A program made the position numbers and the translations under genes. Positions 1 to 64,000 of a DNA stretch of 64,000 nucleotides are shown in pieces (position 1 is the first letter of the stretch; the number at the start of each line of letters is the position of its first letter). The notes under the pieces were generated by a model that did not search any database, was not told the DNA's origin, and saw only the letters and a list, made by a program, of their open reading frames with translations. This DNA comes from Geminicoccaceae bacterium (GTDB lineage Bacteria; Pseudomonadota; Alphaproteobacteria; Geminicoccales; Geminicoccaceae). The stretch covers positions 2,606,451-2,670,450 of the forward strand of contig AP024683.1 of assembly GCA_025999455.1 (NCBI GenBank). The letters are read 5' to 3'.

Positions 1-1
1 T

Positions 2-307
2 CACGCGGACCTTGCCAGGCGCCAGGTCGAGCTCGTCGTGGAACACGACCACGTCCGGGAAGGGCAGCTTCAAGAAGCGGACGGCGGCGGCGACCGATCG
101 GCCGCTCTCGTTCATGAAGGTCAAGGGCTCGAGCAGGAGCACCCGCTCGCCGTCCACGAGCCCCTCGGTGACCCGGCCCTGCCACTTGGCGCGCCAGGCC
201 GGCAACCGCCAGCGGTCGGCGATCCGCTCGACCGCCATGAAGCCCACATTGTGGCGGTTGCCCTCGTACTCCCGGCCCGGATTGCCGAGGCCCACGAAGA
301 GCTTCAA
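2..307 (-). CDS. pth: Peptidyl-tRNA hydrolase, 3' end cut off by window edge
   Basis: This enzyme hydrolyses peptidyl-tRNA released from stalled ribosomes and recycles the tRNA in the cytosol. The N-terminal 102 residues are visible, out of about 190 expected. They include FVGLGNPG near residues 4-11, the catalytic His in NRHNVGF (His19), the substrate Asn in LTFMNESG, and the HDELDLAPG segment near residues 90-98 that holds the catalytic Asp. I chose the TTG start because LKLFVGLGNPG begins where family members begin. It lies 16 nt after the rplY stop, so the two are probably cotranscribed, a common bacterial pairing. The C-terminal half lies outside the window, so integrity cannot be judged. 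Confidence 0.93.
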   Translation of the reverse strand, partial: MKLFVGLGNPGREYEGNRHNVGFMAVERIADRWRLPAWRAKWQGRVTEGLVDGERVLLLEPLTFMNESGRSVAAAVRFLKLPFPDVVVFHDELDLAPGKVRV

Positions 308-323
308 GGGCCTCGGCCCGCGC

Positions 324-923
324 TCAGGACGCCGCCTGCTCGCCCGCCGCGGGCGCCTCGCCGGTGGTCGGCGGCACGATCGAGGCGATCGTGAAGTCGC
401 GGTCGGTGATCGTGGGCCGCACGCCCTGCGGCAGCGTGACGTGACGGATGTGGACCGAATCGCCGATGTCGAAGCCCGAGAGGTCGGCCACGATCTCGGT
501 CGGGATGGCATCGGCCGGGCAGACGAGCTCGACCTCGCGGCGGACGATGTTGAGCACGCCGCCGCGCTTGAGCCCGGGGCAGCTCGCCTCGTTCACGAAG
601 CGCACCGGCACGAGCACCGTCACGCGCGCGCCCGCCGAAGCGCGGACGAAATCGAGGTGCAGCGGTCGGTCGGTGACCGGATGGAGCTGGGCCTCGCGCG
701 GCAGCACGTGCTCGATCCTACCGTCGATTTCGATGTCGAAGACGGTCGCGAAGAAGCGCGGCTGGTTGAGGAGGCGCTGCACTTCCTTGGCATCGAGGCT
801 GATCTTGAGCGGTTCGGCCCCACCGCCGTAGACGATCGCCGGGATCTTGCCGGCCCGGCGGACCGCCCGCGCGCCGCCCTTGCCCGTCCGCTCGCGCGGC
901 CACGCCTTCAGAACCTGCACCAT
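324..923 (-). CDS. rplY: 50S ribosomal protein L25 / general stress protein Ctc
   Basis: The product binds 5S rRNA in the large ribosomal subunit. At 199 residues it is the long, two-domain (TL5/CTC) form. The N-terminal L25 domain (about 1-93) has the RxxGKIPAIVYGGG stretch, and the C-terminal beta domain (about 95-185) includes VPVRFVNEASCPGLKRGG. The last 15 residues are Ala/Glu-rich and probably disordered, as is common in proteobacterial CTC proteins. The ATG start follows a strong purine-rich site (GGAGGAAGG). It sits between prs (62 nt upstream) and pth (16 nt downstream), the usual prs-rplY-pth order, which supports the call. Confidence 0.97.
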   Translation of the reverse strand: MVQVLKAWPRERTGKGGARAVRRAGKIPAIVYGGGAEPLKISLDAKEVQRLLNQPRFFATVFDIEIDGRIEHVLPREAQLHPVTDRPLHLDFVRASAGARVTVLVPVRFVNEASCPGLKRGGVLNIVRREVELVCPADAIPTEIVADLSGFDIGDSVHIRHVTLPQGVRPTITDRDFTIASIVPPTTGEAPAAGEQAAS

Positions 924-984
924 GGGATCCTTCCTCCTGCCCCTCCGGTCCGCGGGATCGCCCGCCCGGACAGACCCGACACGT

Positions 985-1917
985 TCAGTCGAACAAGCTC
1001 GACACCGAGCTCTCGCTCGAAATCCGCCGGATCGCCTCGCCCATGAGCGGGGCGATCGACAGCACCCGGATCTTGTCGGTGACCCGGACCGCCTCGGTCG
1101 GCCGGATGCTGTCGGTGATCACGAGCTTGTCGAGCGAGGAGGCGACGATCCGCGCCACCGCCCCGGCCGAGAGCACCCCGTGGGTGACGTAGGCCTGCAC
1201 CGAGACCGCCCCGGCCTTGAGGAGCGCATCGGCGGCGTTGCACAGCGTGCCGCCCGAATCGACGATGTCGTCGACCAGGATGCAGCGCATGCCGCGCACG
1301 TCGCCGATGACGTTCATAACCTCGGAGACGCCCGCCCGCTCGCGGCGCTTGTCGATGATGGCCAAGCCCACGTCAAGCCGCTTGGCGAAGCCGCGGGCGC
1401 GCGCCACACCGCCCACGTCCGGCGAGACGATCATCAAATTCTCGTTGCCGAGCCGCTCCAGGATGTCGGGCACCATCAACGGCGTGGAGAAGAGATTGTC
1501 GACCGGGATGTCGAAGAAGCCTTGGATCTGCCCGGCGTGGAGCTCCATGGTCAGCACCCGCGAGGCGCCGGCCGTGGTGATGAGGTTGGCGACGAGCTTG
1601 GCCGAGATCGGCGTGCGCGGGCCCGGTTTGCGGTCCTGCCGGGCGTAGCCGAAATAGGGGATGACGGCGGTGATCCGCCGTGCCGAGGCGCGCTTGAGCG
1701 CGTCGATGATGACGAGCAGCTCCATGAGATTGTCGTTGGCGGGGTAGCTCGTCGGCTGGATGATGAAGACGTCCTCGCCGCGGACGTTCTCGTGGATCTC
1801 GACGAACACCTCCATGTCGGCGAAGCGGTGCACGGTCGCCTTGGTCAGATCGACCCGCAGATAGGCCGCGATCGCTTCGGCCAGCGGCCGGTTCGCGTTG
1901 CCGGCGATGAGCTTCAT
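985..1917 (-). CDS. prs: Ribose-phosphate pyrophosphokinase (PRPP synthetase)
   Basis: The enzyme makes PRPP from ribose 5-phosphate and ATP for purine, pyrimidine, histidine, tryptophan and NAD synthesis. Its 310 residues match the class I length. Visible motifs are the N-terminal [14 protein letters not shown], the [10 protein letters not shown] region, the RQDRK flexible loop of the ATP site ([11 protein letters not shown]), and the PRPP-binding signature [12 protein letters not shown] near residue 215. The ATG start is conventional. A promoter-like pair lies about 40-70 nt upstream. The gene heads the prs-rplY-pth series on the minus strand. Confidence 0.98.
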
Positions 1918-1956
1918 GTGCGGGGCCGTTCCGGGAGGGGTGCGAGCGCGGCCGGG

Positions 1957-1985
1957 CTTCTATCAGCAGGACCCCGCCGCGGCAA
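1957..1985 (-). promoter_or_regulatory. Predicted promoter of prs
   Basis: Read on the minus strand, TTGCCG (1985-1980) is followed after 17 nt by TAGAAG (1962-1957), about 40 nt before the prs ATG. It matches the TTG...-N16/18-TAGnnn pattern seen before other operon heads in this window. No experimental support. Confidence 0.45.
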
Positions 1986-2035
1986 TGCACCCGCCCGCCA
2001 CGCTGCGTTGCCGCGGGCTGCACTCGGGCGCGCCG

Positions 2036-2602
2036 TCATTCCTCCTCGAGGCTCACCCCCTCGTAGATCTCGGAAAGCGGCAGCTCGATCCCGAGCTCGG
2101 GAAGAACGACGACGCCCTGCGGCCCCTCGGCCGGCTCCTCGTCGACCCAACCCGGATCGCGCCGGCGCATGAGGTCGACCCGCATCCGGTCGGGGTGCAC
2201 CCAGAGGACCACCTTCAGGCTCGGGATGCTCTGATAGGCCAGCCGCTTGCGCGTGAGATCGTGCAGCGCGGTCGACGGCGAGAGCACCTCGACCACGAGC
2301 ACCGGGTCGTCGACGTGGGTCGCCCGCGGATCGCCGGGCCCGCAGCGCACGAAGGCATCCGGGTACATCACGTCACCCCGCGGCGAAACGACCTTGAGGT
2401 TCGAGCCCTGCACGCGGCAGCGCCCCCCTCGGAGCCGGTTCCTGAGCTCGCCGATGATGTTCGCTCCGATCTGATCGTGCCCGAGCGTCCCGCCCGCCAT
2501 CATGCGAACGACACCGCCGACCAACTCGAAGCGCTCCGGCTGTCGGTTCTCCCAGTCGAGAAAGCCCCCGAGCGAGAGATCCTCTTTTCGAACTTCCGCC
2601 AT
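2036..2602 (-). CDS. Uma2 family (DUF820) nuclease-fold protein
   Basis: The 188-residue product resembles the Uma2/DUF820 family, which has a PD-(D/E)XK nuclease-like fold and no established cellular role. Signatures are the RFELVGGVVRMM start, LGHDQIGANI, the acidic VMYPDAFVRC, and the VLVVEVLSPSTALHDLTRKR segment with Glu and downstream Lys/Arg, followed by YQSIPSLKVVLWV. I chose the second ATG over one 21 nt upstream because GGAGAGG sits 6 nt before it and the protein then begins MAEVRKEDL. It is monocistronic between prs and a coiled-coil pseudogene. Uma2 genes are common accessory genes, so the family call is firmer than any function. Confidence 0.85.
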   Translation of the reverse strand: MAEVRKEDLSLGGFLDWENRQPERFELVGGVVRMMAGGTLGHDQIGANIIGELRNRLRGGRCRVQGSNLKVVSPRGDVMYPDAFVRCGPGDPRATHVDDPVLVVEVLSPSTALHDLTRKRLAYQSIPSLKVVLWVHPDRMRVDLMRRRDPGWVDEEPAEGPQGVVVLPELGIELPLSEIYEGVSLEEE

Positions 2603-2683
2603 GCCGCACCTCTCCAAGAGCATGGTGCCACGGCGCGGGCCAGGGGGCGAGACGGCCCGATCGGCGGAGGCGGACCGGATCGT

Positions 2684-3084
2684 TCAGAGGAGCCGAACCA
2701 GCGCCGCGCCGGCGCCGACCGCCACGACCGTCATCCCGCCGAGCTCGATGGTCATCCGCCGCTCCAGATCCTGGAAACGCGCGTCCAACTTTTCGAACTT
2801 GCCGTCGACCCGCTCTTCGAACTCCCGGATCTCGGTATCCACACGCTCTTCGAGTGGTTGGAATTTGGCGTCGACACGCTCTTCGAGCCGGGCGAATTTC
2901 GCCTCGAGCTGATCGATCCGTGCCGTGAGCCTCTGTTCGAGCCGTTCGAGATCGACCTTGGTCGCGAGCCGGGCGAGCGATTCGAGCTCGGCATCCCGCA
3001 ACACTTCCGCCAAGGCTTCGGCCTGGCTCGGGACCAACCGGCCGCCTCGAGCCGTCGAACGACGGTGAGCGTGTCGATCGGCAT
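2684..3084 (-). pseudogene. DUF1640-like coiled-coil protein, frameshifted near its N-terminus
   Basis: From the ATG at 3084 the frame reads MPIDTLTVVRRLEAAGW and then drifts into unlikely sequence. The -1 neighbouring frame picks up with VPSQAEALAEVLRDAE and continues to the stop at 2684. Joined, they give the usual layout of DUF1640-type proteins. That layout is a short N-terminal helix (TLxxVxxLexAGxPxxqAeAlAe), a coiled coil of 11-residue EERVDxKF-type repeats (about residues 50-105), and a C-terminal membrane anchor ending GGMTVVAVGAGAALVRLL. The break lies at about 3036-3042 and is repaired by adding one base to GGCCGG(c)TTGG. It is either a real frameshift mutation or a sequencing error. 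Family members may be membrane-anchored coiled coils of unknown role. Confidence 0.75.
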
Positions 3085-3159
3085 GGCGAGAGCGTAACGT
3101 CGAAGTGCGACGCCCGGCAGAGTCCCCCGGCGCGGGTCGGCGAGGTGGCCCCCTCGACC

Positions 3160-4161
3160 TCACCCGGCTCCGTGACCGTCCGAGAAGCTGCGCCCGGGCA
3201 GGTCGCGGGCGCCGTGTTCGGCGTCCCAGGCGTCCTGGACCGCCTGCAGGATCCGCATCGCCGGCAGCGCCGCGGCGGCCGGCACGCGCGGCGGGCGACC
3301 CTCTTCGAGCGCCAGGACGAAGTCGCGGGTGACCCGCGCGCAGTTCGTCTCCTCGTCCTCGATCACGACCGTCCCGTCGCGGGTGGTGAGCGTCGCCTTC
3401 AAGATGTCGAAAAGGTAGGTGTCGCGATCGGTGACGAGGAGCTTGTCGTAGATCCGGAACGCCGCGTGGTAGCTGCCGTGGACCAGAAAGGACTGGTCGT
3501 CGGAGATCTCGAGGAGGACGACGCATTCCATGGGAATGCCGGTCTTCGGGTGCGGCGTGCCCATGACGCTCCGGATCTTCTTCGGCGGCGCACGGTCGAG
3601 GCCGAAGAGCTGGACCGCGAGATCGACGAAATGGCAGAAATGGTGCCAGAGGATGTTGTCGGTCCAGGAGCGCCGGTAGCCCGTGGCGCCGACGTTCTCG
3701 AGTCGCGGGATGAAGAAGCGGCCGGCGAGGTGCCGGAGGCGCTCCTCACCACGTCGCATGCGCTCGAGCAGCGGCTCGCGTTCGCGACGGAAGCGCATCG
3801 GGTGGCAGAGGGCCAAGGTGACGCCGGCCGCTTCCGCCGCCGCCACCACCCGTTCGGCATCCGAAAGCCGCATGGCGAGCGGGATCTCGACGAGCGCGGG
3901 CTTGCCGGCCGCGACGCAGGCGAGCGCGTGTTCGACGTGGCGCTCGGAGGGGCTCGCGACGATCACCGCGTCGATCGCCGGATCGGCGAGCAGCTCGCCG
4001 AGATCGGTCGTCCATTTGCGGTAGCCGAAGCGCGAAGCGAACTCGGCCGCCATCTCGGGCCGCGGCCCGCAGAGCGTGGCGAGCTCGACCCCGGGCATCC
4101 GCTGGAGCGCCCGCGAATGCCAGGTCCCCATCATCCCGTAGCCGATCGTGCCGATGCGCAC
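3160..4161 (-). CDS. Gfo/Idh/MocA family oxidoreductase
   Basis: This is an NAD(P)-dependent sugar or sugar-derivative dehydrogenase of 333 residues. The N-terminal Rossmann fold has RIGTIGYGMMGTWHSRAL (residues 2-19). The usual EKP motif reads EIP in KPALVEIPLAM (near 97), so a residue often involved in catalysis is altered. The C-terminal alpha/beta domain includes SWTDNILWHHFCHFVDLA (about 187-204), whose histidines are typical of the substrate site. The GTG start has an excellent ribosome-binding site (GGGGAGGTGAG) overlapping the stop of the IlvD-type gene, with 3 nt between the two. This tight pairing suggests consecutive steps on a sugar acid. Substrate unknown. Confidence 0.9.
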   Translation of the reverse strand: MRIGTIGYGMMGTWHSRALQRMPGVELATLCGPRPEMAAEFASRFGYRKWTTDLGELLADPAIDAVIVASPSERHVEHALACVAAGKPALVEIPLAMRLSDAERVVAAAEAAGVTLALCHPMRFRREREPLLERMRRGEERLRHLAGRFFIPRLENVGATGYRRSWTDNILWHHFCHFVDLAVQLFGLDRAPPKKIRSVMGTPHPKTGIPMECVVLLEISDDQSFLVHGSYHAAFRIYDKLLVTDRDTYLFDILKATLTTRDGTVVIEDEETNCARVTRDFVLALEEGRPPRVPAAAALPAMRILQAVQDAWDAEHGARDLPGRSFSDGHGAG

Positions 4162-4164
4162 CGC

Positions 4165-5874
4165 TCACCTCCCCGCCGGACGACCGCGCAGGAAAGCGAG
4201 GTCGCAGCCCTCCGGTGCCTGCAGGATCTCCTGCTGCCAAAGTCTCGCCCAGCCCCGCTCGGGCAGCTCGGGCGGCCGCCAGCGTTCGCGCCGCCGGCCG
4301 AGCTCCTCGGGTTCGACCAGGAGATCGAGCCGCCGCTCGCGCACCGAGAGCCGGATCCGATCGCCCGTCCGCACGAGCCCGAGCGGCCCGCCCGAAGCGG
4401 CGTCCGGTGCGACGTGGAGGACCACCGTGCCGAAGGCGGTCCCCGACATCCGCGCATCGGAAATGCGGATCATGTCCTTCACCCCGGCTCGGGCGAGCTT
4501 CTTCGGGATCGGCAGGTAGCCCGCTTCGGGCATGCGCGCGGGCGAGGCGGGGCCGGCGTTCTGCAGGACGAGGATGTCGTGCGGCTCGACCTCGAGATCC
4601 GGATCGTCGATCCGCCGGGCGAGGTCTTCGAGGCTCTCGAACACGACCGCCCGGCCCTCGTGCTCGAAGAGCGCGGGCGTCGCGGCGGCGCGCTTCAAGA
4701 TGGCCCCGTCCGGGGCGAGCGTGCCGAACAGCGCGACGAGCCCGCCCACGGGCGAAATCGGCTCGGAAAGGGGCCGGATCACCGTCCGGTCGACCGGCTC
4801 GGCGAGGGGCTCCGCCAGGATCTCCGCGAGCGTCCGGCCCTCGATCGTGGGCACGTCGCGATGGAGGAGGGGCGCGAGCTCGCGCAGGACCGCGGGCATC
4901 CCGCCGGCGGCGAAAAAATCCTCCATGTAGCCCTGCCCCGTGGGTTTGAGATCGACGAGCACGGGGGTCTCTTCGGAGAGCGCGTCGAGCCGGCGCAGGT
5001 CGAAGCGCAGCCCGAGCCGGCCGGCGAAGGCGGCCAGGTGCACGACCGCGTTGGTCGACCCCGAGAGCGCCAGGAGGATCCGCATCGCGTTCTCGAGGCT
5101 CTTCTCGCCGACGATCGTGCGGATCGAACGGCCGGTACCGACGAGCCGTGCGGCGAGCGCGCCCGTCGCCTCGGCGATCCGCAGCCGATCGGCGTGCACG
5201 GCCGGGACGGCCGCCGAACCCGGCAAGGCGAGGCCCATCGCTTCGGCGAGGCAGGCCATGGTCGAGGCCGTGCCCATCACGGCGCAGGTGCCGGCGGTGA
5301 CGGCGAGCCGCCCCTCGACCGCGCGGATCTGGCGGGCGTCGAGTTCGCCGGCGCGGAAGCGCGCCCAGAAGCGCCGGCAATCGGTGCAGGCGCCGAGCCG
5401 TTCGCCCGCGTGCCGGCCGGTGAGCATGGGGCCCACGACGAGCTGGACGACCGGCAGATCGGTCGAGGCCGCCCCCATGAGCTGGGCGGGCACGGTCTTG
5501 TCGCAGCCGCCCACGAGCACGGCGGCGTCGAGCGGCTGAGCGCGCAACATCTCCTCGACGTCGATCGCCATGAGGTTGCGCAGATAGAGCGAGGTCGGGT
5601 GCAAGAAGGGCTCGCCGAGCGAGATCGTCGGGAAGGCGAGCGGCAGGGCACCGGCTGCGAGCACGCCGCGGCGCACCGCCTCGACGAGCTCGCCCATCGT
5701 CCGGTGGCAATTGTTGAGCTCGGAGGGGCTCGTCACGATGCCGACGATCGGCCGCTCGAGCATCGCCTCGGAAAGGCCCGTCGAGCGGGCGAAGGAGCGC
5801 CGCAGATAGAGCGCGAAGTCGGGGTCGCCGTACTGGGTGAGGCCGCGCCGCAAACCCTGTGGCCGATCGGTCAC
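4165..5874 (-). CDS. IlvD/Edd family dehydratase (dihydroxy-acid or sugar-acid dehydratase)
   Basis: The 569-residue iron-sulphur dehydratase has the three cluster-ligand cysteines of the family: NNCHRTMGE (Cys56), VGGCDKTVPA (about 124) and GTCAVMGTAST (about 196). The C-terminal segment DARMSGTAFGTVVLHVAPD carries the catalytic serine region. I chose GTG at 5874 because GGGGGAGGGG precedes it; longer in-frame extensions give a non-conserved Arg/Gly-rich tail. Family members remove water from dihydroxy-isovalerate (IlvD) or from aldonic acids such as arabonate, xylonate or gluconate. Pairing with a Gfo/Idh dehydrogenase, not ilv genes, favours a sugar-acid substrate (inference). Confidence 0.92.
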   Translation of the reverse strand: MTDRPQGLRRGLTQYGDPDFALYLRRSFARSTGLSEAMLERPIVGIVTSPSELNNCHRTMGELVEAVRRGVLAAGALPLAFPTISLGEPFLHPTSLYLRNLMAIDVEEMLRAQPLDAAVLVGGCDKTVPAQLMGAASTDLPVVQLVVGPMLTGRHAGERLGACTDCRRFWARFRAGELDARQIRAVEGRLAVTAGTCAVMGTASTMACLAEAMGLALPGSAAVPAVHADRLRIAEATGALAARLVGTGRSIRTIVGEKSLENAMRILLALSGSTNAVVHLAAFAGRLGLRFDLRRLDALSEETPVLVDLKPTGQGYMEDFFAAGGMPAVLRELAPLLHRDVPTIEGRTLAEILAEPLAEPVDRTVIRPLSEPISPVGGLVALFGTLAPDGAILKRAAATPALFEHEGRAVVFESLEDLARRIDDPDLEVEPHDILVLQNAGPASPARMPEAGYLPIPKKLARAGVKDMIRISDARMSGTAFGTVVLHVAPDAASGGPLGLVRTGDRIRLSVRERRLDLLVEPEELGRRRERWRPPELPERGWARLWQQEILQAPEGCDLAFLRGRPAGR

Positions 5875-5957
5875 GAGCCCCTCCCCCGACCCGATCCCGC
5901 GGCGACCGGCCGCCGCGGGGCCTCGCCCGCACGATTGATGCACCTTCGCCGCTCGGC

Positions 5958-5976
5958 TTTACTGCCGGTTAACCAT
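5958..5976. promoter_or_regulatory. Candidate CtrA-type site between divergent genes
   Basis: TTTA-N7-TTAA (5958-5972) matches 7 of 8 bases of the CtrA full site TTAA-N7-TTAA, and it runs on into TTAACCAT (5969-5976), the classic extended CtrA half-site. It lies in the 164-bp divergent region between the IlvD-type gene and rfbF, in a rare A/T-rich patch. CtrA is the cell-cycle regulator of many alphaproteobacteria; its presence in this organism is not shown here. Confidence 0.35.
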
Positions 5977-6038
5977 TTCTGGGTAGAGGGAAGGAAGCGC
6001 CGGTGCACTGCGAGCGCCGGCGCCCGGGAGTCCGGGCG

Positions 6039-6809
6039 ATGAAGGTCGGCATCCTCGCGGGCGGGGTGGGTTCGCGCTTGTCGGAGGAGACCGTCGTCAA
6101 GCCGAAGCCCATGGTCGAGATCGGCGGCCGGCCGATCCTCTGGCACATCATGATGCATTATGCGACCTACGGCTTCAAAGATTTCGTGATCGCCCTCGGC
6201 TACAAGGGCGAGGTGATCAAAAGGTACATGGCCGATTATTGTGCGCTCGAGAGCGACATGACGGTCGATCTCGGCACGGGTCGGGTCGAATTGCACGGCC
6301 GTCACCGCCAGGACTGGCGGGTCGAGCTGATCGACACGGGCCAGCACACGGGCACGGGCGGTCGGATCAAGCGGCTCGTGCCGTACATGGGCGGCAGCAC
6401 CTTCTTCATGACCTGGGGCGACGGGGTGTCCACCGTGAACCTCCGCGAGCTCCTCGCCTTCCACAAGCGGCACGGCAAGATCGCCACCGTCACCGCCGTC
6501 CGGCCACCCGCCCGCTTCGGCCGGCTCGACCTCGAGGGCGACCGGGTCGCCCGCTTCGCGGAGAAGCCGCAGCTCGAGGAGGGCTGGATCAACGGCGCCT
6601 TCTTCGTGCTCGAGCCCGAAGTCGCGGACTACATCGAGGACGATTCGACCATGTTCGAGCAGGGGCCGCTCGAGCGGCTGGCCAAGGACGGCCAGCTCAT
6701 GGCGTTCCGCCACGAAGGCTTCTGGCAGTGCATGGACACGCTGCGCGACAAGGTCCGGCTCGAGCAGCTCTGGGAGTCGGGCAAGGCTCCTTGGAAGATC
6801 TGGGATTGA
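6039..6809 (+). CDS. rfbF: Glucose-1-phosphate cytidylyltransferase
   Basis: The enzyme forms CDP-glucose from CTP and glucose 1-phosphate, the entry step to CDP-deoxysugars of surface polysaccharides. The 256 residues match the family. The nucleotidyl-transfer signature LAGGVGSRLSEETVVKPKPM (residues 6-25) is followed by the sugar-site stretch GGRPILWHIMMHYATYG, then TGQHTGTGGRIKRL and FFMTWGDGVS. I chose the ATG at 6039 over an earlier in-frame start because the protein then begins MKVGILAGG as in relatives. It heads a four-gene plus-strand cassette whose other members suit branched or methylated deoxysugar synthesis. A predicted CtrA-type site lies upstream. Confidence 0.95.
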   Translation: MKVGILAGGVGSRLSEETVVKPKPMVEIGGRPILWHIMMHYATYGFKDFVIALGYKGEVIKRYMADYCALESDMTVDLGTGRVELHGRHRQDWRVELIDTGQHTGTGGRIKRLVPYMGGSTFFMTWGDGVSTVNLRELLAFHKRHGKIATVTAVRPPARFGRLDLEGDRVARFAEKPQLEEGWINGAFFVLEPEVADYIEDDSTMFEQGPLERLAKDGQLMAFRHEGFWQCMDTLRDKVRLEQLWESGKAPWKIWD

Positions 6810-6831
6810 GACGAAAAGCGGGGGATCGAGC

Positions 6832-7863
6832 GTGCGCGTGCTCTTGACCGGGGCCGACGGCTATGTCGGTCGCGTCCTCTGGCGGCAGCTGCGCGAGCGC
6901 GGGCACGAGGTCGTGGCCCTCGATACGGGGTGGTTCGCAGGCTGCGCGCTCGGTCCCGAGCCCGCCGAACCGCTCGATCTCGCCCTCGACGTGAGGGCCG
7001 TGGACCGCCGCCACCTCGAGGGGGTCGAGGCGGTCCTCCACCTCGCCGGCATCTCGAACGACCCTCTGGGCGATCTCGACCCCGCCCTCACCTTCGAGAT
7101 CAACCACTGCGCCTCGGTGCGGCTCGCCCGGCTCGCCAAAGAGGCGGGTGTCGCGCGCTTCGTCTTCGCCTCTTCCTGTTCGGCCTACGGGGCGGCGGGC
7201 GATGCGATCCTCGACGAGGAGGCGCCCTTCAACCCGGTCACACCTTACGCCGAGAGCAAGATCCGGGTCGAACGCGACCTCGCGGCACTCGCCGACGACC
7301 GCTTCTCGCCCGTCTTCCTGCGCTCGGCCACGGCCTACGGCCGCGCACCGCGGCTCCGCGGCGATCTCGTCGTCAACAACCTCCTGGGCTGGGCCTTCAC
7401 GACGGGCAAAGTGCTCGTCAAATCCGACGGCACGCCCTGGCGGCCGCTCGTCCACGTCGAGGACATGGCCGCGGCCTTCGTGGCGGTGCTCGAAGCACCC
7501 CGCGAGGCGATCCACGGAGAAGCCTTCAACGTCGGTCGCGACCGCGACAATTGGCGGGTGCGCGACCTCGCCGAGATGGTGGCGGCCGCCGTTCCCGGCG
7601 CCGAGATCACCTTCGCCCCGGGCGGCGGGCCCGACAAACGGAACTACCGCGTGAGCTTCGCCAAGATCCGCGAGCGCGTCCCCGCCTTCCGGCCGCGCTG
7701 GACGGTCGAAGAGGGCATCCGCGACTTGGCCGAGGCCTATGCCCGCTTCGAGCTCCGCCTCGACGATCTCGAAGGCGGCCGGCTCATCCGCCTCGCCCGG
7801 ATCAAGCAGCTTTTGGCCGAGGGCCGCCTCGCCCCGGATCTGACCTGGAAGATCGCGGCATGA
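6832..7863 (+). CDS. NAD-dependent epimerase/dehydratase (extended SDR)
   Basis: A 343-residue nucleotide-sugar epimerase/dehydratase. The Rossmann glycine motif is in MRVLLTGADGYVGRVLW. The catalytic Ser is in FASSCSAYG (about 118-126), and the Tyr-x3-Lys pair is in TPYAESKIRVE (about 140). The GTG start is 22 nt after rfbF. With rfbF it could be the CDP-glucose 4,6-dehydratase or a later epimerase/reductase. Its short second cysteine-containing segment SSCSAY resembles family members of LPS deoxysugar clusters rather than RfbG, whose motif differs. Its stop overlaps the next gene's ATG (ATGA), so translation is coupled. The exact reaction is unassigned. Confidence 0.9.
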   Translation: MRVLLTGADGYVGRVLWRQLRERGHEVVALDTGWFAGCALGPEPAEPLDLALDVRAVDRRHLEGVEAVLHLAGISNDPLGDLDPALTFEINHCASVRLARLAKEAGVARFVFASSCSAYGAAGDAILDEEAPFNPVTPYAESKIRVERDLAALADDRFSPVFLRSATAYGRAPRLRGDLVVNNLLGWAFTTGKVLVKSDGTPWRPLVHVEDMAAAFVAVLEAPREAIHGEAFNVGRDRDNWRVRDLAEMVAAAVPGAEITFAPGGGPDKRNYRVSFAKIRERVPAFRPRWTVEEGIRDLAEAYARFELRLDDLEGGRLIRLARIKQLLAEGRLAPDLTWKIAA

Positions 7864-9089
7864 GCCGGATCTCGGCTTGCCGCTCCTGCGGCGGGGGCGA
7901 GCTCTTGCCCGTCCTCTCGCTCGGCAACTTGCCCCTGTCGGACGGCTTCCTGCGCGCGGACGAGCTCGACCGGCCGGAGCCGCGCTACCCGCTCGACGTC
8001 GCCTTCTGCCCGGCCTGCGGGCTCGTGCAGATCCTCGACACGGTGCCGCCCGAGATCCTCTTCGGCCGGGACTATCCCTATTTCTCCTCGGTCTCGGCGA
8101 CGCTCCTCGCCCACTCGAAGGCGCACGTCGCCGAACGCCTGCCCGAGCTCCCGCCCGGTCCCGACACGCTCGTCCTCGAGCTCGCCTCCAACGACGGCTA
8201 TCTGTTGCAATTCTATCGCGACGCCGGGGTGCGGATGCTCGGCGTCGATCCGGCGCCGGGCCCGGTCGCGGCCGCCCGCGAGAAGGGGATCGAGACGATC
8301 GAAGCCTTCTTCTCGCGCGCGCTCGCCGAAGCGCTCGTGGCCGACGGCCGCCGCGCCGATCTCCTCCACGCCAACAACGTCCTCGCCCACGTCGCCGACG
8401 TGCACGGCTTTTTGGAGGGGATCCGCCTCGTCCTCAAAGACGGCGGCCGCGCCGTGATCGAGGTCCCCTACGTGCGGGACCTCGTCGAGAAGCTCGCCTT
8501 CGACACGATCTACCACGAGCATCTCTGTTATTTTTCGGTCCATGCGGTCGATCGGCTGGTCCGGCCGCACGGGCTGTTCCTTTCGCGGGTCGAGCGCGTG
8601 CCGATCCACGGTGGTTCGCTGCGCCTCGTCTTGAGCAAGGAGGACCGGCCGGACGCCACGGTCGCGGCGATCCTCGCCGAAGAGCGAGCGATCGGGCTCG
8701 ACCGCCACGCCTGGTTCGCGAGCTTCGCCGCCCGGGTCGAGCGGTTGCGCGCCGATCTCCGAGCACTCCTCCACGACCTGAAGGCGAGCGGGAAGCGGGT
8801 CGCGGCCTACGGTGCCGCCGCCAAAGGCACGATCCTGTTGAACGCTTGCGGCCTCGGACCCGAGCTCGTGCAATGGGTGGCGGACAAGAACCCCTTCAAG
8901 CAGGGCCGCTTCGTGCCCGGCGTGCGGCTGCCGATCGTCCCACCCGCCCGCATCCTCGAGGAGATGCCCGACCTGCTCTTGATCCTACCCTGGAACATCG
9001 AGGCCGAGATCGTCGCCCAAGAGGCCGCGTATCACGAGCGCGGCGGCCGCTTCCTCGTGCCCCTGCCCGAGCCCCGGATCGTCGCGTGA
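7860..9089 (+). CDS. SAM-dependent sugar C-methyltransferase with zinc-binding N-terminus
   Basis: The 409-residue protein has the three-part architecture of TylC3-type NDP-sugar C-methyltransferases. An N-terminal zinc ribbon comes first (CRSCGG at 7-12 and CPACGLVQ at about 58). The SAM-binding Rossmann domain follows with VLELASNDGYLLQFY (about 104-118). The C-terminal domain has YHEHLCYFSVHAV (about 219-231) and AYGAAAKGTILLNACGLG. The His-Glu-His stretch is the likely catalytic region in this family. The ATG overlaps the preceding stop, and the gene's own stop overlaps the next GTG. It probably adds a C-methyl branch to a keto-deoxysugar (inference from family). Confidence 0.9.
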   Translation: MSRISACRSCGGGELLPVLSLGNLPLSDGFLRADELDRPEPRYPLDVAFCPACGLVQILDTVPPEILFGRDYPYFSSVSATLLAHSKAHVAERLPELPPGPDTLVLELASNDGYLLQFYRDAGVRMLGVDPAPGPVAAAREKGIETIEAFFSRALAEALVADGRRADLLHANNVLAHVADVHGFLEGIRLVLKDGGRAVIEVPYVRDLVEKLAFDTIYHEHLCYFSVHAVDRLVRPHGLFLSRVERVPIHGGSLRLVLSKEDRPDATVAAILAEERAIGLDRHAWFASFAARVERLRADLRALLHDLKASGKRVAAYGAAAKGTILLNACGLGPELVQWVADKNPFKQGRFVPGVRLPIVPPARILEEMPDLLLILPWNIEAEIVAQEAAYHERGGRFLVPLPEPRIVA

Positions 9090-10270
9090 GCGCCGCGACC
9101 TCCTGCCCCGCCTGCGCCGGAGCGGCGCTCGAGCCCGTCTGGCACGTCGCCTCGGTGCCGGTCCATTCCTGCCTCATGGTCGAGAGCGAGGCCGAGGCGC
9201 GCGCCTTCCCGCGCGGCACGCTCGAGCTCGTCTTCTGCCGCTCTTGCGGCTTCCTCTTCAACGCCGCCTTCGATCCCACGGTTCAGCGTTATTCGCCGGC
9301 CTACGAGGAGACGCAGGCCTTCTCGCCGCGTTTCCTCGCCTTCTTGGCCGAACTTTGCGAGGATCAGGCGCGCAAATACGAACTTTCGGGCCGGCTCGCG
9401 CTCGAGATCGGCTGCGGCAAGGGCGAGTTCCTCGCAGCGCTCGTCGAGCGCACGGGGTGCCGCGGCATCGGGATCGACCCGGGTTTCCGCCCCGAACGGC
9501 TCACGACCGCCGCCGCGTCCCGGCTCACCTTCGTGCGCGACCTCTACGGGCCCGCTTGGCGGCACCTCGCCCCCGACTATCTCGCCTGCCGCCACACCCT
9601 CGAGCACGTCGGCCCGGTCGCGGCTTTCGTGCGGACCGTCCGCGAGACGCTCGGCGACCGGCCCGACACGGTCGTCATGTTCGAGCTGCCCGATCTGCGC
9701 CGGATCCTGCTCGAGCAGGCCTTCTGGGACCTCTATTACGAGCATGCGAGCTATTTCGGGGCGGGCTCGCTCGCCCGCCTGTTCCGCCGCGAACGGTTCG
9801 CGGTCCACGCGCTCTGGCGCTGCTACGACGACCAGTACCTCGTCCTCGAAGCGCGCCCCGCCGCCGCGCCGACCGAGCCCGGCTCGCCGCTCGAGGACGA
9901 TCTCGCCGAAACGACGGCCCTCGTCGCTGCCTTCCGCACCGGAATCGCGGCCAAGATCGCGGCCTGGCGCGCCCGGCTCGACACGTGGCGGCGCGAGGGC
10001 CGGCGGGTCGCGATCTGGGGCTCGGGCTCGAAGGCCGTGGCGTTCCTCGTCGTCCTCGGGCTCGGCGAGGAGATCGTGGCCGTGGTCGACGTCAACCCGC
10101 ACAAGCACGGCCGCTACCTGGCCGGGACGGGGCACCGGATCCACGGCCCCGACGAGCTCCGCGCGATCCGCCCCGACATCGTCCTCGTCATGAACCCGAT
10201 CTACCTCGAGGAGATCCGCCGGGCGCTCGCCGCCCGCGATCTCGCCCCGGCGCTCGAGCCCGTGCGGTGA
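9086..10270 (+). CDS. Second zinc-ribbon SAM-dependent methyltransferase
   Basis: The 394-residue protein shares the architecture of its upstream neighbour. It has a zinc ribbon (CPACAG near the N-terminus and FCRSCGFLFN near 50), a SAM-binding motif ALEIGCGKGEFLAAL (about 107), DLYYEHASYFG (about 216) and a C-terminal AIWGSGSKAVAFLVVLGLG domain. Sequence identity to the first methyltransferase looks low, so this is a diverged relative rather than a recent duplicate. The GTG start overlaps the previous stop (GTGA). It is the last gene of the deoxysugar cassette. It could methylate a second position or act on a different intermediate. Substrate unknown. Confidence 0.88.
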   Translation: MSAATSCPACAGAALEPVWHVASVPVHSCLMVESEAEARAFPRGTLELVFCRSCGFLFNAAFDPTVQRYSPAYEETQAFSPRFLAFLAELCEDQARKYELSGRLALEIGCGKGEFLAALVERTGCRGIGIDPGFRPERLTTAAASRLTFVRDLYGPAWRHLAPDYLACRHTLEHVGPVAAFVRTVRETLGDRPDTVVMFELPDLRRILLEQAFWDLYYEHASYFGAGSLARLFRRERFAVHALWRCYDDQYLVLEARPAAAPTEPGSPLEDDLAETTALVAAFRTGIAAKIAAWRARLDTWRREGRRVAIWGSGSKAVAFLVVLGLGEEIVAVVDVNPHKHGRYLAGTGHRIHGPDELRAIRPDIVLVMNPIYLEEIRRALAARDLAPALEPVR

Positions 10271-10288
10271 GGCGTGGCCGCGGCCGCC

Positions 10289-10326
10289 TTGGCGGTCGGG
10301 CGGCCCTGATCTAGAACGGTTCCAAG
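10289..10326 (+). promoter_or_regulatory. Promoter with overlapping Irr box (ICE) before mbfA-like gene
   Basis: TTGGCG (10289-10294), a 17-nt spacer and TAGAAC (10312-10317) form a promoter. Overlapping its -10 is TCTAGAACGGTTCCAAG (10310-10326), an imperfect palindrome that matches 11 of 14 fixed bases of the iron control element TTTAGAA-N3-TTCTAAA. The element binds Irr, which represses mbfA under low iron in Rhizobiales. Position over the -10 fits repression. Confidence 0.65.
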
Positions 10327-10377
10327 CTCGTAACGCCTCGTGGCGATGATGCAGCCGCCTCCTGCACGAGAGGACCG

Positions 10378-11358
10378 ATGCTCGGCTTCGCCCTGCGCCC
10401 GCAGAAGCGCTTCACCGACCTTTCCGAGCGCGAGATCCTGGCGCTCGCCATCACGCTCGAGGAAGAAGACGGGCGGATCTACCGCGACTACGCGGAGGGC
10501 CTGCGCGAGCAATATCCCGCGACCGCCAAGATCTTCGAGGCGATGGCGGAAGAGGAGAGCGAGCACCGCCGTCGGCTCATCGACCTCTACCGGCAGAAGT
10601 TCGGCGAGCACATCCCGCTCGTCCGGCGCGAGGACATTCGCGGCTTCGTGCGCCGCAAGCCCTTGTGGTTGACCCGCCCGCTCGGTCTCGAGGCGGTCCG
10701 CCGGCAAGCCGCCGAGATCGAGGAGGAGACCGGCAATTTCTACCGCAAAGCCGCTCAGCACGTGACCGATGCGAGCATCCGCAAGCTCTTGATCGACCTC
10801 GCCGAGACCGAGCAGGAGCACGTCGCGACCGCGGAGCGGCTCGAGGAGCGGCACCTCGCGGGCGAGGCCGGTAAGAGCGAGGAGGAGCAGGCCCGCCGCC
10901 GTTTCGTCCTGCAGTTCGTCCAGCCGGGCCTGGCCGGGCTCATGGACGGTTCGGTGAGCACGCTCGCCCCGCTCTTCGCCGCGGCCATGGCGACCGGCAA
11001 CTCCTGGGAGACCTTCCTCGTCGGCACCGCCGCTTCGGTAGGGGCGGGGATCTCGATGGGCTTCGCCGAGGCCCTCTCCGACGACGGCGCCCTCACCGGC
11101 CGCGGCCATCCCTGGGTCCGGGGGTGGGTGTGCGGTGGCATGACCACGCTCGGCGGGATCGGCCACACGCTCCCCTATCTGATCCCGGACTTCTGGATCG
11201 CCACCACGCTCGCGGTGGCCATCGTGTTGGTCGAACTCTGGGCGATCGCCTACGTGCGCGCCCGCTGGATGGACACGCCCTTCCTGCAGGCCGCCTTCCA
11301 GGTCGTCGTGGGCGGCTTCCTCGTCTTCCTGTCGGGGATCCTGATCGGCAGCGCCTGA
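10378..11358 (+). CDS. mbfA: Membrane-bound ferritin-like iron exporter (MbfA-type, ferritin + VIT1/CCC1)
   Basis: The 326-residue protein fuses an N-terminal ferritin-like di-iron domain (about 10-160) to a VIT1/CCC1-type membrane domain (about 170-326). Iron-ligand motifs are ITLEEEDGRIYRDYAEG, EEESEHRRRLID, EIEEETGNFYRKA and AETEQEHVATAERLEE. The membrane part starts GLAGLMDGSVSTLAPLFAAA and has about five hydrophobic segments. In Bradyrhizobium and Agrobacterium, MbfA exports iron and protects against iron and peroxide stress. The predicted Irr box upstream supports that role. The ATG start follows GAGAGGAC. The gene converges on erpA, an iron-sulphur carrier, with 27 nt between. Confidence 0.92.
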   Translation: MLGFALRPQKRFTDLSEREILALAITLEEEDGRIYRDYAEGLREQYPATAKIFEAMAEEESEHRRRLIDLYRQKFGEHIPLVRREDIRGFVRRKPLWLTRPLGLEAVRRQAAEIEEETGNFYRKAAQHVTDASIRKLLIDLAETEQEHVATAERLEERHLAGEAGKSEEEQARRRFVLQFVQPGLAGLMDGSVSTLAPLFAAAMATGNSWETFLVGTAASVGAGISMGFAEALSDDGALTGRGHPWVRGWVCGGMTTLGGIGHTLPYLIPDFWIATTLAVAIVLVELWAIAYVRARWMDTPFLQAAFQVVVGGFLVFLSGILIGSA

Positions 11359-11385
11359 CCGTCCCGCCGGCCGGGCGGCGGACGA

Positions 11386-11736
11386 TCAGATGGAAAAGCT
11401 CGAGCCGCAGCCGCAGGAGCTCGAGGCGTTCGGGTTCGAGACCTTGAAATAGGCCCCCGACAGGTCGTCGACGAAGTCGAGCTCGGCGCCCAGCACGTAG
11501 AGCAGCGACATCCCGTCGACCGCGACCTCGACCTCGCCGGCACGGACCACCACGTCGTCGGGGAACGCGCTGTCGTCGAGCGCGAACTTGTAGCGGAAGC
11601 CCGAGCAACCGCCGCCTTCGACCGCGACGCGGAACTTGAGCCCGGGCCGCCCGTCCTTGCGCACGAGCTCGCCGATGCGCCGTGCGGCGGCCGGTGTGAC
11701 GCGGATCGGATCGGGCCGACCCTTGATCTCGGCCAT
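11386..11736 (-). CDS. erpA: Iron-sulphur cluster insertion protein, A-type carrier
   Basis: A 116-residue A-type carrier (HesB/IscA/ErpA family) that hands Fe-S clusters to apoproteins. The three conserved cysteines are visible, one in GGGCSGFRYKF (about residue 45) and two in SSCGCGSSFSI at the C-terminus. Placement divergent from dgt is the widespread alphaproteobacterial erpA | dgt arrangement, so I prefer ErpA to IscA or SufA. The ATG start is standard. A TTGACA-type promoter with an internal inverted repeat lies upstream. Confidence 0.93.
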   Translation of the reverse strand: MAEIKGRPDPIRVTPAAARRIGELVRKDGRPGLKFRVAVEGGGCSGFRYKFALDDSAFPDDVVVRAGEVEVAVDGMSLLYVLGAELDFVDDLSGAYFKVSNPNASSSCGCGSSFSI

Positions 11737-11770
11737 GCCGAGCCCCTATCCTGCCGGTACTTGCCCCAAC

Positions 11771-11797
11771 GATGTAGAAGCGCGCCGCGCTTGTCAA
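11771..11797 (-). promoter_or_regulatory. Predicted erpA promoter with spacer palindrome
   Basis: On the minus strand, TTGACA (11797-11792), a 15-nt spacer and TACATC (11776-11771). The spacer holds AGCGCG-N-CGCGCT, an inverted repeat placed where a repressor would block the promoter. The 15-nt spacing is short; the -35 is a perfect match. Confidence 0.45.
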
Positions 11798-11843
11798 ACC
11801 GGCTCACGGCCCGGCGCATCGGTCCGGCACGGAGAAGGCCCCG

Positions 11844-12998
11844 ATGCGGCTGAGCCTCGCCTCTTACGCCTGCCGGCCGGAGGCGAGCGCGGGTCGTGTC
11901 GTGCCCGAACCCGAGAGCCCGCTCCGGAGCGTCTTCCAGCGCGACCGCGACCGGATCGTCCACTCGACGGCCTTCCGTAGGCTCGAGGGCAAGACCCAGG
12001 TGCTCGCCCCCTCGCGCGGCGATCATTACCGGACCCGCCTCACCCACAGCCTCGAAGTCGCGCAGATCGCCCGCACCGTGGCGCGCGCGCTGCGGGTCGA
12101 GGAGGACCTCGCGGAAGCGATCGCGCTCGCCCACGATCTCGGCCATTCGGCCTTCGGCCACGCCGGCGAGCGGGCGCTCGACCGGGCGCTCTCGGCCTAT
12201 GGCGGCTTCGACCACAATCTCCAGACCTTCCGGATCGTGACCGCGCTCGAGCGCCGCTACGCCGCCTTCGACGGCCTCAACTTGACCTTCGAGACCCTGG
12301 AAGGCGTGGTCAAGCACAACGGCCCGGCGCGCGCACCGCTCCCCGAGCCGATCGCCCGCCACCCGCTCGCCGAACGGATCGACCTCGAGAGCCAGCCGCC
12401 GGTCGAGGCGCAGATCGCCGCGATCGCCGACGACGTCGCCTATTGCGCCCACGATCTCGACGACGGCTTGCGCGCCGGCTTCTTCGTCGTCGAGGATCTC
12501 CTGCCGCTGCCCGGTGTCGGGCCGCTCGTCCGCCGGCTGCTCGACGCCCATCCCGGGCTCGAGCGCAGCCGCCTCGCCCACGAGACGACCCGCCGGCTGA
12601 TCGACGCCATGGTGAGCGACCTCGTGGCCGAAACGCGCCGCCGCCTGGATGCGACCGCACCCGCCTCGCCCGAGGCGGTCCGTGCCCTCGACCGGCCGCT
12701 CGTCGCCTTCGGCCCCGAGATGGCGGAGACCGTCGCCACCTTGCGCGCCTTCTTGAGCGAGCGGGTCTACCGTCATTTCACGGTCGTGCGCATGAGCCGC
12801 AAGGCCGAACGGCTGGTCGAGGAGCTGGTTACGGCGTTCCTCGACTCGCCCGAGTGCCTACCCGACCATTGGCGCGTCCGGGCGGTCGATCGGCTGGCGA
12901 CGGCTGCCGCTGTGCGCGATTATGTCGCCGGCATGACCGACCGTTACGCGATGGACGAGCACGCCCGACTCTTCGACACGAGCCGCGAGACCAAATGA
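11844..12998 (+). CDS. dgt: Deoxyguanosinetriphosphate triphosphohydrolase-like protein
   Basis: The HD-domain enzyme hydrolyses dNTPs to deoxynucleosides and triphosphate. Its 384 residues match the short alphaproteobacterial type. The metal-binding histidines and HD pair are in [10 protein letters not shown] (about 69) and [16 protein letters not shown] (about 94-109), and the N-terminal [18 protein letters not shown] is characteristic. A later Asp ligand is in [16 protein letters not shown]. The stop overlaps the argS ATG (ATGA), so the two are translationally coupled. The gene heads the long plus-strand housekeeping run. Confidence 0.95.
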
Positions 12999-14743
12999 AC
13001 GCTTTCGATTCCCTCGCCGACCTGGTCCGCTCGGCCCTCGAGCGGCTGATCGCCGACGGTGCCCTGCCGGCCGGCCTGCCGCTCGATTCCGTCCAGGTCG
13101 AACCGCCGCGCGACCCGGCCCACGGCGAAGCGGCGACCAACGCCGCGCTCCTGCTCGCCAAGCCCGCGCGCCTCGCGCCCATGGAGCTCGCCGAACGGCT
13201 CGCCGCGCAGCTGCGCTCGGCGCCCGAGGTCGTGGAGGCGGCCGCGGCCCGGCCGGGCTTCGTCAATCTCCGGCTCGTGCCGGCCTTCTGGCTGCGGGCG
13301 GTCCACGCCGCACTCGAGCTCGGTGCGGACTACGGCCGGGTCGATCTCGGCCGCGGCCGGCCGGTCAACGTCGAATATTGCTCGGCCAATCCCACGGGGC
13401 CGCTCCACGTCGGCCACGGCCGCGGCACGGTGTTCGGCGACGCGCTCGCCAATCTCTTGGCCTACACCGGCTGGAAGGTCACCCGCGAATATTACGTCAA
13501 CGATGCCGGCGCGCAGATCGAAACCCTCGCCCGCTCGGTGCATCTGCGCTACCGCGAAGCCCTCGGCGAGGCGATCGGGCCGATCCCCGAAGGCCTCTAT
13601 CCGGGTGAGTATCTCGTCCCGGTCGGGCGAGCACTCGCCGAGAGCGAAGGCCCGCGCTGGCGCGACCGGCCCGAGGCCGAATGGCTGCCGCTCTTCGCCC
13701 GCCGCGCCGTCGAGGCGATGCTCGCGCGCATCCGCGACGATCTCGCGGCCTTGGGCGTGCACCACGACCTGTTCCGCTCGGAGCGCGAGCTCGTCGAGAC
13801 GGGTGCCGTCGACGAGGCCCTCGCCTTCATGGAAAAAAAGGGCCTCCTCTACACGGGGACGCTGCCCGCCCCCAAGGGCAAGCCGGTCGAGGATTGGGAG
13901 CCCGTTCCCCAGCTCCTCTTCCGCGCGACCGCCTTCGGCGACGACACCGACCGGCCGTTGAAGCGGTCGACCGGCCATTGGACCTATTTCGCCGCCGACA
14001 TCGCCTACCATCTCGACAAGTGGCGGCGCGGCTTCGACCGCATGATCGACGTCTGGGGTGCCGATCACGGCGGCTACGTCAAGCGCATGCAGGCGGCCGT
14101 GAAGGCGTTCTCGGACGGCCGGGCGAGCCTCGAGATCCGCCTCTGCCAGCTCGTCAACCTGCTCGACGGCGGCAAGCCCTTGCGGATGAGCAAGCGGGCC
14201 GGGCGGATCGTCACGCTGCGCGACGTCGTGGACGAGGTCGGCAAGGACGTCTTCCGCTTCATGATGCTGACCCGCCGCAACGATGCGCCCTTGGACTTCG
14301 ACCTCGTCGAGGTGACGCAGCAGTCCAAGGACAACCCGGTCTTCTACGTCCAATACGCGCACGCGCGGATCCGCTCGGTCTTCCGCCACGCCGCCGAGCA
14401 GGACCTGCCCGGGTCGGCCCGAGCGCTGCTCGACGCGCCGCTCGCCCGGCTTTCCGACCCGGCCGAGCTCGCTCTGGTGCGGGCCGTCGCGGCTTGGCCG
14501 CGCACGGTGCGGGCGGCGGCCGAACAGAGCGAGCCGCACCGGATCGCCTTCTACCTCCAAGAGCTCGCCGCGCTGTTCCATGCACTCTGGACGCGCGGCA
14601 AGGAAATGCCCGATCTTCGCTTCCTGGTGGCCGAGGACCGTCCCCTCACGCTCGCGCGCCTCGCCCTCCTCGAGGCGGTGCGCACGGTCCTCGCGACCGG
14701 GCTCGGCCTTTTGGGGGTGACCCCGGTCGAGGAGCTGCATTGA
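12995..14743 (+). CDS. argS: Arginine--tRNA ligase
   Basis: This class I aminoacyl-tRNA synthetase charges tRNA-Arg. The 582 residues match the family. The N-terminal tRNA-binding domain precedes the catalytic core, where the HIGH motif reads HVGHGR (about 137-142) within [15 protein letters not shown]. The KMSKS loop reads LRMSKRAG (about 396), and the C-terminal DALR anticodon domain includes [11 protein letters not shown]. The ATG overlaps the dgt stop. The arrangement dgt-argS-SPOR protein-nagZ is conserved in many alphaproteobacteria. Confidence 0.98.
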
Positions 14744-14767
14744 GGGAGCTCGACGCGGAGGACGCGG

Positions 14768-15937
14768 ATGGCGAGCATCCAAGAGACCCTGGGAGCCGGC
14801 CGCAAGGGCTACGCCACGCTCGTCGCGGCCGACCCGCCCCGGCGCAGCACCTTCCGGCGGATCGTGCTGCCGACCATCCTCGCGACCGTGCTCCTGGGCT
14901 TCGCGGCGATCGTCTGGCTCGCCTGGCAGGACGATCTCGCCGGCAGCGGCGAGCCGCCGCTCGTCCGCGCCGCGCCCGGCCCGATCAAGCGCCCGCCCGA
15001 CACGCCGGGCGGGGTCGACATCGAGGGCGAGCGGCACGGCATGGCGAGCCTGTTGAACGGCGCGCCGGCCCAGCCCCGGGTCGAACGGCTCCTGCCGCGC
15101 GAGCCGCCGCCGCCCAAGAGCTTGGCCGAGGCCGATCCGGGCCTGCTCGCCCCGCCACCTCCGCCGGCGCCGCCACCGGCCGCGAGCCCGGCCGCCGTCG
15201 CCCCGCCCCCCGCCCCGACCGGCGGGCTCGGCGCCGCGGCCGCCGCGGGGCCCGTCCCACCGTCCATCGAACCAACGGCGCCGTCGCCTCGGACGACCAC
15301 GACCTCGCCGTCCGGCCCGGACCTCGCGACCGTGCCCGCTCCGCCGACCGCACCCTCGGGCTCGACCACCCCGGCGGCCGCCGCCGAGCCCGCCCCGCCC
15401 GCCGCAACGGTCCGCGCGATGCCAACCCCGGCGAGCCGGGCCGAGCCGCCTGCTCCGGCCCCCGCCGCCGCGCCGCCGGTGCCGGCCGCACCGCCGGTCG
15501 TCGCCGCGCTTCCGTCGAACCCACCGGCCGCGAGGCCGCCGGTTCCGTCGGCCGCCGCGCAACCGACCCCGGCGGCGCCCGCGCCCGTCGCCACGGCTCC
15601 GGCCCGGCCCGCGCCCCCGGCCCCCGAGCGGCTCGCCGCTCGCGAGCCCCCGACGGCCCCCGCTCCACCCGCCGCCGGCCGCGGCGGCCCTTGGGGTGTC
15701 CAGATCGCCGCGGTCAGCTCGCGCGAGGCGGCCGAACGCGGCTGGATGCAGCTCCAGAGTCGGCATCCCGAGGTGTTGGGGCCGCTCCAGCTCCGGGTCG
15801 ACGAGGCGCGGCTCGCCAACGGCCTCACCCTCTACCGCCTGCAGGGGCTCGGCTTTCCCGACCGCGAGAGCGCCGCCCAGGCCTGTGCCCGGCTCAAGGC
15901 CGCCGGCACCGAGTGTTTCGTGGTGGGCGGCCGTTGA
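14768..15937 (+). CDS. SPOR-domain membrane-anchored protein
   Basis: A 389-residue envelope protein. A single membrane segment (about 37-57, ILATVLLGFAAIVWLAW) is followed by a Pro/Ala-rich periplasmic linker of about 200 residues that is low-complexity and probably extended. The C-terminal SPOR domain (about 308-389) starts GGPWGVQIAAVSSREAAERG. SPOR domains bind glycan strands lacking stem peptides at the division septum. The gene lies between argS and nagZ, its conserved place, and its stop overlaps the nagZ TTG start. No named homologue can be claimed from sequence alone. Confidence 0.88.
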   Translation: MASIQETLGAGRKGYATLVAADPPRRSTFRRIVLPTILATVLLGFAAIVWLAWQDDLAGSGEPPLVRAAPGPIKRPPDTPGGVDIEGERHGMASLLNGAPAQPRVERLLPREPPPPKSLAEADPGLLAPPPPPAPPPAASPAAVAPPPAPTGGLGAAAAAGPVPPSIEPTAPSPRTTTTSPSGPDLATVPAPPTAPSGSTTPAAAAEPAPPAATVRAMPTPASRAEPPAPAPAAAPPVPAAPPVVAALPSNPPAARPPVPSAAAQPTPAAPAPVATAPARPAPPAPERLAAREPPTAPAPPAAGRGGPWGVQIAAVSSREAAERGWMQLQSRHPEVLGPLQLRVDEARLANGLTLYRLQGLGFPDRESAAQACARLKAAGTECFVVGGR

Positions 15938-16947
15938 GCCCGGTCCGCCCGGCGATCGTCGCGCTCGCCGGCCCCGAACTCACCGCCGAGGAGGCGGCCC
16001 TGTTCGCCCGGCTGCCGCCCGCCGGGGTGATCCTCTTCGCCCGGAATTGCCGCGATCGGGCCCAGCTGCGGCGGCTCGTGACCGATCTGCGGACCGCTTG
16101 CGGCCCGCGCCCGACCCTGCTGCTCGTCGATCAGGAAGGTGGCCGGGTGCAGCGGCTCGGCCCACCCGCCTGGCGGGCGCTGCCGGCGATGGCCAGGATC
16201 GGCGCGCTGGCCGCCCGCGACCGCGCGGCCGGGCTCCGGGCCGCACGGCTGGTCGGCCGGTCGATCGCCCACGATCTGGCCGAGGTCGGGATCGACGCGA
16301 CCGCCGCCCCCTGTCTCGACCTCCGCTTCCCCGAGACGACCGCGGCGATCGGCGACCGGAGCTTCGGCGCCGATCCGGAGCTCGTGGGCGTGCTCGGCCG
16401 GGCGCTGCTCGAGGGTCTGGCCGAAGGTGGCGTGCTCGGGGTGATCAAGCATCTGCCCGGCCACGGCCGCGCTCGGCTCGACAGCCACCATGCGCTCCCC
16501 GTGGTCCGCGCCGCACCGGCCGAGCTCGCGGCTGCCGATCTGCGCCCCTTCGTCGCCTGCGCCTTCGCATCCTTGGGCATGACGGCGCACCTGGTGTACG
16601 AGGCGCTCGATCCCGAGCGGCCGGCCACCCTCTCGCCGCGCCTGATCCGGGAGACGATCCGCGGCGCGATCGGCTTTCGAGGCCTGCTGTTGAGCGACGA
16701 TCTGAACATGGGGGCGCTCTCCGGCCCCTTGCCCGAGCGGGCGCGGGCGGCGCTCGAGGCGGGCTGCGACCTCGTCCTCGCCTGTCGGGGCGAGCTTTCC
16801 GAGACCGCGGCGCTCCTCGCATCCTTGCCGCCCGCCGGTGCGGCGCTCGAGGAGCGGCTCGCCGCCCTGCTCGAACGGCCGGGGCCGCGCGCCCCCTTCG
16901 ATCCGGCGGCCGCGGCCGAGCTCGACCGGCTGCTCGGGGCGGGCTGA
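15934..16947 (+). CDS. nagZ: Beta-N-acetylhexosaminidase
   Basis: This glycoside hydrolase family 3 enzyme releases GlcNAc from anhydro-muropeptides in the cytosol during wall recycling. Its 337 residues match NagZ. The signature IKHLPGHGRARLDSHHALPV (about 171-190) holds the catalytic His/Asp loop, and LSDDLNMGALS (about 252) carries the nucleophile Asp. The N-terminal ELTAEEAALFARLPPAGVIL and QEGGRVQRL segments are typical. The TTG start overlaps the upstream stop (TTGA), and the protein then begins exactly like relatives (PAIVALAGPELT). Confidence 0.96.
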   Translation: MSPVRPAIVALAGPELTAEEAALFARLPPAGVILFARNCRDRAQLRRLVTDLRTACGPRPTLLLVDQEGGRVQRLGPPAWRALPAMARIGALAARDRAAGLRAARLVGRSIAHDLAEVGIDATAAPCLDLRFPETTAAIGDRSFGADPELVGVLGRALLEGLAEGGVLGVIKHLPGHGRARLDSHHALPVVRAAPAELAAADLRPFVACAFASLGMTAHLVYEALDPERPATLSPRLIRETIRGAIGFRGLLLSDDLNMGALSGPLPERARAALEAGCDLVLACRGELSETAALLASLPPAGAALEERLAALLERPGPRAPFDPAAAAELDRLLGAG

Positions 16948-16950
16948 GCG

Positions 16951-17637
16951 GTGGAGAGCCTGGCCGAATTCGGCCACACCCTCTCGGTGTGGCTCCTTCC
17001 CGTCCTGTTCGCGATCACGCTCCACGAGGCGGCGCACGGCTGGGTCGCGGAGAAGCTCGGCGACGACACGGCGCGGCGGCTCGGCCGGGTCACGGCCAAC
17101 CCCTTGAAGCACGTCGATCCGTTCGGGACCTTCCTGCTCCCGGGCCTGCTCATCCTCTTGAAGTCGCCCTTCGTCTTCGGCTGGGCCAAGCCCGTCCCGG
17201 TCGCCTTCCACCGCCTGCGCGACCCCAAGCGGGGCATGGTCTGGGTGGCGCTCGCCGGCCCCGCGGTCAACCTGATCCAGGCCGTGTTGGCGGCTTGGGC
17301 CATGCACGTGACCGACCTGCCGCCCGCATGGATCGGCGGCTGGCTGCATCAGAACCTCAACAACGCGGTGATCGCGAACGTCTTCTTGGCCGCCTTCAAC
17401 CTCCTGCCCCTGCCCCCGCTCGACGGCGGCCGGATCCTGACGGGCCTCCTACCCGATCCGCTCGCCTGGCGCTTCGCCCGGATCGAGCGGCTCGGTCTCC
17501 TCGTCCTCTTGGGCCTCGCCGTCCTCGTGCCCCTCGTGGCCGAACAGCTCGGCTACGACTTCAACCCGCTGCTCCTCGTGCTCTTGCCCATGGCCGACCT
17601 CCTCTTCGACCTCGTGCTGCGGCTGGGCTTCTGGTGA
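16951..17637 (+). CDS. Site-2-type intramembrane metalloprotease (M50 family)
   Basis: A 228-residue membrane zinc protease with five or six hydrophobic segments. The zinc motif is HEAAHGW (residues 25-31), and the third ligand is in LPLPPLDGGRI (about 151-161), the NPDG-like site. There is no PDZ domain, so it belongs to the short M50 group rather than RseP. The GTG start is 3 nt after nagZ. The gene is regularly found between nagZ and scpA in alphaproteobacteria. Substrate unknown. Confidence 0.9.
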   Translation: MESLAEFGHTLSVWLLPVLFAITLHEAAHGWVAEKLGDDTARRLGRVTANPLKHVDPFGTFLLPGLLILLKSPFVFGWAKPVPVAFHRLRDPKRGMVWVALAGPAVNLIQAVLAAWAMHVTDLPPAWIGGWLHQNLNNAVIANVFLAAFNLLPLPPLDGGRILTGLLPDPLAWRFARIERLGLLVLLGLAVLVPLVAEQLGYDFNPLLLVLLPMADLLFDLVLRLGFW

Positions 17638-17644
17638 GGCTGCC

Positions 17645-18379
17645 TTGACGCTCGCCCCGGCGCGCGACTTCGCGGTCACCCTCGAGGGCTTCGAGGGGCC
17701 CTTGGATCTCCTGCTCGACCTCGCCCGCGCCCAGAAGGTCGATCTCGGCCGGATCTCGATCGTGGCCCTGGCCGACCAGTATCTCGCCTATCTCGAGCGG
17801 GCGAAGGCCGCTCGGCTCACGGTCGCGGCCGAATATCTCGTGATGGCCGCTTGGCTCGCTTACCTCAAATCCCAGCTCCTCCTGCCGCCCGCCGAGCGGG
17901 CCGAGCCGGAGGCCGCCGAGGCCGCCCGCGACCTCGCCGAACGGCTCGGCCGGCTCGAGGCGATCCGCGCCGCCGTCGTCTGGCTCGAGAGCCGGCCGCG
18001 GCTCGGCCGCGACCGGCTGCCGCGTGGTGCGGTCGAGCCCGTCCCGGTGCGGGTCGAGCCGCGCTGGGTGGCGCAGCTCGGCGCGCTCGTCGCGGCCGGT
18101 GCCCGGGTCGCCGCGCGCCGTGCACCCGAGCGGCTCCGCCTCGCCCGGCCGAAGCTCGTCAGCGTCGAGACCATGCTCGAGCGGATCGCCCGCCGTTTGA
18201 CCGGCCGTGAGTGGTGCGAGCTCGCGAGCTTCCTGCCGCCCGGGCTCGGAAGCGGGCTCGAACGCCGAGCCGCGCTCGCGGCCGGGCTCGTGGCCGGGCT
18301 CGAGCTCGCGCGGACGGGCGTGCTCGAGCTCGAACAGCCGATCCCCTTCGGCCCGATCCTCGTGCGACGCCGCGCATGA
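17645..18379 (+). CDS. scpA: Segregation and condensation protein A
   Basis: This is the kleisin subunit that bridges SMC heads in the bacterial condensin complex. The 244 residues fit the family. The N-terminal FEGPLDLLLDLARAQKVDLG (about 16-35) is the classic ScpA start, with YLVMAAWLAYLKSQLLLPP (about 62-80) following. The C-terminal winged-helix part is less conserved. The TTG start is 7 nt after the protease stop, and the stop overlaps the scpB ATG. Confidence 0.95.
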   Translation: MTLAPARDFAVTLEGFEGPLDLLLDLARAQKVDLGRISIVALADQYLAYLERAKAARLTVAAEYLVMAAWLAYLKSQLLLPPAERAEPEAAEAARDLAERLGRLEAIRAAVVWLESRPRLGRDRLPRGAVEPVPVRVEPRWVAQLGALVAAGARVAARRAPERLRLARPKLVSVETMLERIARRLTGREWCELASFLPPGLGSGLERRAALAAGLVAGLELARTGVLELEQPIPFGPILVRRRA

Positions 18380-19035
18380 GCGAGACCCGCCGCGATCCCG
18401 CACCCGCCGAGCCGGCGGCCGAACCGACGTCCGAGCCGCAGGCCGCGGGGCTCGCCGAAGCACCCGCGCGCTTCGGGCTCGAAACACCGAGCGAGGAGCC
18501 TTCCGGCCCCGATCCCGTCGCCCTCGTCGAGGCCTTCCTCTTCGCCGCGAGCGACCCCGTCGAGGAACGCGAGCTCCAGCTCCTGCTCGGCGGCCGGGCC
18601 GAGGTGGGGGCGGTCCTGGACCGGCTGCGCGCCCGCTACCGCGAGGGCGGGGTGCGGCTCGAGCGGATCGGCCGGGCCTGGGCGTTCCGGACCGCGCCCG
18701 AGCTCGCCCCCCACCTCGCCCGGACGGTCCGCCCGCTGCGCAAGCTCTCGCGGGCGGCCATGGAGACCCTCGCCGTGATCGCCTGGCAGCAGCCGGTCAC
18801 GCGCGCCGAGATCGAGGCGGTGCGCGGGGTGAGCCTCTCGGCGGGCACGCTCGACCTCCTCGTCGAGATCGGCTGGATCGAGCCCAAGGGTCGTCGCGAG
18901 GTCCCCGGTCGGCCGCTCACCTGGGGCACGACGCAGGCCTTCCTCGACGCCTTCGGGCTGGCCTCCCTCGCCGACTTGCCCAAACTCGAGGAGCTCGTCC
19001 GGGACGGGCTTTTCAAGCCCCCCACCGCCGACTAG
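18376..19035 (+). CDS. scpB: Segregation and condensation protein B
   Basis: A winged-helix dimer that binds ScpA in the SMC condensin. It is 219 residues long. About 48 N-terminal residues are Pro/Glu/Ala-rich and probably disordered. The conserved core begins ALVEAFLFAASDPV and includes RAAMETLAVIAWQQPVTRAE (about 133-152), the best ScpB signature, then GWIEPKGRREVPGRP. The ATG overlaps scpA. In many alphaproteobacteria tatA-tatB-tatC follow scpB directly; here an ABC ATPase gene intervenes and tatA is not seen. Confidence 0.95.
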   Translation: MSETRRDPAPAEPAAEPTSEPQAAGLAEAPARFGLETPSEEPSGPDPVALVEAFLFAASDPVEERELQLLLGGRAEVGAVLDRLRARYREGGVRLERIGRAWAFRTAPELAPHLARTVRPLRKLSRAAMETLAVIAWQQPVTRAEIEAVRGVSLSAGTLDLLVEIGWIEPKGRREVPGRPLTWGTTQAFLDAFGLASLADLPKLEELVRDGLFKPPTAD

Positions 19036-19089
19036 ATGCACAAGCGCGCGAAGGGCCGGCAGGGGGCCGGCCCGCGACGTCCAGGTGAC

Positions 19090-20175
19090 ATGGCCGCGGC
19101 GGCGATCCTCGCCCGCGAGCCCGGGCGGCAGGGTCTGCGCGTCTCGGGTCTCTCGCACCGCTACGGTTGGCGTCGGGTGGTCGAGGGTGTCGACCTCGTG
19201 GTGCCGCCCGGCGAGATCCATTGCCTCGTGGGCCCCTCGGGTTGCGGCAAGACGACCACGCTCCGGCTGATCGCCGGCCTCGAGACGATCCAGGAAGGCG
19301 AGATCTGGATCGACGGCCGGATGGTCGCCCGGCCCGGGGCCATGCTGCCGCCCGAAGCCCGCCGGGTCGGCTTGATGTTCCAGGACTTCGCCCTCTTCCC
19401 GCATCTACGGGTCGAGGAGAACGTGGCCTTCGGCCTGGCCGGTCGGCCCAAGGCCGAACGCCGCGCCCGGGTCGCCGAGCTCCTGCGCCGGGTCGACATG
19501 GAGCGGCACGCCAAGGCCTATCCGCACACCCTCTCGGGTGGTGAGCAGCAGCGGGTGGCCCTCGCCCGGGCCCTCGCCCCGGCCCCCGACCTCATGCTCC
19601 TGGACGAGGCCTTCTCCGCCCTCGACACGACGCTCCGCGCCCAGGTCCGCGAGGAGACGATCGCCATCCTCAAGGAGACCGGCACCCCCACCCTCCTCGT
19701 CACCCACGATGCCGAGGAGGCCGTCCGGGTGGGTGACCGGATCCACGCCATGGAGGGCGGGCGCATCGTCCAGAGCGGCACGCCCGCCGAGCTCTACCAG
19801 AAGCCGCGCGACCTGTTCGTGGCCGGTTTCTTCGGACCGGTGAACCGCTTCTCGCTCGAGGCCGGCCCGGGCTGGGTCGACACGCCGGTGGGCCGCGTCC
19901 TCGCCCCGGGCATCGCCGAGGGGACCCCCGTCGAGGTCGTCGTCCGGCCGGAAGGGATCGAGCTCGTGCCGCCCGGCCGCGGCCGTGGCGTGCTCGCGAC
20001 CGTGGTCGAGCGGCGCGATCTCGGGCCCGTCCATCTCATCTGGCTGCGGCTCGGCCACGGCGAGGTCGTCAAGGTCCGCCGGGCGATGCCGCCCGCGGTC
20101 GGCACCGGTGAGACGGTCGAGGTCGTGCTCGACCCCGCGCACGCCTTCGTCTATCCGTCGAGCGGCGCGCGCTGA
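19090..20175 (+). CDS. Iron(III)/spermidine-type ABC transporter ATP-binding protein with TOBE domain
   Basis: A 361-residue importer ATPase. It has Walker A LVGPSGCGKTTTL, the Q-loop MFQDFALFPHL, ABC signature LSGGEQQRVALARAL, Walker B LMLLDEAFSALD, the switch His in LLVTHDAEEA, and a C-terminal TOBE regulatory region (about 270-361). It resembles FbpC/PotA/CysA-type subunits, but no permease or binding protein gene is adjacent, so the substrate is open. I chose the ATG at 19090, preceded by AGGTGAC, over an earlier in-frame ATG that would add a basic, non-conserved 18-residue tail. It sits where tatA is often found between scpB and tatB. Confidence 0.9.
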   Translation: MAAAAILAREPGRQGLRVSGLSHRYGWRRVVEGVDLVVPPGEIHCLVGPSGCGKTTTLRLIAGLETIQEGEIWIDGRMVARPGAMLPPEARRVGLMFQDFALFPHLRVEENVAFGLAGRPKAERRARVAELLRRVDMERHAKAYPHTLSGGEQQRVALARALAPAPDLMLLDEAFSALDTTLRAQVREETIAILKETGTPTLLVTHDAEEAVRVGDRIHAMEGGRIVQSGTPAELYQKPRDLFVAGFFGPVNRFSLEAGPGWVDTPVGRVLAPGIAEGTPVEVVVRPEGIELVPPGRGRGVLATVVERRDLGPVHLIWLRLGHGEVVKVRRAMPPAVGTGETVEVVLDPAHAFVYPSSGAR

Positions 20176-20183
20176 GGTGGTCC

Positions 20184-20212
20184 GGTTGCGCCGCCTCCTC
20201 CCATTTGCCAGA
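20184..20212 (+). promoter_or_regulatory. Predicted promoter of tatBC
   Basis: TTGCGC (20184-20189), a 17-nt spacer and CAGATT (20207-20212) lie 54 nt before the tatB ATG, in a slightly less GC-rich stretch. This would give tatBC its own start of transcription. Confidence 0.4.
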
Positions 20213-20265
20213 TTCCCGGTCCGGAACACGCGGGGACGCGCTGCGGCGCGGACGGAGCCGAGGTG

Positions 20266-20700
20266 ATGCTCGACATCGGCTGGTCGGAGATGCTGGTCAT
20301 CCTCGTGGTGGCCTTGATCGTCATCGGCCCCAAGGATCTGCCCAAGGTGGCCCGCCAAATCGGCCGCTGGACGGGCAAGGCCCGCGCCATGGCGCGCGAG
20401 TTCCAGCGCTCCTTCGACGAGATGGCGCGCGAAGCCGAGCTCGAGGAGATCAAGGCCAATCTGCAGAAGATGAACCCCACGAACCTCGAGCACACGATCC
20501 GCGAAACGATCGACCCCGACCGCAAGCTCGAAAAGGCGCTCGACCTGCGCGACACGTTCGAGACCGAGACCCGTGCGATCCAGAACGCCCTCGAGCGCCC
20601 GGAGACGACCACGCCACCCCCGACCGCCGCGCCGCCGCCCGAGCCCGCGCTCGCGGGCCCCGGCGAGCGCCCCGGCGAGCGCAGCACGGACCGTTCCTGA
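20266..20700 (+). CDS. tatB: Sec-independent protein translocase subunit TatB
   Basis: A 144-residue inner-membrane subunit of the twin-arginine translocase that receives folded substrates with TatC. The N-terminal transmembrane helix and hinge read [20 protein letters not shown] then GPKDLPK. The Glu in the helix (residue 8) is the TatB hallmark that separates it from TatA. The amphipathic helix [20 protein letters not shown] follows, and the tail is Pro/Glu-rich. I chose the ATG after an in-frame GTG because relatives start M(F/L)DIGW. No tatA lies next to it. Confidence 0.93.
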
Positions 20701-20703
20701 GCC

Positions 20704-21534
20704 ATGCCGCTCCTCAAGGACATCGACGATCGCGAGATGCCGCTGCTCGATCATCTGATCGAGCTGCGCAACCGGATCATGTACGCGGTCATCGCGCTCG
20801 TCCTGGGCTTCGTCGTCTGCTGGTTCTTCGCCGAGCCGATCTACCGCTTCCTGGTCCGCCCCTTGGCCGACATCTACGAGCAGATGGGCTACCACGATCG
20901 GCGGATGATCTACACGGGCCTCACCGAGGCCTTCTTCACCTATCTCAAAGTCGCGTTCTTCGCCGGTGCTTTCCTGACCTTCCCGTTCGTCGCCGCCCAG
21001 CTCTGGCTGTTCATCGCCCCGGGCCTCTACCGGCACGAGAAGGAAGCCCTCCTGCCCTTCCTGATCGCCACACCGGTGCTGTTCTTTATCGGGGGCGCGT
21101 TCGTCTACTACTTCATTTTCCCCGCGGCCTGGCAGTTCTTCTTGAGCTTCGAGACGACCCAAGTCGAGCCGGGGGCCCTGCCGATCCAGCTCGAGGCGCG
21201 GGTCGGCGAATATCTCGACCTCGTCATGAAGCTCATCTTCGCTTTCGGGATCGGCTTCCAGCTCCCGGTGGCGCTCACCCTCATGGGCCGGGTCGGCATC
21301 GTCACGGCCGACGGGCTCGCCAAGGGCCGCCGCTACGCGATCGTGGGCGTCTTCGTCTTCGCCGCGATCATCACCCCGCCCGACGTGATCAGCCAGGTCG
21401 GCCTCGCCATCCCCCTCATCGCGCTCTACGAGATCTCGATCTGGCTCGTGCGGCTCGCCGAACGGCGCAAGGCGGCGCGTGAGGCCGCCGGGTCGGCGAG
21501 CGCGGTGGGCGGTGCCGTGCAGCGCAGCGATTGA
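20704..21534 (+). CDS. tatC: Sec-independent protein translocase subunit TatC
   Basis: A 276-residue protein with six predicted membrane helices that recognises twin-arginine signal peptides. The N-terminal MPLLDHLIELRNRIM is the conserved TatC cytosolic start, with Glu in the LxEL motif. PFVAAQLWLFIAPGLYRHEK (about 96-115) and FAFGIGFQLPVALTL (about 179-193) are family signatures. It starts 3 nt after tatB and precedes serS by 63 nt, the conserved order. Confidence 0.97.
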   Translation: MPLLKDIDDREMPLLDHLIELRNRIMYAVIALVLGFVVCWFFAEPIYRFLVRPLADIYEQMGYHDRRMIYTGLTEAFFTYLKVAFFAGAFLTFPFVAAQLWLFIAPGLYRHEKEALLPFLIATPVLFFIGGAFVYYFIFPAAWQFFLSFETTQVEPGALPIQLEARVGEYLDLVMKLIFAFGIGFQLPVALTLMGRVGIVTADGLAKGRRYAIVGVFVFAAIITPPDVISQVGLAIPLIALYEISIWLVRLAERRKAAREAAGSASAVGGAVQRSD

Positions 21535-21597
21535 CAAGCCGCCGCCCTTCTTCTTGCTTGCCGCCCGCGCGCTCCTCGCCCGGAAAGGCCCCGTCCC

Positions 21598-22872
21598 GTG
21601 CACGATTTGCGCTGGCTCCGTGACGATCCCGGAGCGTTCGACCGCGCCCTCGCGCGCCGCGGCCTGCCGCCCGCCGCCGCCTCGATCCTCGCGGTCGACA
21701 GCGAACGCCGGGCGCTCGAGACGACCCTCCAGGAGCGGCAGGCCGAGCGCAACCGGCTCTCCCGCGAGATCGGCGAGGCCAAGCGGACCGGAGCGGACGC
21801 AAGCGCCCTCCTCGCCCGCGTGGCCGAGCTCAAGGACGAGGTGAAGGCCGGCGAGGAGCGGCTGCGCGAGCTCCAGGCCCGCCTCGAGAGCCTGCTCGCG
21901 AGCCATCCGAACCGGCTCGCCGACGACGTCCCGGACGGGCCCGACGCCTCGGCCAACCGGGTCGTCCGGGTGGTGGGCACGCCGCGTCGCTTCGCCTTCG
22001 AGCCCAAGCCGCACGAGGTGCTCGGTGCCCGGCTCGGGATGAGCCTCGAGCGGGCGGCGAAACTCAGCGGCGCGCGCTTCGTCGTTCTGAGTGGCCAGCT
22101 CGCCCGCCTCGAGCGCGCGCTCGCCGCCTTCATGCTCGATCTCCAGACCAAGGAGCACGGCTACCGCGAGGTCTCGGTGCCGCTCCTGGTCCGCGACGAG
22201 GCGCTGTTCGGCACGGGCCAGCTCCCCAAGTTCGCCGAGGACCTGTTCCGCGTCTCCTCGGGCCATTGGCTGATCCCGACCGCGGAAGTGCCACTCACCA
22301 ACCTGGTCGCGGGCGAGATCCTGGCCGAAGCGGACCTCCCCTTGCGCTTCACCGCCTGCACGCCCTGCTTCCGCTCCGAGGCCGGGGCGGCCGGCAAGGA
22401 CACCAAGGGCATGCTCCGCCAGCACCAGTTCTGGAAGGTGGAGCTCGTGAGCGTCACCACGCCCGAGACGAGTGCCGCCGAACACGAGCGGATGACCAAG
22501 TGCGCGGAAGAGTGCCTGAAGCGCCTCGAGCTGCCCTACCGGGTCGTCCTCTTGTGCAGCGGTGACACCGGCTTCGCCTCGGCCAAGACCTACGATCTCG
22601 AAGTCTGGCTCCCGGGTCAGGGGGTCTATCGCGAGATCTCGTCCTGCTCGAACTGCACCGACTTCCAGGCCCGGCGCATGCAGGCCCGCTACCGGCCGGC
22701 CGCGGGCGGCAGCCCCCGCTTCGTCCACACCTTGAACGGCTCGGGTCTGGCCGTCGGCCGGACGCTCATCGCGGTGCTCGAGAATTTCCAGGAGGAGGAC
22801 GGCTCGGTTCGCCTGCCCGGGGCGCTCGTCCCGTACATGGACGGGGTCGATCGCCTCGAGCCGGAGGATTGA
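21598..22872 (+). CDS. serS: Serine--tRNA ligase
   Basis: This class II synthetase charges tRNA-Ser and tRNA-Sec. Its 424 residues match. The N-terminal antiparallel coiled coil (about 28-105) binds the tRNA variable arm. Motif 2 spans [20 protein letters not shown] (about 257-276), and motif 3 is in [17 protein letters not shown]. The GTG start gives the expected [18 protein letters not shown] beginning. It ends 3 nt before surE. Confidence 0.98.
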
Positions 22873-22875
22873 GGC

Positions 22876-23652
22876 TTGCGCATCCTGGTCACCAACGACG
22901 ACGGCATCCAGGCCCACGGCATCAAGGTGTTGGAGCAGATCGCCCGGACCATCAGCGACGATGTCTGGGTGGTCGCCCCCGAGACGAACCACAGCGGCGC
23001 CGGCCATTCCTTGACCTTGCGCCGGCCCTTGCGCTGGCGGAAGGTCTCCGACCGCCACATCGCGGTCGACGGCACACCCACCGATTGCGTGCTTTTGGCG
23101 CTCCAGAAGCTCGTCCCGCCGCCCAAGCCGAACCTCGTCCTCTCGGGCGTCAACCACGGCGCCAACCTGGCCGACGACGTCACCTATTCCGGCACGATCG
23201 CCGCGGCCATGGAGGCCGTGCTCCTGGGCGTGCCGGCGATCGCGCTCTCGCAAGTCTGCCGCGACCGCCACAAGATCAAGTGGGCCACGGCCGAACGGCA
23301 CGCCCCGGAGGTGATCCGCCGGCTCGCGACCATGGAGTGGCCCGAGGACGTGCTCGTCAACGTCAACTTCCCGGACGTCCCGGCGCGCCGCGTGAAGGGC
23401 GTGAAGATCACGCGCCAGGGCAAGAAGAAGATCGGCGACCAGCTCGTCGAGCGGGTCGATCCGCGCGGCGAGCCCTATGTCTGGATCGGCGCGCTCAAGC
23501 AGGAACGCCTACCCGAGCCCGGAACCGACCTGGCCGCGGTGGCCGAGGGCTGGGTCTCGGTGACGCCGATCCATCTCGACATGACACACCGGCCGACCTT
23601 TCGTCACCTCGCGAACGCGCTGGGACTGGTGGAACGGTCGCCTTCCACTTGA
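22876..23652 (+). CDS. surE: 5'/3'-nucleotidase SurE
   Basis: A metal-dependent nucleotidase/exopolyphosphatase of stationary-phase survival. It is 258 residues long. The metal-binding Asp pair is in RILVTNDDGIQAHG (residues 2-15), Ser/Asn ligands are in NHSGAGHSLTL and LSGVNHGANLADDV, and YSGTIAAAMEA is a family signature. The TTG start is 3 nt after serS. In many alphaproteobacteria pcm (isoaspartyl methyltransferase) follows; here the next gene is the LysM/LytM lipoprotein. Confidence 0.97.
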   Translation: MRILVTNDDGIQAHGIKVLEQIARTISDDVWVVAPETNHSGAGHSLTLRRPLRWRKVSDRHIAVDGTPTDCVLLALQKLVPPPKPNLVLSGVNHGANLADDVTYSGTIAAAMEAVLLGVPAIALSQVCRDRHKIKWATAERHAPEVIRRLATMEWPEDVLVNVNFPDVPARRVKGVKITRQGKKKIGDQLVERVDPRGEPYVWIGALKQERLPEPGTDLAAVAEGWVSVTPIHLDMTHRPTFRHLANALGLVERSPST

Positions 23653-23678
23653 ATCGTGTCGGGCGCGCTCGTTAGGCT
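23649..23678 (+). promoter_or_regulatory. Predicted leaderless promoter of the NlpD-like gene
   Basis: TTGAAT (23649-23654), an 18-nt spacer and TAGGCT (23673-23678) end 6 nt before the ATG at 23685. The normal start point, 7 nt after the -10, would be the A of that ATG. No Shine-Dalgarno sequence precedes the ATG. Confidence 0.5.
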
Positions 23679-23684
23679 CCGCGC

Positions 23685-24746
23685 ATGGCGAACCGTCCGC
23701 ACCGCGCTTCGCTCCTCCTCACGACGGCGCTCCTGGGCGCCCTCGGCCTCGCCGCCTGCACGCCCTACCAGCCGGTCGTCCAACAGCCGGGCCAGAGCTG
23801 GGCCGAGGCCCGCGCCGCGGCGCAACGTGCCGCCGCCCGCGCCGCCGCCGAGCGCGCGGCCGGCCGGACCCATCGGGTCGAGCGCGGCGATTCGGTGCAC
23901 CGGTTGGCCAAGCGCTACGACGTGCCGGCGCGCGAGATCATCGCCGCCAACCGGCTCACCGAGCCCTACGCACTCAAGACGGGCCAGACGCTCGTCATCC
24001 CGGCCCGCCCGTCCGCCGCGCCCGTCCTGCCGCCACCCGAGGCCCCCTCGACCGTCGCCCAGGACCGGGCCTTGCGCGAGGCCGCCGCATCGGCGCCCGC
24101 CTCGGCGCCCGAACCGGGCGCGGCCGGGACGAGCGCGGTCCGGGTCGCCCAGCTCGATCCGCCGGCGGCACCGCCGGTCGCCGGTCCCTCGGGTGCCGGG
24201 CCGCGGCGGGCGGAGAACGCGAGCGAAGGCAAACTCGCCGGGGTCGCCCGGACGAGCCTTCCCGAACCCGATCCCGTGAGCCTGCGGCGGGCGCAAGAGG
24301 CGACCCCGCCCCCGCTCTCGGGCGAGGGCTTCCTGCAGCCGGTCGCCGGCCGGCTCGTGAGCGGCTTCGGCGACAAACCCGACGGCCGGCGCAACGACGG
24401 GATCAATCTCGCGGCCCCGCGCGGCACGCCCGTGAAGGCCGCCGAGAACGGGATCGTCGTCTATGCCGGCGAGTCGATCCCGGGCTTCGGCCGGCTGCTC
24501 TTGATCCGCCACGCCGACGGGTTCACGACCGCCTACGGTCATTTGGACCAGGTGCTCGTGGCCGTGGGCGACCGGGTCGAGCGCGGCCGGATCGTCGCCC
24601 GGGTGGGCGACACGGGCGACGTCAAGAGCGCCCAGCTCCACTTCCAGCTCAGGCGAGGCGCCGAGCCGATCGACCCGCGCCCCTATCTCGTGCGCGACGG
24701 CGTGCAAATGGCGGGCCGCCCACCGGCTCGCCATCCGGGCGGTTGA
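23685..24746 (+). CDS. NlpD-like lipoprotein with LysM and degenerate LytM (M23) domain
   Basis: A 353-residue outer-membrane lipoprotein. The signal peptide ends in a lipobox GLAAC (Cys25). A LysM domain (about 62-106) starts THRVERGDSVHRLA, a Pro/Ala linker follows, and the LytM/M23 domain spans about 245-340. The zinc ligands of active M23 enzymes are lost. Canonical HxGID reads NDGIN and HLHFE reads QLHFQ, while the later AYGHLD is kept. NlpD and EnvC show the same kind of loss and act as amidase activators, so an activator role at division is likely. Placement after surE is typical for NlpD. Confidence 0.9.
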   Translation: MANRPHRASLLLTTALLGALGLAACTPYQPVVQQPGQSWAEARAAAQRAAARAAAERAAGRTHRVERGDSVHRLAKRYDVPAREIIAANRLTEPYALKTGQTLVIPARPSAAPVLPPPEAPSTVAQDRALREAAASAPASAPEPGAAGTSAVRVAQLDPPAAPPVAGPSGAGPRRAENASEGKLAGVARTSLPEPDPVSLRRAQEATPPPLSGEGFLQPVAGRLVSGFGDKPDGRRNDGINLAAPRGTPVKAAENGIVVYAGESIPGFGRLLLIRHADGFTTAYGHLDQVLVAVGDRVERGRIVARVGDTGDVKSAQLHFQLRRGAEPIDPRPYLVRDGVQMAGRPPARHPGG

Positions 24747-24761
24747 GGCGGCGGATCGGGC

Positions 24762-25547
24762 TCAGCGCCAGGCGAGGAGGCGGCGTTCGAGGGCGCCGAT
24801 CGCCGCCCCGATCGCGAGACCGAGGATCGACAGCAACACCACACCGGCGAGCAGCCGATCGCTGCGCATGAGATGACCCGCTTGGAGGATCAGGGCACCG
24901 ATGCCGTGTTCGGCGCCGATCATCTCCGCGGCGATCAAGAGGACGAGCCCGATCGAGGCGGAGATCCGCGCGCCCGCGAGCACGCCGGGTAAAGCCCCCG
25001 GCAGGACGACCCGGGCGACGATCGCCCGCGGCGCGAGGTCGAAGGACTGCGCCATCCGCACGAGGCTCTTGGGGATCTGATCGACGCCCGAGGCGGTGGC
25101 GATCACGGTCGGGAAGAAGGTGCCGAGCGCGATCGTCGCGACCTTCGAGGCCTCGCCGATCCCGAGCCAGAGGATCAAGAGCGGCAGGAGCGCGATCTTG
25201 GGCACCGGGAAGAGCGCCGAGACGAGCGGCAGCCCGATCGAGCGGGCGACGCTCGAGATCCCGATCGCGAGCCCGACCGCCACGCCGAGGGCCGCACCCG
25301 TGGCCCAGCCCGCGGCGAGGCGGACGAGGCTCGCCTCGAGATGGCGGACGAGCTCGCCCGAGAGCGCCATCTCGAGGAGGGCCGCGAGCACCCGGCTCGG
25401 CGCCGGCAGCGTGAAGGGCGAGACGAGCCCCGCCCGGCAGGCGAGCTCCCAGACCGCGACGAGGACGAGGAAGGAGAGCCAGCCCAGATGCGGGATCCGC
25501 CGCGGCGCGAAGCCGCCGCCGCGGAACGGCACCTCACGCGGCGGCAT
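24762..25547 (-). CDS. ABC transporter permease (taurine/sulfonate/nitrate type)
   Basis: A 261-residue inner-membrane permease of the SsuC/TauC/BPD class with about six helices. The first helix is WLSFLVLVAVWELACRAG (about 23-40). The cytosolic EAA-type loop that contacts the ATPase is in ALGTFFPTVIATASGVDQIP and the following helix pair. The ATG at 25547 is the start that gives a normal length. The open frame continues far upstream but with no family resemblance. It belongs with the ATPase and binding protein on the same strand, but a 377-nt interval separates it from the ATPase, which is unusual. Substrate not determinable. Confidence 0.9.
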   Translation of the reverse strand: MPPREVPFRGGGFAPRRIPHLGWLSFLVLVAVWELACRAGLVSPFTLPAPSRVLAALLEMALSGELVRHLEASLVRLAAGWATGAALGVAVGLAIGISSVARSIGLPLVSALFPVPKIALLPLLILWLGIGEASKVATIALGTFFPTVIATASGVDQIPKSLVRMAQSFDLAPRAIVARVVLPGALPGVLAGARISASIGLVLLIAAEMIGAEHGIGALILQAGHLMRSDRLLAGVVLLSILGLAIGAAIGALERRLLAWR

Positions 25548-25938
25548 CCTCGACCTCCGAGGCCAGGCGAGCGCAGCGGACGACCGGACGCACCGGTTCG
25601 GCCCTCCAGGCGGGCGGGCGCGCGCCGCGACGGGTTCCGCCGAACGGGGACCTCGCACGCGCGATCGCGGCCGGCCGATCGGCACGAGCGCGACACCGGC
25701 GCCCGAGACCGAGGCTCGAACCGACGAAGACGGAGGGCACACGAAAACGTCCGACCGGCTCGGCCGGAGCGGAGCTTCCGTCCGGCACACCCGGCGCCAC
25801 CGACGCGGCGGCGGACGAACCCGGCTCGGCGACGGTGCGCCCCCGATCCCCCGTGCTGCACGCCGAGCCCGGTCGACCCGGGCCTTCGCCCGCGAGCGGG
25901 GCGGCCGGGTCCTTCGGTCGGCAATCAGGTGGCGGCAT
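25534..25938 (-). CDS. Possible small basic protein filling the ATPase-permease interval (doubtful)
   Basis: A 134-residue frame starts at an ATG overlapping the last codons of the ABC ATPase gene (14 nt) and stops 14 nt inside the permease gene. It therefore exactly bridges the gap, as translationally coupled genes do. The product is Pro/Ala/Arg/Gly-rich, strongly basic, contains five Cys, and resembles nothing I know. Against it, 29 of 134 codons end in A or T by my count, more than in the flanking genes, so coding bias is weak. It could be a decayed gene or chance in GC-rich DNA. No ribosome-binding site is obvious. Confidence 0.25.
   Translation of the reverse strand: MPPPDCRPKDPAAPLAGEGPGRPGSACSTGDRGRTVAEPGSSAAASVAPGVPDGSSAPAEPVGRFRVPSVFVGSSLGLGRRCRARADRPAAIARARSPFGGTRRGARPPAWRAEPVRPVVRCARLASEVEDAAA
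25548..25924. other. 377-bp interval inside the ABC operon with no recognised gene
   Basis: Between the ATPase stop and the permease start there is no family I recognise. The only frame that fits is the doubtful 134-residue one described separately. G+C looks similar to the surroundings but codon-position bias is weaker. I see no terminator or clear hairpin with a T-run. Confidence 0.6.
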
Positions 25939-26707
25939 CGGCCGCTCCGACGGTGAGCGCGGTCTCGGCGCGGCGGGCGTCCTCGCGCAGGAGCTCCCAG
26001 AGCTCGCGCTCGAGCCGAGCGAGCTCGGCGAGCGCGGCCGGACGATCGCGCTCGCCGACCGGGATCGGCACGGGCAGGATCGCGCGGATCCGCCCGGGCC
26101 GCGCCGAGAGGAGGACGACCCGATCGGCCACCCGGACCGCTTCTTGGAGATGGTGGGTGACCCAGACGAGCGTGGCGCCGGCGGTGAGCGCCAACACCTC
26201 CTCGAGCAGGAGCTCGCGGGTCTGGGCGTCGAGCGCCGAAAGAGGCTCGTCGAGGAGGAGCACACCCGGCTCGACCACGAGCGCTCGGGCGATCCCGACC
26301 CGCTGGCGCATGCCGCCCGAGAGCTGGCGCGGATAGGCGCGGGCGAAATCGGCGAGCCCGGTGCGGGCGAGAGCCGCCCGCACCCGCGCCCGGCATTCCG
26401 CGGGCGGAAGCCGGTCCTCGAGCGGCAACGCGACGTTGGCCTCGACCGTCCGCCAGGGCAGGAGCGCGAAATCCTGGAAGACGTAGGCGAGCGGGACGAG
26501 CGAGCCCTCGGGTGGCGCCCCTTCGAGCAGGACACGGCCGCGGCTCGGCCGCAAGAGCCCGCCCAGAAGGCCCAGAAGGGTCGACTTGCCGCAGCCCGAG
26601 GGACCCACGACGGCGACCCTCTCCCCCGAGTCGACGACGAGGTCGAGGGGCCCGAGCGCCTCGAGCCCCTCGTAAGCGTGGGCGAGCCCCTCCGCCCGCA
26701 GCCGCAC
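25925..26707 (-). CDS. ABC transporter ATP-binding protein (SsuB/TauB type)
   Basis: A 260-residue ATPase with Walker A VVGPSGCGKSTLLGLLGG (about 34-51), Q-loop YVFQDFALLPWRTV (the LLPWRTV stretch is typical of nitrate/sulfonate/taurine importers), signature LSGGMRQRVGIARAL, Walker B VLLLDEPLSALDAQT and switch His in WVTHHLQEAV. The start gives the standard length. It lies 4 nt downstream of the binding-protein gene, so the gene order is binding protein, ATPase, gap, permease. Confidence 0.93.
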   Translation of the reverse strand: MRLRAEGLAHAYEGLEALGPLDLVVDSGERVAVVGPSGCGKSTLLGLLGGLLRPSRGRVLLEGAPPEGSLVPLAYVFQDFALLPWRTVEANVALPLEDRLPPAECRARVRAALARTGLADFARAYPRQLSGGMRQRVGIARALVVEPGVLLLDEPLSALDAQTRELLLEEVLALTAGATLVWVTHHLQEAVRVADRVVLLSARPGRIRAILPVPIPVGERDRPAALAELARLERELWELLREDARRAETALTVGAADAAT

Positions 26708-26711
26708 CGGC

Positions 26712-27731
26712 TCAGCGGGGCAGGTTGAAGTGACCGGCGACGAAGCTCGTGTCGACGAACCGGGCGGGGTCGACCGAGGCGTCGACGAGCTTCTCTTCCT
26801 TCAGAAGTGCCACCTGCTCGTAGACGTTGCCGACGTCGAGCCGACCTTCGGGGTCGATGTAGGGGGCCCCGGCCTTGATCGCCTCGGGTGTCGCCTGGGT
26901 GTATTTGGCGATGATCGCGATCACGGGCTCGGCGTCGGCTTCGAAGATCCGCCGGCCCTGCGCGTCGCGCTTGTTCATGACCGCGTGGTAGTCGCGCGCG
27001 CCCTTCTGGTAGGCGCGCACGAAGGCTTCCACCACCGGCCGCCTCTGCTCGACGTTGCGTGTGGAGGTGAAGAGCCCACCGAGGGCGTAGGGCGTGCGCT
27101 CGTGCACCCAGCCGATCAGCTTCGCTTCGCCCGCCTTGTCGAGCGCGGTCGCGATGTGGCCGGGCAGGATGGCGGCGTCGACCTGGCCGGTTTTCACCGC
27201 TGCCTGCATGTTGGGCAGGCTCTCGAGCGGCACGAGGCGGATCGAGCCCAAGGGCACGCCGAGCTTGCGCGCGAGCAATCCCGCCATGATGTGGAAGCTC
27301 GAGCCGTGCTGGGTGACGGCGAGGCTCTTGCCCGGCAGCTTCTCGGGGGCGGTGAGCCCGGCCGCGAAGGCGGCGTTGCTCGCGAGATAGGCCGAGAAGT
27401 CGAAGCCCGGCTCTTCCCGGCTCTGGGCGCCGATGACCTTGAGAGCCCCCTGCCCCGCCAGGTTGAAGAACCCGGCGGTGAACGCCGTCACGCCGAAATC
27501 GGCATCACCCGAAGCGACCGCGACCGCCACCGGCTGAGCCGCGCGGAAGAAGACGAGCTCCGCCTCGAGTCCCTCGGCGGCGTAGTAGCCGCGCTCCTGG
27601 GCGATGAAGAGCGGGGCCGAGGAGACGAGCGTCAAGGCGGCGATCTTGACCTTTTCGGCCGCCTGCGCAGCGGCGAGGCCGAGGAGCGAAAGGGCGAGGG
27701 CGAACGGAGCGATCCAGCGACGGGGCGACAA
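26712..27731 (-). CDS. ABC transporter substrate-binding protein (NMT1/SsuA/TauA type)
   Basis: A 339-residue periplasmic binding protein. The signal peptide (about 1-24) is MSPRRWIAPFALALSLLGLA followed by AAQA and the mature start EKVKIAAL. Family features include APLFIAQERGYYAAEGLEAE (about 39-58), the Gly/Asp-rich ASGDADFGV, and NMQAAVKTGQVDAAILPGH. I chose TTG at 27731 because GGGAGG lies 6 nt before it and a good promoter lies just upstream. The open frame extends to 28004, but that stretch is non-conserved. Relatives import taurine, alkanesulfonates, thiamine precursors or aromatic acids; the ligand here is unknown. Confidence 0.92.
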   Translation of the reverse strand: MSPRRWIAPFALALSLLGLAAAQAAEKVKIAALTLVSSAPLFIAQERGYYAAEGLEAELVFFRAAQPVAVAVASGDADFGVTAFTAGFFNLAGQGALKVIGAQSREEPGFDFSAYLASNAAFAAGLTAPEKLPGKSLAVTQHGSSFHIMAGLLARKLGVPLGSIRLVPLESLPNMQAAVKTGQVDAAILPGHIATALDKAGEAKLIGWVHERTPYALGGLFTSTRNVEQRRPVVEAFVRAYQKGARDYHAVMNKRDAQGRRIFEADAEPVIAIIAKYTQATPEAIKAGAPYIDPEGRLDVGNVYEQVALLKEEKLVDASVDPARFVDTSFVAGHFNLPR

Positions 27732-28109
27732 AGGCGAACCTCCCGACCACGAAGTCGCCGGCAATCTAGCGGCCGCACGGGCGACCTCCAACCGGCCCTC
27801 CACCCGGGGCGGGCCGATCGCCGTCCGCACCACCTCGATCCACGGCACCGGCAGCCCGGCGCCCCTCGATCCCCCGACCCGTCGCCGGAGCGCCAAGGGC
27901 GTTCCCCATGATTTCGCGCGATGCCGGGCCGCGAGGAGAAGGGCGTCGACCCCGAGCGGCCGGAGCAGGAGCCGAAGGGTGAGGAGCAGGAGGATGAACA
28001 GCACGCGACCTCGCCGCGATCGTCCTGCTTGCGAGCCTAGCGCCGAAAGGTTGACGAATCCTTGCCCCGCTGCGGCCCGGGCCCGGCGCGGGGCACGCGA
28101 TCGCGAGGT
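27732..28109. other. 378-bp intergenic region upstream of the ABC operon
   Basis: It holds the predicted ABC-operon promoter at its left end. The rest encodes nothing I recognise. The in-frame extension of the binding protein (an apparent hydrophobic MLFILLLL stretch) has no family resemblance and is best read as untranslated. Confidence 0.55.
27763..27791 (-). promoter_or_regulatory. Predicted promoter of the ABC importer operon
   Basis: On the minus strand, TTGGAG (27791-27786), a 17-nt spacer and TAGATT (27768-27763), about 31 nt before the TTG start of the binding-protein gene. It supports that short start over the longer open frame. Confidence 0.5.
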
Positions 28110-28619
28110 TCAGCCCGGGGCGACCTCGGCGATCTCGCCCGCGATGCCGCGGGTGAGGCGCAAAAGTTCGGGAAAACTCGTCGGAAAGACGGCGTGGGGA
28201 TGCCCCGCCGCGGCCCAGAGCCGGTCGAACCGGGCGAGGCTCGAATCGACGGCGCAAGGCAGGGGCGCCGGGTGGCCGACGGGTGCCACCCCGCCGATCG
28301 CGAACCCGGTCGCTTCGCGGACGGTCTCGGCATCCGCCCGGGCGACCGGCCCCTCGAGCCCGAGCAGCTGCGGCAAGCTCTCCGGCCGGCAGCGGCGGTC
28401 GCCCGCCACGAGGGCCAGGACCGGTCGGCCGCCCACGAGGAAGACGAGCGACTTCACGATCTGGCCGACCTCGACCCCGAGCGCCCGGGCGGCGTCCTCG
28501 GCGGTGCGCGCGGTCGCCTCGAGCGCGACCGGCCGGGCGGTCGAGCCGGCCGCGTCGAGCGCCGCGGCGACCCGCCGGACCCCCGGGTGGGCCAGGATCT
28601 TCGCCGTGGACGCGGTCAA
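28110..28619 (-). CDS. YbaK/ProX-type aminoacyl-tRNA deacylase
   Basis: A 169-residue trans-editing domain protein that clears mischarged tRNA (Cys-tRNA-Pro or Ala-tRNA-Pro in relatives). Visible landmarks are ALGVEVGQIVKSLVFLVGGR (about 46-65) with the catalytic Lys, then LALVAGDRR, and the substrate-loop GFAIGGVAPVGHPAPLPCAV. The TTG start overlaps the GST stop (TTGA), so expression is coupled to it. The VGxVxPxG pattern fits YbaK more than INS ProX, but substrate specificity cannot be fixed by eye. Confidence 0.9.
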   Translation of the reverse strand: MTASTAKILAHPGVRRVAAALDAAGSTARPVALEATARTAEDAARALGVEVGQIVKSLVFLVGGRPVLALVAGDRRCRPESLPQLLGLEGPVARADAETVREATGFAIGGVAPVGHPAPLPCAVDSSLARFDRLWAAAGHPHAVFPTSFPELLRLTRGIAGEIAEVAPG

Positions 28620-29254
28620 AGGGGCGGCAGCGCGATCGTGGCGCCGGTCCGCGGCACGTCGTAGCCGCGCTGCACCGCCGGCCGTTCGGCGATCACCCGG
28701 TACCAACGCGCCACGTTCGGATAGTCCGCCCAATCGATCTGGTGCCATTCCCAGCGCGCCACCCAGGGGAAGGTCGCGATGTCGGCGATCGTGTAGTCGC
28801 GCCCGGCGAGATAGGGCACCTCGCCGAGCCGTCGGTTCATCACGCCGTAGAGGCGCTTCACCTCGGCGTGATAGCGCTGCTCGGCATAGGGTGCCTTGCC
28901 CGGATTGAAGCGCAGGAAGTGGTGGAGCTGGCCGAACATCGGCCCGACCGACGCCATCTGGAAGAACAGCCATTCGAGCGTGGCGATCCGCTTCGGCCGA
29001 TCCATCGGCAAGAACTTGGCGGTCTTTTCGGCGAGATAGATCAAGATCGCGCCCGATTCGAACACGCTCTGGCCGTTCGAGCGGTCGACGATCGCCGGGA
29101 TTTTGTTGTTCGGGCTGATCTTCAAGAAGGAGGGCTCGAACTGCTGATCCTTGTTGATGTCGACGGGATGCACCGTGTAAGAGAGGCCGCATTCCTCGAG
29201 CATGATCGAGATCTTGCGACCGTTCGGGGTCGACCAGGTGTAGAGATCGATCAT
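28616..29254 (-). CDS. Glutathione S-transferase family protein (YfcG/Ure2-like)
   Basis: A 212-residue cytosolic GST. The N-terminal thioredoxin-fold domain has MIDLYTWSTPNGRKISIMLE, the cis-Pro in NNKIPAIVD (about 49-57) and the glutathione-binding FESGAILIYLAEK (about 66-78). The C-terminal helical domain includes YHAEVKRLYGVMNRRLGEVP and YTIADIATFPWVARW. The TWSTPNGRK start is the hallmark of YfcG/YghU-type enzymes, which use glutathione as a disulfide reductase. It is cotranscribed with the deacylase. Confidence 0.93.
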   Translation of the reverse strand: MIDLYTWSTPNGRKISIMLEECGLSYTVHPVDINKDQQFEPSFLKISPNNKIPAIVDRSNGQSVFESGAILIYLAEKTAKFLPMDRPKRIATLEWLFFQMASVGPMFGQLHHFLRFNPGKAPYAEQRYHAEVKRLYGVMNRRLGEVPYLAGRDYTIADIATFPWVARWEWHQIDWADYPNVARWYRVIAERPAVQRGYDVPRTGATIALPPL

Positions 29255-29395
29255 CGGGCACTCCGCCGCGCTCCTCCGGTGCGCCTCCTAGCAGCGCCTG
29301 CGCGGATCGCGAAGGCCGGCCCGTGCATGCCGTCGCTTCCCGCGGGCGCCGGGCCGTGGCACCTCGGTCGACGGCACGGGTCGAGGAGGTCGCTC

Positions 29396-30376
29396 ATGTA
29401 CGAAGCGGTACTGCACGGGATCGCCGCGGCTTACGAAGCCTCCGTGCGCGAGCAGGTGCAGACGCCTTGGCGGCTCACCGTCCTGCCGGAACGCGCCGGC
29501 CCGGCGGCGATCGCAGCCGCCTTCGGCCGGGCGGATGCGGTCGTGCTCACCCGCTTCGACCGGTCGATGCCGCTCGGGCCCAAGGTGCGGCTCGTCCAGG
29601 TGGGCGGTGCCGGGCTCGATGCCGTCGACCTCGAGGCGATCCCGCGCCGGATCGCGGTCTGCAACGCCTTCGGCCACGAGGACGGCATGGCCGAGTACGT
29701 GATCCTCGCGATCCTCGCCTGGCGCCACCGCCTGCTCGAGATGGCGGCGAGCTTCAAAACGGGCTCCTGGCGCTTTTCCGGCCATGTCGGCGATCCGCCG
29801 CACGGCGAGGCGGCCGGGGCCACGCTCGGCATCGTGGGCCTCGGGCGGATCGGCCGGGCGATCGCCGTGCGGGCACGCGCGCTCGGGCTGCGCGTGCTCG
29901 CCTGCAACCGCTCGCCCTTACCCGATCCGCCGGTCGACGAGCTCTTACCCTGGAGCCGGCTCGACGAGCTCTTGCCGCGGGTCGACTTCCTCGTGCTCGC
30001 TTGCGCGCTCGACCCGACCACGTGCGGCCTCATCGACTCGCGCCGGCTCGCGCTCCTGCGCCACGATGCGGTGCTCGTCAACGTCGCGCGTGGCCCGATC
30101 TGCGTCGAGGCCGATCTCTTCGCGGCCTTGCGCGACCGCCGGATCGGCGGGGCGGTGCTCGACGTCTGGTGGCGCTATCCGAGCCCCGACGATCCCTCGC
30201 CGCGGCCCTCGGCTTTCCCCTTTCACGAGCTCGACAACGTCGTCATGACGCCGCACGCCTCGGGCTGGACCGATGGCTTGTTCCGCCGCCGCGGCGGTCA
30301 GATCGCCCACAATCTCGACGCGCTCGCGACCGGGGCACCCTTGATCAACCTCGTGCGCCCGGCGGTCGAGGGCTGA
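29396..30376 (+). CDS. D-isomer 2-hydroxyacid dehydrogenase, variant active site
   Basis: A 326-residue NAD-dependent dehydrogenase. The nucleotide-binding motif is LGIVGLGRIGRAIAVRARAL (about 143-162), the Arg is in VNVARGPI (about 227), and the His is in MTPHASGW (about 285). The Glu that normally supports the His (in DVFxxEP) is missing; the segment reads GAVLDVWWRYPSPDD. A distinct subgroup shows this DxW-x-YP pattern, so it may act on an unusual substrate. The ATG has an excellent GAGGAGGT site. A second, canonical family member lies at 40762. Confidence 0.9.
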   Translation: MYEAVLHGIAAAYEASVREQVQTPWRLTVLPERAGPAAIAAAFGRADAVVLTRFDRSMPLGPKVRLVQVGGAGLDAVDLEAIPRRIAVCNAFGHEDGMAEYVILAILAWRHRLLEMAASFKTGSWRFSGHVGDPPHGEAAGATLGIVGLGRIGRAIAVRARALGLRVLACNRSPLPDPPVDELLPWSRLDELLPRVDFLVLACALDPTTCGLIDSRRLALLRHDAVLVNVARGPICVEADLFAALRDRRIGGAVLDVWWRYPSPDDPSPRPSAFPFHELDNVVMTPHASGWTDGLFRRRGGQIAHNLDALATGAPLINLVRPAVEG

Positions 30377-30443
30377 GCGCCCGATCTTGCCGAACCCCTC
30401 GGGGCGTGGTGCGATGCCGTGGAGCCTTCCGGAACCCGGATCG

Positions 30444-30914
30444 ATGGGCGCGCTGCACGACCGCGACTTCTACGCCTGGACGCAGGAGCAGGTCCGGCTC
30501 CTGCGCCGCGCCCGCGATTCGGGCTCCAACCTCGCCCTCGACTGGGACGGGCTCATCGAGGAGATCGAGGGCTTGGGTGCGTCGGAGGCGAACGAGCTCA
30601 CCTCCAACCTCGCCCGCATCCTGGAACATCTCGCCAAGCTCGCCTGGTCGCCCGCGAGCGACCCGCGGCGGGTGTGGACGTCGAGCGTGAAGGAGCACCG
30701 AGCGCGGGTTCGGATCCGCCTGCGCCGCAGCCCGAGCCTGAAGCGGCGGCTCTCGGATCTGCTCGTCGACGCCTGGGAGATCGCGCTGCCGCGGCTCGCG
30801 CGCAGCCTTCCGAGCTTGCGGGACGGCTCGCCGCTCCCCGAGACCTGTCCCTTCACGATCGACCAGGCCCTCGACCCCGACTGGTACCCGCCGGCGCCCG
30901 GGCCGAAGGCCTGA
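30444..30914 (+). CDS. DUF29 family protein
   Basis: A 156-residue protein of the DUF29 family, unknown function, abundant in cyanobacteria and some alphaproteobacteria. The family start DRDFYAWTQEQVRLLRRA is followed by LDWDGLIEEIEGLG, then ARILEHLAKLAWSP and a Leu/Arg-rich helix RIRLRRSPSLKRRLSDLLVD. I chose the ATG at 30444 because the conserved part begins just after it. An ATG at 30414 and a TTG at 30387 are possible. It is 13 nt upstream of the crcB pair on the same strand, though no functional link is known. Confidence 0.85.
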   Translation: MGALHDRDFYAWTQEQVRLLRRARDSGSNLALDWDGLIEEIEGLGASEANELTSNLARILEHLAKLAWSPASDPRRVWTSSVKEHRARVRIRLRRSPSLKRRLSDLLVDAWEIALPRLARSLPSLRDGSPLPETCPFTIDQALDPDWYPPAPGPKA

Positions 30915-30927
30915 GCCCACGCGGCGG

Positions 30928-31305
30928 ATGCCGACGCCGGTCGAGCTCGTGGCCCTGCTCGTGGGCGCCTTTTTCGGCGGGCTCGCCCGCTGGTTCGTTT
31001 CGGGGGCCGTGGCCCGGCGGATCGGCGAGACCTTTCCTTGGGGCACGCTCGTCGTGAACCTCACGGGTGCCTTCGCGATCGGCTTCGCAGCCGCACGTGG
31101 CGCCGGCCGCGACCCGGCGATCCAACTCGCGCTGATCACGGGCTTCCTCGGCTGCTACACGACGGTCTCCTCGCTGAGCCTCCAGACCCTCGCCTTGGCC
31201 CGCGGCGGCGAACGCGGCCGAGCCCTCCTCAACCTCCTCCTCACGCTCGGGGGCGGCCTCGCCGCCTGCGCCGCCGGGCTCGTCGCGGGCGGCCGGCTCG
31301 GATGA
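30928..31305 (+). CDS. crcB: Fluoride exporter CrcB/FluC, first subunit
   Basis: A 125-residue, four-helix fluoride channel subunit. Landmarks are GAFFGGLARWFVSG (about 12-25), the pore GTLVVNLTGAFAIG (about 38-51) with the conserved Asn, and GFLGCYTTVSSLSLQ (about 71-85). The last differs from the usual TTFST box, with Val and Leu replacing aromatic positions. Its gene overlaps a second crcB gene (ATGA), suggesting a heterodimer in which the two subunits supply different pore residues. I saw no fluoride riboswitch; the gene follows a DUF29 gene by 13 nt. Confidence 0.92.
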   Translation: MPTPVELVALLVGAFFGGLARWFVSGAVARRIGETFPWGTLVVNLTGAFAIGFAAARGAGRDPAIQLALITGFLGCYTTVSSLSLQTLALARGGERGRALLNLLLTLGGGLAACAAGLVAGGRLG

Positions 31306-31751
31306 GGCTCACGGCCCGCCTGCGCCGGCTGCCCGTGGGCCTTTGGGTCGGCCTCGGCAGCGCCGCGGGCGGCCTCGCCCGATGGCTCGTGGGCCTCGCC
31401 TTCGGGCCGGGCCTCGGCCTCCCACCCGAGGCCGGCACCTGGTTCGCCAACGTCACGGGCTCCTGGGCGATCGGGCTCTGGGCCGCCCTCACCGGTCCCG
31501 ACGGCCGCCTCTTGGTCGGCACCCGCCGACGCCAGCTCGTCGCCACGGGCTTGTGCGGCGGCTACACGACCTTCTCGATGTTCGGGCTCGAAACCGTCAC
31601 GCTCGTGCGCGAGGGCCGGCTCGCCGCGGCGAGCGTCTACGTCGCCGCTTCGCTCGTGGGCTGGATGCTCGCGGTCTGGGCGGGCTGGACGATGGGCGAG
31701 CGGCTCGCTCGCCCGCGCTCGGGACGGCGTGTGACCGGGAGGCGTTCATGA
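31302..31751 (+). CDS. crcB: Fluoride exporter CrcB/FluC, second subunit
   Basis: A 149-residue CrcB paralogue with GSAAGGLARWLVG (about 20-32), pore GTWFANVTGSWAIGLW (about 45-60) and a canonical aromatic box GGYTTFSMFGLETVTL (about 87-102). It keeps the Phe residues that the first subunit has lost, consistent with an asymmetric heterodimer. The basic tail (RPRSGRRVTGRRS) follows the last helix. Both ends overlap neighbouring genes by 4 nt, so the three genes are coupled. Confidence 0.92.
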   Translation: MRLTARLRRLPVGLWVGLGSAAGGLARWLVGLAFGPGLGLPPEAGTWFANVTGSWAIGLWAALTGPDGRLLVGTRRRQLVATGLCGGYTTFSMFGLETVTLVREGRLAAASVYVAASLVGWMLAVWAGWTMGERLARPRSGRRVTGRRS

Positions 31752-32110
31752 AGCTACCCGAAGACGCGCTTCTGTTGCGGATCTTCATCGGCGAGGACGA
31801 CGAGGCGGAGGGCCGCCCGCTCTACGAAGCGATCGTGCTCGCCGCGCGCGAGCAGGGGCTCGCCGGTGCCACGGTGCTGCGCGGGCCGCTCGGGTTCGGC
31901 CGCTCCTCGCGGCTGCACACGGCCAAGATCCTGCGGCTCTCCGAGGATCTGCCGATCGTGATCGAGATCGTCGACGCGGCCGAGCGGATCGAAGCCTTCC
32001 TGCCGACCCTCGAGCGGCTGATGGGCAGCGGCCTCGTGACCCTCGAGAAGGTCCGTGTGCTGCGCTACGGCGACGGGCCGAGCGCCGCGTCCACCGCCTC
32101 CCGGGGTTAG
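31748..32110 (+). CDS. DUF190 family PII-like protein
   Basis: A 120-residue DUF190 protein. The family core is LLRIFIGEDDEAEGRPLYEA (about 9-28), then VLRGPLGFGRSSRLHT (about 44-59) and LPIVIEIVDAAERIEAFLP. DUF190 proteins have a PII-like fold and very often lie beside or are fused to crcB, which suggests a regulator or accessory of fluoride export (inference from neighbourhood). The ATG overlaps the second crcB stop. Its own stop overlaps the convergent serA stop by 4 nt. Confidence 0.9.
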   Translation: MKLPEDALLLRIFIGEDDEAEGRPLYEAIVLAAREQGLAGATVLRGPLGFGRSSRLHTAKILRLSEDLPIVIEIVDAAERIEAFLPTLERLMGSGLVTLEKVRVLRYGDGPSAASTASRG

Positions 32111-33684
32111 AACCGCAAGGCCTTGACCTGGAGCACGTTGGGCAGCCGGCGGACCTGGTCGACGACCGCCTCCGGGATGGGGCCGTCGACCTCGACGAGC
32201 GCGATCGCGTCGCCGCCCGGCCGGTCGCGGCCGAGATGGAAGGTCGCGATGTTGATCTGCGCGTCGCCGAGCGTCTTGCCGAGCGCGCCGATGAAGCCCG
32301 GCTTGTCGGCGTTGCGGACGTAGAGCATGTGCGGCCCGAGCCGCGCTTCCATCGGGATCCCGCGGATCGAGACGAGCCTGGGCTCGGCATCCTGGAAGAG
32401 CGTGCCGGCCACCGCGCGCGATCCGCGCTCGGTCACGACCTCGAGCGTGACGAGCGTCTGGTAGCCCTCGATCTGCTCGCGCTGGCTCGTGACGACGTCG
32501 ATGTCGCGCTGGCGGGCGACGGCCGGCGCGTTGACCATGTTGACGCTGTCGAGAAGCGGCCGGAGCAGGGCGGCGAGGCAGACCTGGGTCAAGGGCTTGG
32601 TGTTGAGCGACGCGGCCCGCCCGGCGTAGGTGATCGTGACCGCCCGCAACCCCGTCTCGGTGAGCTGCCCCGCGAAGGAGCCGAGCTGCTCGCAGAGCTT
32701 CATGTAGGGCTTGAGGCGCGGCGCCTCCTCGGCCGTGACCGAGGGCATGTTCAAGGCGTTCACGATCGCGCCCGTCGTCAAATAATCGGCGATCTGCTCG
32801 GCGATCTGGATCGCCACGTTCTCCTGCGCTTCGCGGGTCGAGGCGCCGAGATGCGGCGTCACGACCACCTGGTCCAGCGCGAAGAGGGGCGATTCGCGCG
32901 CCGGCTCGACCGCGAACACGTCGAGGGCGGCACCGGCCACGTGGCCGCTTCGGATCAGATCGGCGAGGGCCTCTTCGTCGATCAGCCCACCGCGCGCGCA
33001 ATTGACGATCCGCACCCCCGGCTTGGTGCGCAAAAGCCGCTCGCGCGAGAGGATGTTGCGGGTCTGCTCGGTCAAGGGCGTGTGCAGCGAAACGATGTCG
33101 GCGCGCGCCAGGAGCTCGTCGAGCTCGACCTTCTCCACCCCCAGTTCCTTGGCGCGCTCGGGGCCGAGATAGGGGTCGTAGGCGATGACCCGCATCTTCA
33201 AGCCCTGGGCACGGTCGGCGACGATCGAGCCGATGTTGCCGCAGCCGATGAGGCCGAGCGTCTTGCCCATGAGCTCGACGCCCATGAAGCGCGACTTCTC
33301 CCATTTCCCCGCCCGGGTCGAGCGGTCGGCGGCGGGGATCTGCCGGCACATCGCGAGCATCAAGGAGATCGTGTGCTCGGCCGTGGTCACGGCGTTGCCG
33401 AAAGGCGTGTTCATGACGATCACGCCGCGGGCGGTCGCGGCCTCGAGGTCGATGTTGTCGACCCCGATCCCGGCCCGGCCCACGACTTGGAGGCGCTTCG
33501 CGGCGTCGAGGACCTCGGCCGTGACCTTGGTCGCCGAGCGGACGGCGAGGCCCTCGTAGTCGCCGACGATCCGAAGGAGCTCCTCCTTCGTGAGGCCGGT
33601 TCGCACATCGGCGATCACGCCGCGGCTCGCGAACACCTCGAGCGCGGCGGGGCTCAGTTCGTCGGCGATCAGGACACGCGGCAC
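32107..33684 (-). CDS. serA: D-3-phosphoglycerate dehydrogenase
   Basis: This is the first enzyme of serine synthesis. At 525 residues it is the long form with a C-terminal ASB domain and ACT domain. The NAD motif is MGKTLGLIGCGNIGSIVADR (about 138-157), the Arg is in RIVNCARGGLIDEEALADLI (about 225-244), Glu in DVFAVEPARE, and His in VVTPHLGAST (about 275). The ACT region (about 452-525) includes NKPGFIGALGK-like DKPGFIGALGKTLGDAQINI, which in relatives binds serine for feedback control. It lies 22 nt after serC. Confidence 0.97.
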   Translation of the reverse strand: MPRVLIADELSPAALEVFASRGVIADVRTGLTKEELLRIVGDYEGLAVRSATKVTAEVLDAAKRLQVVGRAGIGVDNIDLEAATARGVIVMNTPFGNAVTTAEHTISLMLAMCRQIPAADRSTRAGKWEKSRFMGVELMGKTLGLIGCGNIGSIVADRAQGLKMRVIAYDPYLGPERAKELGVEKVELDELLARADIVSLHTPLTEQTRNILSRERLLRTKPGVRIVNCARGGLIDEEALADLIRSGHVAGAALDVFAVEPARESPLFALDQVVVTPHLGASTREAQENVAIQIAEQIADYLTTGAIVNALNMPSVTAEEAPRLKPYMKLCEQLGSFAGQLTETGLRAVTITYAGRAASLNTKPLTQVCLAALLRPLLDSVNMVNAPAVARQRDIDVVTSQREQIEGYQTLVTLEVVTERGSRAVAGTLFQDAEPRLVSIRGIPMEARLGPHMLYVRNADKPGFIGALGKTLGDAQINIATFHLGRDRPGGDAIALVEVDGPIPEAVVDQVRRLPNVLQVKALRF

Positions 33685-33706
33685 GTCGGTCTCTCCGCTG
33701 CGCTGC

Positions 33707-34870
33707 TCAGCCGGCCGCGAGCCGGCGCTTGACGGTCTCGAGGGCGAAGACGAGCCAGGGGACGAGGGCTTCGAGATCGGCCGTCTCGACCGTGGCCCCG
33801 CACCAGATCCGAAGCCCGGCCGGCGCGTCGCGGTAAGAAGCGATGTCGTAGGCCACCGCCGCTTCGGCGAGCAGGCTCGTCATCTCCTTCACGACCGTCT
33901 GCTTGCGGGCTTCCTCGAGCGGCGCGATCGCCGGGTCGTCGAGCGTCAGGCAGACCGAGGTGGGCGAGCGGATCTCCGGCCGTTGCGCGAGGAAGCCGAA
34001 GCCCCGACGCGCCTCGACGAGCCGCTCGAGCACGGCGAGGTTGCGCCGGCAGCGCGCCACGAGCGCCGGCAGGCCGCCGATCGCCTCCGCCCAGGCGAGG
34101 CCGTCGAGCGCGTCCTCGACCGCGAGCATCGAGGGTGTGTTGATCGTCTCGCCGGCGAAGATCCCCGCCGCGAGCTTGCCCTTGCTCGTGAGCCGGAAGA
34201 GCTTGGGCAAGGGCCAGGGCGGGCTCCAGGCTTCGAGCCGGGCCACCGCCCGCGGGCTGAGCACGAGCATGCCGTGCTGCGCTTCGCCGCCCAGCACCTT
34301 CTGCCAGGACCAGGTGACGACGTCGAGCTTCGACCAGGGCAGCTCCATGGCGAAAGCGGCCGAGGTCGCGTCGCACAGCACGAGACCGCGCCGATCGTCG
34401 GGGATCCAATCGCCGTTCGGCACACGGACTCCCGAGGTCGTGCCGTTCCAGCACAGGACGACGTCGCGGTCGAAGTCGATCCGGCCGAGCTCCGGAAGCT
34501 CGCCGTAAGGTGCTTTCAACGCCCGCACGTCGGGCAGCTTCAATTGCTTCTCGACGTCGACGAGCCAGGCTTCGCCGAAGCTTTCGAAGGCGAGCACGTC
34601 GACCCCGCGCGGGCCCAGGAGCGACCACATCGCCGCCTCGAACGCACCGGTGTCGGAGCCCGGCATGATCGCGATCCGGTAGTCGGCGGGGATGCCGAGC
34701 AGCCGGCGCGAGCGCTCGCAGACCTCGACGAGGCGCGCCTTGGCCTCGCGCGAGCGGTGCGAGCGGCCGACGAGCGCCCGCTCGAGCACCGCCGTCGACC
34801 AGCCGGGCCGCTTGGCGGTCGGCCCCGAGCCGAAGCAGGGATTGGCAGGTTTGACGCGCGGCTCGTCCAT
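33707..34870 (-). CDS. serC: Phosphoserine aminotransferase (alphaproteobacterial type)
   Basis: This PLP enzyme makes 3-phosphoserine. Its 387 residues match the long alphaproteobacterial/actinobacterial form. The N-terminus PANPCFGSGPTAKRPGW is characteristic. The Schiff-base Lys is in TWSWQKVLGGEAQHGMLVLS (about 192-211), and VLCDATSAAFAMELPW carries the pyridine-binding Asp. I chose the ATG at 34870 over an upstream in-frame start because a promoter and conserved sequence fit it. With serA it forms the serC-serA unit. Confidence 0.96.
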   Translation of the reverse strand: MDEPRVKPANPCFGSGPTAKRPGWSTAVLERALVGRSHRSREAKARLVEVCERSRRLLGIPADYRIAIMPGSDTGAFEAAMWSLLGPRGVDVLAFESFGEAWLVDVEKQLKLPDVRALKAPYGELPELGRIDFDRDVVLCWNGTTSGVRVPNGDWIPDDRRGLVLCDATSAAFAMELPWSKLDVVTWSWQKVLGGEAQHGMLVLSPRAVARLEAWSPPWPLPKLFRLTSKGKLAAGIFAGETINTPSMLAVEDALDGLAWAEAIGGLPALVARCRRNLAVLERLVEARRGFGFLAQRPEIRSPTSVCLTLDDPAIAPLEEARKQTVVKEMTSLLAEAAVAYDIASYRDAPAGLRIWCGATVETADLEALVPWLVFALETVKRRLAAG

Positions 34871-34899
34871 CGCACCGTCCCGATCGGGTCCGGCGCGAG

Positions 34900-34928
34900 G
34901 CTCTAAGCCCTCCCTCGCTGCACCGCAA
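34900..34928 (-). promoter_or_regulatory. Predicted promoter of serC-serA
   Basis: On the minus strand, TTGCGG (34928-34923), a 17-nt spacer and TAGAGC (34905-34900), about 30 nt before the serC ATG. The rest of the 261-bp interval to ccoS shows no gene or clear regulatory fold. Confidence 0.45.
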
Positions 34929-35131
34929 CAGAGCCCTTGTCGCACGTTCGCCGCCGACCGGGTGCTGCGGCCGCTCCGCGCCGACGATCTCCCGGTCCGG
35001 CTCCGACCCGCGCCGGACCGGGCGACCGTCGAAGAACCGATGCCCGTGCCCGGGTTCGGGTACCGGTGGATCCCGGAAAAGCGACCGGCAGCCGGCTCGA
35101 CCGCCGAGCGTCGTCCGCCGGCCGGGTCGGC

Positions 35132-35299
35132 TCAGCCGGCTTTCGGTCGGTCCTCGGGCTCGTCCTCGTCGAGGAGGATCCGCTGGGCGGCGCCGTCGAG
35201 ATCCTCGAACTGGCCGCTCTTGAGCGCCCAGACGAAGGCGGCGAGCCCCAACAGGCCCAGGAACAGGGCGATCGGGATGAGGTAGAGGAGTCCGCTCAC
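35132..35299 (-). CDS. ccoS: cbb3-type cytochrome oxidase assembly protein CcoS
   Basis: A 55-residue single-pass membrane protein needed for maturation of the cbb3 oxidase, probably for cofactor insertion. The sequence runs from a GTG start through LLYLIPIALFLGLLGLAAFV (about 4-23), WALKSGQFEDLDGAAQRILL (about 24-43) and a Glu/Asp-rich tail. The SGQFDDLDGPAxRIL pattern is the CcoS signature. The GTG overlaps the ccoI stop (GTGA), so it is the last gene of ccoGHIS. Confidence 0.95.
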   Translation of the reverse strand: MSGLLYLIPIALFLGLLGLAAFVWALKSGQFEDLDGAAQRILLDEDEPEDRPKAG

Positions 35300-37572
35300 G
35301 CCGCGGCTCCGACCGGCCGGGCGGACGCCGTCGCCGCGGCCGCCGCCTCGCGCCGTCCGCCGAGTTGGAGGCGCAGCGAATTGCCGACGACGAGCAGAGA
35401 CGAGGTGCTCATCGCGATCGCCGCGACGAGCGGGGTCACGTAGCCCAGAACCGCGAGCGGCACGGCGCCCAGATTGTAGACGATCGAGAGCGCGATGTTC
35501 TGGCGCACGAGGCGCTCGGCACGGCGGGCGACCTCGAGCACCTCGAGCACCGGCGCGAGCTTCGTGCCCTGGAACACGGCATCGGCCGTGGTCTGGGCGA
35601 CGTCGACGGCGGACGCGGGCGAGAGCGAGACGCGGGCCGCGGCGAGCGCCGGGGCGTCGTTGAGCCCGTCGCCCACCATCAGGACGGCGCGGCCCGTGCG
35701 GGCGAGCTCCTCGAGCCGCGCCACCTTTTCGGTCGGGGAGAGCTCGGCCCGGAAGCGCGCGATCCCGAGCCGGCGCGCCACCTCGGCCACCGTCGCGGTG
35801 CGGTCGCCCGACAGGAGCTCGACCTCGAGGCCCCGGGCGCGCAGGGCCGCCACGACCTCGACCGCATCGGGCCTGAGCGGGTCGGCGAAGCGGAAGCGGA
35901 CCGGCGGGCGGCCGGGCCGTTCGAACCAGAGCTCGGTCGCGGGAATCCCGTCGTCCTCGGCCGGGCCCGCGAAGCCGCGCCGGCCGAGCCGCCAGGTCCC
36001 CTCCGGCCCCTGCCGGCGGAGGCCCCGGCCCGGCACTTCCTCGACGCCGGTGGCCGCGGGCCCGGGTCCGGCCGCCGCGGCGAGGGCCCGGGCGAGCGGA
36101 TGGCGCGAGGTCCGGGCGAGCGTGGCCGCGGCTTCGAGGTCCTCGGCCGTCCCGCCCTCGATCGCCTCGAGGGCCATGCGGCCGGTCGTGAGCGTCCCGG
36201 TCTTGTCGAAGACGACCGTGTCGATCCGGGCGAAGCGCTCGAGGGCGGTCGCGGATTTGACGAGCGTGCCGCCCTTCACGAGCCGGCCGGCCGCGATGAC
36301 CTGGACCGCCGGCACGGCGAGGCCCAGCGCGCAGGGGCAGGTGATGATGAGCACCGCGATGGCACTCATGATCGCGAAGTGCCAGCCGGCCCCGGCGAGG
36401 AGCCAGCCCGCGAGGGTGAGGGCCGCGAGCGTGTGGACGAAGGGCGCGTAGAGCCGCGCCACCCGGTCGGCCAGGGCCACGAAGCGCGAGCGGCGCTGCT
36501 CGGCCGCCTCCACGAGGCGGACGATCTCGGCCAAGAGCGTGCCTTCGCCCACCGCCGCCACCCGGACCTCGAGCGGCGGCCCGAGCACGAGCGTGCCGGC
36601 GAAGACCCGCGAGCCCGGGGCGACGGGTTGGGGGACGGTCTCACCCGTGACGAGGCTCGTGTCGAGCTCGCTCCGGCCCTGCACGACCTCGCCGTCGACC
36701 CCGATCCGCTCGCCGGTCGCGACCAGGATCCGCTGGCCGACCTCGAGGCTCTCGGGCCGCACCGGCCGGATCGTGCCGTCGGGCTCGATGCGGTTGACCG
36801 CCTGGGCGCGCAGCGCCAGGAGCCGGGTCACCGCCTCGCGTGCCGCCCCCCGCGCCCGACGGTCGAGATAGCGGCCGATCAGGAGGAAGAAGAGGAGGGT
36901 CACGGCGCTGTCGAAATAGGCGTGCTCGCCGGCCCGGATCGTCTCGACCAGGCTCACGGTCGGGGCGAGGATCACCGCCAAGGAGATCGGCACGTCCATG
37001 TTCGTGCGGCCGTGCCGCAGCGCGGCGAGGGCCGAGCGGAAGAAGGGCCGGCCGGCGAAGGCGATCGCCGGCAGGGCGATCAGCGCCTGGAACCAGTGGA
37101 GGAAGGTGCGGGTCGCCTCGCCCATGCCGACGAAATGGCCGGACCAGACCGAGACCGCGAGCAGCATGACGTTGCCGGCGGCGAAGCCGGCGACCGCGAG
37201 GCAGAGGAGAAGCTCCTTCTCGGCGACCGCATCGGCGCCTTCGAGCCGGCTCGGATCGAACGGCACGGCTCGGTAGCCGAGCCCCTCGACCGTCGCGACG
37301 ATCCGGTCGGCGAGGGTCGGATCGCCGCGGAAAGCGACGGCGAGCCGGCGCGTCGTGAGGTTGACCCGCGCTTCCTCGACCCCGGGAAGCTTCGCGAGCG
37401 CCCGCTCGATCCGGCGGATGCAGGCCGCGCAGTGGACGCCCTCGACGACGAGGTCGAGCCGATGGCGCCCGCTCTTCGGGTCGACCCGCACGAACGGGGT
37501 CGGCTCGACCCGCGGCTCGGCGGCGACCGCGGCGGCCGGGGGGAGCGGGCAGGCGGAGAGCGTGCTGCTCAA
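35296..37572 (-). CDS. ccoI: Cu(I)-translocating P1B-type ATPase of cbb3 oxidase assembly
   Basis: A 758-residue copper ATPase that supplies copper for the cbb3 oxidase. An N-terminal HMA domain (about 37-100) has the Cys pair GVHCAACIRRIE. Eight membrane helices carry the metal-site CPC in ITCPCALGLAVPAV (about 412-425). Phosphorylation is at VFDKTGTLTTG (about 455-465), and the hinge GDGLNDAPALA is near 640. The N-terminal extension lacks the extra Cys-rich domain of FixI in some species. It lies between ccoH and ccoS in the standard order. Confidence 0.96.
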   Translation of the reverse strand: MSSTLSACPLPPAAAVAAEPRVEPTPFVRVDPKSGRHRLDLVVEGVHCAACIRRIERALAKLPGVEEARVNLTTRRLAVAFRGDPTLADRIVATVEGLGYRAVPFDPSRLEGADAVAEKELLLCLAVAGFAAGNVMLLAVSVWSGHFVGMGEATRTFLHWFQALIALPAIAFAGRPFFRSALAALRHGRTNMDVPISLAVILAPTVSLVETIRAGEHAYFDSAVTLLFFLLIGRYLDRRARGAAREAVTRLLALRAQAVNRIEPDGTIRPVRPESLEVGQRILVATGERIGVDGEVVQGRSELDTSLVTGETVPQPVAPGSRVFAGTLVLGPPLEVRVAAVGEGTLLAEIVRLVEAAEQRRSRFVALADRVARLYAPFVHTLAALTLAGWLLAGAGWHFAIMSAIAVLIITCPCALGLAVPAVQVIAAGRLVKGGTLVKSATALERFARIDTVVFDKTGTLTTGRMALEAIEGGTAEDLEAAATLARTSRHPLARALAAAAGPGPAATGVEEVPGRGLRRQGPEGTWRLGRRGFAGPAEDDGIPATELWFERPGRPPVRFRFADPLRPDAVEVVAALRARGLEVELLSGDRTATVAEVARRLGIARFRAELSPTEKVARLEELARTGRAVLMVGDGLNDAPALAAARVSLSPASAVDVAQTTADAVFQGTKLAPVLEVLEVARRAERLVRQNIALSIVYNLGAVPLAVLGYVTPLVAAIAMSTSSLLVVGNSLRLQLGGRREAAAAATASARPVGAAA

Positions 37573-37585
37573 GGGCCGGCCCCTT

Positions 37586-38074
37586 TCAGCGCAGGACGAG
37601 CCGTTCCGAAAGGACGAAGCGTTGCTCGCCGCGGGTCAAGCGGAGATGGGCGTGCCATTGGCCGGGCGGCAGGCCGTCGAGGACGGCGCGGTAGACGCCG
37701 CGGCCGACCGGGAGGAACAGGAGCTCGCGATCGGCGCCTTGTTGGAGCGGGCGTTCGAGCTTCCCCTCGATCACGAGACCGCTCAAGGGCGCCCCCTCCT
37801 TGTCCCGCGCCTCGAGGGTGAATTCGCGGCTCCCGTCGGCGCGCGTGGCGGCGACGAGCTTCGCCTGCCAGCCGAGCGCGGCCATCGCCGCCGCCGCTTC
37901 GAGATTGCGGTTGTAGTCGAGCCCGCGTTCGTAGGCGCGGTCGGTCACGAGCCCCGTCCAGCTCGTGGTCGCGAACCAGATCATCACGCCGTTGACGGCG
38001 ACGACGAGCAGGAAGCCCGCCACGAAGGTCCAGGGGATCCACCAGCCGGGCTGTCGGCCTTGCCGGACGATCAT
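37586..38074 (-). CDS. ccoH: FixH/CcoH family cbb3 oxidase assembly protein
   Basis: A 162-residue membrane protein required for stable assembly of the cbb3 oxidase. One N-terminal helix (about 14-33, WTFVAGFLLVVAVNGVMIWF) is followed by the conserved TTSWTGLVTDRAYERGLDYN (about 36-55) and a periplasmic beta domain ending YRAVLDGLPPGQWHAHLRLT. The ATG overlaps the ccoG stop (ATGA), and ccoI starts 13 nt after its stop. Confidence 0.94.
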   Translation of the reverse strand: MIVRQGRQPGWWIPWTFVAGFLLVVAVNGVMIWFATTSWTGLVTDRAYERGLDYNRNLEAAAAMAALGWQAKLVAATRADGSREFTLEARDKEGAPLSGLVIEGKLERPLQQGADRELLFLPVGRGVYRAVLDGLPPGQWHAHLRLTRGEQRFVLSERLVLR

Positions 38075-39528
38075 CGCTTCGGCCCTCGGAAGGTCGTCGA
38101 GAAGCGGTCGGTCTCGCCGGTTTCGGTATCGGTCAGGGCGAGCGTGATGTCCATCACCTCGCCGCCGAGTGCCGCCCGCGGCGCGGCGAGGTAGACCCGG
38201 TGGGCGCCGACACCGTCCGGGGGGGCGTCGAGCAGGAGCGTGGTCCGGTCGACCTGCTCGCCCGCGAGCCGCAGCCGAGCCCCCGGCAGCCCCTCGACCG
38301 CGAGCTCGAAGCGGCGCGGCCGGCGCTCCAGGTTGAGGATTTTGATCGTGTAACCGTTGCGCACGCTGCCGTCGGCGAGTGTGACGAAGAGCGGATTGCG
38401 CTCCGGCAGGACGTTGACCTCGGTCGTCGCCCGTAAGGCGAGCGTGGCCAGCATGACGCTCGCCACGACCGCGAGCACCGTCGCGTAGAGGATCGTGCGC
38501 GGCCGGACGAGCCGGTAGACGGGCGGCCGCCCCGCCGCGGCGAGCTCGAGGTTGCGCTCGCTGTCGTAGGAGACGAGCCGCGGCGGCCGGCCGATCTTCT
38601 TCATGACGTCGTCGCAGGCGTCGATGCAGAGGCCGCAGCCGATGCATTCGAGCTGGAAGCCGTCGCGGATGTCGATCCCCATGGGGCAGACCGCCACGCA
38701 CTGGCGGCAATCGATGCAGTCGCCGCGGCCCTCGAAGCTCTCGCCCTTGCGGTATTTGCCGCGCGGCTCGCCGCGCCAGGCCTCGTAGGAGACCGCCATC
38801 GTGTCCTGGTCGACGAGCGCACCTTGGATCCGCGGCCACGGGCACATGTAGGTACAGACTTGCTCTCGCGCGTGGCCGGCCAACAAATATGTGGCGAAGG
38901 TGAAGAGCCCGAAGAAGAAATAGACGGTGACACTGGCCTGGCCGGTCAGAATTTCACGCACGACGGTCGGCGCGTCGTTGAAATACATGATCCAGGCACC
39001 GCCCGTCGCCGCGGCGATCAGGATCCACACGACGTGTTTGGCCGTTTTCTTGGCGACTTTCTCACCGTTCCAGGGCTGGGCGTCGAGCCGCATGCGCTGG
39101 GCGCGATCGCCCTCGATCAGCCGTTCGACCCACATGAAGAGGTCGGTCCACACCGTCTGCGGACAGGCGAAGCCGCACCAGAGCCGGCCGAAGAGCGCGG
39201 TCGCCAGGAACAGACCGAACGCCGCGAGCATCAAGATGCCGGTGAGATAATAGACCTCGTGTGGCCAGATCTCGATCCAGAAGAAATAGATCCTTCTCGT
39301 CTCGAAGTCGGCGAGGATCGCTTGGTTCGGCGCACCCGGCCCGCGGTCCCAACGGATCCAGGGTGCCACGTAATAAAGGCTCAACAAGAGGACGAGCACC
39401 GCCCATTTGATGCGGCGGAACGTGCCGGTCACCGATTTCGGATAGACCTTGATGCGGCCGGCGTAGAGAGGCGACGCCTTCTGCTCCGCCCGCGAAAGCG
39501 CATCCTGGAATTCGGCGACGTCGCTCAT
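38071..39528 (-). CDS. ccoG: Cytochrome c oxidase accessory protein CcoG (FixG), polyferredoxin
   Basis: A 485-residue membrane iron-sulphur protein involved in copper reduction for cbb3 oxidase assembly. It has about five helices, a first CGFACPQTVWTDLFMWVER stretch, and two [4Fe-4S] motifs in CIDCRQCVAVCPMGIDIRDG and CIGCGLCIDACDDVMKK (about 270-315). The C-terminal Ig-like domain (about 380-485) includes RNGYTIKILNLERRPRRFEL. I chose the ATG at 39528 over an upstream frame because SDVAEFQDALSRAEQKAS fits relatives and a promoter lies just upstream. No ccoNOQP genes are within the window on this side. Confidence 0.95.
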   Translation of the reverse strand: MSDVAEFQDALSRAEQKASPLYAGRIKVYPKSVTGTFRRIKWAVLVLLLSLYYVAPWIRWDRGPGAPNQAILADFETRRIYFFWIEIWPHEVYYLTGILMLAAFGLFLATALFGRLWCGFACPQTVWTDLFMWVERLIEGDRAQRMRLDAQPWNGEKVAKKTAKHVVWILIAAATGGAWIMYFNDAPTVVREILTGQASVTVYFFFGLFTFATYLLAGHAREQVCTYMCPWPRIQGALVDQDTMAVSYEAWRGEPRGKYRKGESFEGRGDCIDCRQCVAVCPMGIDIRDGFQLECIGCGLCIDACDDVMKKIGRPPRLVSYDSERNLELAAAGRPPVYRLVRPRTILYATVLAVVASVMLATLALRATTEVNVLPERNPLFVTLADGSVRNGYTIKILNLERRPRRFELAVEGLPGARLRLAGEQVDRTTLLLDAPPDGVGAHRVYLAAPRAALGGEVMDITLALTDTETGETDRFSTTFRGPKR

Positions 39529-39566
39529 ACCCCGACTTTCTCGCACGCGGTCCACGCGACGCGGGC

Positions 39567-39608
39567 CTTCTACGAGCCGGATCGTGCCCGTGCCTTGATC
39601 CAGCGCAA
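39567..39608 (-). promoter_or_regulatory. FNR/FixK-type activator site and -10 of ccoGHIS
   Basis: On the minus strand, TTGCG-N4-ATCAA (39608-39595) matches 8 of 10 bases of the FNR consensus TTGAT-N4-ATCAA. A -10-like TAGAAG lies at 39572-39567. If transcription starts 7 nt beyond it (about 39560), the box centre is at -41.5, the classic class II activator position. No -35 hexamer is seen, as expected for an activated promoter. Oxygen control of cco genes by FNR/FixK is well established. Confidence 0.6.
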
Positions 39609-39777
39609 GTCCGCTGCCGCTCGACATCGGTCATTTAGCGTTCACGTATACGCGCCGCCCGTGACCGATCGGCGCGCGCGACCGCCCGCCGCGGGCCGAA
39701 CGTCGACCGCTTGCTCTTGACATTTTTCCTAGATCGGTGGCAAAAGACCCGGGCGCGCTTCCGGAAGGAACCCGATC

Positions 39778-40572
39778 GTGGTCGACCCCGCCCCCTCCCT
39801 CGACTCGCCGACCGAGAACCGCCGCGGCCCGCGCACGCCCGAGGGCAAAGCGCGCTCCGCCCGCAACGCGCTCCGCCACGGTCTCCGCGCCGCCCGCTTC
39901 TATCTCTTGCCGCACGAGGACGCCGAGGAATTCGCGGCCCTCGTCGACGAGCTCCGGCGGGTCCACGCGCCGCGCGACCCGGTCGAACTCCTCTACGTCG
40001 ACGCGATCGCGGTGGCGATCTGGCGGGAGCTCCGGGCCGACCGGCTCGAGGCCGAGACGATGAGCGACCTGCCGCCGCCCGAGCCCGAACGCGGCTTCGG
40101 CTCCGATCTCGGGAACCCGGGCGCGCGGGCGTGCCTCGCGACGATCGTCCGCTATCGCGCCGCGGCCCAGGCCGAACATCGCCGCGCGCTGGCCCTTCTC
40201 CGCGAGCATCGCCGGCAGCGGGCGGCCGAGGCCGCCGCCGGGCCCGGCGTGACGGCCGAGCCCACATCGTCCCGGCGCGCGGACGGGAAGCTCGCCCCCC
40301 ACCCGCTCGCCGGCTCGGCCGGTCGGCCGGAACCCGCCTCGCGGCTTGAAGGATCGGCCGAACCCGACGCGCCGGTGATCCGAGCACCGGAGCCCAGCCG
40401 GGCCTATGTCCGCGAGTCGCACCGGGCCGCGCTCGAAACGCGGGTGCGCATCCGTGCCGAGATGGCCCGCCTCGCCGCCTGTCGTTCGGACGAGCGCGGA
40501 GCGCCGCCCGTCGCGGCCGGCGGGCGGAGCGCGACCGCACCGCCACCGCTCGCGGCGACGCGCGCCGCTTAG
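39778..40572 (+). CDS. Unrecognised protein with N-terminal GPRTPEGKARSARNALRHGL motif
   Basis: A 264-residue basic protein of unknown function. The N-terminal GPRTPEGKARSARNALRHGL (about 18-37) recurs in many small uncharacterised proteins, often of scattered distribution. A helical region (about 38-95) follows, then a Pro/Ala/Arg-rich, probably disordered stretch, and a C-terminal helix YVRESHRAALETRVRIRAEM. The GTG start is preceded by GGAAGGA. The gene stands alone with its own terminator-like hairpin, between ccoG (divergent) and a dehydrogenase gene. A TTGACA sits at 39717-39722 but lacks a good -10. Confidence 0.75.
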   Translation: MVDPAPSLDSPTENRRGPRTPEGKARSARNALRHGLRAARFYLLPHEDAEEFAALVDELRRVHAPRDPVELLYVDAIAVAIWRELRADRLEAETMSDLPPPEPERGFGSDLGNPGARACLATIVRYRAAAQAEHRRALALLREHRRQRAAEAAAGPGVTAEPTSSRRADGKLAPHPLAGSAGRPEPASRLEGSAEPDAPVIRAPEPSRAYVRESHRAALETRVRIRAEMARLAACRSDERGAPPVAAGGRSATAPPPLAATRAA

Positions 40573-40588
40573 CCTCCCTTTTCGGCCT

Positions 40589-40608
40589 TCGGCGCGCGCG
40601 CCGATTTT
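40589..40608 (+). terminator. Candidate intrinsic terminator
   Basis: The 16-nt perfect palindrome TCGGCGCGCGCGCCGA (40589-40604), able to form a 6-bp GC stem with a CGCG loop, is followed directly by TTTT. It begins 17 nt after the stop of the preceding gene. The T-run is short, so efficiency is uncertain. Confidence 0.55.
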
Positions 40609-40705
40609 CGGTACCCCCGTGCGGAGGCTCGGCTGGCGCCGGCAGTTCGCGCGGCCGCGTCGGAGCCACACCGCGGCTCGTGACGAGCCATCCCCGGCGA
40701 GCGAC

Positions 40706-40733
40706 TTGCCGCAGACGACGCGGCCGTTAGCCT
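40706..40733 (+). promoter_or_regulatory. Predicted promoter of the 2-hydroxyacid dehydrogenase gene
   Basis: TTGCCG (40706-40711), a 16-nt spacer and TAGCCT (40728-40733), 28 nt before the TTG start. The -10 and spacing are identical to the predicted dapD promoter. Confidence 0.5.
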
Positions 40734-40761
40734 CGGGCCGGTCGCGAGCGGAGGCCTGCCT

Positions 40762-41715
40762 TTGGAAAAGCCCGACGTCCTCGTCCTCTGGCCGAACCGG
40801 CCGAAGCAGATGGCGATCCTCGAGGAGCGCTACCGGCTCCACCATCTCTACAAGGCGCCCGACAAGGCGGCGATGCTCGCCGAGGTGGGCCCACGGGTGC
40901 GGGCGATCGTGGCCTCGGGCGAGGTCGGGCCGGACCGGGCCATGATCGAGGCCTGCCCGAAGCTCGAGATCGTCGCCTGCTACGGTGTCGGCGTCGACGC
41001 GATCGACCGGGTCGCCTGCGCCGAACGGGGCATCCCGGTCACCAACACCCCGGACGTGTTGACCGAGGACGTGGCCGACATGGCCTTGATGCTCCTCTTG
41101 ATGCTCCTGCGCGACGCGCTCGCCGCCGATGCCTGGGTCCGCACCGGCCGCTGGGCGCGCGAAGGGGTCTTCCGCATGACCCGCTGCCCGCGCGGTCTCT
41201 CGGTCGGCATCGTCGGGCTGGGCCGGATCGGCAAGGCGATCGCCCGGCGTGTCGAGGCGATCGGCATGACCGTCGGCGGCTATCACGGCCGCTCCGTGCA
41301 GTCCGGCGTGCCCTACCGGCGCTACGCCGATCTCGTGGCGCTCGCCCGCGACGTCGACGTCTTGATCCTCTCCTGCCCGGGCGGGGCCGCCACCCGGGGC
41401 ATCGTGAACGCCGCCGTGCTCGACGCGCTCGGCCCCGAAGGCTGGCTCGTCAACGTCGCCCGCGGCTCGGTGGTCGACGAGCCGGCGCTGATCGAGGCGC
41501 TCGAGCAGCGGCGGATCGCCGGGGCGGGGCTCGACGTGTTCGCCGACGAGCCCAGGGTGCCGGAGCGGCTCTGCCGGCTCGACAACGTCGTCCTCTCGCC
41601 GCACGCCGCCTCGGGCACCTTCGAGACCCGCGACAAGATGGCCCAGCTCGTCGTCGACAATCTCGAGGCGCATTTCGCCGGCCGGCCGCTCTTGACCCCG
41701 GTCCCGCCACCCTGA
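40762..41715 (+). CDS. D-isomer 2-hydroxyacid dehydrogenase (GhrB/hydroxypyruvate reductase-like)
   Basis: A 317-residue NAD(P)-dependent dehydrogenase of glyoxylate/hydroxypyruvate reductase type. The substrate loop VACYGVGVDAIDRVA lies near 73-87. The nucleotide motif is SVGIVGLGRIGKAIARRVEA (about 145-164), and the catalytic triad is intact: Arg in VNVARGSVVD, Glu in GLDVFADEPRVP, and His in LSPHAASGT. It starts at TTG with a promoter upstream. The alternative is another 2-ketoacid reductase. It differs from the variant at 29396, whose Glu is missing. Confidence 0.92.
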   Translation: MEKPDVLVLWPNRPKQMAILEERYRLHHLYKAPDKAAMLAEVGPRVRAIVASGEVGPDRAMIEACPKLEIVACYGVGVDAIDRVACAERGIPVTNTPDVLTEDVADMALMLLLMLLRDALAADAWVRTGRWAREGVFRMTRCPRGLSVGIVGLGRIGKAIARRVEAIGMTVGGYHGRSVQSGVPYRRYADLVALARDVDVLILSCPGGAATRGIVNAAVLDALGPEGWLVNVARGSVVDEPALIEALEQRRIAGAGLDVFADEPRVPERLCRLDNVVLSPHAASGTFETRDKMAQLVVDNLEAHFAGRPLLTPVPPP

Positions 41716-41791
41716 GCGCGGCCCGCCCGGCTTCTCCTCGGGTCGCCTTCCGCAAGCGAGGTCTCCCGGCCGCCGAGCGGGCCCACGAAAC

Positions 41792-41800
41792 TGTGGAAAG
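41792..41800 (+). promoter_or_regulatory. DnaA-box-like TGTGGAAAG upstream of dnaE
   Basis: TGTGGAAAG matches 7 of 9 bases of the DnaA box (TGTGGATAA, reverse of TTATCCACA) and lies 72 nt before the dnaE ATG. A related heptamer is repeated upstream of dnaB. A single such match is weak evidence. Confidence 0.25.
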
Positions 41801-41871
41801 CTCGCACGCGGCGGTTGCGCGCCCGACCCGCAAGGGCACTATCTCCGGCCCGAACGCCGCCCGGAGCCCGC

Positions 41872-44800
41872 ATGCCGCACGCCGATTTCGTCCATCTCCG
41901 CGTCCGCTCGGCCTTCTCCTTGCTCGAGAGCACGGTCCGCCTCGAGCGGCTCGTGGCCCGCTGCCGCGAGCTCGGCATGCCGGCGGTGGCGGTCACCGAC
42001 AGCGCCAACCTCTTCGGCGCCATGCAGTTCTGCGAGCTCGCCAAGAAGGCGGGCGTTCAACCGATCCTGGGCTGCAGCCTGCCGCTCGCTTCGGCCGAGC
42101 CCGCCCGGCCGGGGCCGCGGCCGGCGAACGGCCGGCCCGAGCCCTTGGCGTTCCTCGTCAAGGACGAGGAGGGCTGGCGCAACCTCGTGGCGCTCGTCTC
42201 GAAGGCCCATCTCGAGGCCGAGGCCGGCCGGGTCGAGATCCGCCTCGAGGAGCTCGCGGCGCGCTCGGCCGGGCTCCTCTGCCTCACCGGCGGCCCCGAC
42301 GGGCCCGTGAGCGCCGCCCTCGCCCGTGGCGACCGGGCCGCGGCCGAGCGGCTCCTCGACGCGCTCGCCGGGATCTTCCCCGGCCGGCTCTACGTCGAGC
42401 TGCAGCGCACCGCCGAAGAAGCGGCGGCGATCGAGCCCGATCTCGTCGAGCTCGCCGATGCCCGCGGTCTGCCGCTCCTCGCCACGAACGACGTCCGCTG
42501 CCTCGATGCCGCCGAACATCCGGCCCTCGACGTGCTGCTCGCGATCGCCGAGGGCCGCACGGTCGACGAGCCGGACCGCACGCGCGTGCCGGTCGAGCAC
42601 CGGCTCAAGACCGCCGAGGAGATGCGCGCCCTCTTCGCCGATCTGCCCGAGGCTTGCGACAACACGCTCGTCGTCGCCCGTCGCTGCGCCTTCCTGGCCC
42701 CCACCCGCAAGCCGATCCTGCCGAGCTTCGCCGAGGACGAGGCGGCCGAGCTCTACCGCCAGGCCCGCGAAGGGCTCGAGCGGCGGCTCGAGAGCGCGGT
42801 CTTCGCCCCGGGCGACGACCCCCTCACCCGGGAAGCGAAGGCGAAGCCTTACCGCGAACGGCTCGAATACGAATGCTCGGTGATCACCGAGATGCGTTTT
42901 TCGGGCTATTTCTTGATCGTTTCCGACTTCATCCGCTGGGCCAAGGCCCGAGGGATCCCGGTGGGCCCCGGACGCGGCAGCGGGGCGGGCTCGCTCGTCG
43001 CCTGGGCGCTCGAGATCACCGACCTCGACCCGCTCCGCTTCGGCCTCCTCTTCGAGCGCTTCTTGAACCCCGAGCGGGTCTCGATGCCCGATTTCGACAT
43101 CGACTTCTGCGAGGAGCGCCGCGACGAGGTCATCGCTTACGTGCGCGACCGCTACGGCGCCGACCGGGTCGCCCACATCATCACCTTCGGGACCCTCCAG
43201 GCCCGTGCCGCGCTGCGCGACGTCGGCCGTGCCCTGGGCCTGCCCTTCGGGCTCGTCGACCGGATCTGCAAGCTCGTCCCCGTCAACCCCGCGGCACCCA
43301 TCAGCCTCGCCCAGGCGATCGAGCTCGAGCCGCGCTTGAAGCAGGCGATCGAGGAGGATCCGCAGGTCGCCCGTATGGTCGAGATCGGCCGGGCGATCGA
43401 GGGATTGCCGCGACACGCCAGCACGCACGCCGCGGGCGTGGTGATCGGCGATCGGCCGCTCGTCGAGCTCGTGCCGCTCTACCGCGACCCGCGCGCCTCG
43501 ATGCCGGCCACCCAGTTCAACATGAAGGACGTCGAGAAGGCCGGGCTCGTGAAGTTCGACTTCCTGGGCCTTTCGACCTTGACGCTGCTCGCCCGGGCGC
43601 GGGCGATGGCGGAAGCGGCGACCGGCGAACCGCTCGACCTCGATTCCCTGCCGCTCGACGATCGCGCCACCTACGAGCTCTTGGGGCGCGGCGAGACGCT
43701 CGGGGTGTTCCAGCTCGAATCCGCGGGCATGCGCGATGCCCTGCGCAAGCTCAAGCCCGACCGGTTCGAGGACATCGTCGCGATGAACGCGCTCTACCGG
43801 CCGGGCCCGATGAGCAACATCCCGCGCTACATCGCGGTCAAGCACGGCCAGGAAGCGCCCGACTACATGCACCCGCTCCTGGAGCCGATCCTCGCCGAGA
43901 CGAACGGCGTCATCGTCTACCAGGAGCAGGTCATGGAGCTGGCCAAGCGCTTGGCCGGCTACTCGCTGGGGGGCGCCGACCTCCTGCGCCGGGCGATGGG
44001 CAAGAAGATCAAGGCCGAGATGGACGCCCAGCGCTCGATCTTCGTCGAGGGGGCGGTCAAGAACGGGATCGAGCCGGCGCTCGCCGAATCGATCTTCGAG
44101 GCCGTGGCGCGCTTCGCCTCCTACGGCTTCAACAAGAGCCACGCGGTGGCCTACGCGCTCCTCGCCTACCGGACCGCCTGGCTCAAGGCCAACCGCCCGC
44201 ACGAGTTCTACGCCGCGGCGATGGGCATCGAGATCGCCGCCGCGGAAAAGCTCGCGGCCTTCCGGCAAGAGCTCCTGGGCCGCGGGCTCACCCTCCTGCC
44301 GCCCGACGTCAACCGCTCCGACGTCTCCTTCACGGTCGAGGAGCACGGAAGCGGTCGGGCCGTCCGCTTCGCCCTCGCCGCGATCAAGGGTGTCGGCGAG
44401 CAGGCGATGCGGGCCCTCGTCGAGGAGCGCCGCCGCGGTGGCGCGTTCGCCGACCTCTTCGACCTCGCCCACCGGGTGGGGCCGCGCATCCTCAACCGCC
44501 GGCTCCTCGAAGCCCTCGTCCAGGCCGGCGCGCTCGATTCCCTGGAGCCCTGCCGGCGGCGGCTCTTCGAGGCCGTGGAACCGGCGCTGCGCTGGGCCCA
44601 AGCCGCCGCCGAAGCCCAGGCGAGCGGCCAGGCGAGTCTGTTCGGCGGGCCTACGGCCCTACCCGAGAAGCCGCCGCTGCCGGCGGTCGCGGATTGGCCC
44701 TCGAGCGAGCGGCTGCAGCGCGAGCTCCAGGTGTTGGGCTTCTATCTCTCCGCCCACCCGCTCGACGCCTTCCGTCCGGTGCTCGATCGGCTGGGCGTGG

Positions 44801-45330
44801 TGCCGGCGGTGCGGCTCGTCGAGCAGGTCGAGGCGACCGGCCGGACCCGGGTCCGGATGGCCGGGATCCCGCTCGGCCGCCAGGAGCGGGCGGGCGAGCG
44901 CGGCCGCTGGGCCTTCGTCCAGTTCTCCGACCCGACCGGCCAGTTCGAGGCGACCGTCTTCGCCGAACTCTTGGGCCGCTCGCGCGATCTCCTCGACGCC
45001 CACGTCCCGCTCCTGCTCGAGGTCGAGGTGCGGGTCGAGGAAGGTGCGGCGCGGATCACGGCCCAGCAGATCGAGCGGCTCGAGGACCGGCTCGAAACCC
45101 AGCCGCCGGGGCTCGTCGAGATCCGCCTCGCTCGGCCCGCCGCCGCGGCCGAACTCCTGCCCTTGCTGGCGGCGGGCGAGCGCGGGGCGCGGATCCGTCT
45201 CGTCGTGCCGAACGGCGCGGAGGAGGTCGTCCTCGCCCTGCCCGACCGTTTCGTGCTGCCCTGGGCGCGCCGACCGGACGTCGCGCGTTTGCCGGGTGTC
45301 GCGGAACTCCGCGAGCTCGCCCTGCGCTGA
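41872..45330 (+). CDS. dnaE: DNA polymerase III subunit alpha
   Basis: The replicative polymerase catalytic subunit, 1152 residues. Domains run PHP (about 1-270), palm/thumb/fingers (about 280-830), helix-hairpin-helix (about 830-900) and OB fold (about 960-1060). The catalytic Asp pair is in PDFDIDFCEERRDEVIAYV (about 406-424), and the third Asp is in VKFDFLGLSTLTLL (about 560). The PHP start reads HLRVRSAFSLLE where active PHP domains have HxHxDxS, so this domain looks metal-free and non-catalytic. I chose the ATG at 41872 (MPHADFVHLRV). It converges on mlaF. Confidence 0.98.
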   Translation: MPHADFVHLRVRSAFSLLESTVRLERLVARCRELGMPAVAVTDSANLFGAMQFCELAKKAGVQPILGCSLPLASAEPARPGPRPANGRPEPLAFLVKDEEGWRNLVALVSKAHLEAEAGRVEIRLEELAARSAGLLCLTGGPDGPVSAALARGDRAAAERLLDALAGIFPGRLYVELQRTAEEAAAIEPDLVELADARGLPLLATNDVRCLDAAEHPALDVLLAIAEGRTVDEPDRTRVPVEHRLKTAEEMRALFADLPEACDNTLVVARRCAFLAPTRKPILPSFAEDEAAELYRQAREGLERRLESAVFAPGDDPLTREAKAKPYRERLEYECSVITEMRFSGYFLIVSDFIRWAKARGIPVGPGRGSGAGSLVAWALEITDLDPLRFGLLFERFLNPERVSMPDFDIDFCEERRDEVIAYVRDRYGADRVAHIITFGTLQARAALRDVGRALGLPFGLVDRICKLVPVNPAAPISLAQAIELEPRLKQAIEEDPQVARMVEIGRAIEGLPRHASTHAAGVVIGDRPLVELVPLYRDPRASMPATQFNMKDVEKAGLVKFDFLGLSTLTLLARARAMAEAATGEPLDLDSLPLDDRATYELLGRGETLGVFQLESAGMRDALRKLKPDRFEDIVAMNALYRPGPMSNIPRYIAVKHGQEAPDYMHPLLEPILAETNGVIVYQEQVMELAKRLAGYSLGGADLLRRAMGKKIKAEMDAQRSIFVEGAVKNGIEPALAESIFEAVARFASYGFNKSHAVAYALLAYRTAWLKANRPHEFYAAAMGIEIAAAEKLAAFRQELLGRGLTLLPPDVNRSDVSFTVEEHGSGRAVRFALAAIKGVGEQAMRALVEERRRGGAFADLFDLAHRVGPRILNRRLLEALVQAGALDSLEPCRRRLFEAVEPALRWAQAAAEAQASGQASLFGGPTALPEKPPLPAVADWPSSERLQRELQVLGFYLSAHPLDAFRPVLDRLGVVPAVRLVEQVEATGRTRVRMAGIPLGRQERAGERGRWAFVQFSDPTGQFEATVFAELLGRSRDLLDAHVPLLLEVEVRVEEGAARITAQQIERLEDRLETQPPGLVEIRLARPAAAAELLPLLAAGERGARIRLVVPNGAEEVVLALPDRFVLPWARRPDVARLPGVAELRELALR

Positions 45331-45357
45331 CGCCTCGCGATCGAGCGGCTCGGGGTC

Positions 45358-46188
45358 TCAGCCGTTGCGCTCGACGCCGACCTTGATCGGGCCTTGGGCG
45401 CGGCCGTGGACGAACTGGTCGACGTAGGGATTGCCGCTGTCGTCGAGCCGCTCGACCGGGCCCTCCCAGATGATCTTGCCCTCGTAGAGCATCGCCACCC
45501 GGTGGGCGATCTTGCGCACGCTCGCCATGTCGTGGGTGATCGAGAGCGCGGTGGCGCCGAGCTCGGAGACGAGCCCGCGGATCAGCTCGTTGATGACGTC
45601 GGCCATGATCGGGTCGAGCCCGGTCGTGGGCTCGTCGAAGAAGAGGATCTCGGGCTCGGCGGCGATCGCCCGGGCGAGCCCGACCCGCTTCTGCATCCCA
45701 CCCGAGAGCTCGGCCGGGTAGAGATCGGCGGCCTCGGGGCCGAGCCCGACCTTGGCGAGCGTGGCGATCGCCCGCTCGCGCGCGGTCTTGCGATCGACGA
45801 GCCGGCGGGCGAGCAGGCCGAAGGCGACGTTCTCCCAAACGGGCAGGCTGTCGAAGAGAGCCGCGCCCTGGAAGAGCATGCCGAACTTCTTGCGCGCTTC
45901 GTCGAGGGTCGAGCGCGAGGCGCCGACGAGCTCCTCGCCGTCGACCCGGATCGAGCCGGCGTCGGGGGTGACGATGCCGAGCACGCATTTGATGAGCACG
46001 GACTTGCCGGTGCCCGAGCCGCCGATCACGACGAGCGAGCGCCCCTCGGGCAGGTCGAGGTCGAGCCCGCGCAGCACGCGCTTGGGCCCGAACGACTTGA
46101 CGAGGCCGCGGATCGCGATCTTGGGGCGCGGCGTCGCTTCGGCGAGAGGGCTCGCGGCGAGGCCGGGTTCGGTCGGGAGGTCGGGCAC
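45358..46188 (-). CDS. mlaF: Phospholipid transport ABC ATP-binding protein MlaF
   Basis: The 276-residue ATPase of the MlaFEDB-type system that moves phospholipids between membranes. It has Walker A VVIGGSGTGKSVLIKCVLG (the GGSGTGKS form is typical of MlaF), Q-loop MLFQGAALFDSLPVWENV, signature LSGGMQKRVGLARAI, Walker B ILFFDEPTTGLDPIMADVIN, and SITHDMASV. The N-terminal 20 residues are a variable extension. It lies 6 nt after mlaE. No mlaD-type gene follows, since dnaE converges. Confidence 0.95.
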   Translation of the reverse strand: MPDLPTEPGLAASPLAEATPRPKIAIRGLVKSFGPKRVLRGLDLDLPEGRSLVVIGGSGTGKSVLIKCVLGIVTPDAGSIRVDGEELVGASRSTLDEARKKFGMLFQGAALFDSLPVWENVAFGLLARRLVDRKTARERAIATLAKVGLGPEAADLYPAELSGGMQKRVGLARAIAAEPEILFFDEPTTGLDPIMADVINELIRGLVSELGATALSITHDMASVRKIAHRVAMLYEGKIIWEGPVERLDDSGNPYVDQFVHGRAQGPIKVGVERNG

Positions 46189-46194
46189 GGTCGC

Positions 46195-46968
46195 TCAGCG
46201 GGCGAAGAACAGTTCGGTCACGAAGTAGTTCGCGATCAGGATCAGGATCGAGGCCGAGACCACCGCCCGGGTCGTCGCGGCCCCCACACCCTGGGCCCCG
46301 CCGCGCGAGCGGTAGCCGTGGTAGCAGCCCATCAAGGTCAGGAGGAAGCCGAACACGGCGGCCTTGACGAGGCCCGAGACCACGTCCTGCGTCTCGAGGA
46401 ACTCGAAGCTCCGGTTGATGTACTCGATCGGGCCGAAGCCGAGCTTGTAAACCGAGACCAAAAAGCCGCCCATGACGCCGATCACGTCGGCCACCAGGAC
46501 GAGCGTCGGCAACATGAGCGTGCCGGCCAAGAGGCGCGGGAAGACGAGGTAACGCAAGGGGTCGGTCGCGAGCGTGGTCAAGGCGTCGATCTGTTCGGTC
46601 ACCCGCATGGTGCCGAGCTCGGCCGCGATCGACGCCCCCACCCGGCCCGCCACCATGAGCCCGGCCAGGACCGGCCCGAGCTCGCGGGTCATCGAGAGCA
46701 CGACGATCGTCGGGATGGCGTTCTGGGCTTCGAAGCGGGAGAAGCCGGTGTAGCTCTGAAGGGCCAGCACCATGCCCGTGAAGATCGCGGTGAGGCCCAC
46801 CACGGGCAGCGAGAAATAGCCCATCTCCAGCATCTGCCGGCCGATCTGGCGCCAATAGAGCCGGCCCGTGAGCCCGCTCGCGACGGCGCGGAGCGCGAAG
46901 AGCACGACCCCGCCGACCGTCGCGAGCAGGGCCAACGTCGCCCGGCCGATCGCCGCGAGGAGGTTCAC
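46195..46968 (-). CDS. mlaE: Phospholipid transport ABC permease MlaE
   Basis: A 257-residue permease of the MlaE family with five or six membrane helices. Signatures are GRQMLEMGYFSLPVVGLTAI (about 44-63), FTGMVLALQSYTGFSRF, RELGPVLAGLMVAGRVGASIA (split across about 99-118) with the conserved Glu, and ELGTMRVTEQIDAL. The GTG start overlaps the alr stop (GTGA). In many alphaproteobacteria these two ABC genes follow alr, as here. Confidence 0.95.
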   Translation of the reverse strand: MNLLAAIGRATLALLATVGGVVLFALRAVASGLTGRLYWRQIGRQMLEMGYFSLPVVGLTAIFTGMVLALQSYTGFSRFEAQNAIPTIVVLSMTRELGPVLAGLMVAGRVGASIAAELGTMRVTEQIDALTTLATDPLRYLVFPRLLAGTLMLPTLVLVADVIGVMGGFLVSVYKLGFGPIEYINRSFEFLETQDVVSGLVKAAVFGFLLTLMGCYHGYRSRGGAQGVGAATTRAVVSASILILIANYFVTELFFAR

Positions 46969-48074
46969 GCGAGCCCCTCCGGTTCGAGCCAGCGGCGCTC
47001 GAAGCGCCGGCCGAGCCGGGTCAAGATCTCGTAGCCGATCGTCGAGGCCGCCCGGGCGAGCTCGTCGACCCCGAACGTCGCGCTCAAGAGCTCGACCGGC
47101 GTGCCGGGCCGGACGCGCTCGGCCGGCAGATCGCTCACGTCGAGGGTGAGGAGGTCCATCGAGACGCGTCCGACGATCGGTACCTCGCACCCGTCGATCC
47201 GCACCCGGCCGCGGCTCGAGGCGGCGCGCGGCCAGCCGTCGGCGTAGCCCACCGGGACGACCGCGATCCGCGCCCCGGCCGCCGTCGGCCAGGTGGCACC
47301 GTAGCCCACCGAGCCCGGCTCGCGGACCGCGTGGACCTTGAGCACCGGTGCTTCGAGGCGGACCACGGGGCGCATCGGGTTGGGCCGACCGGGTGTCGGG
47401 TTGACGCCGTAGAGCGCGGCGCCGGGGCGGACCTGGTCGAAGTGGAAGTCGGGGCCCAGGAAGATCCCCGAGGAGGCGGCGAGGCCCGCCGGGGCGGCCG
47501 GCAGCCGTGCCCGGAGCGCCACGAAAGCCTCCCACTGGCGCCGGTTGAGCGGATGGTCGGGCTCGTCGGCGCAAGCGAGATGGCTCGCCACGAGCACGAG
47601 CGCGAGCCCGTCGAAGGCGTCCGGCGCGAGGCTCGCGACCTCTTCGGCCGAGAAGCCGAGCCGGGTGAGCCCGGTATCGAGCAGGATCGCGGTCTCGAGC
47701 CGCCGCTCGACCCGCCGCGCGGTCGCCCGCCAGAGGGCGAGCTCGGCCGGTTCGCCCAAGACCGGCACGAGGCGGGTCTCGAGGAACCGGGCCGGCGGTC
47801 GGCCGGCGAGCCCGTCGAGGACGAAGATGCGGGGCTCGGCGAGCAGGGCGCGCAAGGCCTCGCCCTCCTCGAGGCGGGCCACGAAGAAACTCCGGCACCC
47901 CGCACGGGCGAGTGCCCGGGCCACAGGCGCGAGGCCGAGCCCGTAGGCGTCGGCTTTGACCACGGCCGCCACCTCGGCGCCGGGTGCGAGCCGGCCGAGG
48001 TCCCGCCAGTTGGCGACCACGGCACCCAGATCGACGGTGAGCCGGGCCCGCTCGAGCCCTTCGGCCGTGCTCAA
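46965..48074 (-). CDS. alr: Alanine racemase
   Basis: A PLP enzyme that makes D-alanine for peptidoglycan. It is 369 residues long. The PLP-binding Lys40 is in VVKADAYGLG, the DTGLTRLGF segment is typical (about 151-159), and the catalytic Tyr of the second subunit site is in GSVGYGATW (about 255). The C-terminal beta domain has VGRVSMDLLTLDVSDLP. The TTG start overlaps the dnaB stop (TTGA), and the stop overlaps the mlaE GTG, making dnaB-alr-mlaE-mlaF one coupled unit. Confidence 0.96.
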   Translation of the reverse strand: MSTAEGLERARLTVDLGAVVANWRDLGRLAPGAEVAAVVKADAYGLGLAPVARALARAGCRSFFVARLEEGEALRALLAEPRIFVLDGLAGRPPARFLETRLVPVLGEPAELALWRATARRVERRLETAILLDTGLTRLGFSAEEVASLAPDAFDGLALVLVASHLACADEPDHPLNRRQWEAFVALRARLPAAPAGLAASSGIFLGPDFHFDQVRPGAALYGVNPTPGRPNPMRPVVRLEAPVLKVHAVREPGSVGYGATWPTAAGARIAVVPVGYADGWPRAASSRGRVRIDGCEVPIVGRVSMDLLTLDVSDLPAERVRPGTPVELLSATFGVDELARAASTIGYEILTRLGRRFERRWLEPEGLA

Positions 48075-49615
48075 TAGCAGCCTTCCGGGTAAGCGTCGGT
48101 CTCGAGGTTGCGGAACCGACCGTAGGCGGCGTCGAACTGCAGGGCCACGTTGCCGATCGGCCCGTTGCGCTGCTTGGCGATGATGACTTCGGCCTTGTTG
48201 TGGACCTTCTCGCAGCGCTGGACCCATTCTTGATAGCGCAGCTGGAACTTCTCGATCGCCTCGCCCTCGCGCTGGGTCGGCACCGCACGCGAGAGGTAAT
48301 ATTCCTCGCGGAAGACGAACATGACGACGTCGGCATCCTGTTCGATCGACCCCGATTCGCGCAGATCCGAGAGCATCGGCCGCTTGTCGTCGCGGGCCTC
48401 GACGGCCCGGGAGAGCTGCGAGAGGGCGAGGACCGGGACGGCGAGCTCCTTGGCCAGCGCCTTCAAGCCCTGGGTGATCTCCGAGACCTCCTGGACGCGG
48501 TTGCCAGGCCCGTAATTGCCGGAGCCGCGCAGGAGCTGGAGATAGTCGACCACGACGAGGTCGAGCCCGTGGAGCCGCTTCAAGCGCCGCGCCCGGGTCC
48601 GCAGCCCCGCCACGGTCAAGGCCGGCGTGTCGTCGATCCAGAGCGCCATCGAGGCGAGCCTTTGGCCGGCCCGCGCGACCCGCGGCCAATCGTCGGCCCC
48701 GAGCTGGCCGCGGCGGAGCTCGTCGGAAGGGATCTGCGCCTCGGCCGAGAGCAGGCGGAGCGCGAGCTGCTCGGCCGACATCTCGAGCGAGAAGAGGCCC
48801 ACCCGGTAGCCGGCCGGCTCGCCCGGCCGCCGCTCGGACTCGGGCCGCGGCGTCGAGGCGGCATTGGCGGCGATCGTGATCGCGAGCGCGGTCTTGCCCA
48901 TGCTCGGCCGGCCGGCGAGGATCACGAGATCGGAGGGCTGCAGGCCGCCGAGCTTCTGATCGAGCCCCTCGAGCCGGGTGGGCACACCGGTGACGTTGCC
49001 GGCCTTGTGGAAGGCGCTCTCGACGTGCCGGACGGCCGCCGCCAGGACCTCGGGGAAGGCGCGGAAGGCGCCACCCGTGCGGCCCGTCTCGGCGAGCTGG
49101 AAGAGCTGCTGTTCGGCGAGCTCGACCTGCTCCGGTCCCGACAGCTCGCAGCTACGGTCGAAGGCGCGGTTGACGATCTCCTCGCCCACGCGGATCAGCC
49201 GGCGGCGGATCGCCAGATCGCGCACGATCCGCCCGTAGTGCGCGGTGTCGACGATCGCCTCGGCGGCGGCCGCGAGGCGGGCCAGATAGCGCGCGCCGTC
49301 GAGGTCCTTGAGCGCCGGGTCGGTCTCGAAGAGGTGGAAGAGGGTCTTGTGGTTGGCGATCCGGCCGTCGGCGATCCACTGCGCGCAGGTCGCGTAGATC
49401 CGCTGGTGGACGGGCTCGTAGAAGTCCTCGGCCGAAAGGAAGGTCTCGACCTGCTGGTAGGCCTCGTTGTTGACGAGGATCGCGCCGAGCACGGTCTGCT
49501 CGGCCTCGAGATTGTAGGGCTGGGTGCGGAAGGTGGGCTCCGCCTCCGCGGGCAGAGGCGGCACGCGCAGAGCCTCGGCGATCGGCATGGATCCGCTGGT
49601 CGTGACGGTCGGCAC
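48071..49615 (-). CDS. dnaB: Replicative DNA helicase
   Basis: The hexameric 5'-3' helicase at the replication fork. The 514 residues comprise an N-terminal domain (about 30-135, NLEAEQTVLGAILVNNEAYQ) and a RecA-like motor with Walker A LAGRPSMGKTALAITIAANA (about 232), GLFSLEMSAEQLALRLLS, Walker B LVVVDYLQLLRG and LSQLSRAVEARDDKRP. The start is uncertain. GTG at 49615 would be read from a leaderless mRNA (a TAGGGT -10 ends 6 nt before it), while an ATG at 49588 would give a 27-nt leader. Phased CTTGTGG repeats lie upstream. Confidence 0.97.
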   Translation of the reverse strand: MPTVTTSGSMPIAEALRVPPLPAEAEPTFRTQPYNLEAEQTVLGAILVNNEAYQQVETFLSAEDFYEPVHQRIYATCAQWIADGRIANHKTLFHLFETDPALKDLDGARYLARLAAAAEAIVDTAHYGRIVRDLAIRRRLIRVGEEIVNRAFDRSCELSGPEQVELAEQQLFQLAETGRTGGAFRAFPEVLAAAVRHVESAFHKAGNVTGVPTRLEGLDQKLGGLQPSDLVILAGRPSMGKTALAITIAANAASTPRPESERRPGEPAGYRVGLFSLEMSAEQLALRLLSAEAQIPSDELRRGQLGADDWPRVARAGQRLASMALWIDDTPALTVAGLRTRARRLKRLHGLDLVVVDYLQLLRGSGNYGPGNRVQEVSEITQGLKALAKELAVPVLALSQLSRAVEARDDKRPMLSDLRESGSIEQDADVVMFVFREEYYLSRAVPTQREGEAIEKFQLRYQEWVQRCEKVHNKAEVIIAKQRNGPIGNVALQFDAAYGRFRNLETDAYPEGCY

Positions 49616-49621
49616 GAGCGA

Positions 49622-49627
49622 ACCCTA
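49622..49627 (-). promoter_or_regulatory. Predicted -10 element of the dnaB operon
   Basis: On the minus strand TAGGGT (49627-49622) ends 6 nt before the GTG at 49615, so the expected start point is the first base of the GTG. The same hexamer is used at 60411 and 59354. No TTG-type -35 is present at the usual distance. Confidence 0.4.
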
Positions 49628-49667
49628 GCAGCGCCGGCCGCGGCCGACGAGCCGGGCCCCGCGGCTT

Positions 49668-49719
49668 CTTGTGGGCGGCCTTGTGGACGGCGCGCGGAGC
49701 TTGTGGACCGGCTTGTGGA
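49668..49719. repeat. Four phased CTTGTGG repeats (two 32-bp tandem units) upstream of dnaB
   Basis: CTTGTGG occurs at 49668, 49680, 49700 and 49712 on the plus strand, so spacings are 12, 20 and 12 bp and each pair recurs after 32 bp, about three helical turns. Three copies extend to CTTGTGGA, sharing TGTGGA with the DnaA box complement. It occupies the 131-bp interval between dnaB and the DUF2336 gene. Confidence 0.7.
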
Positions 49720-49746
49720 AGGCCGCCCGGACCCGTCTCGCCGCGC

Positions 49747-50913
49747 TCAGACCGCGCAGAGCTCGGCCACGCTCTGCGGGCTCGCCAGGAGGCGCTGATA
49801 CTGCTCCTGCAAGAAGCGGATGGTCTCGGGGCCGTAGTCGGTGCGGGGCGGCTTGCCCTCGACCGCGGCTTCGGCGAACTCGATCGCCATCCGCACGAGC
49901 ACGTAATGGGCGACCGGGAATCCCGCTCGCACGCAGATCGCGGCGAGCCGCCGCCGGTCCGGATCGTAGAGGAGCTTGCGCACCCGGGCGAGCGGCTCGC
50001 GGGCGTGCAGCGCCACGCCGATCTCGAAGCCGGCGACGTCGCCGTCGCGCAGCATGGCCAAGAGCTCCTCGTGGCCGAGCTCGCCGGCTTGGAAGCGGGC
50101 GCGCAGATGTTGCTCCTGCTTGCGGTCGCCGTGGTCGCGGGCGACGAGGTCGATCGCCGAGCGCTCGCGAGCCGCGCGGACGATCGCCTGCGCCTGCTCC
50201 ATGGGCATGCGATGGTTGGCGACGAGCTCCCATTCGAGCCGCTCGGCGATCGCCCGGACCAGCCGATCGACGAGCTCGAAGGAGAGCTCGGGGCGACGGA
50301 CGAGCCGGTCGCGGACCTCGCGCTCGCCCGCGAACTCGGCGACGATCCGCCGCAGCGTCTCTTGTTTCAACCGGGCGCCCACGTTGCCCACGAGCCGGGC
50401 CACGACCGAGCTGTCGCCCGTGTCGACCAGGACCTCGCTCACCGCTTCCGAGAGCTGGCTCCGGCCGGCGACCGCGAGGGCGTACTGCATGGCGTTGGTG
50501 CGGACGATCCGGATCAGGTCTTCGTCGGTGAGGAGCGGGCTCTGCTCGAGGACGGGCTTGGCGACCTCGATCTCGTCGCTCGCGAGCCGGCGGAGGATCG
50601 AAGGCGGCACCTCTTCGCTCGTCGCGACCGCCTCGGCGAGGGCCTTGCGGACCTCCTTGGCGACGTCGCGGACCAGGAGCTCGAGCACCGCCTCGACGAG
50701 CCGGGCATCGGCTTCGCGGTTGAGCTCGGCGAGGCTTCGCCCGAGCTTCTCGGCGATCTTGGCCCGCTGCGCCGGCGAGGGATCGCGGCCGAGGGCGGCG
50801 ACGTCGGCCGGGCCGAGGCGGCATTCCGAGCGCGTGGGCGGCGTCGGTTTCCCGAGCAGCATCTGGCGGCGCCGCCCGCCCGCCGGCGCCTCACGGGTGA
50901 GGCTCTCGCTCAT
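49747..50913 (-). CDS. DUF2336 domain-containing protein
   Basis: A 388-residue cytosolic protein of the DUF2336 family, largely restricted to alphaproteobacteria and of unknown function. It is all-helical with HEAT-like repeats. Examples are RRLASDEIEVAKPVLEQSPL (about 104-123), VARLVGNVGARLKQETLRRI and RRPELSFELVDRLVRAIAER. The C-terminal YGPETIRFLQEQYQRLL is conserved-looking. I chose the ATG at 50913 because GAGAGG precedes it and the upstream frame is not family-like. It faces mmcB divergently over 107 bp. Confidence 0.85.
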   Translation of the reverse strand: MSESLTREAPAGGRRRQMLLGKPTPPTRSECRLGPADVAALGRDPSPAQRAKIAEKLGRSLAELNREADARLVEAVLELLVRDVAKEVRKALAEAVATSEEVPPSILRRLASDEIEVAKPVLEQSPLLTDEDLIRIVRTNAMQYALAVAGRSQLSEAVSEVLVDTGDSSVVARLVGNVGARLKQETLRRIVAEFAGEREVRDRLVRRPELSFELVDRLVRAIAERLEWELVANHRMPMEQAQAIVRAARERSAIDLVARDHGDRKQEQHLRARFQAGELGHEELLAMLRDGDVAGFEIGVALHAREPLARVRKLLYDPDRRRLAAICVRAGFPVAHYVLVRMAIEFAEAAVEGKPPRTDYGPETIRFLQEQYQRLLASPQSVAELCAV

Positions 50914-51020
50914 CTCCGACCTCTCCGCACACCCGCTTTCGGCCACGCCCGACCCCGGCCTCGAGGGCGTGCCCGCTGCACCCCTGGCCCTTCCTCGCAC
51001 GCTTCGGTTAAGAAATCCTT

Positions 51021-51470
51021 GTGCTCGCCCCGTTCCCCTCACCCGGCCGCGAGGCGGTGACCGCCGAGGTCCGCCGCGGCACGATGCGCCTCCTGGCCGA
51101 GCTCGCGCTCGCGCCTCTGGCCGAGGTCCCGCTCGTCACCGGCCGGCGGCTCGACCTCTTGGCGCTGGCCGCCGACGGCACCTTCTGGGCGGTCGAGATC
51201 AAGAGCTCGCTCGCCGACTTCCGCGCCGACACGAAGTGGCCCGATTATCTGCCCTGGGCGGATCGGTTCTTCTTCGCCGTGCCGCCCGACTTCCCGATCG
51301 ACGTCCTGCCGGCCGAGGAGGGTCTGCTCGTGGCCGACCGGTTCGAGGCGGCGATCCTGCGCGAGGGCCCGCTCCGCCCCTTGCCGCCCGCCCGCCGCCG
51401 CGCGCTCCTCTTGCGCTTCGCCCGTCTCGCCGCGGCCCGCGCCCACGGGCTCGAGGACCCGCCGCTCTGA
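51021..51470 (+). CDS. mmcB: DNA repair putative endonuclease MmcB
   Basis: A 149-residue PD-(D/E)XK-fold protein of the MmcB family (DUF2384-unrelated, PF06319-like), linked to mitomycin C resistance in Caulobacter. The nuclease-like core is RRLDLLALAADGTFWAVEIK (about 45-64), followed by SSLADFRADTKWPDYLPWAD (about 65-84) and FFFAVPPDFP. The acidic Asp and the E-x-K pair are intact. The GTG start is close to a weak CtrA-like TTAA element (51008-51011). It converges on nudC. Confidence 0.9.
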   Translation: MLAPFPSPGREAVTAEVRRGTMRLLAELALAPLAEVPLVTGRRLDLLALAADGTFWAVEIKSSLADFRADTKWPDYLPWADRFFFAVPPDFPIDVLPAEEGLLVADRFEAAILREGPLRPLPPARRRALLLRFARLAAARAHGLEDPPL

Positions 51471-51492
51471 CGATCGGCGATGGAGTCCGGGC

Positions 51493-52389
51493 TCAGCCCT
51501 CGGCCAGCCACTCGTCGATCAAGAACCGGGCGATGCTGTCGGGATTGGGCAGCCGCACCGGCCGGTTGGCCTCGTCGAGGAGCTCGGCGCGGTGGAACCA
51601 ACGCGCGTCCTCGAGCTCGTCGAGCTCGATCGCGAGCGTGCCGCCGACCGCCTCGGCACGGAAGCCCAGCATCAGGCTCTGCGGGAAGGGCCAGGGCTGG
51701 GAGGAGCGGTAGCGGACCGCGCCGAGCTCGAGCCCGACCTCCTCGCGCACCTCGCGGCGGACGGCGGACTCGAGGGATTCGCCCGGCTCCACGAAGCCGG
51801 CGAGCGTCGAATACATGCCCGGCGGGAAGCGCGGCGCGCGGCCGAGCACGCAGCGATCGCCGGCCGTGACGAGGACGATGACCGCGGGGTCGGTGCGCGG
51901 GAAGATGTCGGCCGCGCAGGCCGTGCAGCGGCGGACGTGGCCGGCCTCGACCGCGGCCGTGGGCGCCCCGCAGCGGCCGCAGAAGCGGTGCGTCCGGTGC
52001 CAATGGGCGAGCGCCCGCGCGTAGGCCAAAAGCCCGGCCTCGGCGGCACCCAGGAGCGGGGCGAGGGCGCGGAGCTCGACGAACCGCCCTTCGATCCCCG
52101 GCCGCTCGCCCTCGAGGTCGAGGGCGAAGACCGCGCGATCCTCGAGCAACCCCAAGAAGACGGCGCGCTCCGGCACGGCCCCACCCAAAAGCGAGGGATC
52201 GAGCGGGAACGGGTCGGGCCCGGTCGGGCCGTCGACCACGAGGAGCTGGAGATCCTCGAGCGCCACGACCCGGCTCGTCGGATCGCGCCGGCGCTCGGCG
52301 AGCCAGGCCGCGTCGCGGCGGCGGGACGCGGCGCGGTCGAGGTCGACCGTCGTGTAGACGTGCGGTGGTGGGTTGGCGATCGGGCGCAC
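51493..52389 (-). CDS. nudC: NAD+ diphosphatase (NudC-type Nudix hydrolase)
   Basis: A 298-residue Nudix enzyme that cleaves NAD(H) and NAD-capped RNA to give NMN. Domains: an N-terminal NUDIX-like part (about 1-125), a four-Cys zinc ribbon (FCGRCGAP and RRCTACAADIFPRTDP, about 130-165), and the Nudix box GFVEPGESLESAVRREVREE (about 205-224) with VGLELG after it. The family marker SQPWPFPQSLMLGF lies just beyond. I chose GTG at 52389 because GGGAGG sits 8 nt before it. Confidence 0.95.
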   Translation of the reverse strand: MRPIANPPPHVYTTVDLDRAASRRRDAAWLAERRRDPTSRVVALEDLQLLVVDGPTGPDPFPLDPSLLGGAVPERAVFLGLLEDRAVFALDLEGERPGIEGRFVELRALAPLLGAAEAGLLAYARALAHWHRTHRFCGRCGAPTAAVEAGHVRRCTACAADIFPRTDPAVIVLVTAGDRCVLGRAPRFPPGMYSTLAGFVEPGESLESAVRREVREEVGLELGAVRYRSSQPWPFPQSLMLGFRAEAVGGTLAIELDELEDARWFHRAELLDEANRPVRLPNPDSIARFLIDEWLAEG

Positions 52390-52454
52390 GCGGCGAGCCT
52401 CCCGGCGCGGGACCCGGCCCGACGCCGGCCCGCCTTTTCGGGCGGCGGCCCATC

Positions 52455-52483
52455 TTGCGCAAGCACCGCGGGCGATCGATATA
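52455..52483 (+). promoter_or_regulatory. Predicted promoter of the SRP RNA gene
   Basis: TTGCGC (52455-52460), a 17-nt spacer and GATATA (52478-52483) place the transcription start at about 52490, exactly the first base of the SRP RNA terminal helix. Confidence 0.6.
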
Positions 52484-52489
52484 GCGCGC

Positions 52490-52585
52490 GGAAGGCTGGC
52501 GGCGGACGACACCCTCGCCAACCCGGTCAGGTCCGGAAGGAAGCAGCCGTAACGAGTTCCGTGCCGGGTCGTTCGCCAGCCTTCC
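52490..52585 (+). ncRNA. ffs: Bacterial small signal recognition particle RNA (4.5S type)
   Basis: The conserved Ffh-binding domain with its GGAA tetraloop is plain in GGTCAGGTCCGGAAGGAAGC (52535-52554) followed by AGCC. The ends pair perfectly: GGAAGGCTGGCG (52490-52501) with CGCCAGCCTTCC (52574-52585), and the inner GACGAC pairs with GTCGTT. The RNA is about 96 nt, the usual short form without an Alu domain. With Ffh it targets nascent membrane proteins. Its place just upstream of dnaX-ybaB-recR is conserved in alphaproteobacteria. Confidence 0.96.
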
Positions 52586-52643
52586 ACCGCGGCTCCGGGT
52601 GGGCACCCGTCGCCGAGCCGCTCCCCCGCGAGCGACGACCGAG

Positions 52644-54374
52644 GTGAGGGTGCAAGGCACCTACCGCGTGCTGGCCCGGACCTATCGGCCGGGCAAGCTT
52701 TCCGAGCTGATCGGCCAAGAGGCGCTGGTCCGCACCGTGACCAACGCCTTCAAGACCGGCCGGATCGCCCACGCCTTCCTGCTCTCGGGCATCCGCGGGG
52801 TGGGCAAGACGACGACCGCCCGGATCCTCGCCAAAGGCCTCAACTGCACGGGCCCCGACGGCAAGGGCGGCCCGACCCCGGAGCCCTGCGGGGTCTGCCC
52901 CTCCTGCGTCGCGATCGCCGAGGACCGCGCGCTCGACGTCGTCGAGATGGACGCCGCCTCGCAGACCGGCAAAGCCGACGTCCTCGACCTCGTCCAGGGG
53001 ATCCAGCTCGCGCCCGCCGCGGCGCGCTTCAAGGTCTACATCCTGGACGAGGTCCACATGCTCTCGGAAAAGGCGTGGAACGCGCTCTTGAAGACGATCG
53101 AGGAGCCGCCGCCGCACGCCAAGTTCGTCTTCGCCACGACCGAGATCCGCAAGGTCCCGCTCACCGTCCTCTCGCGCTGCCAGCGCTTCGAGCTGCGCCG
53201 CGTCGACCCGGGCCGGCTCGCCGCGCACCTCGCCGAGGTCTGCCGCAAGGAAGCCGTGGAGGCCGAACCCGCGGCCCTCGATCTCCTCGCCACCGCCGCC
53301 GAAGGCTCGGTGCGCGACGCCCTCTCGCTCCTCGACCAGGCGATCGCGGTCGGCGAGGGCCGGGTCGAGCTCGCCCTCGTCCAGGAGATGCTCGGGCTCG
53401 CCGACAAGGGCCGGCTTTTCGACCTGCTCGAGGCCGCCACGGGTCGCGAGCCGGGCCTCGTCCTCGACCGGTTCGGCGAGCTCCACGCCCTCGGCGCCGA
53501 TCCGCGCATGGTCCTGCAGGATCTCCTGCACCTCGTCCATCTGGCGAGCCGGCTCGCCGCCGGCGTGCCGGTGGAGCGGCTCGGCGAGCCGCTGCCGGGC
53601 CCGCTCCTCGAGCGGCTCGCTTCGCTCGCCCGGGCGAGCGATCTGCCGCGGCTCGCCCGCGCCTGGCAGGTGCTCTTGAAGGGGCTCGACGAGGTCCGTA
53701 CCGCCCCCGACGCGGCGGCGGCGGCCGAGATGGTGCTCCTGCGTCTTTCCTGCCTCGCCGATCTGCCACCACCGGCCGAACTCGCGCGCTTGCTCCGGGC
53801 GGGTGCGGGCGTGGCCGCACCGAGCTTTTCCGCGGTTCCGGCTGCCCGACCGGAGGCGAGCGCAGCGTTCGATCTCGGCGGTGGGCGCACCCCGCGCGCC
53901 CGCGAAGCGCCGGCCGGCCGTCCTCCGGGCGGCGCCGCGGCGCGCGCCGCGGCGGCGGAGGCGGTGGCCGAACGGCCCGGCGAGGTCCCGACCCGCTTCG
54001 CCGATCTCGTGGCACTCTTGCGCGAGCGCGGCTTCGCCCCGCTCGCCGGATGGCTCGTCGAAGGCGTGCACCTCGTCCGGCTCGAGCCCGGGCTGCTCGA
54101 GTTCCGCGCCAGGCCCGGCCTGCCGCGCGATTTGCCCGGGCAGCTCGCCGAGGCGCTGCGCACGCTCACCGGGCGGCGCTGGATGGTCGCCTTGAGCGAG
54201 GCGCCGGGTGAGCCCACCCTCGCCGAACAAGCCGAGGCGGCACGCGCCCGGCGGATCGCCGAGCTCGCCCGGACCGCGCCGATCAAGGAGCTCCTCGAGC
54301 TCTTTCCCGGTGCGGAGATCGTCGACGTCCGCCCGGCCGGGCGCGGCGCAACCCAGGAGGAGGGTCGCGGATGA
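52644..54374 (+). CDS. dnaX: DNA polymerase III subunits gamma and tau
   Basis: The clamp-loader ATPase, 576 residues. The AAA+ core opens [20 protein letters not shown], with Walker [19 protein letters not shown] (about 47-64), a four-Cys zinc module (about 68-90, ending CGVCPSC), Walker [12 protein letters not shown] (about 130) and the SRC box [14 protein letters not shown]. The C-terminal tau-type region (about 380-576) is Ala/Pro-rich. I saw no obvious slippery A-run for a gamma frameshift. The start is GTG at 52644, or the next in-frame GTG at 52650. The stop overlaps ybaB. Confidence 0.96.
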
Positions 54375-54694
54375 AGAACATCACGAACATGCTCAAGGAG
54401 GCGCAGAAGCTCCAACAGCGCATGGTCGAGATGCAGCAGCGCCTCGCCGAGACCGAGATGACCGGTCAATCGGGCGGCGGGCTCGTCACGGTCGTCTTGA
54501 ACGGCAAGGGCGAGATGAAGAAGGTCAAGATCGACAAGAGCCTGGTCGATCCGAACGAGGTCGAGATCCTCGAAGATCTGATCGTCGCCGCGACCAACGA
54601 CGCCAAGGCCAAGATCGAGGCGCATCTGGCGGCCGAGATGCAGAAGGTGACCGGCGGGCTGCCCTTGCCGCCGGGCATGAAGCTGCCGTTCTGA
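54371..54694 (+). CDS. ybaB: YbaB/EbfC family nucleoid-associated protein
   Basis: A 107-residue DNA-binding dimer of the nucleoid. It begins [20 protein letters not shown], a long helix that grips DNA in relatives, then the beta core [19 protein letters not shown] (about 37-55) and [20 protein letters not shown] (about 73-92). The ATG overlaps the dnaX stop (ATGA), and recR follows by 4 nt, the standard dnaX-ybaB-recR unit. Confidence 0.97.
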
Positions 54695-54698
54695 GCCC

Positions 54699-55295
54699 TT
54701 GGCCGCGGCACCGATCGAAGAGCTCGTCCGGCTCCTCGCCAAGCTCCCCGGGCTCGGCCCACGCTCGGCCCGGCGCGCGGCCTTGGCGCTGTTGCGCCGG
54801 CCCGACACGCTCTTGGCCCCGCTCCTCGCCGCCCTCGAGGTGTGCGCCCGCAACGTCCGCCGCTGCTCGGTGTGCGGCAATCTCGACACGACCGATCCCT
54901 GCGCGATCTGCGCCGATCCCGACCGCGATCCGGACCTCGTCCTCGTGGTCGAGCAGGTCGAGGATCTCTGGGCCATGGAGCGGGCCGGTGCCTTCCGCGG
55001 CCGCTACCACGTGCTGGGCGGCACGCTCTCCGCACTCGATGCGGTCGGCCCCGAGGAGCTCGGCGTCGAGCGGCTCCTGCGCCGCGTCGCCGAGCGGCCG
55101 AGGATCGAGGTGGTCCTCGCCCTCTCCGCCACCGTTGCGGGCCAGACGACCGCCCATTATCTCGCCGAGCGGCTGAAGCCGACCGGGGCCCGGATCACCC
55201 GGCTCGGCTACGGCCTTCCGGTCGGCGGCGAGCTCAACTATCTCGACGAGGGGACGCTCGCCGCGGCCCTCGCGGGCCGCCGTCCGGTCGGCTGA
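54699..55295 (+). CDS. recR: Recombination protein RecR
   Basis: A 198-residue protein that with RecFO loads RecA at gaps. It has an N-terminal helix-hairpin-helix (LAKLPGLGPRSARRAALALL, about 12-31), the four-Cys zinc finger CSVCGNLDTTDPCAICAD (about 56-73), and a Toprim domain (about 82-170) starting LVLVVEQVEDLWAMERAGAF. The Toprim Glu in VVEQ is kept. The C-terminal TRLGYGLPVGGELNYLDEGT is diagnostic. It starts at TTG. Confidence 0.97.
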   Translation: MAAAPIEELVRLLAKLPGLGPRSARRAALALLRRPDTLLAPLLAALEVCARNVRRCSVCGNLDTTDPCAICADPDRDPDLVLVVEQVEDLWAMERAGAFRGRYHVLGGTLSALDAVGPEELGVERLLRRVAERPRIEVVLALSATVAGQTTAHYLAERLKPTGARITRLGYGLPVGGELNYLDEGTLAAALAGRRPVG

Positions 55296-55323
55296 GCCCG
55301 CTCGTAGCCGGACCTTCGCGACC

Positions 55324-55836
55324 ATGGCCGTCCGCCGCATCCTGATCGCCCCGCACCCGCTCTTGAAGCTCAAGGCCCGCCCGGTCGAGCGGGTCGACGA
55401 CGAGATCCGCCGGCTCATGGACGACATGCTCGAGACCATGTACCGGGCCCCGGGCATCGGCCTCGCCGCGCCGCAGATCGGCGTGTCGCTCCGGGTCGTG
55501 GTCGTCGACCTCGCGAAGAAGGACGAGCCGCCGGCGCCGATGCGGCTCGTCAACCCCGAGATCACCTGGCGGTCGGAAGAGCAGGTGGTCATGGAGGAAG
55601 GCTGCCTCTCGCTCCCCGAGCAGTTCGCCGAGGTGACCCGTCCGGCCGCGGTCAAGGTCCGCTACCTCGACGAGCGCGGCGAGGAGCGGGAGGTCGAGGC
55701 GGACGGGATGCTCGCCCGCTGCCTGCAGCACGAGGTCGACCATCTGGACGGGATCCTGTTCGTCGACCGGCTCTCCCCCCTCAAGCGCAACATGATCATG
55801 CGCAAGCTCGCGAAATCGCAGCGGGCGCGGGCCTGA
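55324..55836 (+). CDS. def: Peptide deformylase
   Basis: A metalloenzyme that removes the N-formyl group from nascent proteins. It has 170 residues and all three motifs: GIGLAAPQIG (about 44-53), EEGCLSLPEQ (about 92-101) with the metal Cys, and QHEVDHLDGILF (about 135-146) with the HExxH-type site. It is 15 nt upstream of fmt, the enzyme that adds the formyl group; def-fmt-truA is a common series. Confidence 0.98.
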   Translation: MAVRRILIAPHPLLKLKARPVERVDDEIRRLMDDMLETMYRAPGIGLAAPQIGVSLRVVVVDLAKKDEPPAPMRLVNPEITWRSEEQVVMEEGCLSLPEQFAEVTRPAAVKVRYLDERGEEREVEADGMLARCLQHEVDHLDGILFVDRLSPLKRNMIMRKLAKSQRARA

Positions 55837-55851
55837 GCCGGGCCTGCCGCG

Positions 55852-56775
55852 TTGGCGCTCCGGATCGTCTTCATGGGCAGTGCCGGCTTCGCCGTGCCGG
55901 CACTCGAAGCGCTCGCCCGCAGCGGCCACGCGATCCCGCTCGTCCTGACCCAGCCGCCGCGGCCGGCCGGGCGCGGGATGAAAGAGAAGCGCACCCCCGT
56001 CCACGAGACGGCCGAGAGGCTCGGGCTCGAGGTCGCGACGCCCGCCACGCTGAAGGATCCCGCGGTGCAGGAACGGCTGCGGGCGCTCGCCCCCGATCTC
56101 GCGGTGGTCGCCGCCTACGGCCTCCTCCTACCCGAAGCCGTGCTCGCGATCCCGCGGCTCGGCTGCCTCAACCTGCACGCCTCGCTCCTGCCGCGCTGGC
56201 GGGGGGCGGCACCGATCCAGCGGGCGATCCTCGCGGGTGACCCCGAGACCGGGGTGTGCCTCATGCGGATGGAGAAAGGGCTCGACACCGGCCCGGTCTA
56301 CGCCTGCCGGCGCACGCCGATCGGGCCGCGCGAGACGGCGGGGAGCCTGCACGACCGGCTCGCGACCGTGGCCGCCACGCTCCTCCTCGAGATGCTGCCG
56401 GCGATCGCGGCCGGGACGGCCCGGCCCTGCCCGCAGCCCGCGGAGGGGGTCACCTACGCCGCCAAGATCGGCCCCGAGGACCAGCGGCTCCGCTTCGAAG
56501 AGCCGGCCGAGGCGCTCGATCGACGGATCCGCGCCCTCTCCCCCTCACCCGGCGCCTGGTGCACGGCGCGCGGCGAGCGGCTCCTCGTCCTCGAGGCCGA
56601 GCCGGTCGAGGCACCGGCGGGGGCGCCGGGCGAGATCGTCGCCCTCCCGCTCACCGTCGCCTGCGGCGAGGGTGCGCTGGCGCTGCGCCGGGTCCAGCGC
56701 GCCGGCCGCAAGGCGATCTCGGCCGAGGAGCTGCAGCGCGGCTTCCCGCTCCCGCTCGGCACCCGGCTCGACTGA
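55852..56775 (+). CDS. fmt: Methionyl-tRNA formyltransferase
   Basis: Transfers a formyl group from 10-formyl-THF to initiator Met-tRNA. The 307 residues carry RIVFMGSAGFAVPALEAL near the N-terminus, the catalytic core NLHASLLPRWRGAAPIQRAI (about 105-124) with Asn and His, then GVCLMRMEKGLDTGPVYA with the catalytic Asp. The C-terminal OB-type domain (about 205-307) follows. The TTG start is 15 nt after def. Confidence 0.97.
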   Translation: MALRIVFMGSAGFAVPALEALARSGHAIPLVLTQPPRPAGRGMKEKRTPVHETAERLGLEVATPATLKDPAVQERLRALAPDLAVVAAYGLLLPEAVLAIPRLGCLNLHASLLPRWRGAAPIQRAILAGDPETGVCLMRMEKGLDTGPVYACRRTPIGPRETAGSLHDRLATVAATLLLEMLPAIAAGTARPCPQPAEGVTYAAKIGPEDQRLRFEEPAEALDRRIRALSPSPGAWCTARGERLLVLEAEPVEAPAGAPGEIVALPLTVACGEGALALRRVQRAGRKAISAEELQRGFPLPLGTRLD

Positions 56776-56783
56776 GGCGCGCG

Positions 56784-57530
56784 GTGCGGCGCTGGCGCCT
56801 CCTCGTCGAGTACGACGGCGGCCCGTTCGTGGGCTGGCAGCGCCAGGCCTCGGGCCTTTCCGTGCAGGGGCTCCTCGAAGAGGCGGTGACGCGGCTCACC
56901 GGCGAAACCGTCACGGTCGTGGGCGGCGGCCGAACCGATGCCGGCGTCCACGCGCTGGGCCAGGTGGCGCATCTCGACCTCGAGAAGGACTTGTTACCGG
57001 AACGGCTCCTGGGCGGGCTCAACGCGCATCTGCGCCCGCATCCGGTGGCCGTCCTCGACGTGCGGCCCGCGGCGCCCGACTTCCACGCCCGCTTCTCGGC
57101 GCTGCGCAAGAGCTATCTCTACCGGATCCTCGACCGCCGGGCGCCACCGACCCTCGAACGTGGCCGGGTCTGGCACGTGCCGCTGCGGCTCGACGCCGAG
57201 CGGATGCACGAAGCGGCCCAGGCGCTCGTCGGCCGGCACGATTTCACGAGCTTCCGGGCGAGCGAGTGCCAGGCCAAGAGCCCGCTCAAGACGCTCGACC
57301 TCCTGCACGTCCGGCGGGTGGGCGCGATCGTCGAAGTGCGGGCCGTGGCGCGCTCCTTCCTCCACCACCAGGTCCGCAACATCGTGGGCACGCTCGTCGA
57401 GGTCGGGCTCCACAAGCGGCCGCTCGGCTGGCCGGCCGAGGTGCTGCGGGCGCGCGACCGGCGCGTGGCCGGCCCGACCGCCCCGGCTCACGGGCTCTTT
57501 CTCGAGCGGATCGACTACCCGCCCGGCTGA
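56784..57530 (+). CDS. truA: tRNA pseudouridine(38-40) synthase
   Basis: Forms pseudouridine at tRNA positions 38-40. It is 248 residues long. The catalytic Asp (about 52) lies in VVGGGRTDAGVHALGQVAHL. The N-terminus VEYDGGPFVGWQRQ and the C-terminal SFLHHQVRNIVGTLVEVGLH (about 191-210) are family signatures. The GTG start is 8 nt after the fmt stop; the open frame upstream is an out-of-frame overlap with fmt. Its 3' end overlaps the convergent membrane-protein gene by 16 nt. Confidence 0.97.
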   Translation: MRRWRLLVEYDGGPFVGWQRQASGLSVQGLLEEAVTRLTGETVTVVGGGRTDAGVHALGQVAHLDLEKDLLPERLLGGLNAHLRPHPVAVLDVRPAAPDFHARFSALRKSYLYRILDRRAPPTLERGRVWHVPLRLDAERMHEAAQALVGRHDFTSFRASECQAKSPLKTLDLLHVRRVGAIVEVRAVARSFLHHQVRNIVGTLVEVGLHKRPLGWPAEVLRARDRRVAGPTAPAHGLFLERIDYPPG

Positions 57531-58135
57531 CCCGGGGCCGCGGGCTCGAGCAGGATGGGTTCGGCGAGCCAGGCGAGGATCCGGTCGGTCCCGGCGTTCA
57601 CGAGGATGCTCAGGACGACGTCCAGGAGCACGAAGCCGACGGCGATCCGGCCCGGGGCTTCGAGCGCGGTCTTCACGACGAGCCATTGATAGGCGAGGGC
57701 CGCGAGCGTGGCACCGGTCGCGAGTGCCGCGCCGGTCGGCTCGGGGAGAGCCGCGGCCAGGAGCACGACGGCCAGGAGGAAGTGGATCTGGAGGAGTGCC
57801 GCCCAATTGTTCGCGACGACGAGCGGGACGAAGCGGCGGGTCTCGCCGATCGCCCGCAGCACGAGGGCGGCCGCGAGCGGGAAAGCGAGCCAGCCCACGA
57901 GGTAACCCGCGGTCTCGATCAGCACGAGGAGCGGGAAGGCGAGCGGCGGCGGCTCGTCCAGAAGGCCGCGCAGGACGAGCACGAGATAGGCCGGAAAAGC
58001 CAGGAGCGCCGCCGTAAAGGAGCGCAGGAAGCCCTCGAAGGAGAGATCGAAGGTCGCCATCGCCGCGGGCTCGCGGCGCAGGATCGCGAGCGCGCCCTGG
58101 ATGCCGCGGCGGATCTCGGGGCCGGTCGCGATCAC
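57515..58135 (-). CDS. Uncharacterised five-helix membrane protein
   Basis: A 206-residue inner-membrane protein that I do not recognise by name. An N-terminal soluble part (RRGIQGALAILRREPAAMAT) precedes about five hydrophobic segments, including FTAALLAFPAYLVLVLRGLL (about 40-59), LLVLIETAGYLVGWLAFPLA and LLAVVLLAAALPEPTGAALA. No catalytic motif is visible. The GTG start overlaps the dapE stop (GTGA), so it is coupled to dapE, and similar proteins occur next to dapE in other alphaproteobacteria as far as I recall. A link to lysine or wall synthesis would be guesswork. Confidence 0.8.
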   Translation of the reverse strand: MIATGPEIRRGIQGALAILRREPAAMATFDLSFEGFLRSFTAALLAFPAYLVLVLRGLLDEPPPLAFPLLVLIETAGYLVGWLAFPLAAALVLRAIGETRRFVPLVVANNWAALLQIHFLLAVVLLAAALPEPTGAALATGATLAALAYQWLVVKTALEAPGRIAVGFVLLDVVLSILVNAGTDRILAWLAEPILLEPAAPGQPGG

Positions 58136-59274
58136 GCGGCGAAGAACCGGGCGAGGAACGCCTCGTAGACCCGGGCGAGGCCTTCGATGTCGGTGGTGGC
58201 GACGTGCTCGTCGACCTGGTGCAGCGTGGGTCCGGGCAGGCCGAACTCGACGACCGGGCAAACGGGGGCGAAGAAGCGCGCGTCGGAGGTGCCGCCCGAG
58301 GTGTCGAAGCGCGGCTCGAGGCCGGTGACCTCGGCGATCGCCGCCGCCAGGGTCCGGGTCAAAGGCCCCTCCTCGGTGCGGAAGGGTTCGGCGCCGATCA
58401 CCGTCTCGAGCGAGACGTCGCCGCCCAGGGCCTGGAGCAGGCCGCGCAGCCGCCGTTCGAGCGAGGCGCCGCTGTGCCGGTCGTTGAAGCGGATGTTGAG
58501 GACCGCGCGGGCTTCGCCCGGGATCACGTTGCTCGCCGGGTTGTCGACGTCGATCGAGGCGATCTGCAGGGTCGAGGGCTCGAACCAGGGCGTGCCCTCG
58601 TCGAGCCGCACGGCGAGGAGGGCCGCGAGCAGCTGGACCATCCGGTGGGCGGCGTTGTCGGCGCGCTGGGGATAGGCGGTGTGGCCCTGGCGGCCGCGCA
58701 CCGTGAGCCGCGCGGTCAAGGAGCCACGCCGGCCGATCTTGGCGAGGTCGCCCAGCCGCTCGCGGCTCGTGGGCTCGCCCACGAGGCAGGCATCGGGCGG
58801 CATCCCGCGCTCGACCGCCCAGCCGACGAGCCGTGCCGAGCCGTCGATCGAGGGCCCCTCCTCGTCGCCCGTGAGGAAGAGCGAAAGCCGGCCGCGCGGC
58901 AGACCGCGCCGGGCCAGATGGCGCGCCGCGGCGGCGATCATCGCCGCGACCCCGCTCTTCATGTCGGCGGCCCCGCGGCCGAACAGCCGCCCGTCGCGGA
59001 CCAGGCCCTCGAAGGGCGGCACGCTCCAGCGCGCCGGATCACCCGGCGGCACGGTGTCGAGATGGCCGTTCAAGACGAGATGCGGGCGGCCCTCGCCGAC
59101 CGTCGCCACGAGATTCGGCACCCGTGGCCCGGCGCTCGCGAAGGCGAGGCGGATGCAGGCGAAGCCCGCCTCCTCGAGGACCCGCGCGCAGAGCTCGAGG
59201 GCCGGCCCGGCCTCCGGGGTGACGCTCGGGCAGCGCACGAGCTCGCGCGTCAAGGCGACGGGATCGACGTCCAT
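58132..59274 (-). CDS. dapE: Succinyl-diaminopimelate desuccinylase
   Basis: A zinc metallopeptidase-fold enzyme of lysine and diaminopimelate synthesis. It has 380 residues. Metal ligands are visible: His in LVLNGHLDTVPPGD (about 67-80), Asp in LFGRGAADMKSGVAAM (about 98-113), the Glu pair in FLTGDEEGPSIDG (about 133-145), and the C-terminal His in PTLHQVDEHV. The dimerisation domain has GRQGHTAYPQRADN. The ATG follows GAGGGAG. dapD lies 142 nt upstream on the same strand, but each gene has its own predicted promoter. Confidence 0.97.
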   Translation of the reverse strand: MDVDPVALTRELVRCPSVTPEAGPALELCARVLEEAGFACIRLAFASAGPRVPNLVATVGEGRPHLVLNGHLDTVPPGDPARWSVPPFEGLVRDGRLFGRGAADMKSGVAAMIAAAARHLARRGLPRGRLSLFLTGDEEGPSIDGSARLVGWAVERGMPPDACLVGEPTSRERLGDLAKIGRRGSLTARLTVRGRQGHTAYPQRADNAAHRMVQLLAALLAVRLDEGTPWFEPSTLQIASIDVDNPASNVIPGEARAVLNIRFNDRHSGASLERRLRGLLQALGGDVSLETVIGAEPFRTEEGPLTRTLAAAIAEVTGLEPRFDTSGGTSDARFFAPVCPVVEFGLPGPTLHQVDEHVATTDIEGLARVYEAFLARFFAA

Positions 59275-59353
59275 CTCCCTCGTTCCGCTCGGGGTCCGAC
59301 CCCCGCGGTCGGTCCCGGCGCCGGCTCCGGCGGCCGCCCGGCCGAGCGAGCGG

Positions 59354-59381
59354 ACCCTACGCGCGGGCCCCGGACTGTCAA
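59354..59381 (-). promoter_or_regulatory. Predicted promoter of dapE
   Basis: On the minus strand, TTGACA (59381-59376), a 16-nt spacer and TAGGGT (59359-59354), about 80 nt before the dapE ATG. The -35 is perfect, and the layout is nearly identical to the dapD promoter. Confidence 0.55.
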
Positions 59382-59416
59382 CCGAGGTGCGCGCCGGCCG
59401 GTCGCTCGATCCCGAC

Positions 59417-60259
59417 TCAATCCCGCAAGAGCTCGTTGATCGCGGTACGGGCCCGGGTCTTGGCGTCGACCCGCTTGATGATGACAGCGCAATAGAGGCT
59501 CGGGCCCGGCCGACCGTCCGGCAGGGGGTTGCCGGGCAGGCTGCCCGGAACCACGACCGAGCCGGCCGGCACCCGGCCCGTGAAGATCTCGCCCGTCGCG
59601 CGGTCGACGATCTTGGTCGAAGCGCCGATGAAGGTGCCCATCGCGAGGACCGCCCCCTCTTCGACGATGACACCTTCCACGACCTCGGCGCGGGCGCCGA
59701 TGAAGACGTCGTCTTCGATGATCACCGGGTTGGCCTGCAAGGGCTCGAGCACCCCGCCGATACCGGCCCCGCCCGAGATGTGGCAGTTCTTGCCGATCTG
59801 GGCGCAGGAGCCGACGGTCGCCCAGGTGTCGATCATGGTGCCGCGCTCGACCCGGGCACCCACGTTGACGAAGCAGGGCATCAAGACGACCGAGGGGGCG
59901 ATGTAGGCGCTGCGGCGTACGATCGCCCCGGGCACGGCGCGGAAGCCGGCCTCCTCGAAGCGGGCCGCGTCCCAGCCCTCGAACTTGGGCGGGACCTTGT
60001 CCCACCAGGAGCTGCCCCCGGGCCCGCCCGGGATCGGCCGCATGTCCTCGAGGCGGAAGGAGAGGAGCACCGCCTTCTTGAGCCATTGATGGGTGATCCA
60101 GGTGCCGTCCTTCTTCTCGGCCACCCGGAGCTCTCCTCTGTCGAGGAGCCGGAGCGCCTCCTCGACCGCGTCGCGGATCTCGCCGCGGGTGTGCGGGCCC
60201 ACGGTCGCGCGCTCGTCCCAGGCCCGCTCGATGATGCCGGCGAGCAGGTCGTGGTCCAT
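59417..60259 (-). CDS. dapD: 2,3,4,5-tetrahydropyridine-2,6-dicarboxylate N-succinyltransferase
   Basis: Adds succinyl from succinyl-CoA to tetrahydrodipicolinate in the DAP pathway. The 280 residues fit. The N-terminal helical domain ([18 protein letters not shown]) is followed by a left-handed beta-helix of hexapeptide repeats (about 105-230), including [60 protein letters not shown] and [20 protein letters not shown]. The ATG has GAGGAA before it. It works just ahead of dapE. Confidence 0.98.
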
Positions 60260-60314
60260 GGTTCCTCTTCCCTTTTCCCGTTCTCGAAGCGTGGTCTCGT
60301 CGCGCGGAGGCCGG

Positions 60315-60342
60315 AGGCTAACCCGGAGGTCCGGCCTGTCAA
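60315..60342 (-). promoter_or_regulatory. Predicted promoter of dapD, within an inverted repeat
   Basis: On the minus strand, TTGACA (60342-60337), a 16-nt spacer and TAGCCT (60320-60315), about 56 nt before the ATG. The inverted repeat AGGCCGGA (60308-60315) / TCCGGCCT (60330-60337) spans the -10 and spacer and could be an operator. Confidence 0.55.
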
Positions 60343-60387
60343 TTCGGCCGGCGACCCGCCGGGAGGGCCCCCTCGGCGTGGCCGCGC

Positions 60388-60416
60388 TTGTCGGGCCGCG
60401 GGGTCGACCCTAGGGT
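60388..60416 (+). promoter_or_regulatory. Predicted leaderless promoter of the FAD-linked oxidase operon
   Basis: TTGTCG (60388-60393), a 17-nt spacer and TAGGGT (60411-60416) end 7 nt before the ATG at 60424, so the predicted transcript starts at or one base before the start codon. No Shine-Dalgarno sequence is present. Confidence 0.55.
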
Positions 60417-60423
60417 TCGACCC

Positions 60424-61863
60424 ATGAGCGCCCTCGACCCGCCCCCCCTGCCCTCGCGCTTCCTCGAGCGCTGCCTCGCGATCCTGGGCCCGGCCGGGAT
60501 CGTCCTCGAGCCGCAGTCGATCGAGCCCTACGTCACGGATTTCTGGCGGCAATATCGCGGCCGTGCCGCGGCCGTCCTGCGGCCCGCCTCGACCGAGCAG
60601 GTCGCGGCCGTCGTGCGGGAAGCGGCGCGCGCGGGCGTGCCGCTCGTCCCGCAATCGGGCAACACCGGGCTCGTGCGCGGTGGCATCCCGGACGAGAGCG
60701 GCCGACAGGTCGTCCTCTCGCTCGAGCGGATGACCCGGATCCGCGAAGTCGACCCGCGCGGCGAACACCTCGTCTGCGAGGCGGGCTGCGTCCTCGAGAC
60801 CGTGCAAAGCAAGGCGACCGAGATCGGCCGGCTGTTCCCGCTCTCGCTCGGCGCCCAGGGCTCGTGTCGGATCGGCGGCAATCTCGGCACCAACGCCGGC
60901 GGGGTCAACGTGCTCCGCTACGGGATGATGCGCGATCTCGTGCTCGGCCTCGAGGTCGTCTTGGCCGACGGCCGGGTGTGGGACGGGCTCAAGACGCTGC
61001 GCAAGGACAATACGGGCTACGATCTGAAGCAGCTCTTCATCGGTTCGGAAGGCACGCTCGGCGTGATCACCGCGGCGGCCCTCAAGCTCTTCCCCGCACC
61101 CAAGGACCGCCAGACCGTCTGGCTCGGCATCGACGGGCCGGCCGTCGCCCTCGACGTCTTCGAGCTCTTCCGCGAGAAGGCCGGCGAGGTGATCTCGAGC
61201 TTCGAGCTCCTGACCGGCTTCGGCGTCGAGGCGGCCTGCACCCATCTGCCGGGTGTGCGGCGCCCGCTGCCCGAGCCGCATCCCTGGCACCTCCTCGTCG
61301 AGCTCGCCTGGAGCTTCGAGGACGGGCTTTCCGAGAAGCTCGATTCGGTCCTCGACCGCGCCCTCGAGATGGGCCTCGTGCGCGACGGCACGCGCGCCGA
61401 GAGCGAGGCGCAGCGCGCCAACATGTGGCGGATCCGCGAGGGCCAATCCGAGGCCACGCGGCACATGGGCTTCATCGTCCGCAGCGACGTGACGGTGCCG
61501 ATCGGCAAGATCCCCGAGCTCGTCGAGCGGATGGCGGCGTGGGTGGCAAGCAGCGTCCCCGGCGTGACCTTGATCCCCTTCGGCCACGTCGGCGACGGCA
61601 ATCTCCACTTCAATTTCGTGACCCCACCCGATCGGGTCGACGAGCTGAAATCGGTCCTTTTGGAGCGTCTCTACGACGAGGTCGCGGCCCTCGGCGGCTC
61701 GATCAGCGCCGAGCACGGGATCGGCCGGATGAAGTGCCGATCCCTCTGGCGCCGCCGGCCGGCCCTCGACCGCGAGCTCATGGCGCGGATCAAGGCCGCC
61801 CTCGACCCGCAGGGTATCCTCAATCCGGGCGTGATCTTGGGCGAAGGGGAGGAGCGCGCGTGA
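60424..61863 (+). CDS. FAD-binding oxidase (D-2-hydroxyglutarate / D-lactate dehydrogenase type)
   Basis: A 479-residue flavoenzyme of the GlcD/D2HGDH/DLD family. The FAD-binding domain has VPLVPQSGNTGLVRGGIPD (about 75-93) and GGNLGTNAGGVNVLRYGMMR (about 151-170). The C-terminal substrate domain has PFGHVGDGNLHFNF (about 384-397) and the histidine motif ISAEHGIGRMK (about 427). Relatives oxidise D-2-hydroxy acids and pass electrons to quinone or ETF. I chose the ATG at 60424 over one 36 nt upstream because that one lies inside the predicted -35. It overlaps the next gene by 4 nt. Confidence 0.92.
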   Translation: MSALDPPPLPSRFLERCLAILGPAGIVLEPQSIEPYVTDFWRQYRGRAAAVLRPASTEQVAAVVREAARAGVPLVPQSGNTGLVRGGIPDESGRQVVLSLERMTRIREVDPRGEHLVCEAGCVLETVQSKATEIGRLFPLSLGAQGSCRIGGNLGTNAGGVNVLRYGMMRDLVLGLEVVLADGRVWDGLKTLRKDNTGYDLKQLFIGSEGTLGVITAAALKLFPAPKDRQTVWLGIDGPAVALDVFELFREKAGEVISSFELLTGFGVEAACTHLPGVRRPLPEPHPWHLLVELAWSFEDGLSEKLDSVLDRALEMGLVRDGTRAESEAQRANMWRIREGQSEATRHMGFIVRSDVTVPIGKIPELVERMAAWVASSVPGVTLIPFGHVGDGNLHFNFVTPPDRVDELKSVLLERLYDEVAALGGSISAEHGIGRMKCRSLWRRRPALDRELMARIKAALDPQGILNPGVILGEGEERA

Positions 61864-62816
61864 AGAGCCGCCGCCCCGCGGGCTGGCCGGCCCGCGCCAC
61901 GATCGTCGAAGTCGGCCTGCGCGACGGGCTCCAGGCCGAACGGGTGAGCCTGCCCACCGAGACCAAGCTCGATCTGGCCCGGCGGCTGATCGCGGCCGGG
62001 CTCCGCCATCTCGAGCTCACGAGCTTCGTGAGCCCGCGGGCCGTGCCGCAGCTCGCCGATGCCGAGGAGCTCGTGGCCCGGCTCGGCCGCCCCCAGGGGG
62101 TCGAGATCACCGCGCTCGTCCCCAACGCCAGAGGGGCGGAGCGGGCGCTCCGCGCCGGGGTCGACGGGATGGTCGTGTTCCTTTCGGCCTCGGAGAGCCA
62201 CAACCGAAAGAACCTCAACCGCGACATCGACCGCAGCCTCGCCGACGTGGCCGAGGTCACGAGGCTCGCGGAAGCTGCGCGGATCCCGGTGCACGCCGCG
62301 CTGTCGGTCGCTTTCGGCTGCCCGTTCGAGGGCGAGGTGCCGCTCGCTCGGGTGGTCGCGATCGCCGAAGAGCTCGCCATGCTCGGGATCCGCCGGCTCT
62401 CGCTCGGCGACACGACCGGCATGGCGACCCCGCCGCTCGTGCGCGAACGGGTCGAGGCGCTCCGGGCGAAGCTGCCCGAGCTCGAGATCGTGCTCCACTT
62501 CCACAACACCCGCGGCATCGGCCTGTGCAACGTCGTGGCCGGGCTCGATTGCGGGGTGGACCGCTTCGAGAGCTCGATCGGCGGGCTCGGCGGCTGCCCG
62601 TTCGCGGCGGGGGCGACCGGCAACGTCTGCACCGAGGACCTCGTCTATCTGCTCGAGGAATGCGGGGTCGCGACCGGCATCGACCTCGAGGCGCTGATCG
62701 ATGCGGCCCACGCCGTCGAGCGGGCGGTCGGCCGGACCCTGCCCGGGCAGGTCATGAAGGCGGGCCCGCGGCTGCGGCTCCATCCCCTGGACGCGGTCGC
62801 GACCGCGCAGGGCTGA
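61860..62816 (+). CDS. Hydroxymethylglutaryl-CoA lyase family protein
   Basis: A 318-residue TIM-barrel lyase of the HMGL-like family, which cleaves HMG-CoA to acetoacetate and acetyl-CoA. Landmarks are VEVGLRDGLQAERVSLPTET (about 17-36) with the metal Asp and catalytic Arg, SASESHNRKNLNRDI (about 109-123), the metal His pair in LHFHNTRGIG (about 212), and the catalytic Cys loop GGCPFAAGATGNVCTEDL (about 243-260). All catalytic residues are present. The GTG start overlaps the oxidase stop. It could use HMG-CoA or a related 3-hydroxy-3-methyl acyl-CoA. Confidence 0.92.
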   Translation: MKSRRPAGWPARATIVEVGLRDGLQAERVSLPTETKLDLARRLIAAGLRHLELTSFVSPRAVPQLADAEELVARLGRPQGVEITALVPNARGAERALRAGVDGMVVFLSASESHNRKNLNRDIDRSLADVAEVTRLAEAARIPVHAALSVAFGCPFEGEVPLARVVAIAEELAMLGIRRLSLGDTTGMATPPLVRERVEALRAKLPELEIVLHFHNTRGIGLCNVVAGLDCGVDRFESSIGGLGGCPFAAGATGNVCTEDLVYLLEECGVATGIDLEALIDAAHAVERAVGRTLPGQVMKAGPRLRLHPLDAVATAQG

Positions 62817-62829
62817 GGTCGAGGCTCCC

Positions 62830-63993
62830 TTGCACGCGGCGCTCGCCGGCATCCGGGTGATCGACCTCACCCGCGTGCTCTCCGGCCCCTTCTGCACGAT
62901 GATCCTGGGCGATCTCGGCGCCGACGTGATCAAGATCGAAGGGCCCGAGGGCGATCCGACCCGGACGATCGGCGCGGGCCGCGCGGGGCTTTCCTGGTAC
63001 TTCGCGGCGTTCAACCGCAACAAGCGCTCGGTTCTGCTCGACCTCAAGACCCCCGCCGACAAGGAGCGGCTCGCCCGGCTGATCGAGAAGGCCGACGTCC
63101 TGGTCGAGAATTTCCGCCCGGGCGTGCTCGACGCGATGGGCTTCCCGCCCGACCGGCTCGAGGCGCTCAACCCGCGGCTCGTCACCTGCGCGATCAACGG
63201 CTTCGGCAGTGTCGGGCCCTATCGCGACCGGCCGGCCTTCGACTTCATCGCCCAGGCGATGAGCGGCTTCATGGCGGTCAACGGCGAGGAGGGCGGGCCG
63301 CCCATGCGCGCCGCCCCGCCGCTCACCGACCTCGCGGCCGGCCTCTACGCGGCGCTCGGGATCGTCGCGGCGCTGCGCGCGCGCGACGTGACCGGCCGCG
63401 GCCAGCGGGTCGAGGCGACGATGCTCGGCTCGATGATCTCGCTCTTGGGCTATCTCGCCCCGGAATATCTGGCGACCGGCAAGGCCCCGCCGCGGACCGG
63501 CAACGACCACCCGATCCTCGCCCCCTACGGTCTGTTCCGGACCGCCGACCGGGAGATCGCGATCGCGCCCGCGAACGAGGCGATCGTCCAGAAGTTCTTG
63601 AACGCTCTCGGTCTTTCTGACCTCCTCGCCGATCCGCGCTTCGCCACGAACGCCGAGCGGGTGAAGCGGCGGGCCGAGCTGCGTGCGCTCGTCGAAGCGG
63701 TGCTCGTGCGCGAGCCGGCCGAGGTCTGGATCGCGCGGCTCAACGCGGCGGGCGTGCCCTGTGGGCCGGTTCACGGGCTCGCCGACGCTCTGGCCGACCC
63801 GCAGGTCGAAGCCCTCGGCATGCTCCTCGACGTGCCGCATCCGGGCCGCGGCGTCGTGCGGATGACGGGCTTCCCGCTCCGGCTTTCCGCGACCCCCTGT
63901 GCGGTCCGCCGGCCGGCCCCCGAGCTGGGCGAGCACACGAGCGAGGTGCTCGAGGAGTTCGGGCTTTCCCCGGCCTCCTCGGCCCGGGGCTGA
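62830..63993 (+). CDS. CaiB/BaiF class III CoA-transferase
   Basis: A 387-residue CoA-transferase. The N-terminal IRVIDLTRVLSGPFCTMILG and DLGADVIKIEGPEGDPTRTI are family hallmarks. The catalytic Asp lies in RPAFDFIAQAMSGFM (about 135-149). The C-terminal region has GVPCGPVHGLADALADPQV (about 312-330). The TTG start is 13 nt after the HMG-CoA-lyase-like gene. Human SUGCT, of this class, activates glutarate and hydroxymethylglutarate, so this enzyme may feed the lyase (inference). It ends 7 nt before the window edge; whether the operon continues is unseen. Confidence 0.93.
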   Translation: MHAALAGIRVIDLTRVLSGPFCTMILGDLGADVIKIEGPEGDPTRTIGAGRAGLSWYFAAFNRNKRSVLLDLKTPADKERLARLIEKADVLVENFRPGVLDAMGFPPDRLEALNPRLVTCAINGFGSVGPYRDRPAFDFIAQAMSGFMAVNGEEGGPPMRAAPPLTDLAAGLYAALGIVAALRARDVTGRGQRVEATMLGSMISLLGYLAPEYLATGKAPPRTGNDHPILAPYGLFRTADREIAIAPANEAIVQKFLNALGLSDLLADPRFATNAERVKRRAELRALVEAVLVREPAEVWIARLNAAGVPCGPVHGLADALADPQVEALGMLLDVPHPGRGVVRMTGFPLRLSATPCAVRRPAPELGEHTSEVLEEFGLSPASSARG

Positions 63994-64000
63994 CGTCGCG

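Follow-up and report, generated by a model that had tools for sequence, protein, structure and literature searches.

A predicted Irr operator upstream of the iron exporter gene mbfA in Geminicoccaceae

The window, a 64,000-nucleotide stretch of a Geminicoccaceae genome analyzed here as a whole, carries a 7-3-7 inverted repeat upstream of mbfA, a gene for a ferritin-like iron exporter. This palindrome is very probably an Irr operator, through which Irr would repress mbfA under iron or haem shortage. The observation of the palindrome was confirmed, and its interpretation is supported at the sequence level. The predicted arrangement is a known kind of Irr control, familiar from nitrogen-fixing bacteria and their relatives, extended to the little-studied Geminicoccaceae.

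Results

A predicted Irr-box palindrome precedes mbfA

The palindrome TCTAGAACGGTTCCAAG agrees with TTTAGAA-N3-TTCTAAA, which we take to be the Irr-box consensus, at 11 of the 14 fixed bases, leaving three mismatches. A first-pass annotation of this DNA had reported the same match, and the claim was borne out: no other site in the 64-kb window comes within three mismatches of the consensus (0.03 expected), and only 3 of 100 shuffled windows reach one such site. When the window was scored with a matrix trained on 11 Irr boxes, all from outside Geminicoccaceae, the site ranked first at 15.4 bits, and the runner-up reached 4.1 bits. The 3.76-Mb single-contig genome was searched by pattern instead of by matrix, a procedure that may miss weaker Irr targets. 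The degenerate pattern TYTRGAA-N3-TTCYARA, with at most one mismatch, was found at two places in the genome, the mbfA box and a box upstream of katG, compared to none for the reversed control pattern. Pooling nine genomes gave 19 places versus five for the control. At up to two mismatches, the whole genome showed no excess (13 places versus 19 in the control).

Table 1. Features of the mbfA upstream region and gene, in window positions.
Feature	Position	Strand	Basis
Possible -35 hexamer TTGGCG, 4/6 to consensus	10289..10294	+	Read from sequence
Palindrome TCTAGAACGGTTCCAAG (7-3-7), predicted Irr box or iron control element	10310..10326	+	Consensus match, matrix score, conservation
Possible -10 hexamer TAGAAC, 4/6, within left arm of box	10312..10317	+	Read from sequence
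CTCGTA directly 3' of box	10327..10332	+	Genus alignment; kept save one base in G004 (CCCGTA)
CGAGAGG, likely ribosome-binding site	10367..10373	+	Invariant in six genus members, adjoins start codon
mbfA, ferritin-like + VIT1 iron exporter, 326 aa	10378..11358	+	Pfam Rubrerythrin and VIT1; NCBIfam NF045676

The gene and its possible promoter

The mbfA product scored 533.4 bits against the FeExpMbfA equivalog (cut-off 450) and combines a rubrerythrin-type domain with a VIT1 domain, in agreement with the earlier description of an MbfA-like ferritin-VIT1 gene. Convergent to mbfA, on the minus strand at 11386-11736, lies erpA (NCBIfam score above the cut-off). No Irr box was found between erpA and the next gene, where the best matrix score was -8 bits.

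The box had also been described as overlapping a TTGGCG-N17-TAGAAC promoter. Letters and spacing are present as described; the identification as a promoter is less secure, with each hexamer matching at four of six positions and a standard promoter scan over 10230-10400 returning no promoter. The spacing is retained in three of the six genus members, G004, G005, and G015 (as TTGCAG-N17-TAGAAT), and not in G001-G003; G001 and G002 carry TGGAAC where TAGAAN is expected in the box arm. The hexamers TTGGCG and TAGAAC belong to only part of the genus. Of the 31 boxed mbfA loci, 12 have a TTG at a distance of 16-18 bases ahead of the box's TAGAAN position, versus 2.2% per position elsewhere; this is an exploratory count for which the offsets were picked as the usual spacer, close relatives were counted separately, and two of the loci are irr-negative. 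A second TTG cluster was located 21-25 bases before the same position in 11 boxed loci. The Irr box probably sits on the mbfA core promoter, with an arrangement that varies between loci, and such a placement would fit a repressor.

Conservation across Geminicoccaceae

mbfA was present in 25 of the 60 genomes searched, counting that of the window, and all 25 contained an irr gene above the cut-off. Using 400 dinucleotide shuffles per locus and the matrix trained outside Geminicoccaceae, a box was detected at p <= 0.005 in 18 of the 25 mbfA loci (window's included), spanning 11 genera. An earlier null, drawn from loci around irr, contained real boxes of other families and made the p-values too pessimistic (2 of 25 below 0.01). 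The seven loci with irr and mbfA and without a significant box were those of G006, G020, G026, G025, G021, G009 (p = 0.075), and G041; G006, G020, and G026 form one genus, and G041 belongs to a different family. In the genus of G006, G020, and G026, irr and mbfA are present, the mbfA box has been lost, and katG gave no match. At the protein level, MbfA of Marinimicrococcus flavescens is 79% identical to the window protein.

The upstream DNA of the six members of the window's genus was poorly alignable save for GATCTrGAA-N3-TTCCAAnCyCGTA and the ribosome-binding site, and the longest conserved block of this alignment contains the Irr box. Conservation of the palindrome upstream of mbfA orthologues, which the first-pass annotation had named as a check, was thus found both in the 18 of 25 loci and in the genus alignment. 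Together with the irr gene of the genome, the box conserved before most mbfA orthologues supports the earlier proposal that the Irr regulon reaches this lineage.

Irr and other metal regulators encoded in the genome

Two Fur-family proteins were found in the genome. One is IrrA (NCBIfam NF045678, 174.9 bits, cut-off 150), whose gene lies near the bacterioferritin gene bfr; the other is Zur-like and falls below its cut-off. This Irr keeps the HxH haem-binding motif (DDHHHFY) and has no cysteine in its 167 residues; it is consequently without the N-terminal Cys-Pro haem regulatory motif, unlike the Irr of Bradyrhizobium. A Cys-Pro pair near the Irr N terminus was present in three of the six genus members. 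Of the two regulator genes that had been suggested as a search, irr was therefore found, and rirA was not detected above the cut-off among the three Rrf2 proteins of the genome: one is a SUF regulator above its cut-off, one fits the superfamily only, and the remaining one reached 113 bits for RirA (cut-off 193) and 108 bits for NsrR (cut-off 182). The genome also encodes one DtxR-type domain. In the accessible sections of a review, differing Irr mechanisms are tied to species with versus without RirA (PMC7762939).

When 7 kb around irr were searched, including bfr and bfd (the latter identified by eye), no Irr box was found within one mismatch of the degenerate motif. In all six genus members, a diverged box-like site with one to three mismatches to this motif precedes irr by about 160 bases (L171, at ~2730-2750, and its counterparts in L168 and L172-L175), which is suggestive of possible irr autoregulation through this site. 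Strong Irr boxes were also observed just downstream of irr in other families of Alphaproteobacteria (L032, L033, L034, L040, L044, L045, and L049), about 400-520 bases after the start of the irr match; these boxes perhaps serve the next gene.

A second predicted target, katG

The highest-scoring Irr box detected in the genome is TTTAGAAATATTCCAAA, with 25 bits; it is located upstream of katG, which encodes a catalase/peroxidase (G000:C1:2319726-2319742; L141, L176). The katG box reached 16-25 bits in all five genus members with sequence at this place (G002 is cut by a contig end) and in G017, which belongs to a different genus. Among the 19 katG copies with upstream sequence, those scoring at least 15 bits were these six and one of the two G009 copies (15.4 bits). 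By reading of the sequence, TTGACC precedes TATTCC at a distance of 17-18 bases in each of the five genus members, with TATTCC inside the box, and the katG box likely overlaps the -10 of katG. As predicted here, the detectable Irr set in the window's genome is iron export (mbfA) plus a haem peroxidase (katG). Irr boxes at katG may have been mentioned in earlier literature. In G017, a further box was found before an ABC permease gene of unclear substrate.

The box and irr beyond the family

From 468 matches, the best 80 mbfA relatives were taken, originating from Alphaproteobacteria, Acidobacteriota, and a few other phyla. irr was searched in 65 of these 80 genomes (the other 15 comprised eight already in the family set, six Acidobacteria, and one other) and exceeded the cut-off in 10. 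Locus L135 was dropped owing to too little upstream sequence, leaving 64 loci, of which five of 10 irr-positive versus two of 54 irr-negative loci had a box within two mismatches of the textbook motif (p = 6e-4). An additional draw of 289 genomes from the class yielded 17 mbfA carriers, of which 13 lie outside the family; here, the box was present in four of nine irr-positive and none of four irr-negative genomes, a difference not significant alone (p = 0.23). Pooling all 77 mbfA genomes gave nine of 19 irr-positive versus two of 58 irr-negative (p = 2e-5, uncorrected for kinship), although genome completeness is not given for the named genomes and some irr absences may be gaps. Leaving out L065, an irr-positive genome shared with the family set, gave eight of 18 versus two of 58 (p = 8e-5, likewise uncorrected). 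We relied on these textbook-consensus counts; the matrix-based Fisher tests are partly circular, some of the tested sites having trained the matrix.

Ten of the 19 irr-positive genomes of the wider set were without a box within two mismatches, and two Methylobacteriaceae loci, L079 and L090, showed a box-like site before mbfA in genomes without an Irr hit. In one of these genomes, a Zur-like protein was the only Fur-family protein found, and in the other none was found.

A Fur-box-like palindrome in irr-negative genomes

Another palindrome, TTGMGAA-N3-TTCKCAA, was found with at most two mismatches before mbfA at 14 of the 54 irr-negative loci versus none of the 10 irr-positive loci (0.1 expected over the 64 loci), a count made in the same loci from which the pattern was derived and including several close relatives, six of which share one sequence. 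We call it Fur-box-like by its presumed resemblance to the Fur box. The sites lie 57-160 bases before mbfA (L107, L113, L118, L124, L129, L136, and others), and eight of the 14 loci are in records titled Acetobacteraceae or Rhodopila.

The palindrome shares the 7-3-7 geometry, the GAA/TTC core, and the position of the Irr box. On the Irr matrix it scored 14.1 bits compared to 15.4 for the window site, so the sensor cannot be told from the letters alone. All six such genomes examined (G083, G087, G090, G091, G093, and G097) were found to encode Fur-family proteins. Classified as domain fragments, the Acetobacteraceae-type proteins of G090, G093, and G107 each resembled Fur most closely, with 71-80 bits (cut-off 146); the mbfA palindrome of G107 has three mismatches to TTGMGAA-N3-TTCKCAA. 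Around nine fur genes, nothing close to this pattern was found (best, four mismatches), which speaks against the Fur-box reading or against fur autoregulation.

Discussion

Irr would act on mbfA as follows. Under a shortage of iron and haem, Irr, whose gene lies elsewhere in the genome, would bind the palindrome, cover the core promoter, and shut off mbfA, such that iron would not be pumped out. A rise in iron or haem, or the presence of peroxide, would lead to release or destruction of Irr and to mbfA expression. In this scheme, we infer that the window's Irr binds the site, that its effect is repressive, and that haem, iron, or peroxide is what it responds to.

Comparable control has been reported for several Alphaproteobacteria. 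According to the accessible text on Rhodobacter sphaeroides, mbfA is a direct Irr target, with its mapped 5' end falling inside the Irr box, two Irr boxes were predicted (mbfA and ccpA), and Irr did not bind at katE; the affinity of Irr for mbfA was only ~800 nM, and no major role in iron-dependent mbfA expression was ascribed to it (PMC3413700). As far as that text goes, the two systems are alike in having two predicted boxes, one at mbfA and one at a haem peroxidase gene, and in the placement of the mbfA box, which lies at the transcript 5' end there and over the likely core promoter here. They differ in that the second target is ccpA there and katG here, and in that binding and expression were measured in R. 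sphaeroides, whereas the present case is built from sequence.

In Bradyrhizobium japonicum, the available portion of the source describes repression of mbfA by Irr and Irr control of bfr (PMC4902296), in line with the statement of the first-pass annotation that Irr represses mbfA in Rhizobiales. The predicted operator and the exporter are of the same kind as those described there; in contrast to B. japonicum, the 7 kb surrounding irr and bfr contain no box within one mismatch of the degenerate motif here. The part of the Brucella report available describes a membrane protein with 65% identity to MbfA that is Irr-bound and repressed at low iron (PMC10374146). An mbfA-like gene with an Irr site, a predicted one here, is common to both; RirA is described as an Irr target in Brucella, whereas no RirA above the cut-off was found here. 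Within the open-licence literature, which mostly leaves subscription papers uncovered, no paper on Irr in Geminicoccaceae was found. Our analysis would place Irr control of iron export in this family and offers a compact, testable two-gene set (mbfA and katG) resembling the Rhodobacter prediction.

We considered other origins for the palindrome. It is improbable that it serves a different repressor, such as the Zur-like Fur protein, one of the three Rrf2 proteins, or the DtxR-type protein, all of which the genome also encodes. Fur-box-like sites score fairly on the Irr matrix, and the two Methylobacteriaceae carry a box-like site without Irr; however, the letters fit an Irr box, the presence of the box goes with irr across genomes, and the same box recurs at katG and, diverged, upstream of irr. 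A coincidental palindrome deserves hardly any weight. Although the site has three mismatches to the textbook motif, and the degenerate motif shows no genome-wide excess over the control at up to two mismatches, only 0.03 such sites were expected in the window, and the site holds its position throughout the genus and recurs in 11 genera.

A box that is real by descent but has no regulatory effect, or an activating one, appears very unlikely. The accessible sections of one source state that Irr can activate or repress by position (PMC7762939), and in R. sphaeroides, Irr is described in the text seen as hardly affecting iron-dependent mbfA expression (PMC3413700). On the other hand, the same text gives an ~8-fold higher mbfA expression for the irr mutant under iron limitation (PMC3413700), the box is conserved amid upstream DNA that aligns poorly elsewhere, and its position over the likely core promoter is consistent with repression. 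Repression of mbfA by Irr is the reading we prefer.

The occurrence of Irr-type versus Fur-type operators on one exporter gene would provide a natural comparison for sensor swapping in evolution. The mbfA operator might follow the Fur-family sensor of the host, with an Irr box where Irr is present and the Fur-like palindrome in many irr-negative genomes, chiefly Acetobacteraceae; this generalization is tentative, and we lean against it at present. If it were true, a few arm substitutions would transfer an iron exporter from one sensor to another of opposite metal logic, and in the window's genus Irr would be reduced to a safety switch acting on iron export and KatG. The host range of the exporter itself may also be broader: among the matches listed, MbfA relatives with 62-71% identity were present in Acidobacteria, Verrucomicrobiota, and Tepidisphaeraceae records (L068, L070-L073, L133, L138, and others), suggesting that an MbfA-type exporter may occur outside Alphaproteobacteria, by transfer or, possibly, through binning error.
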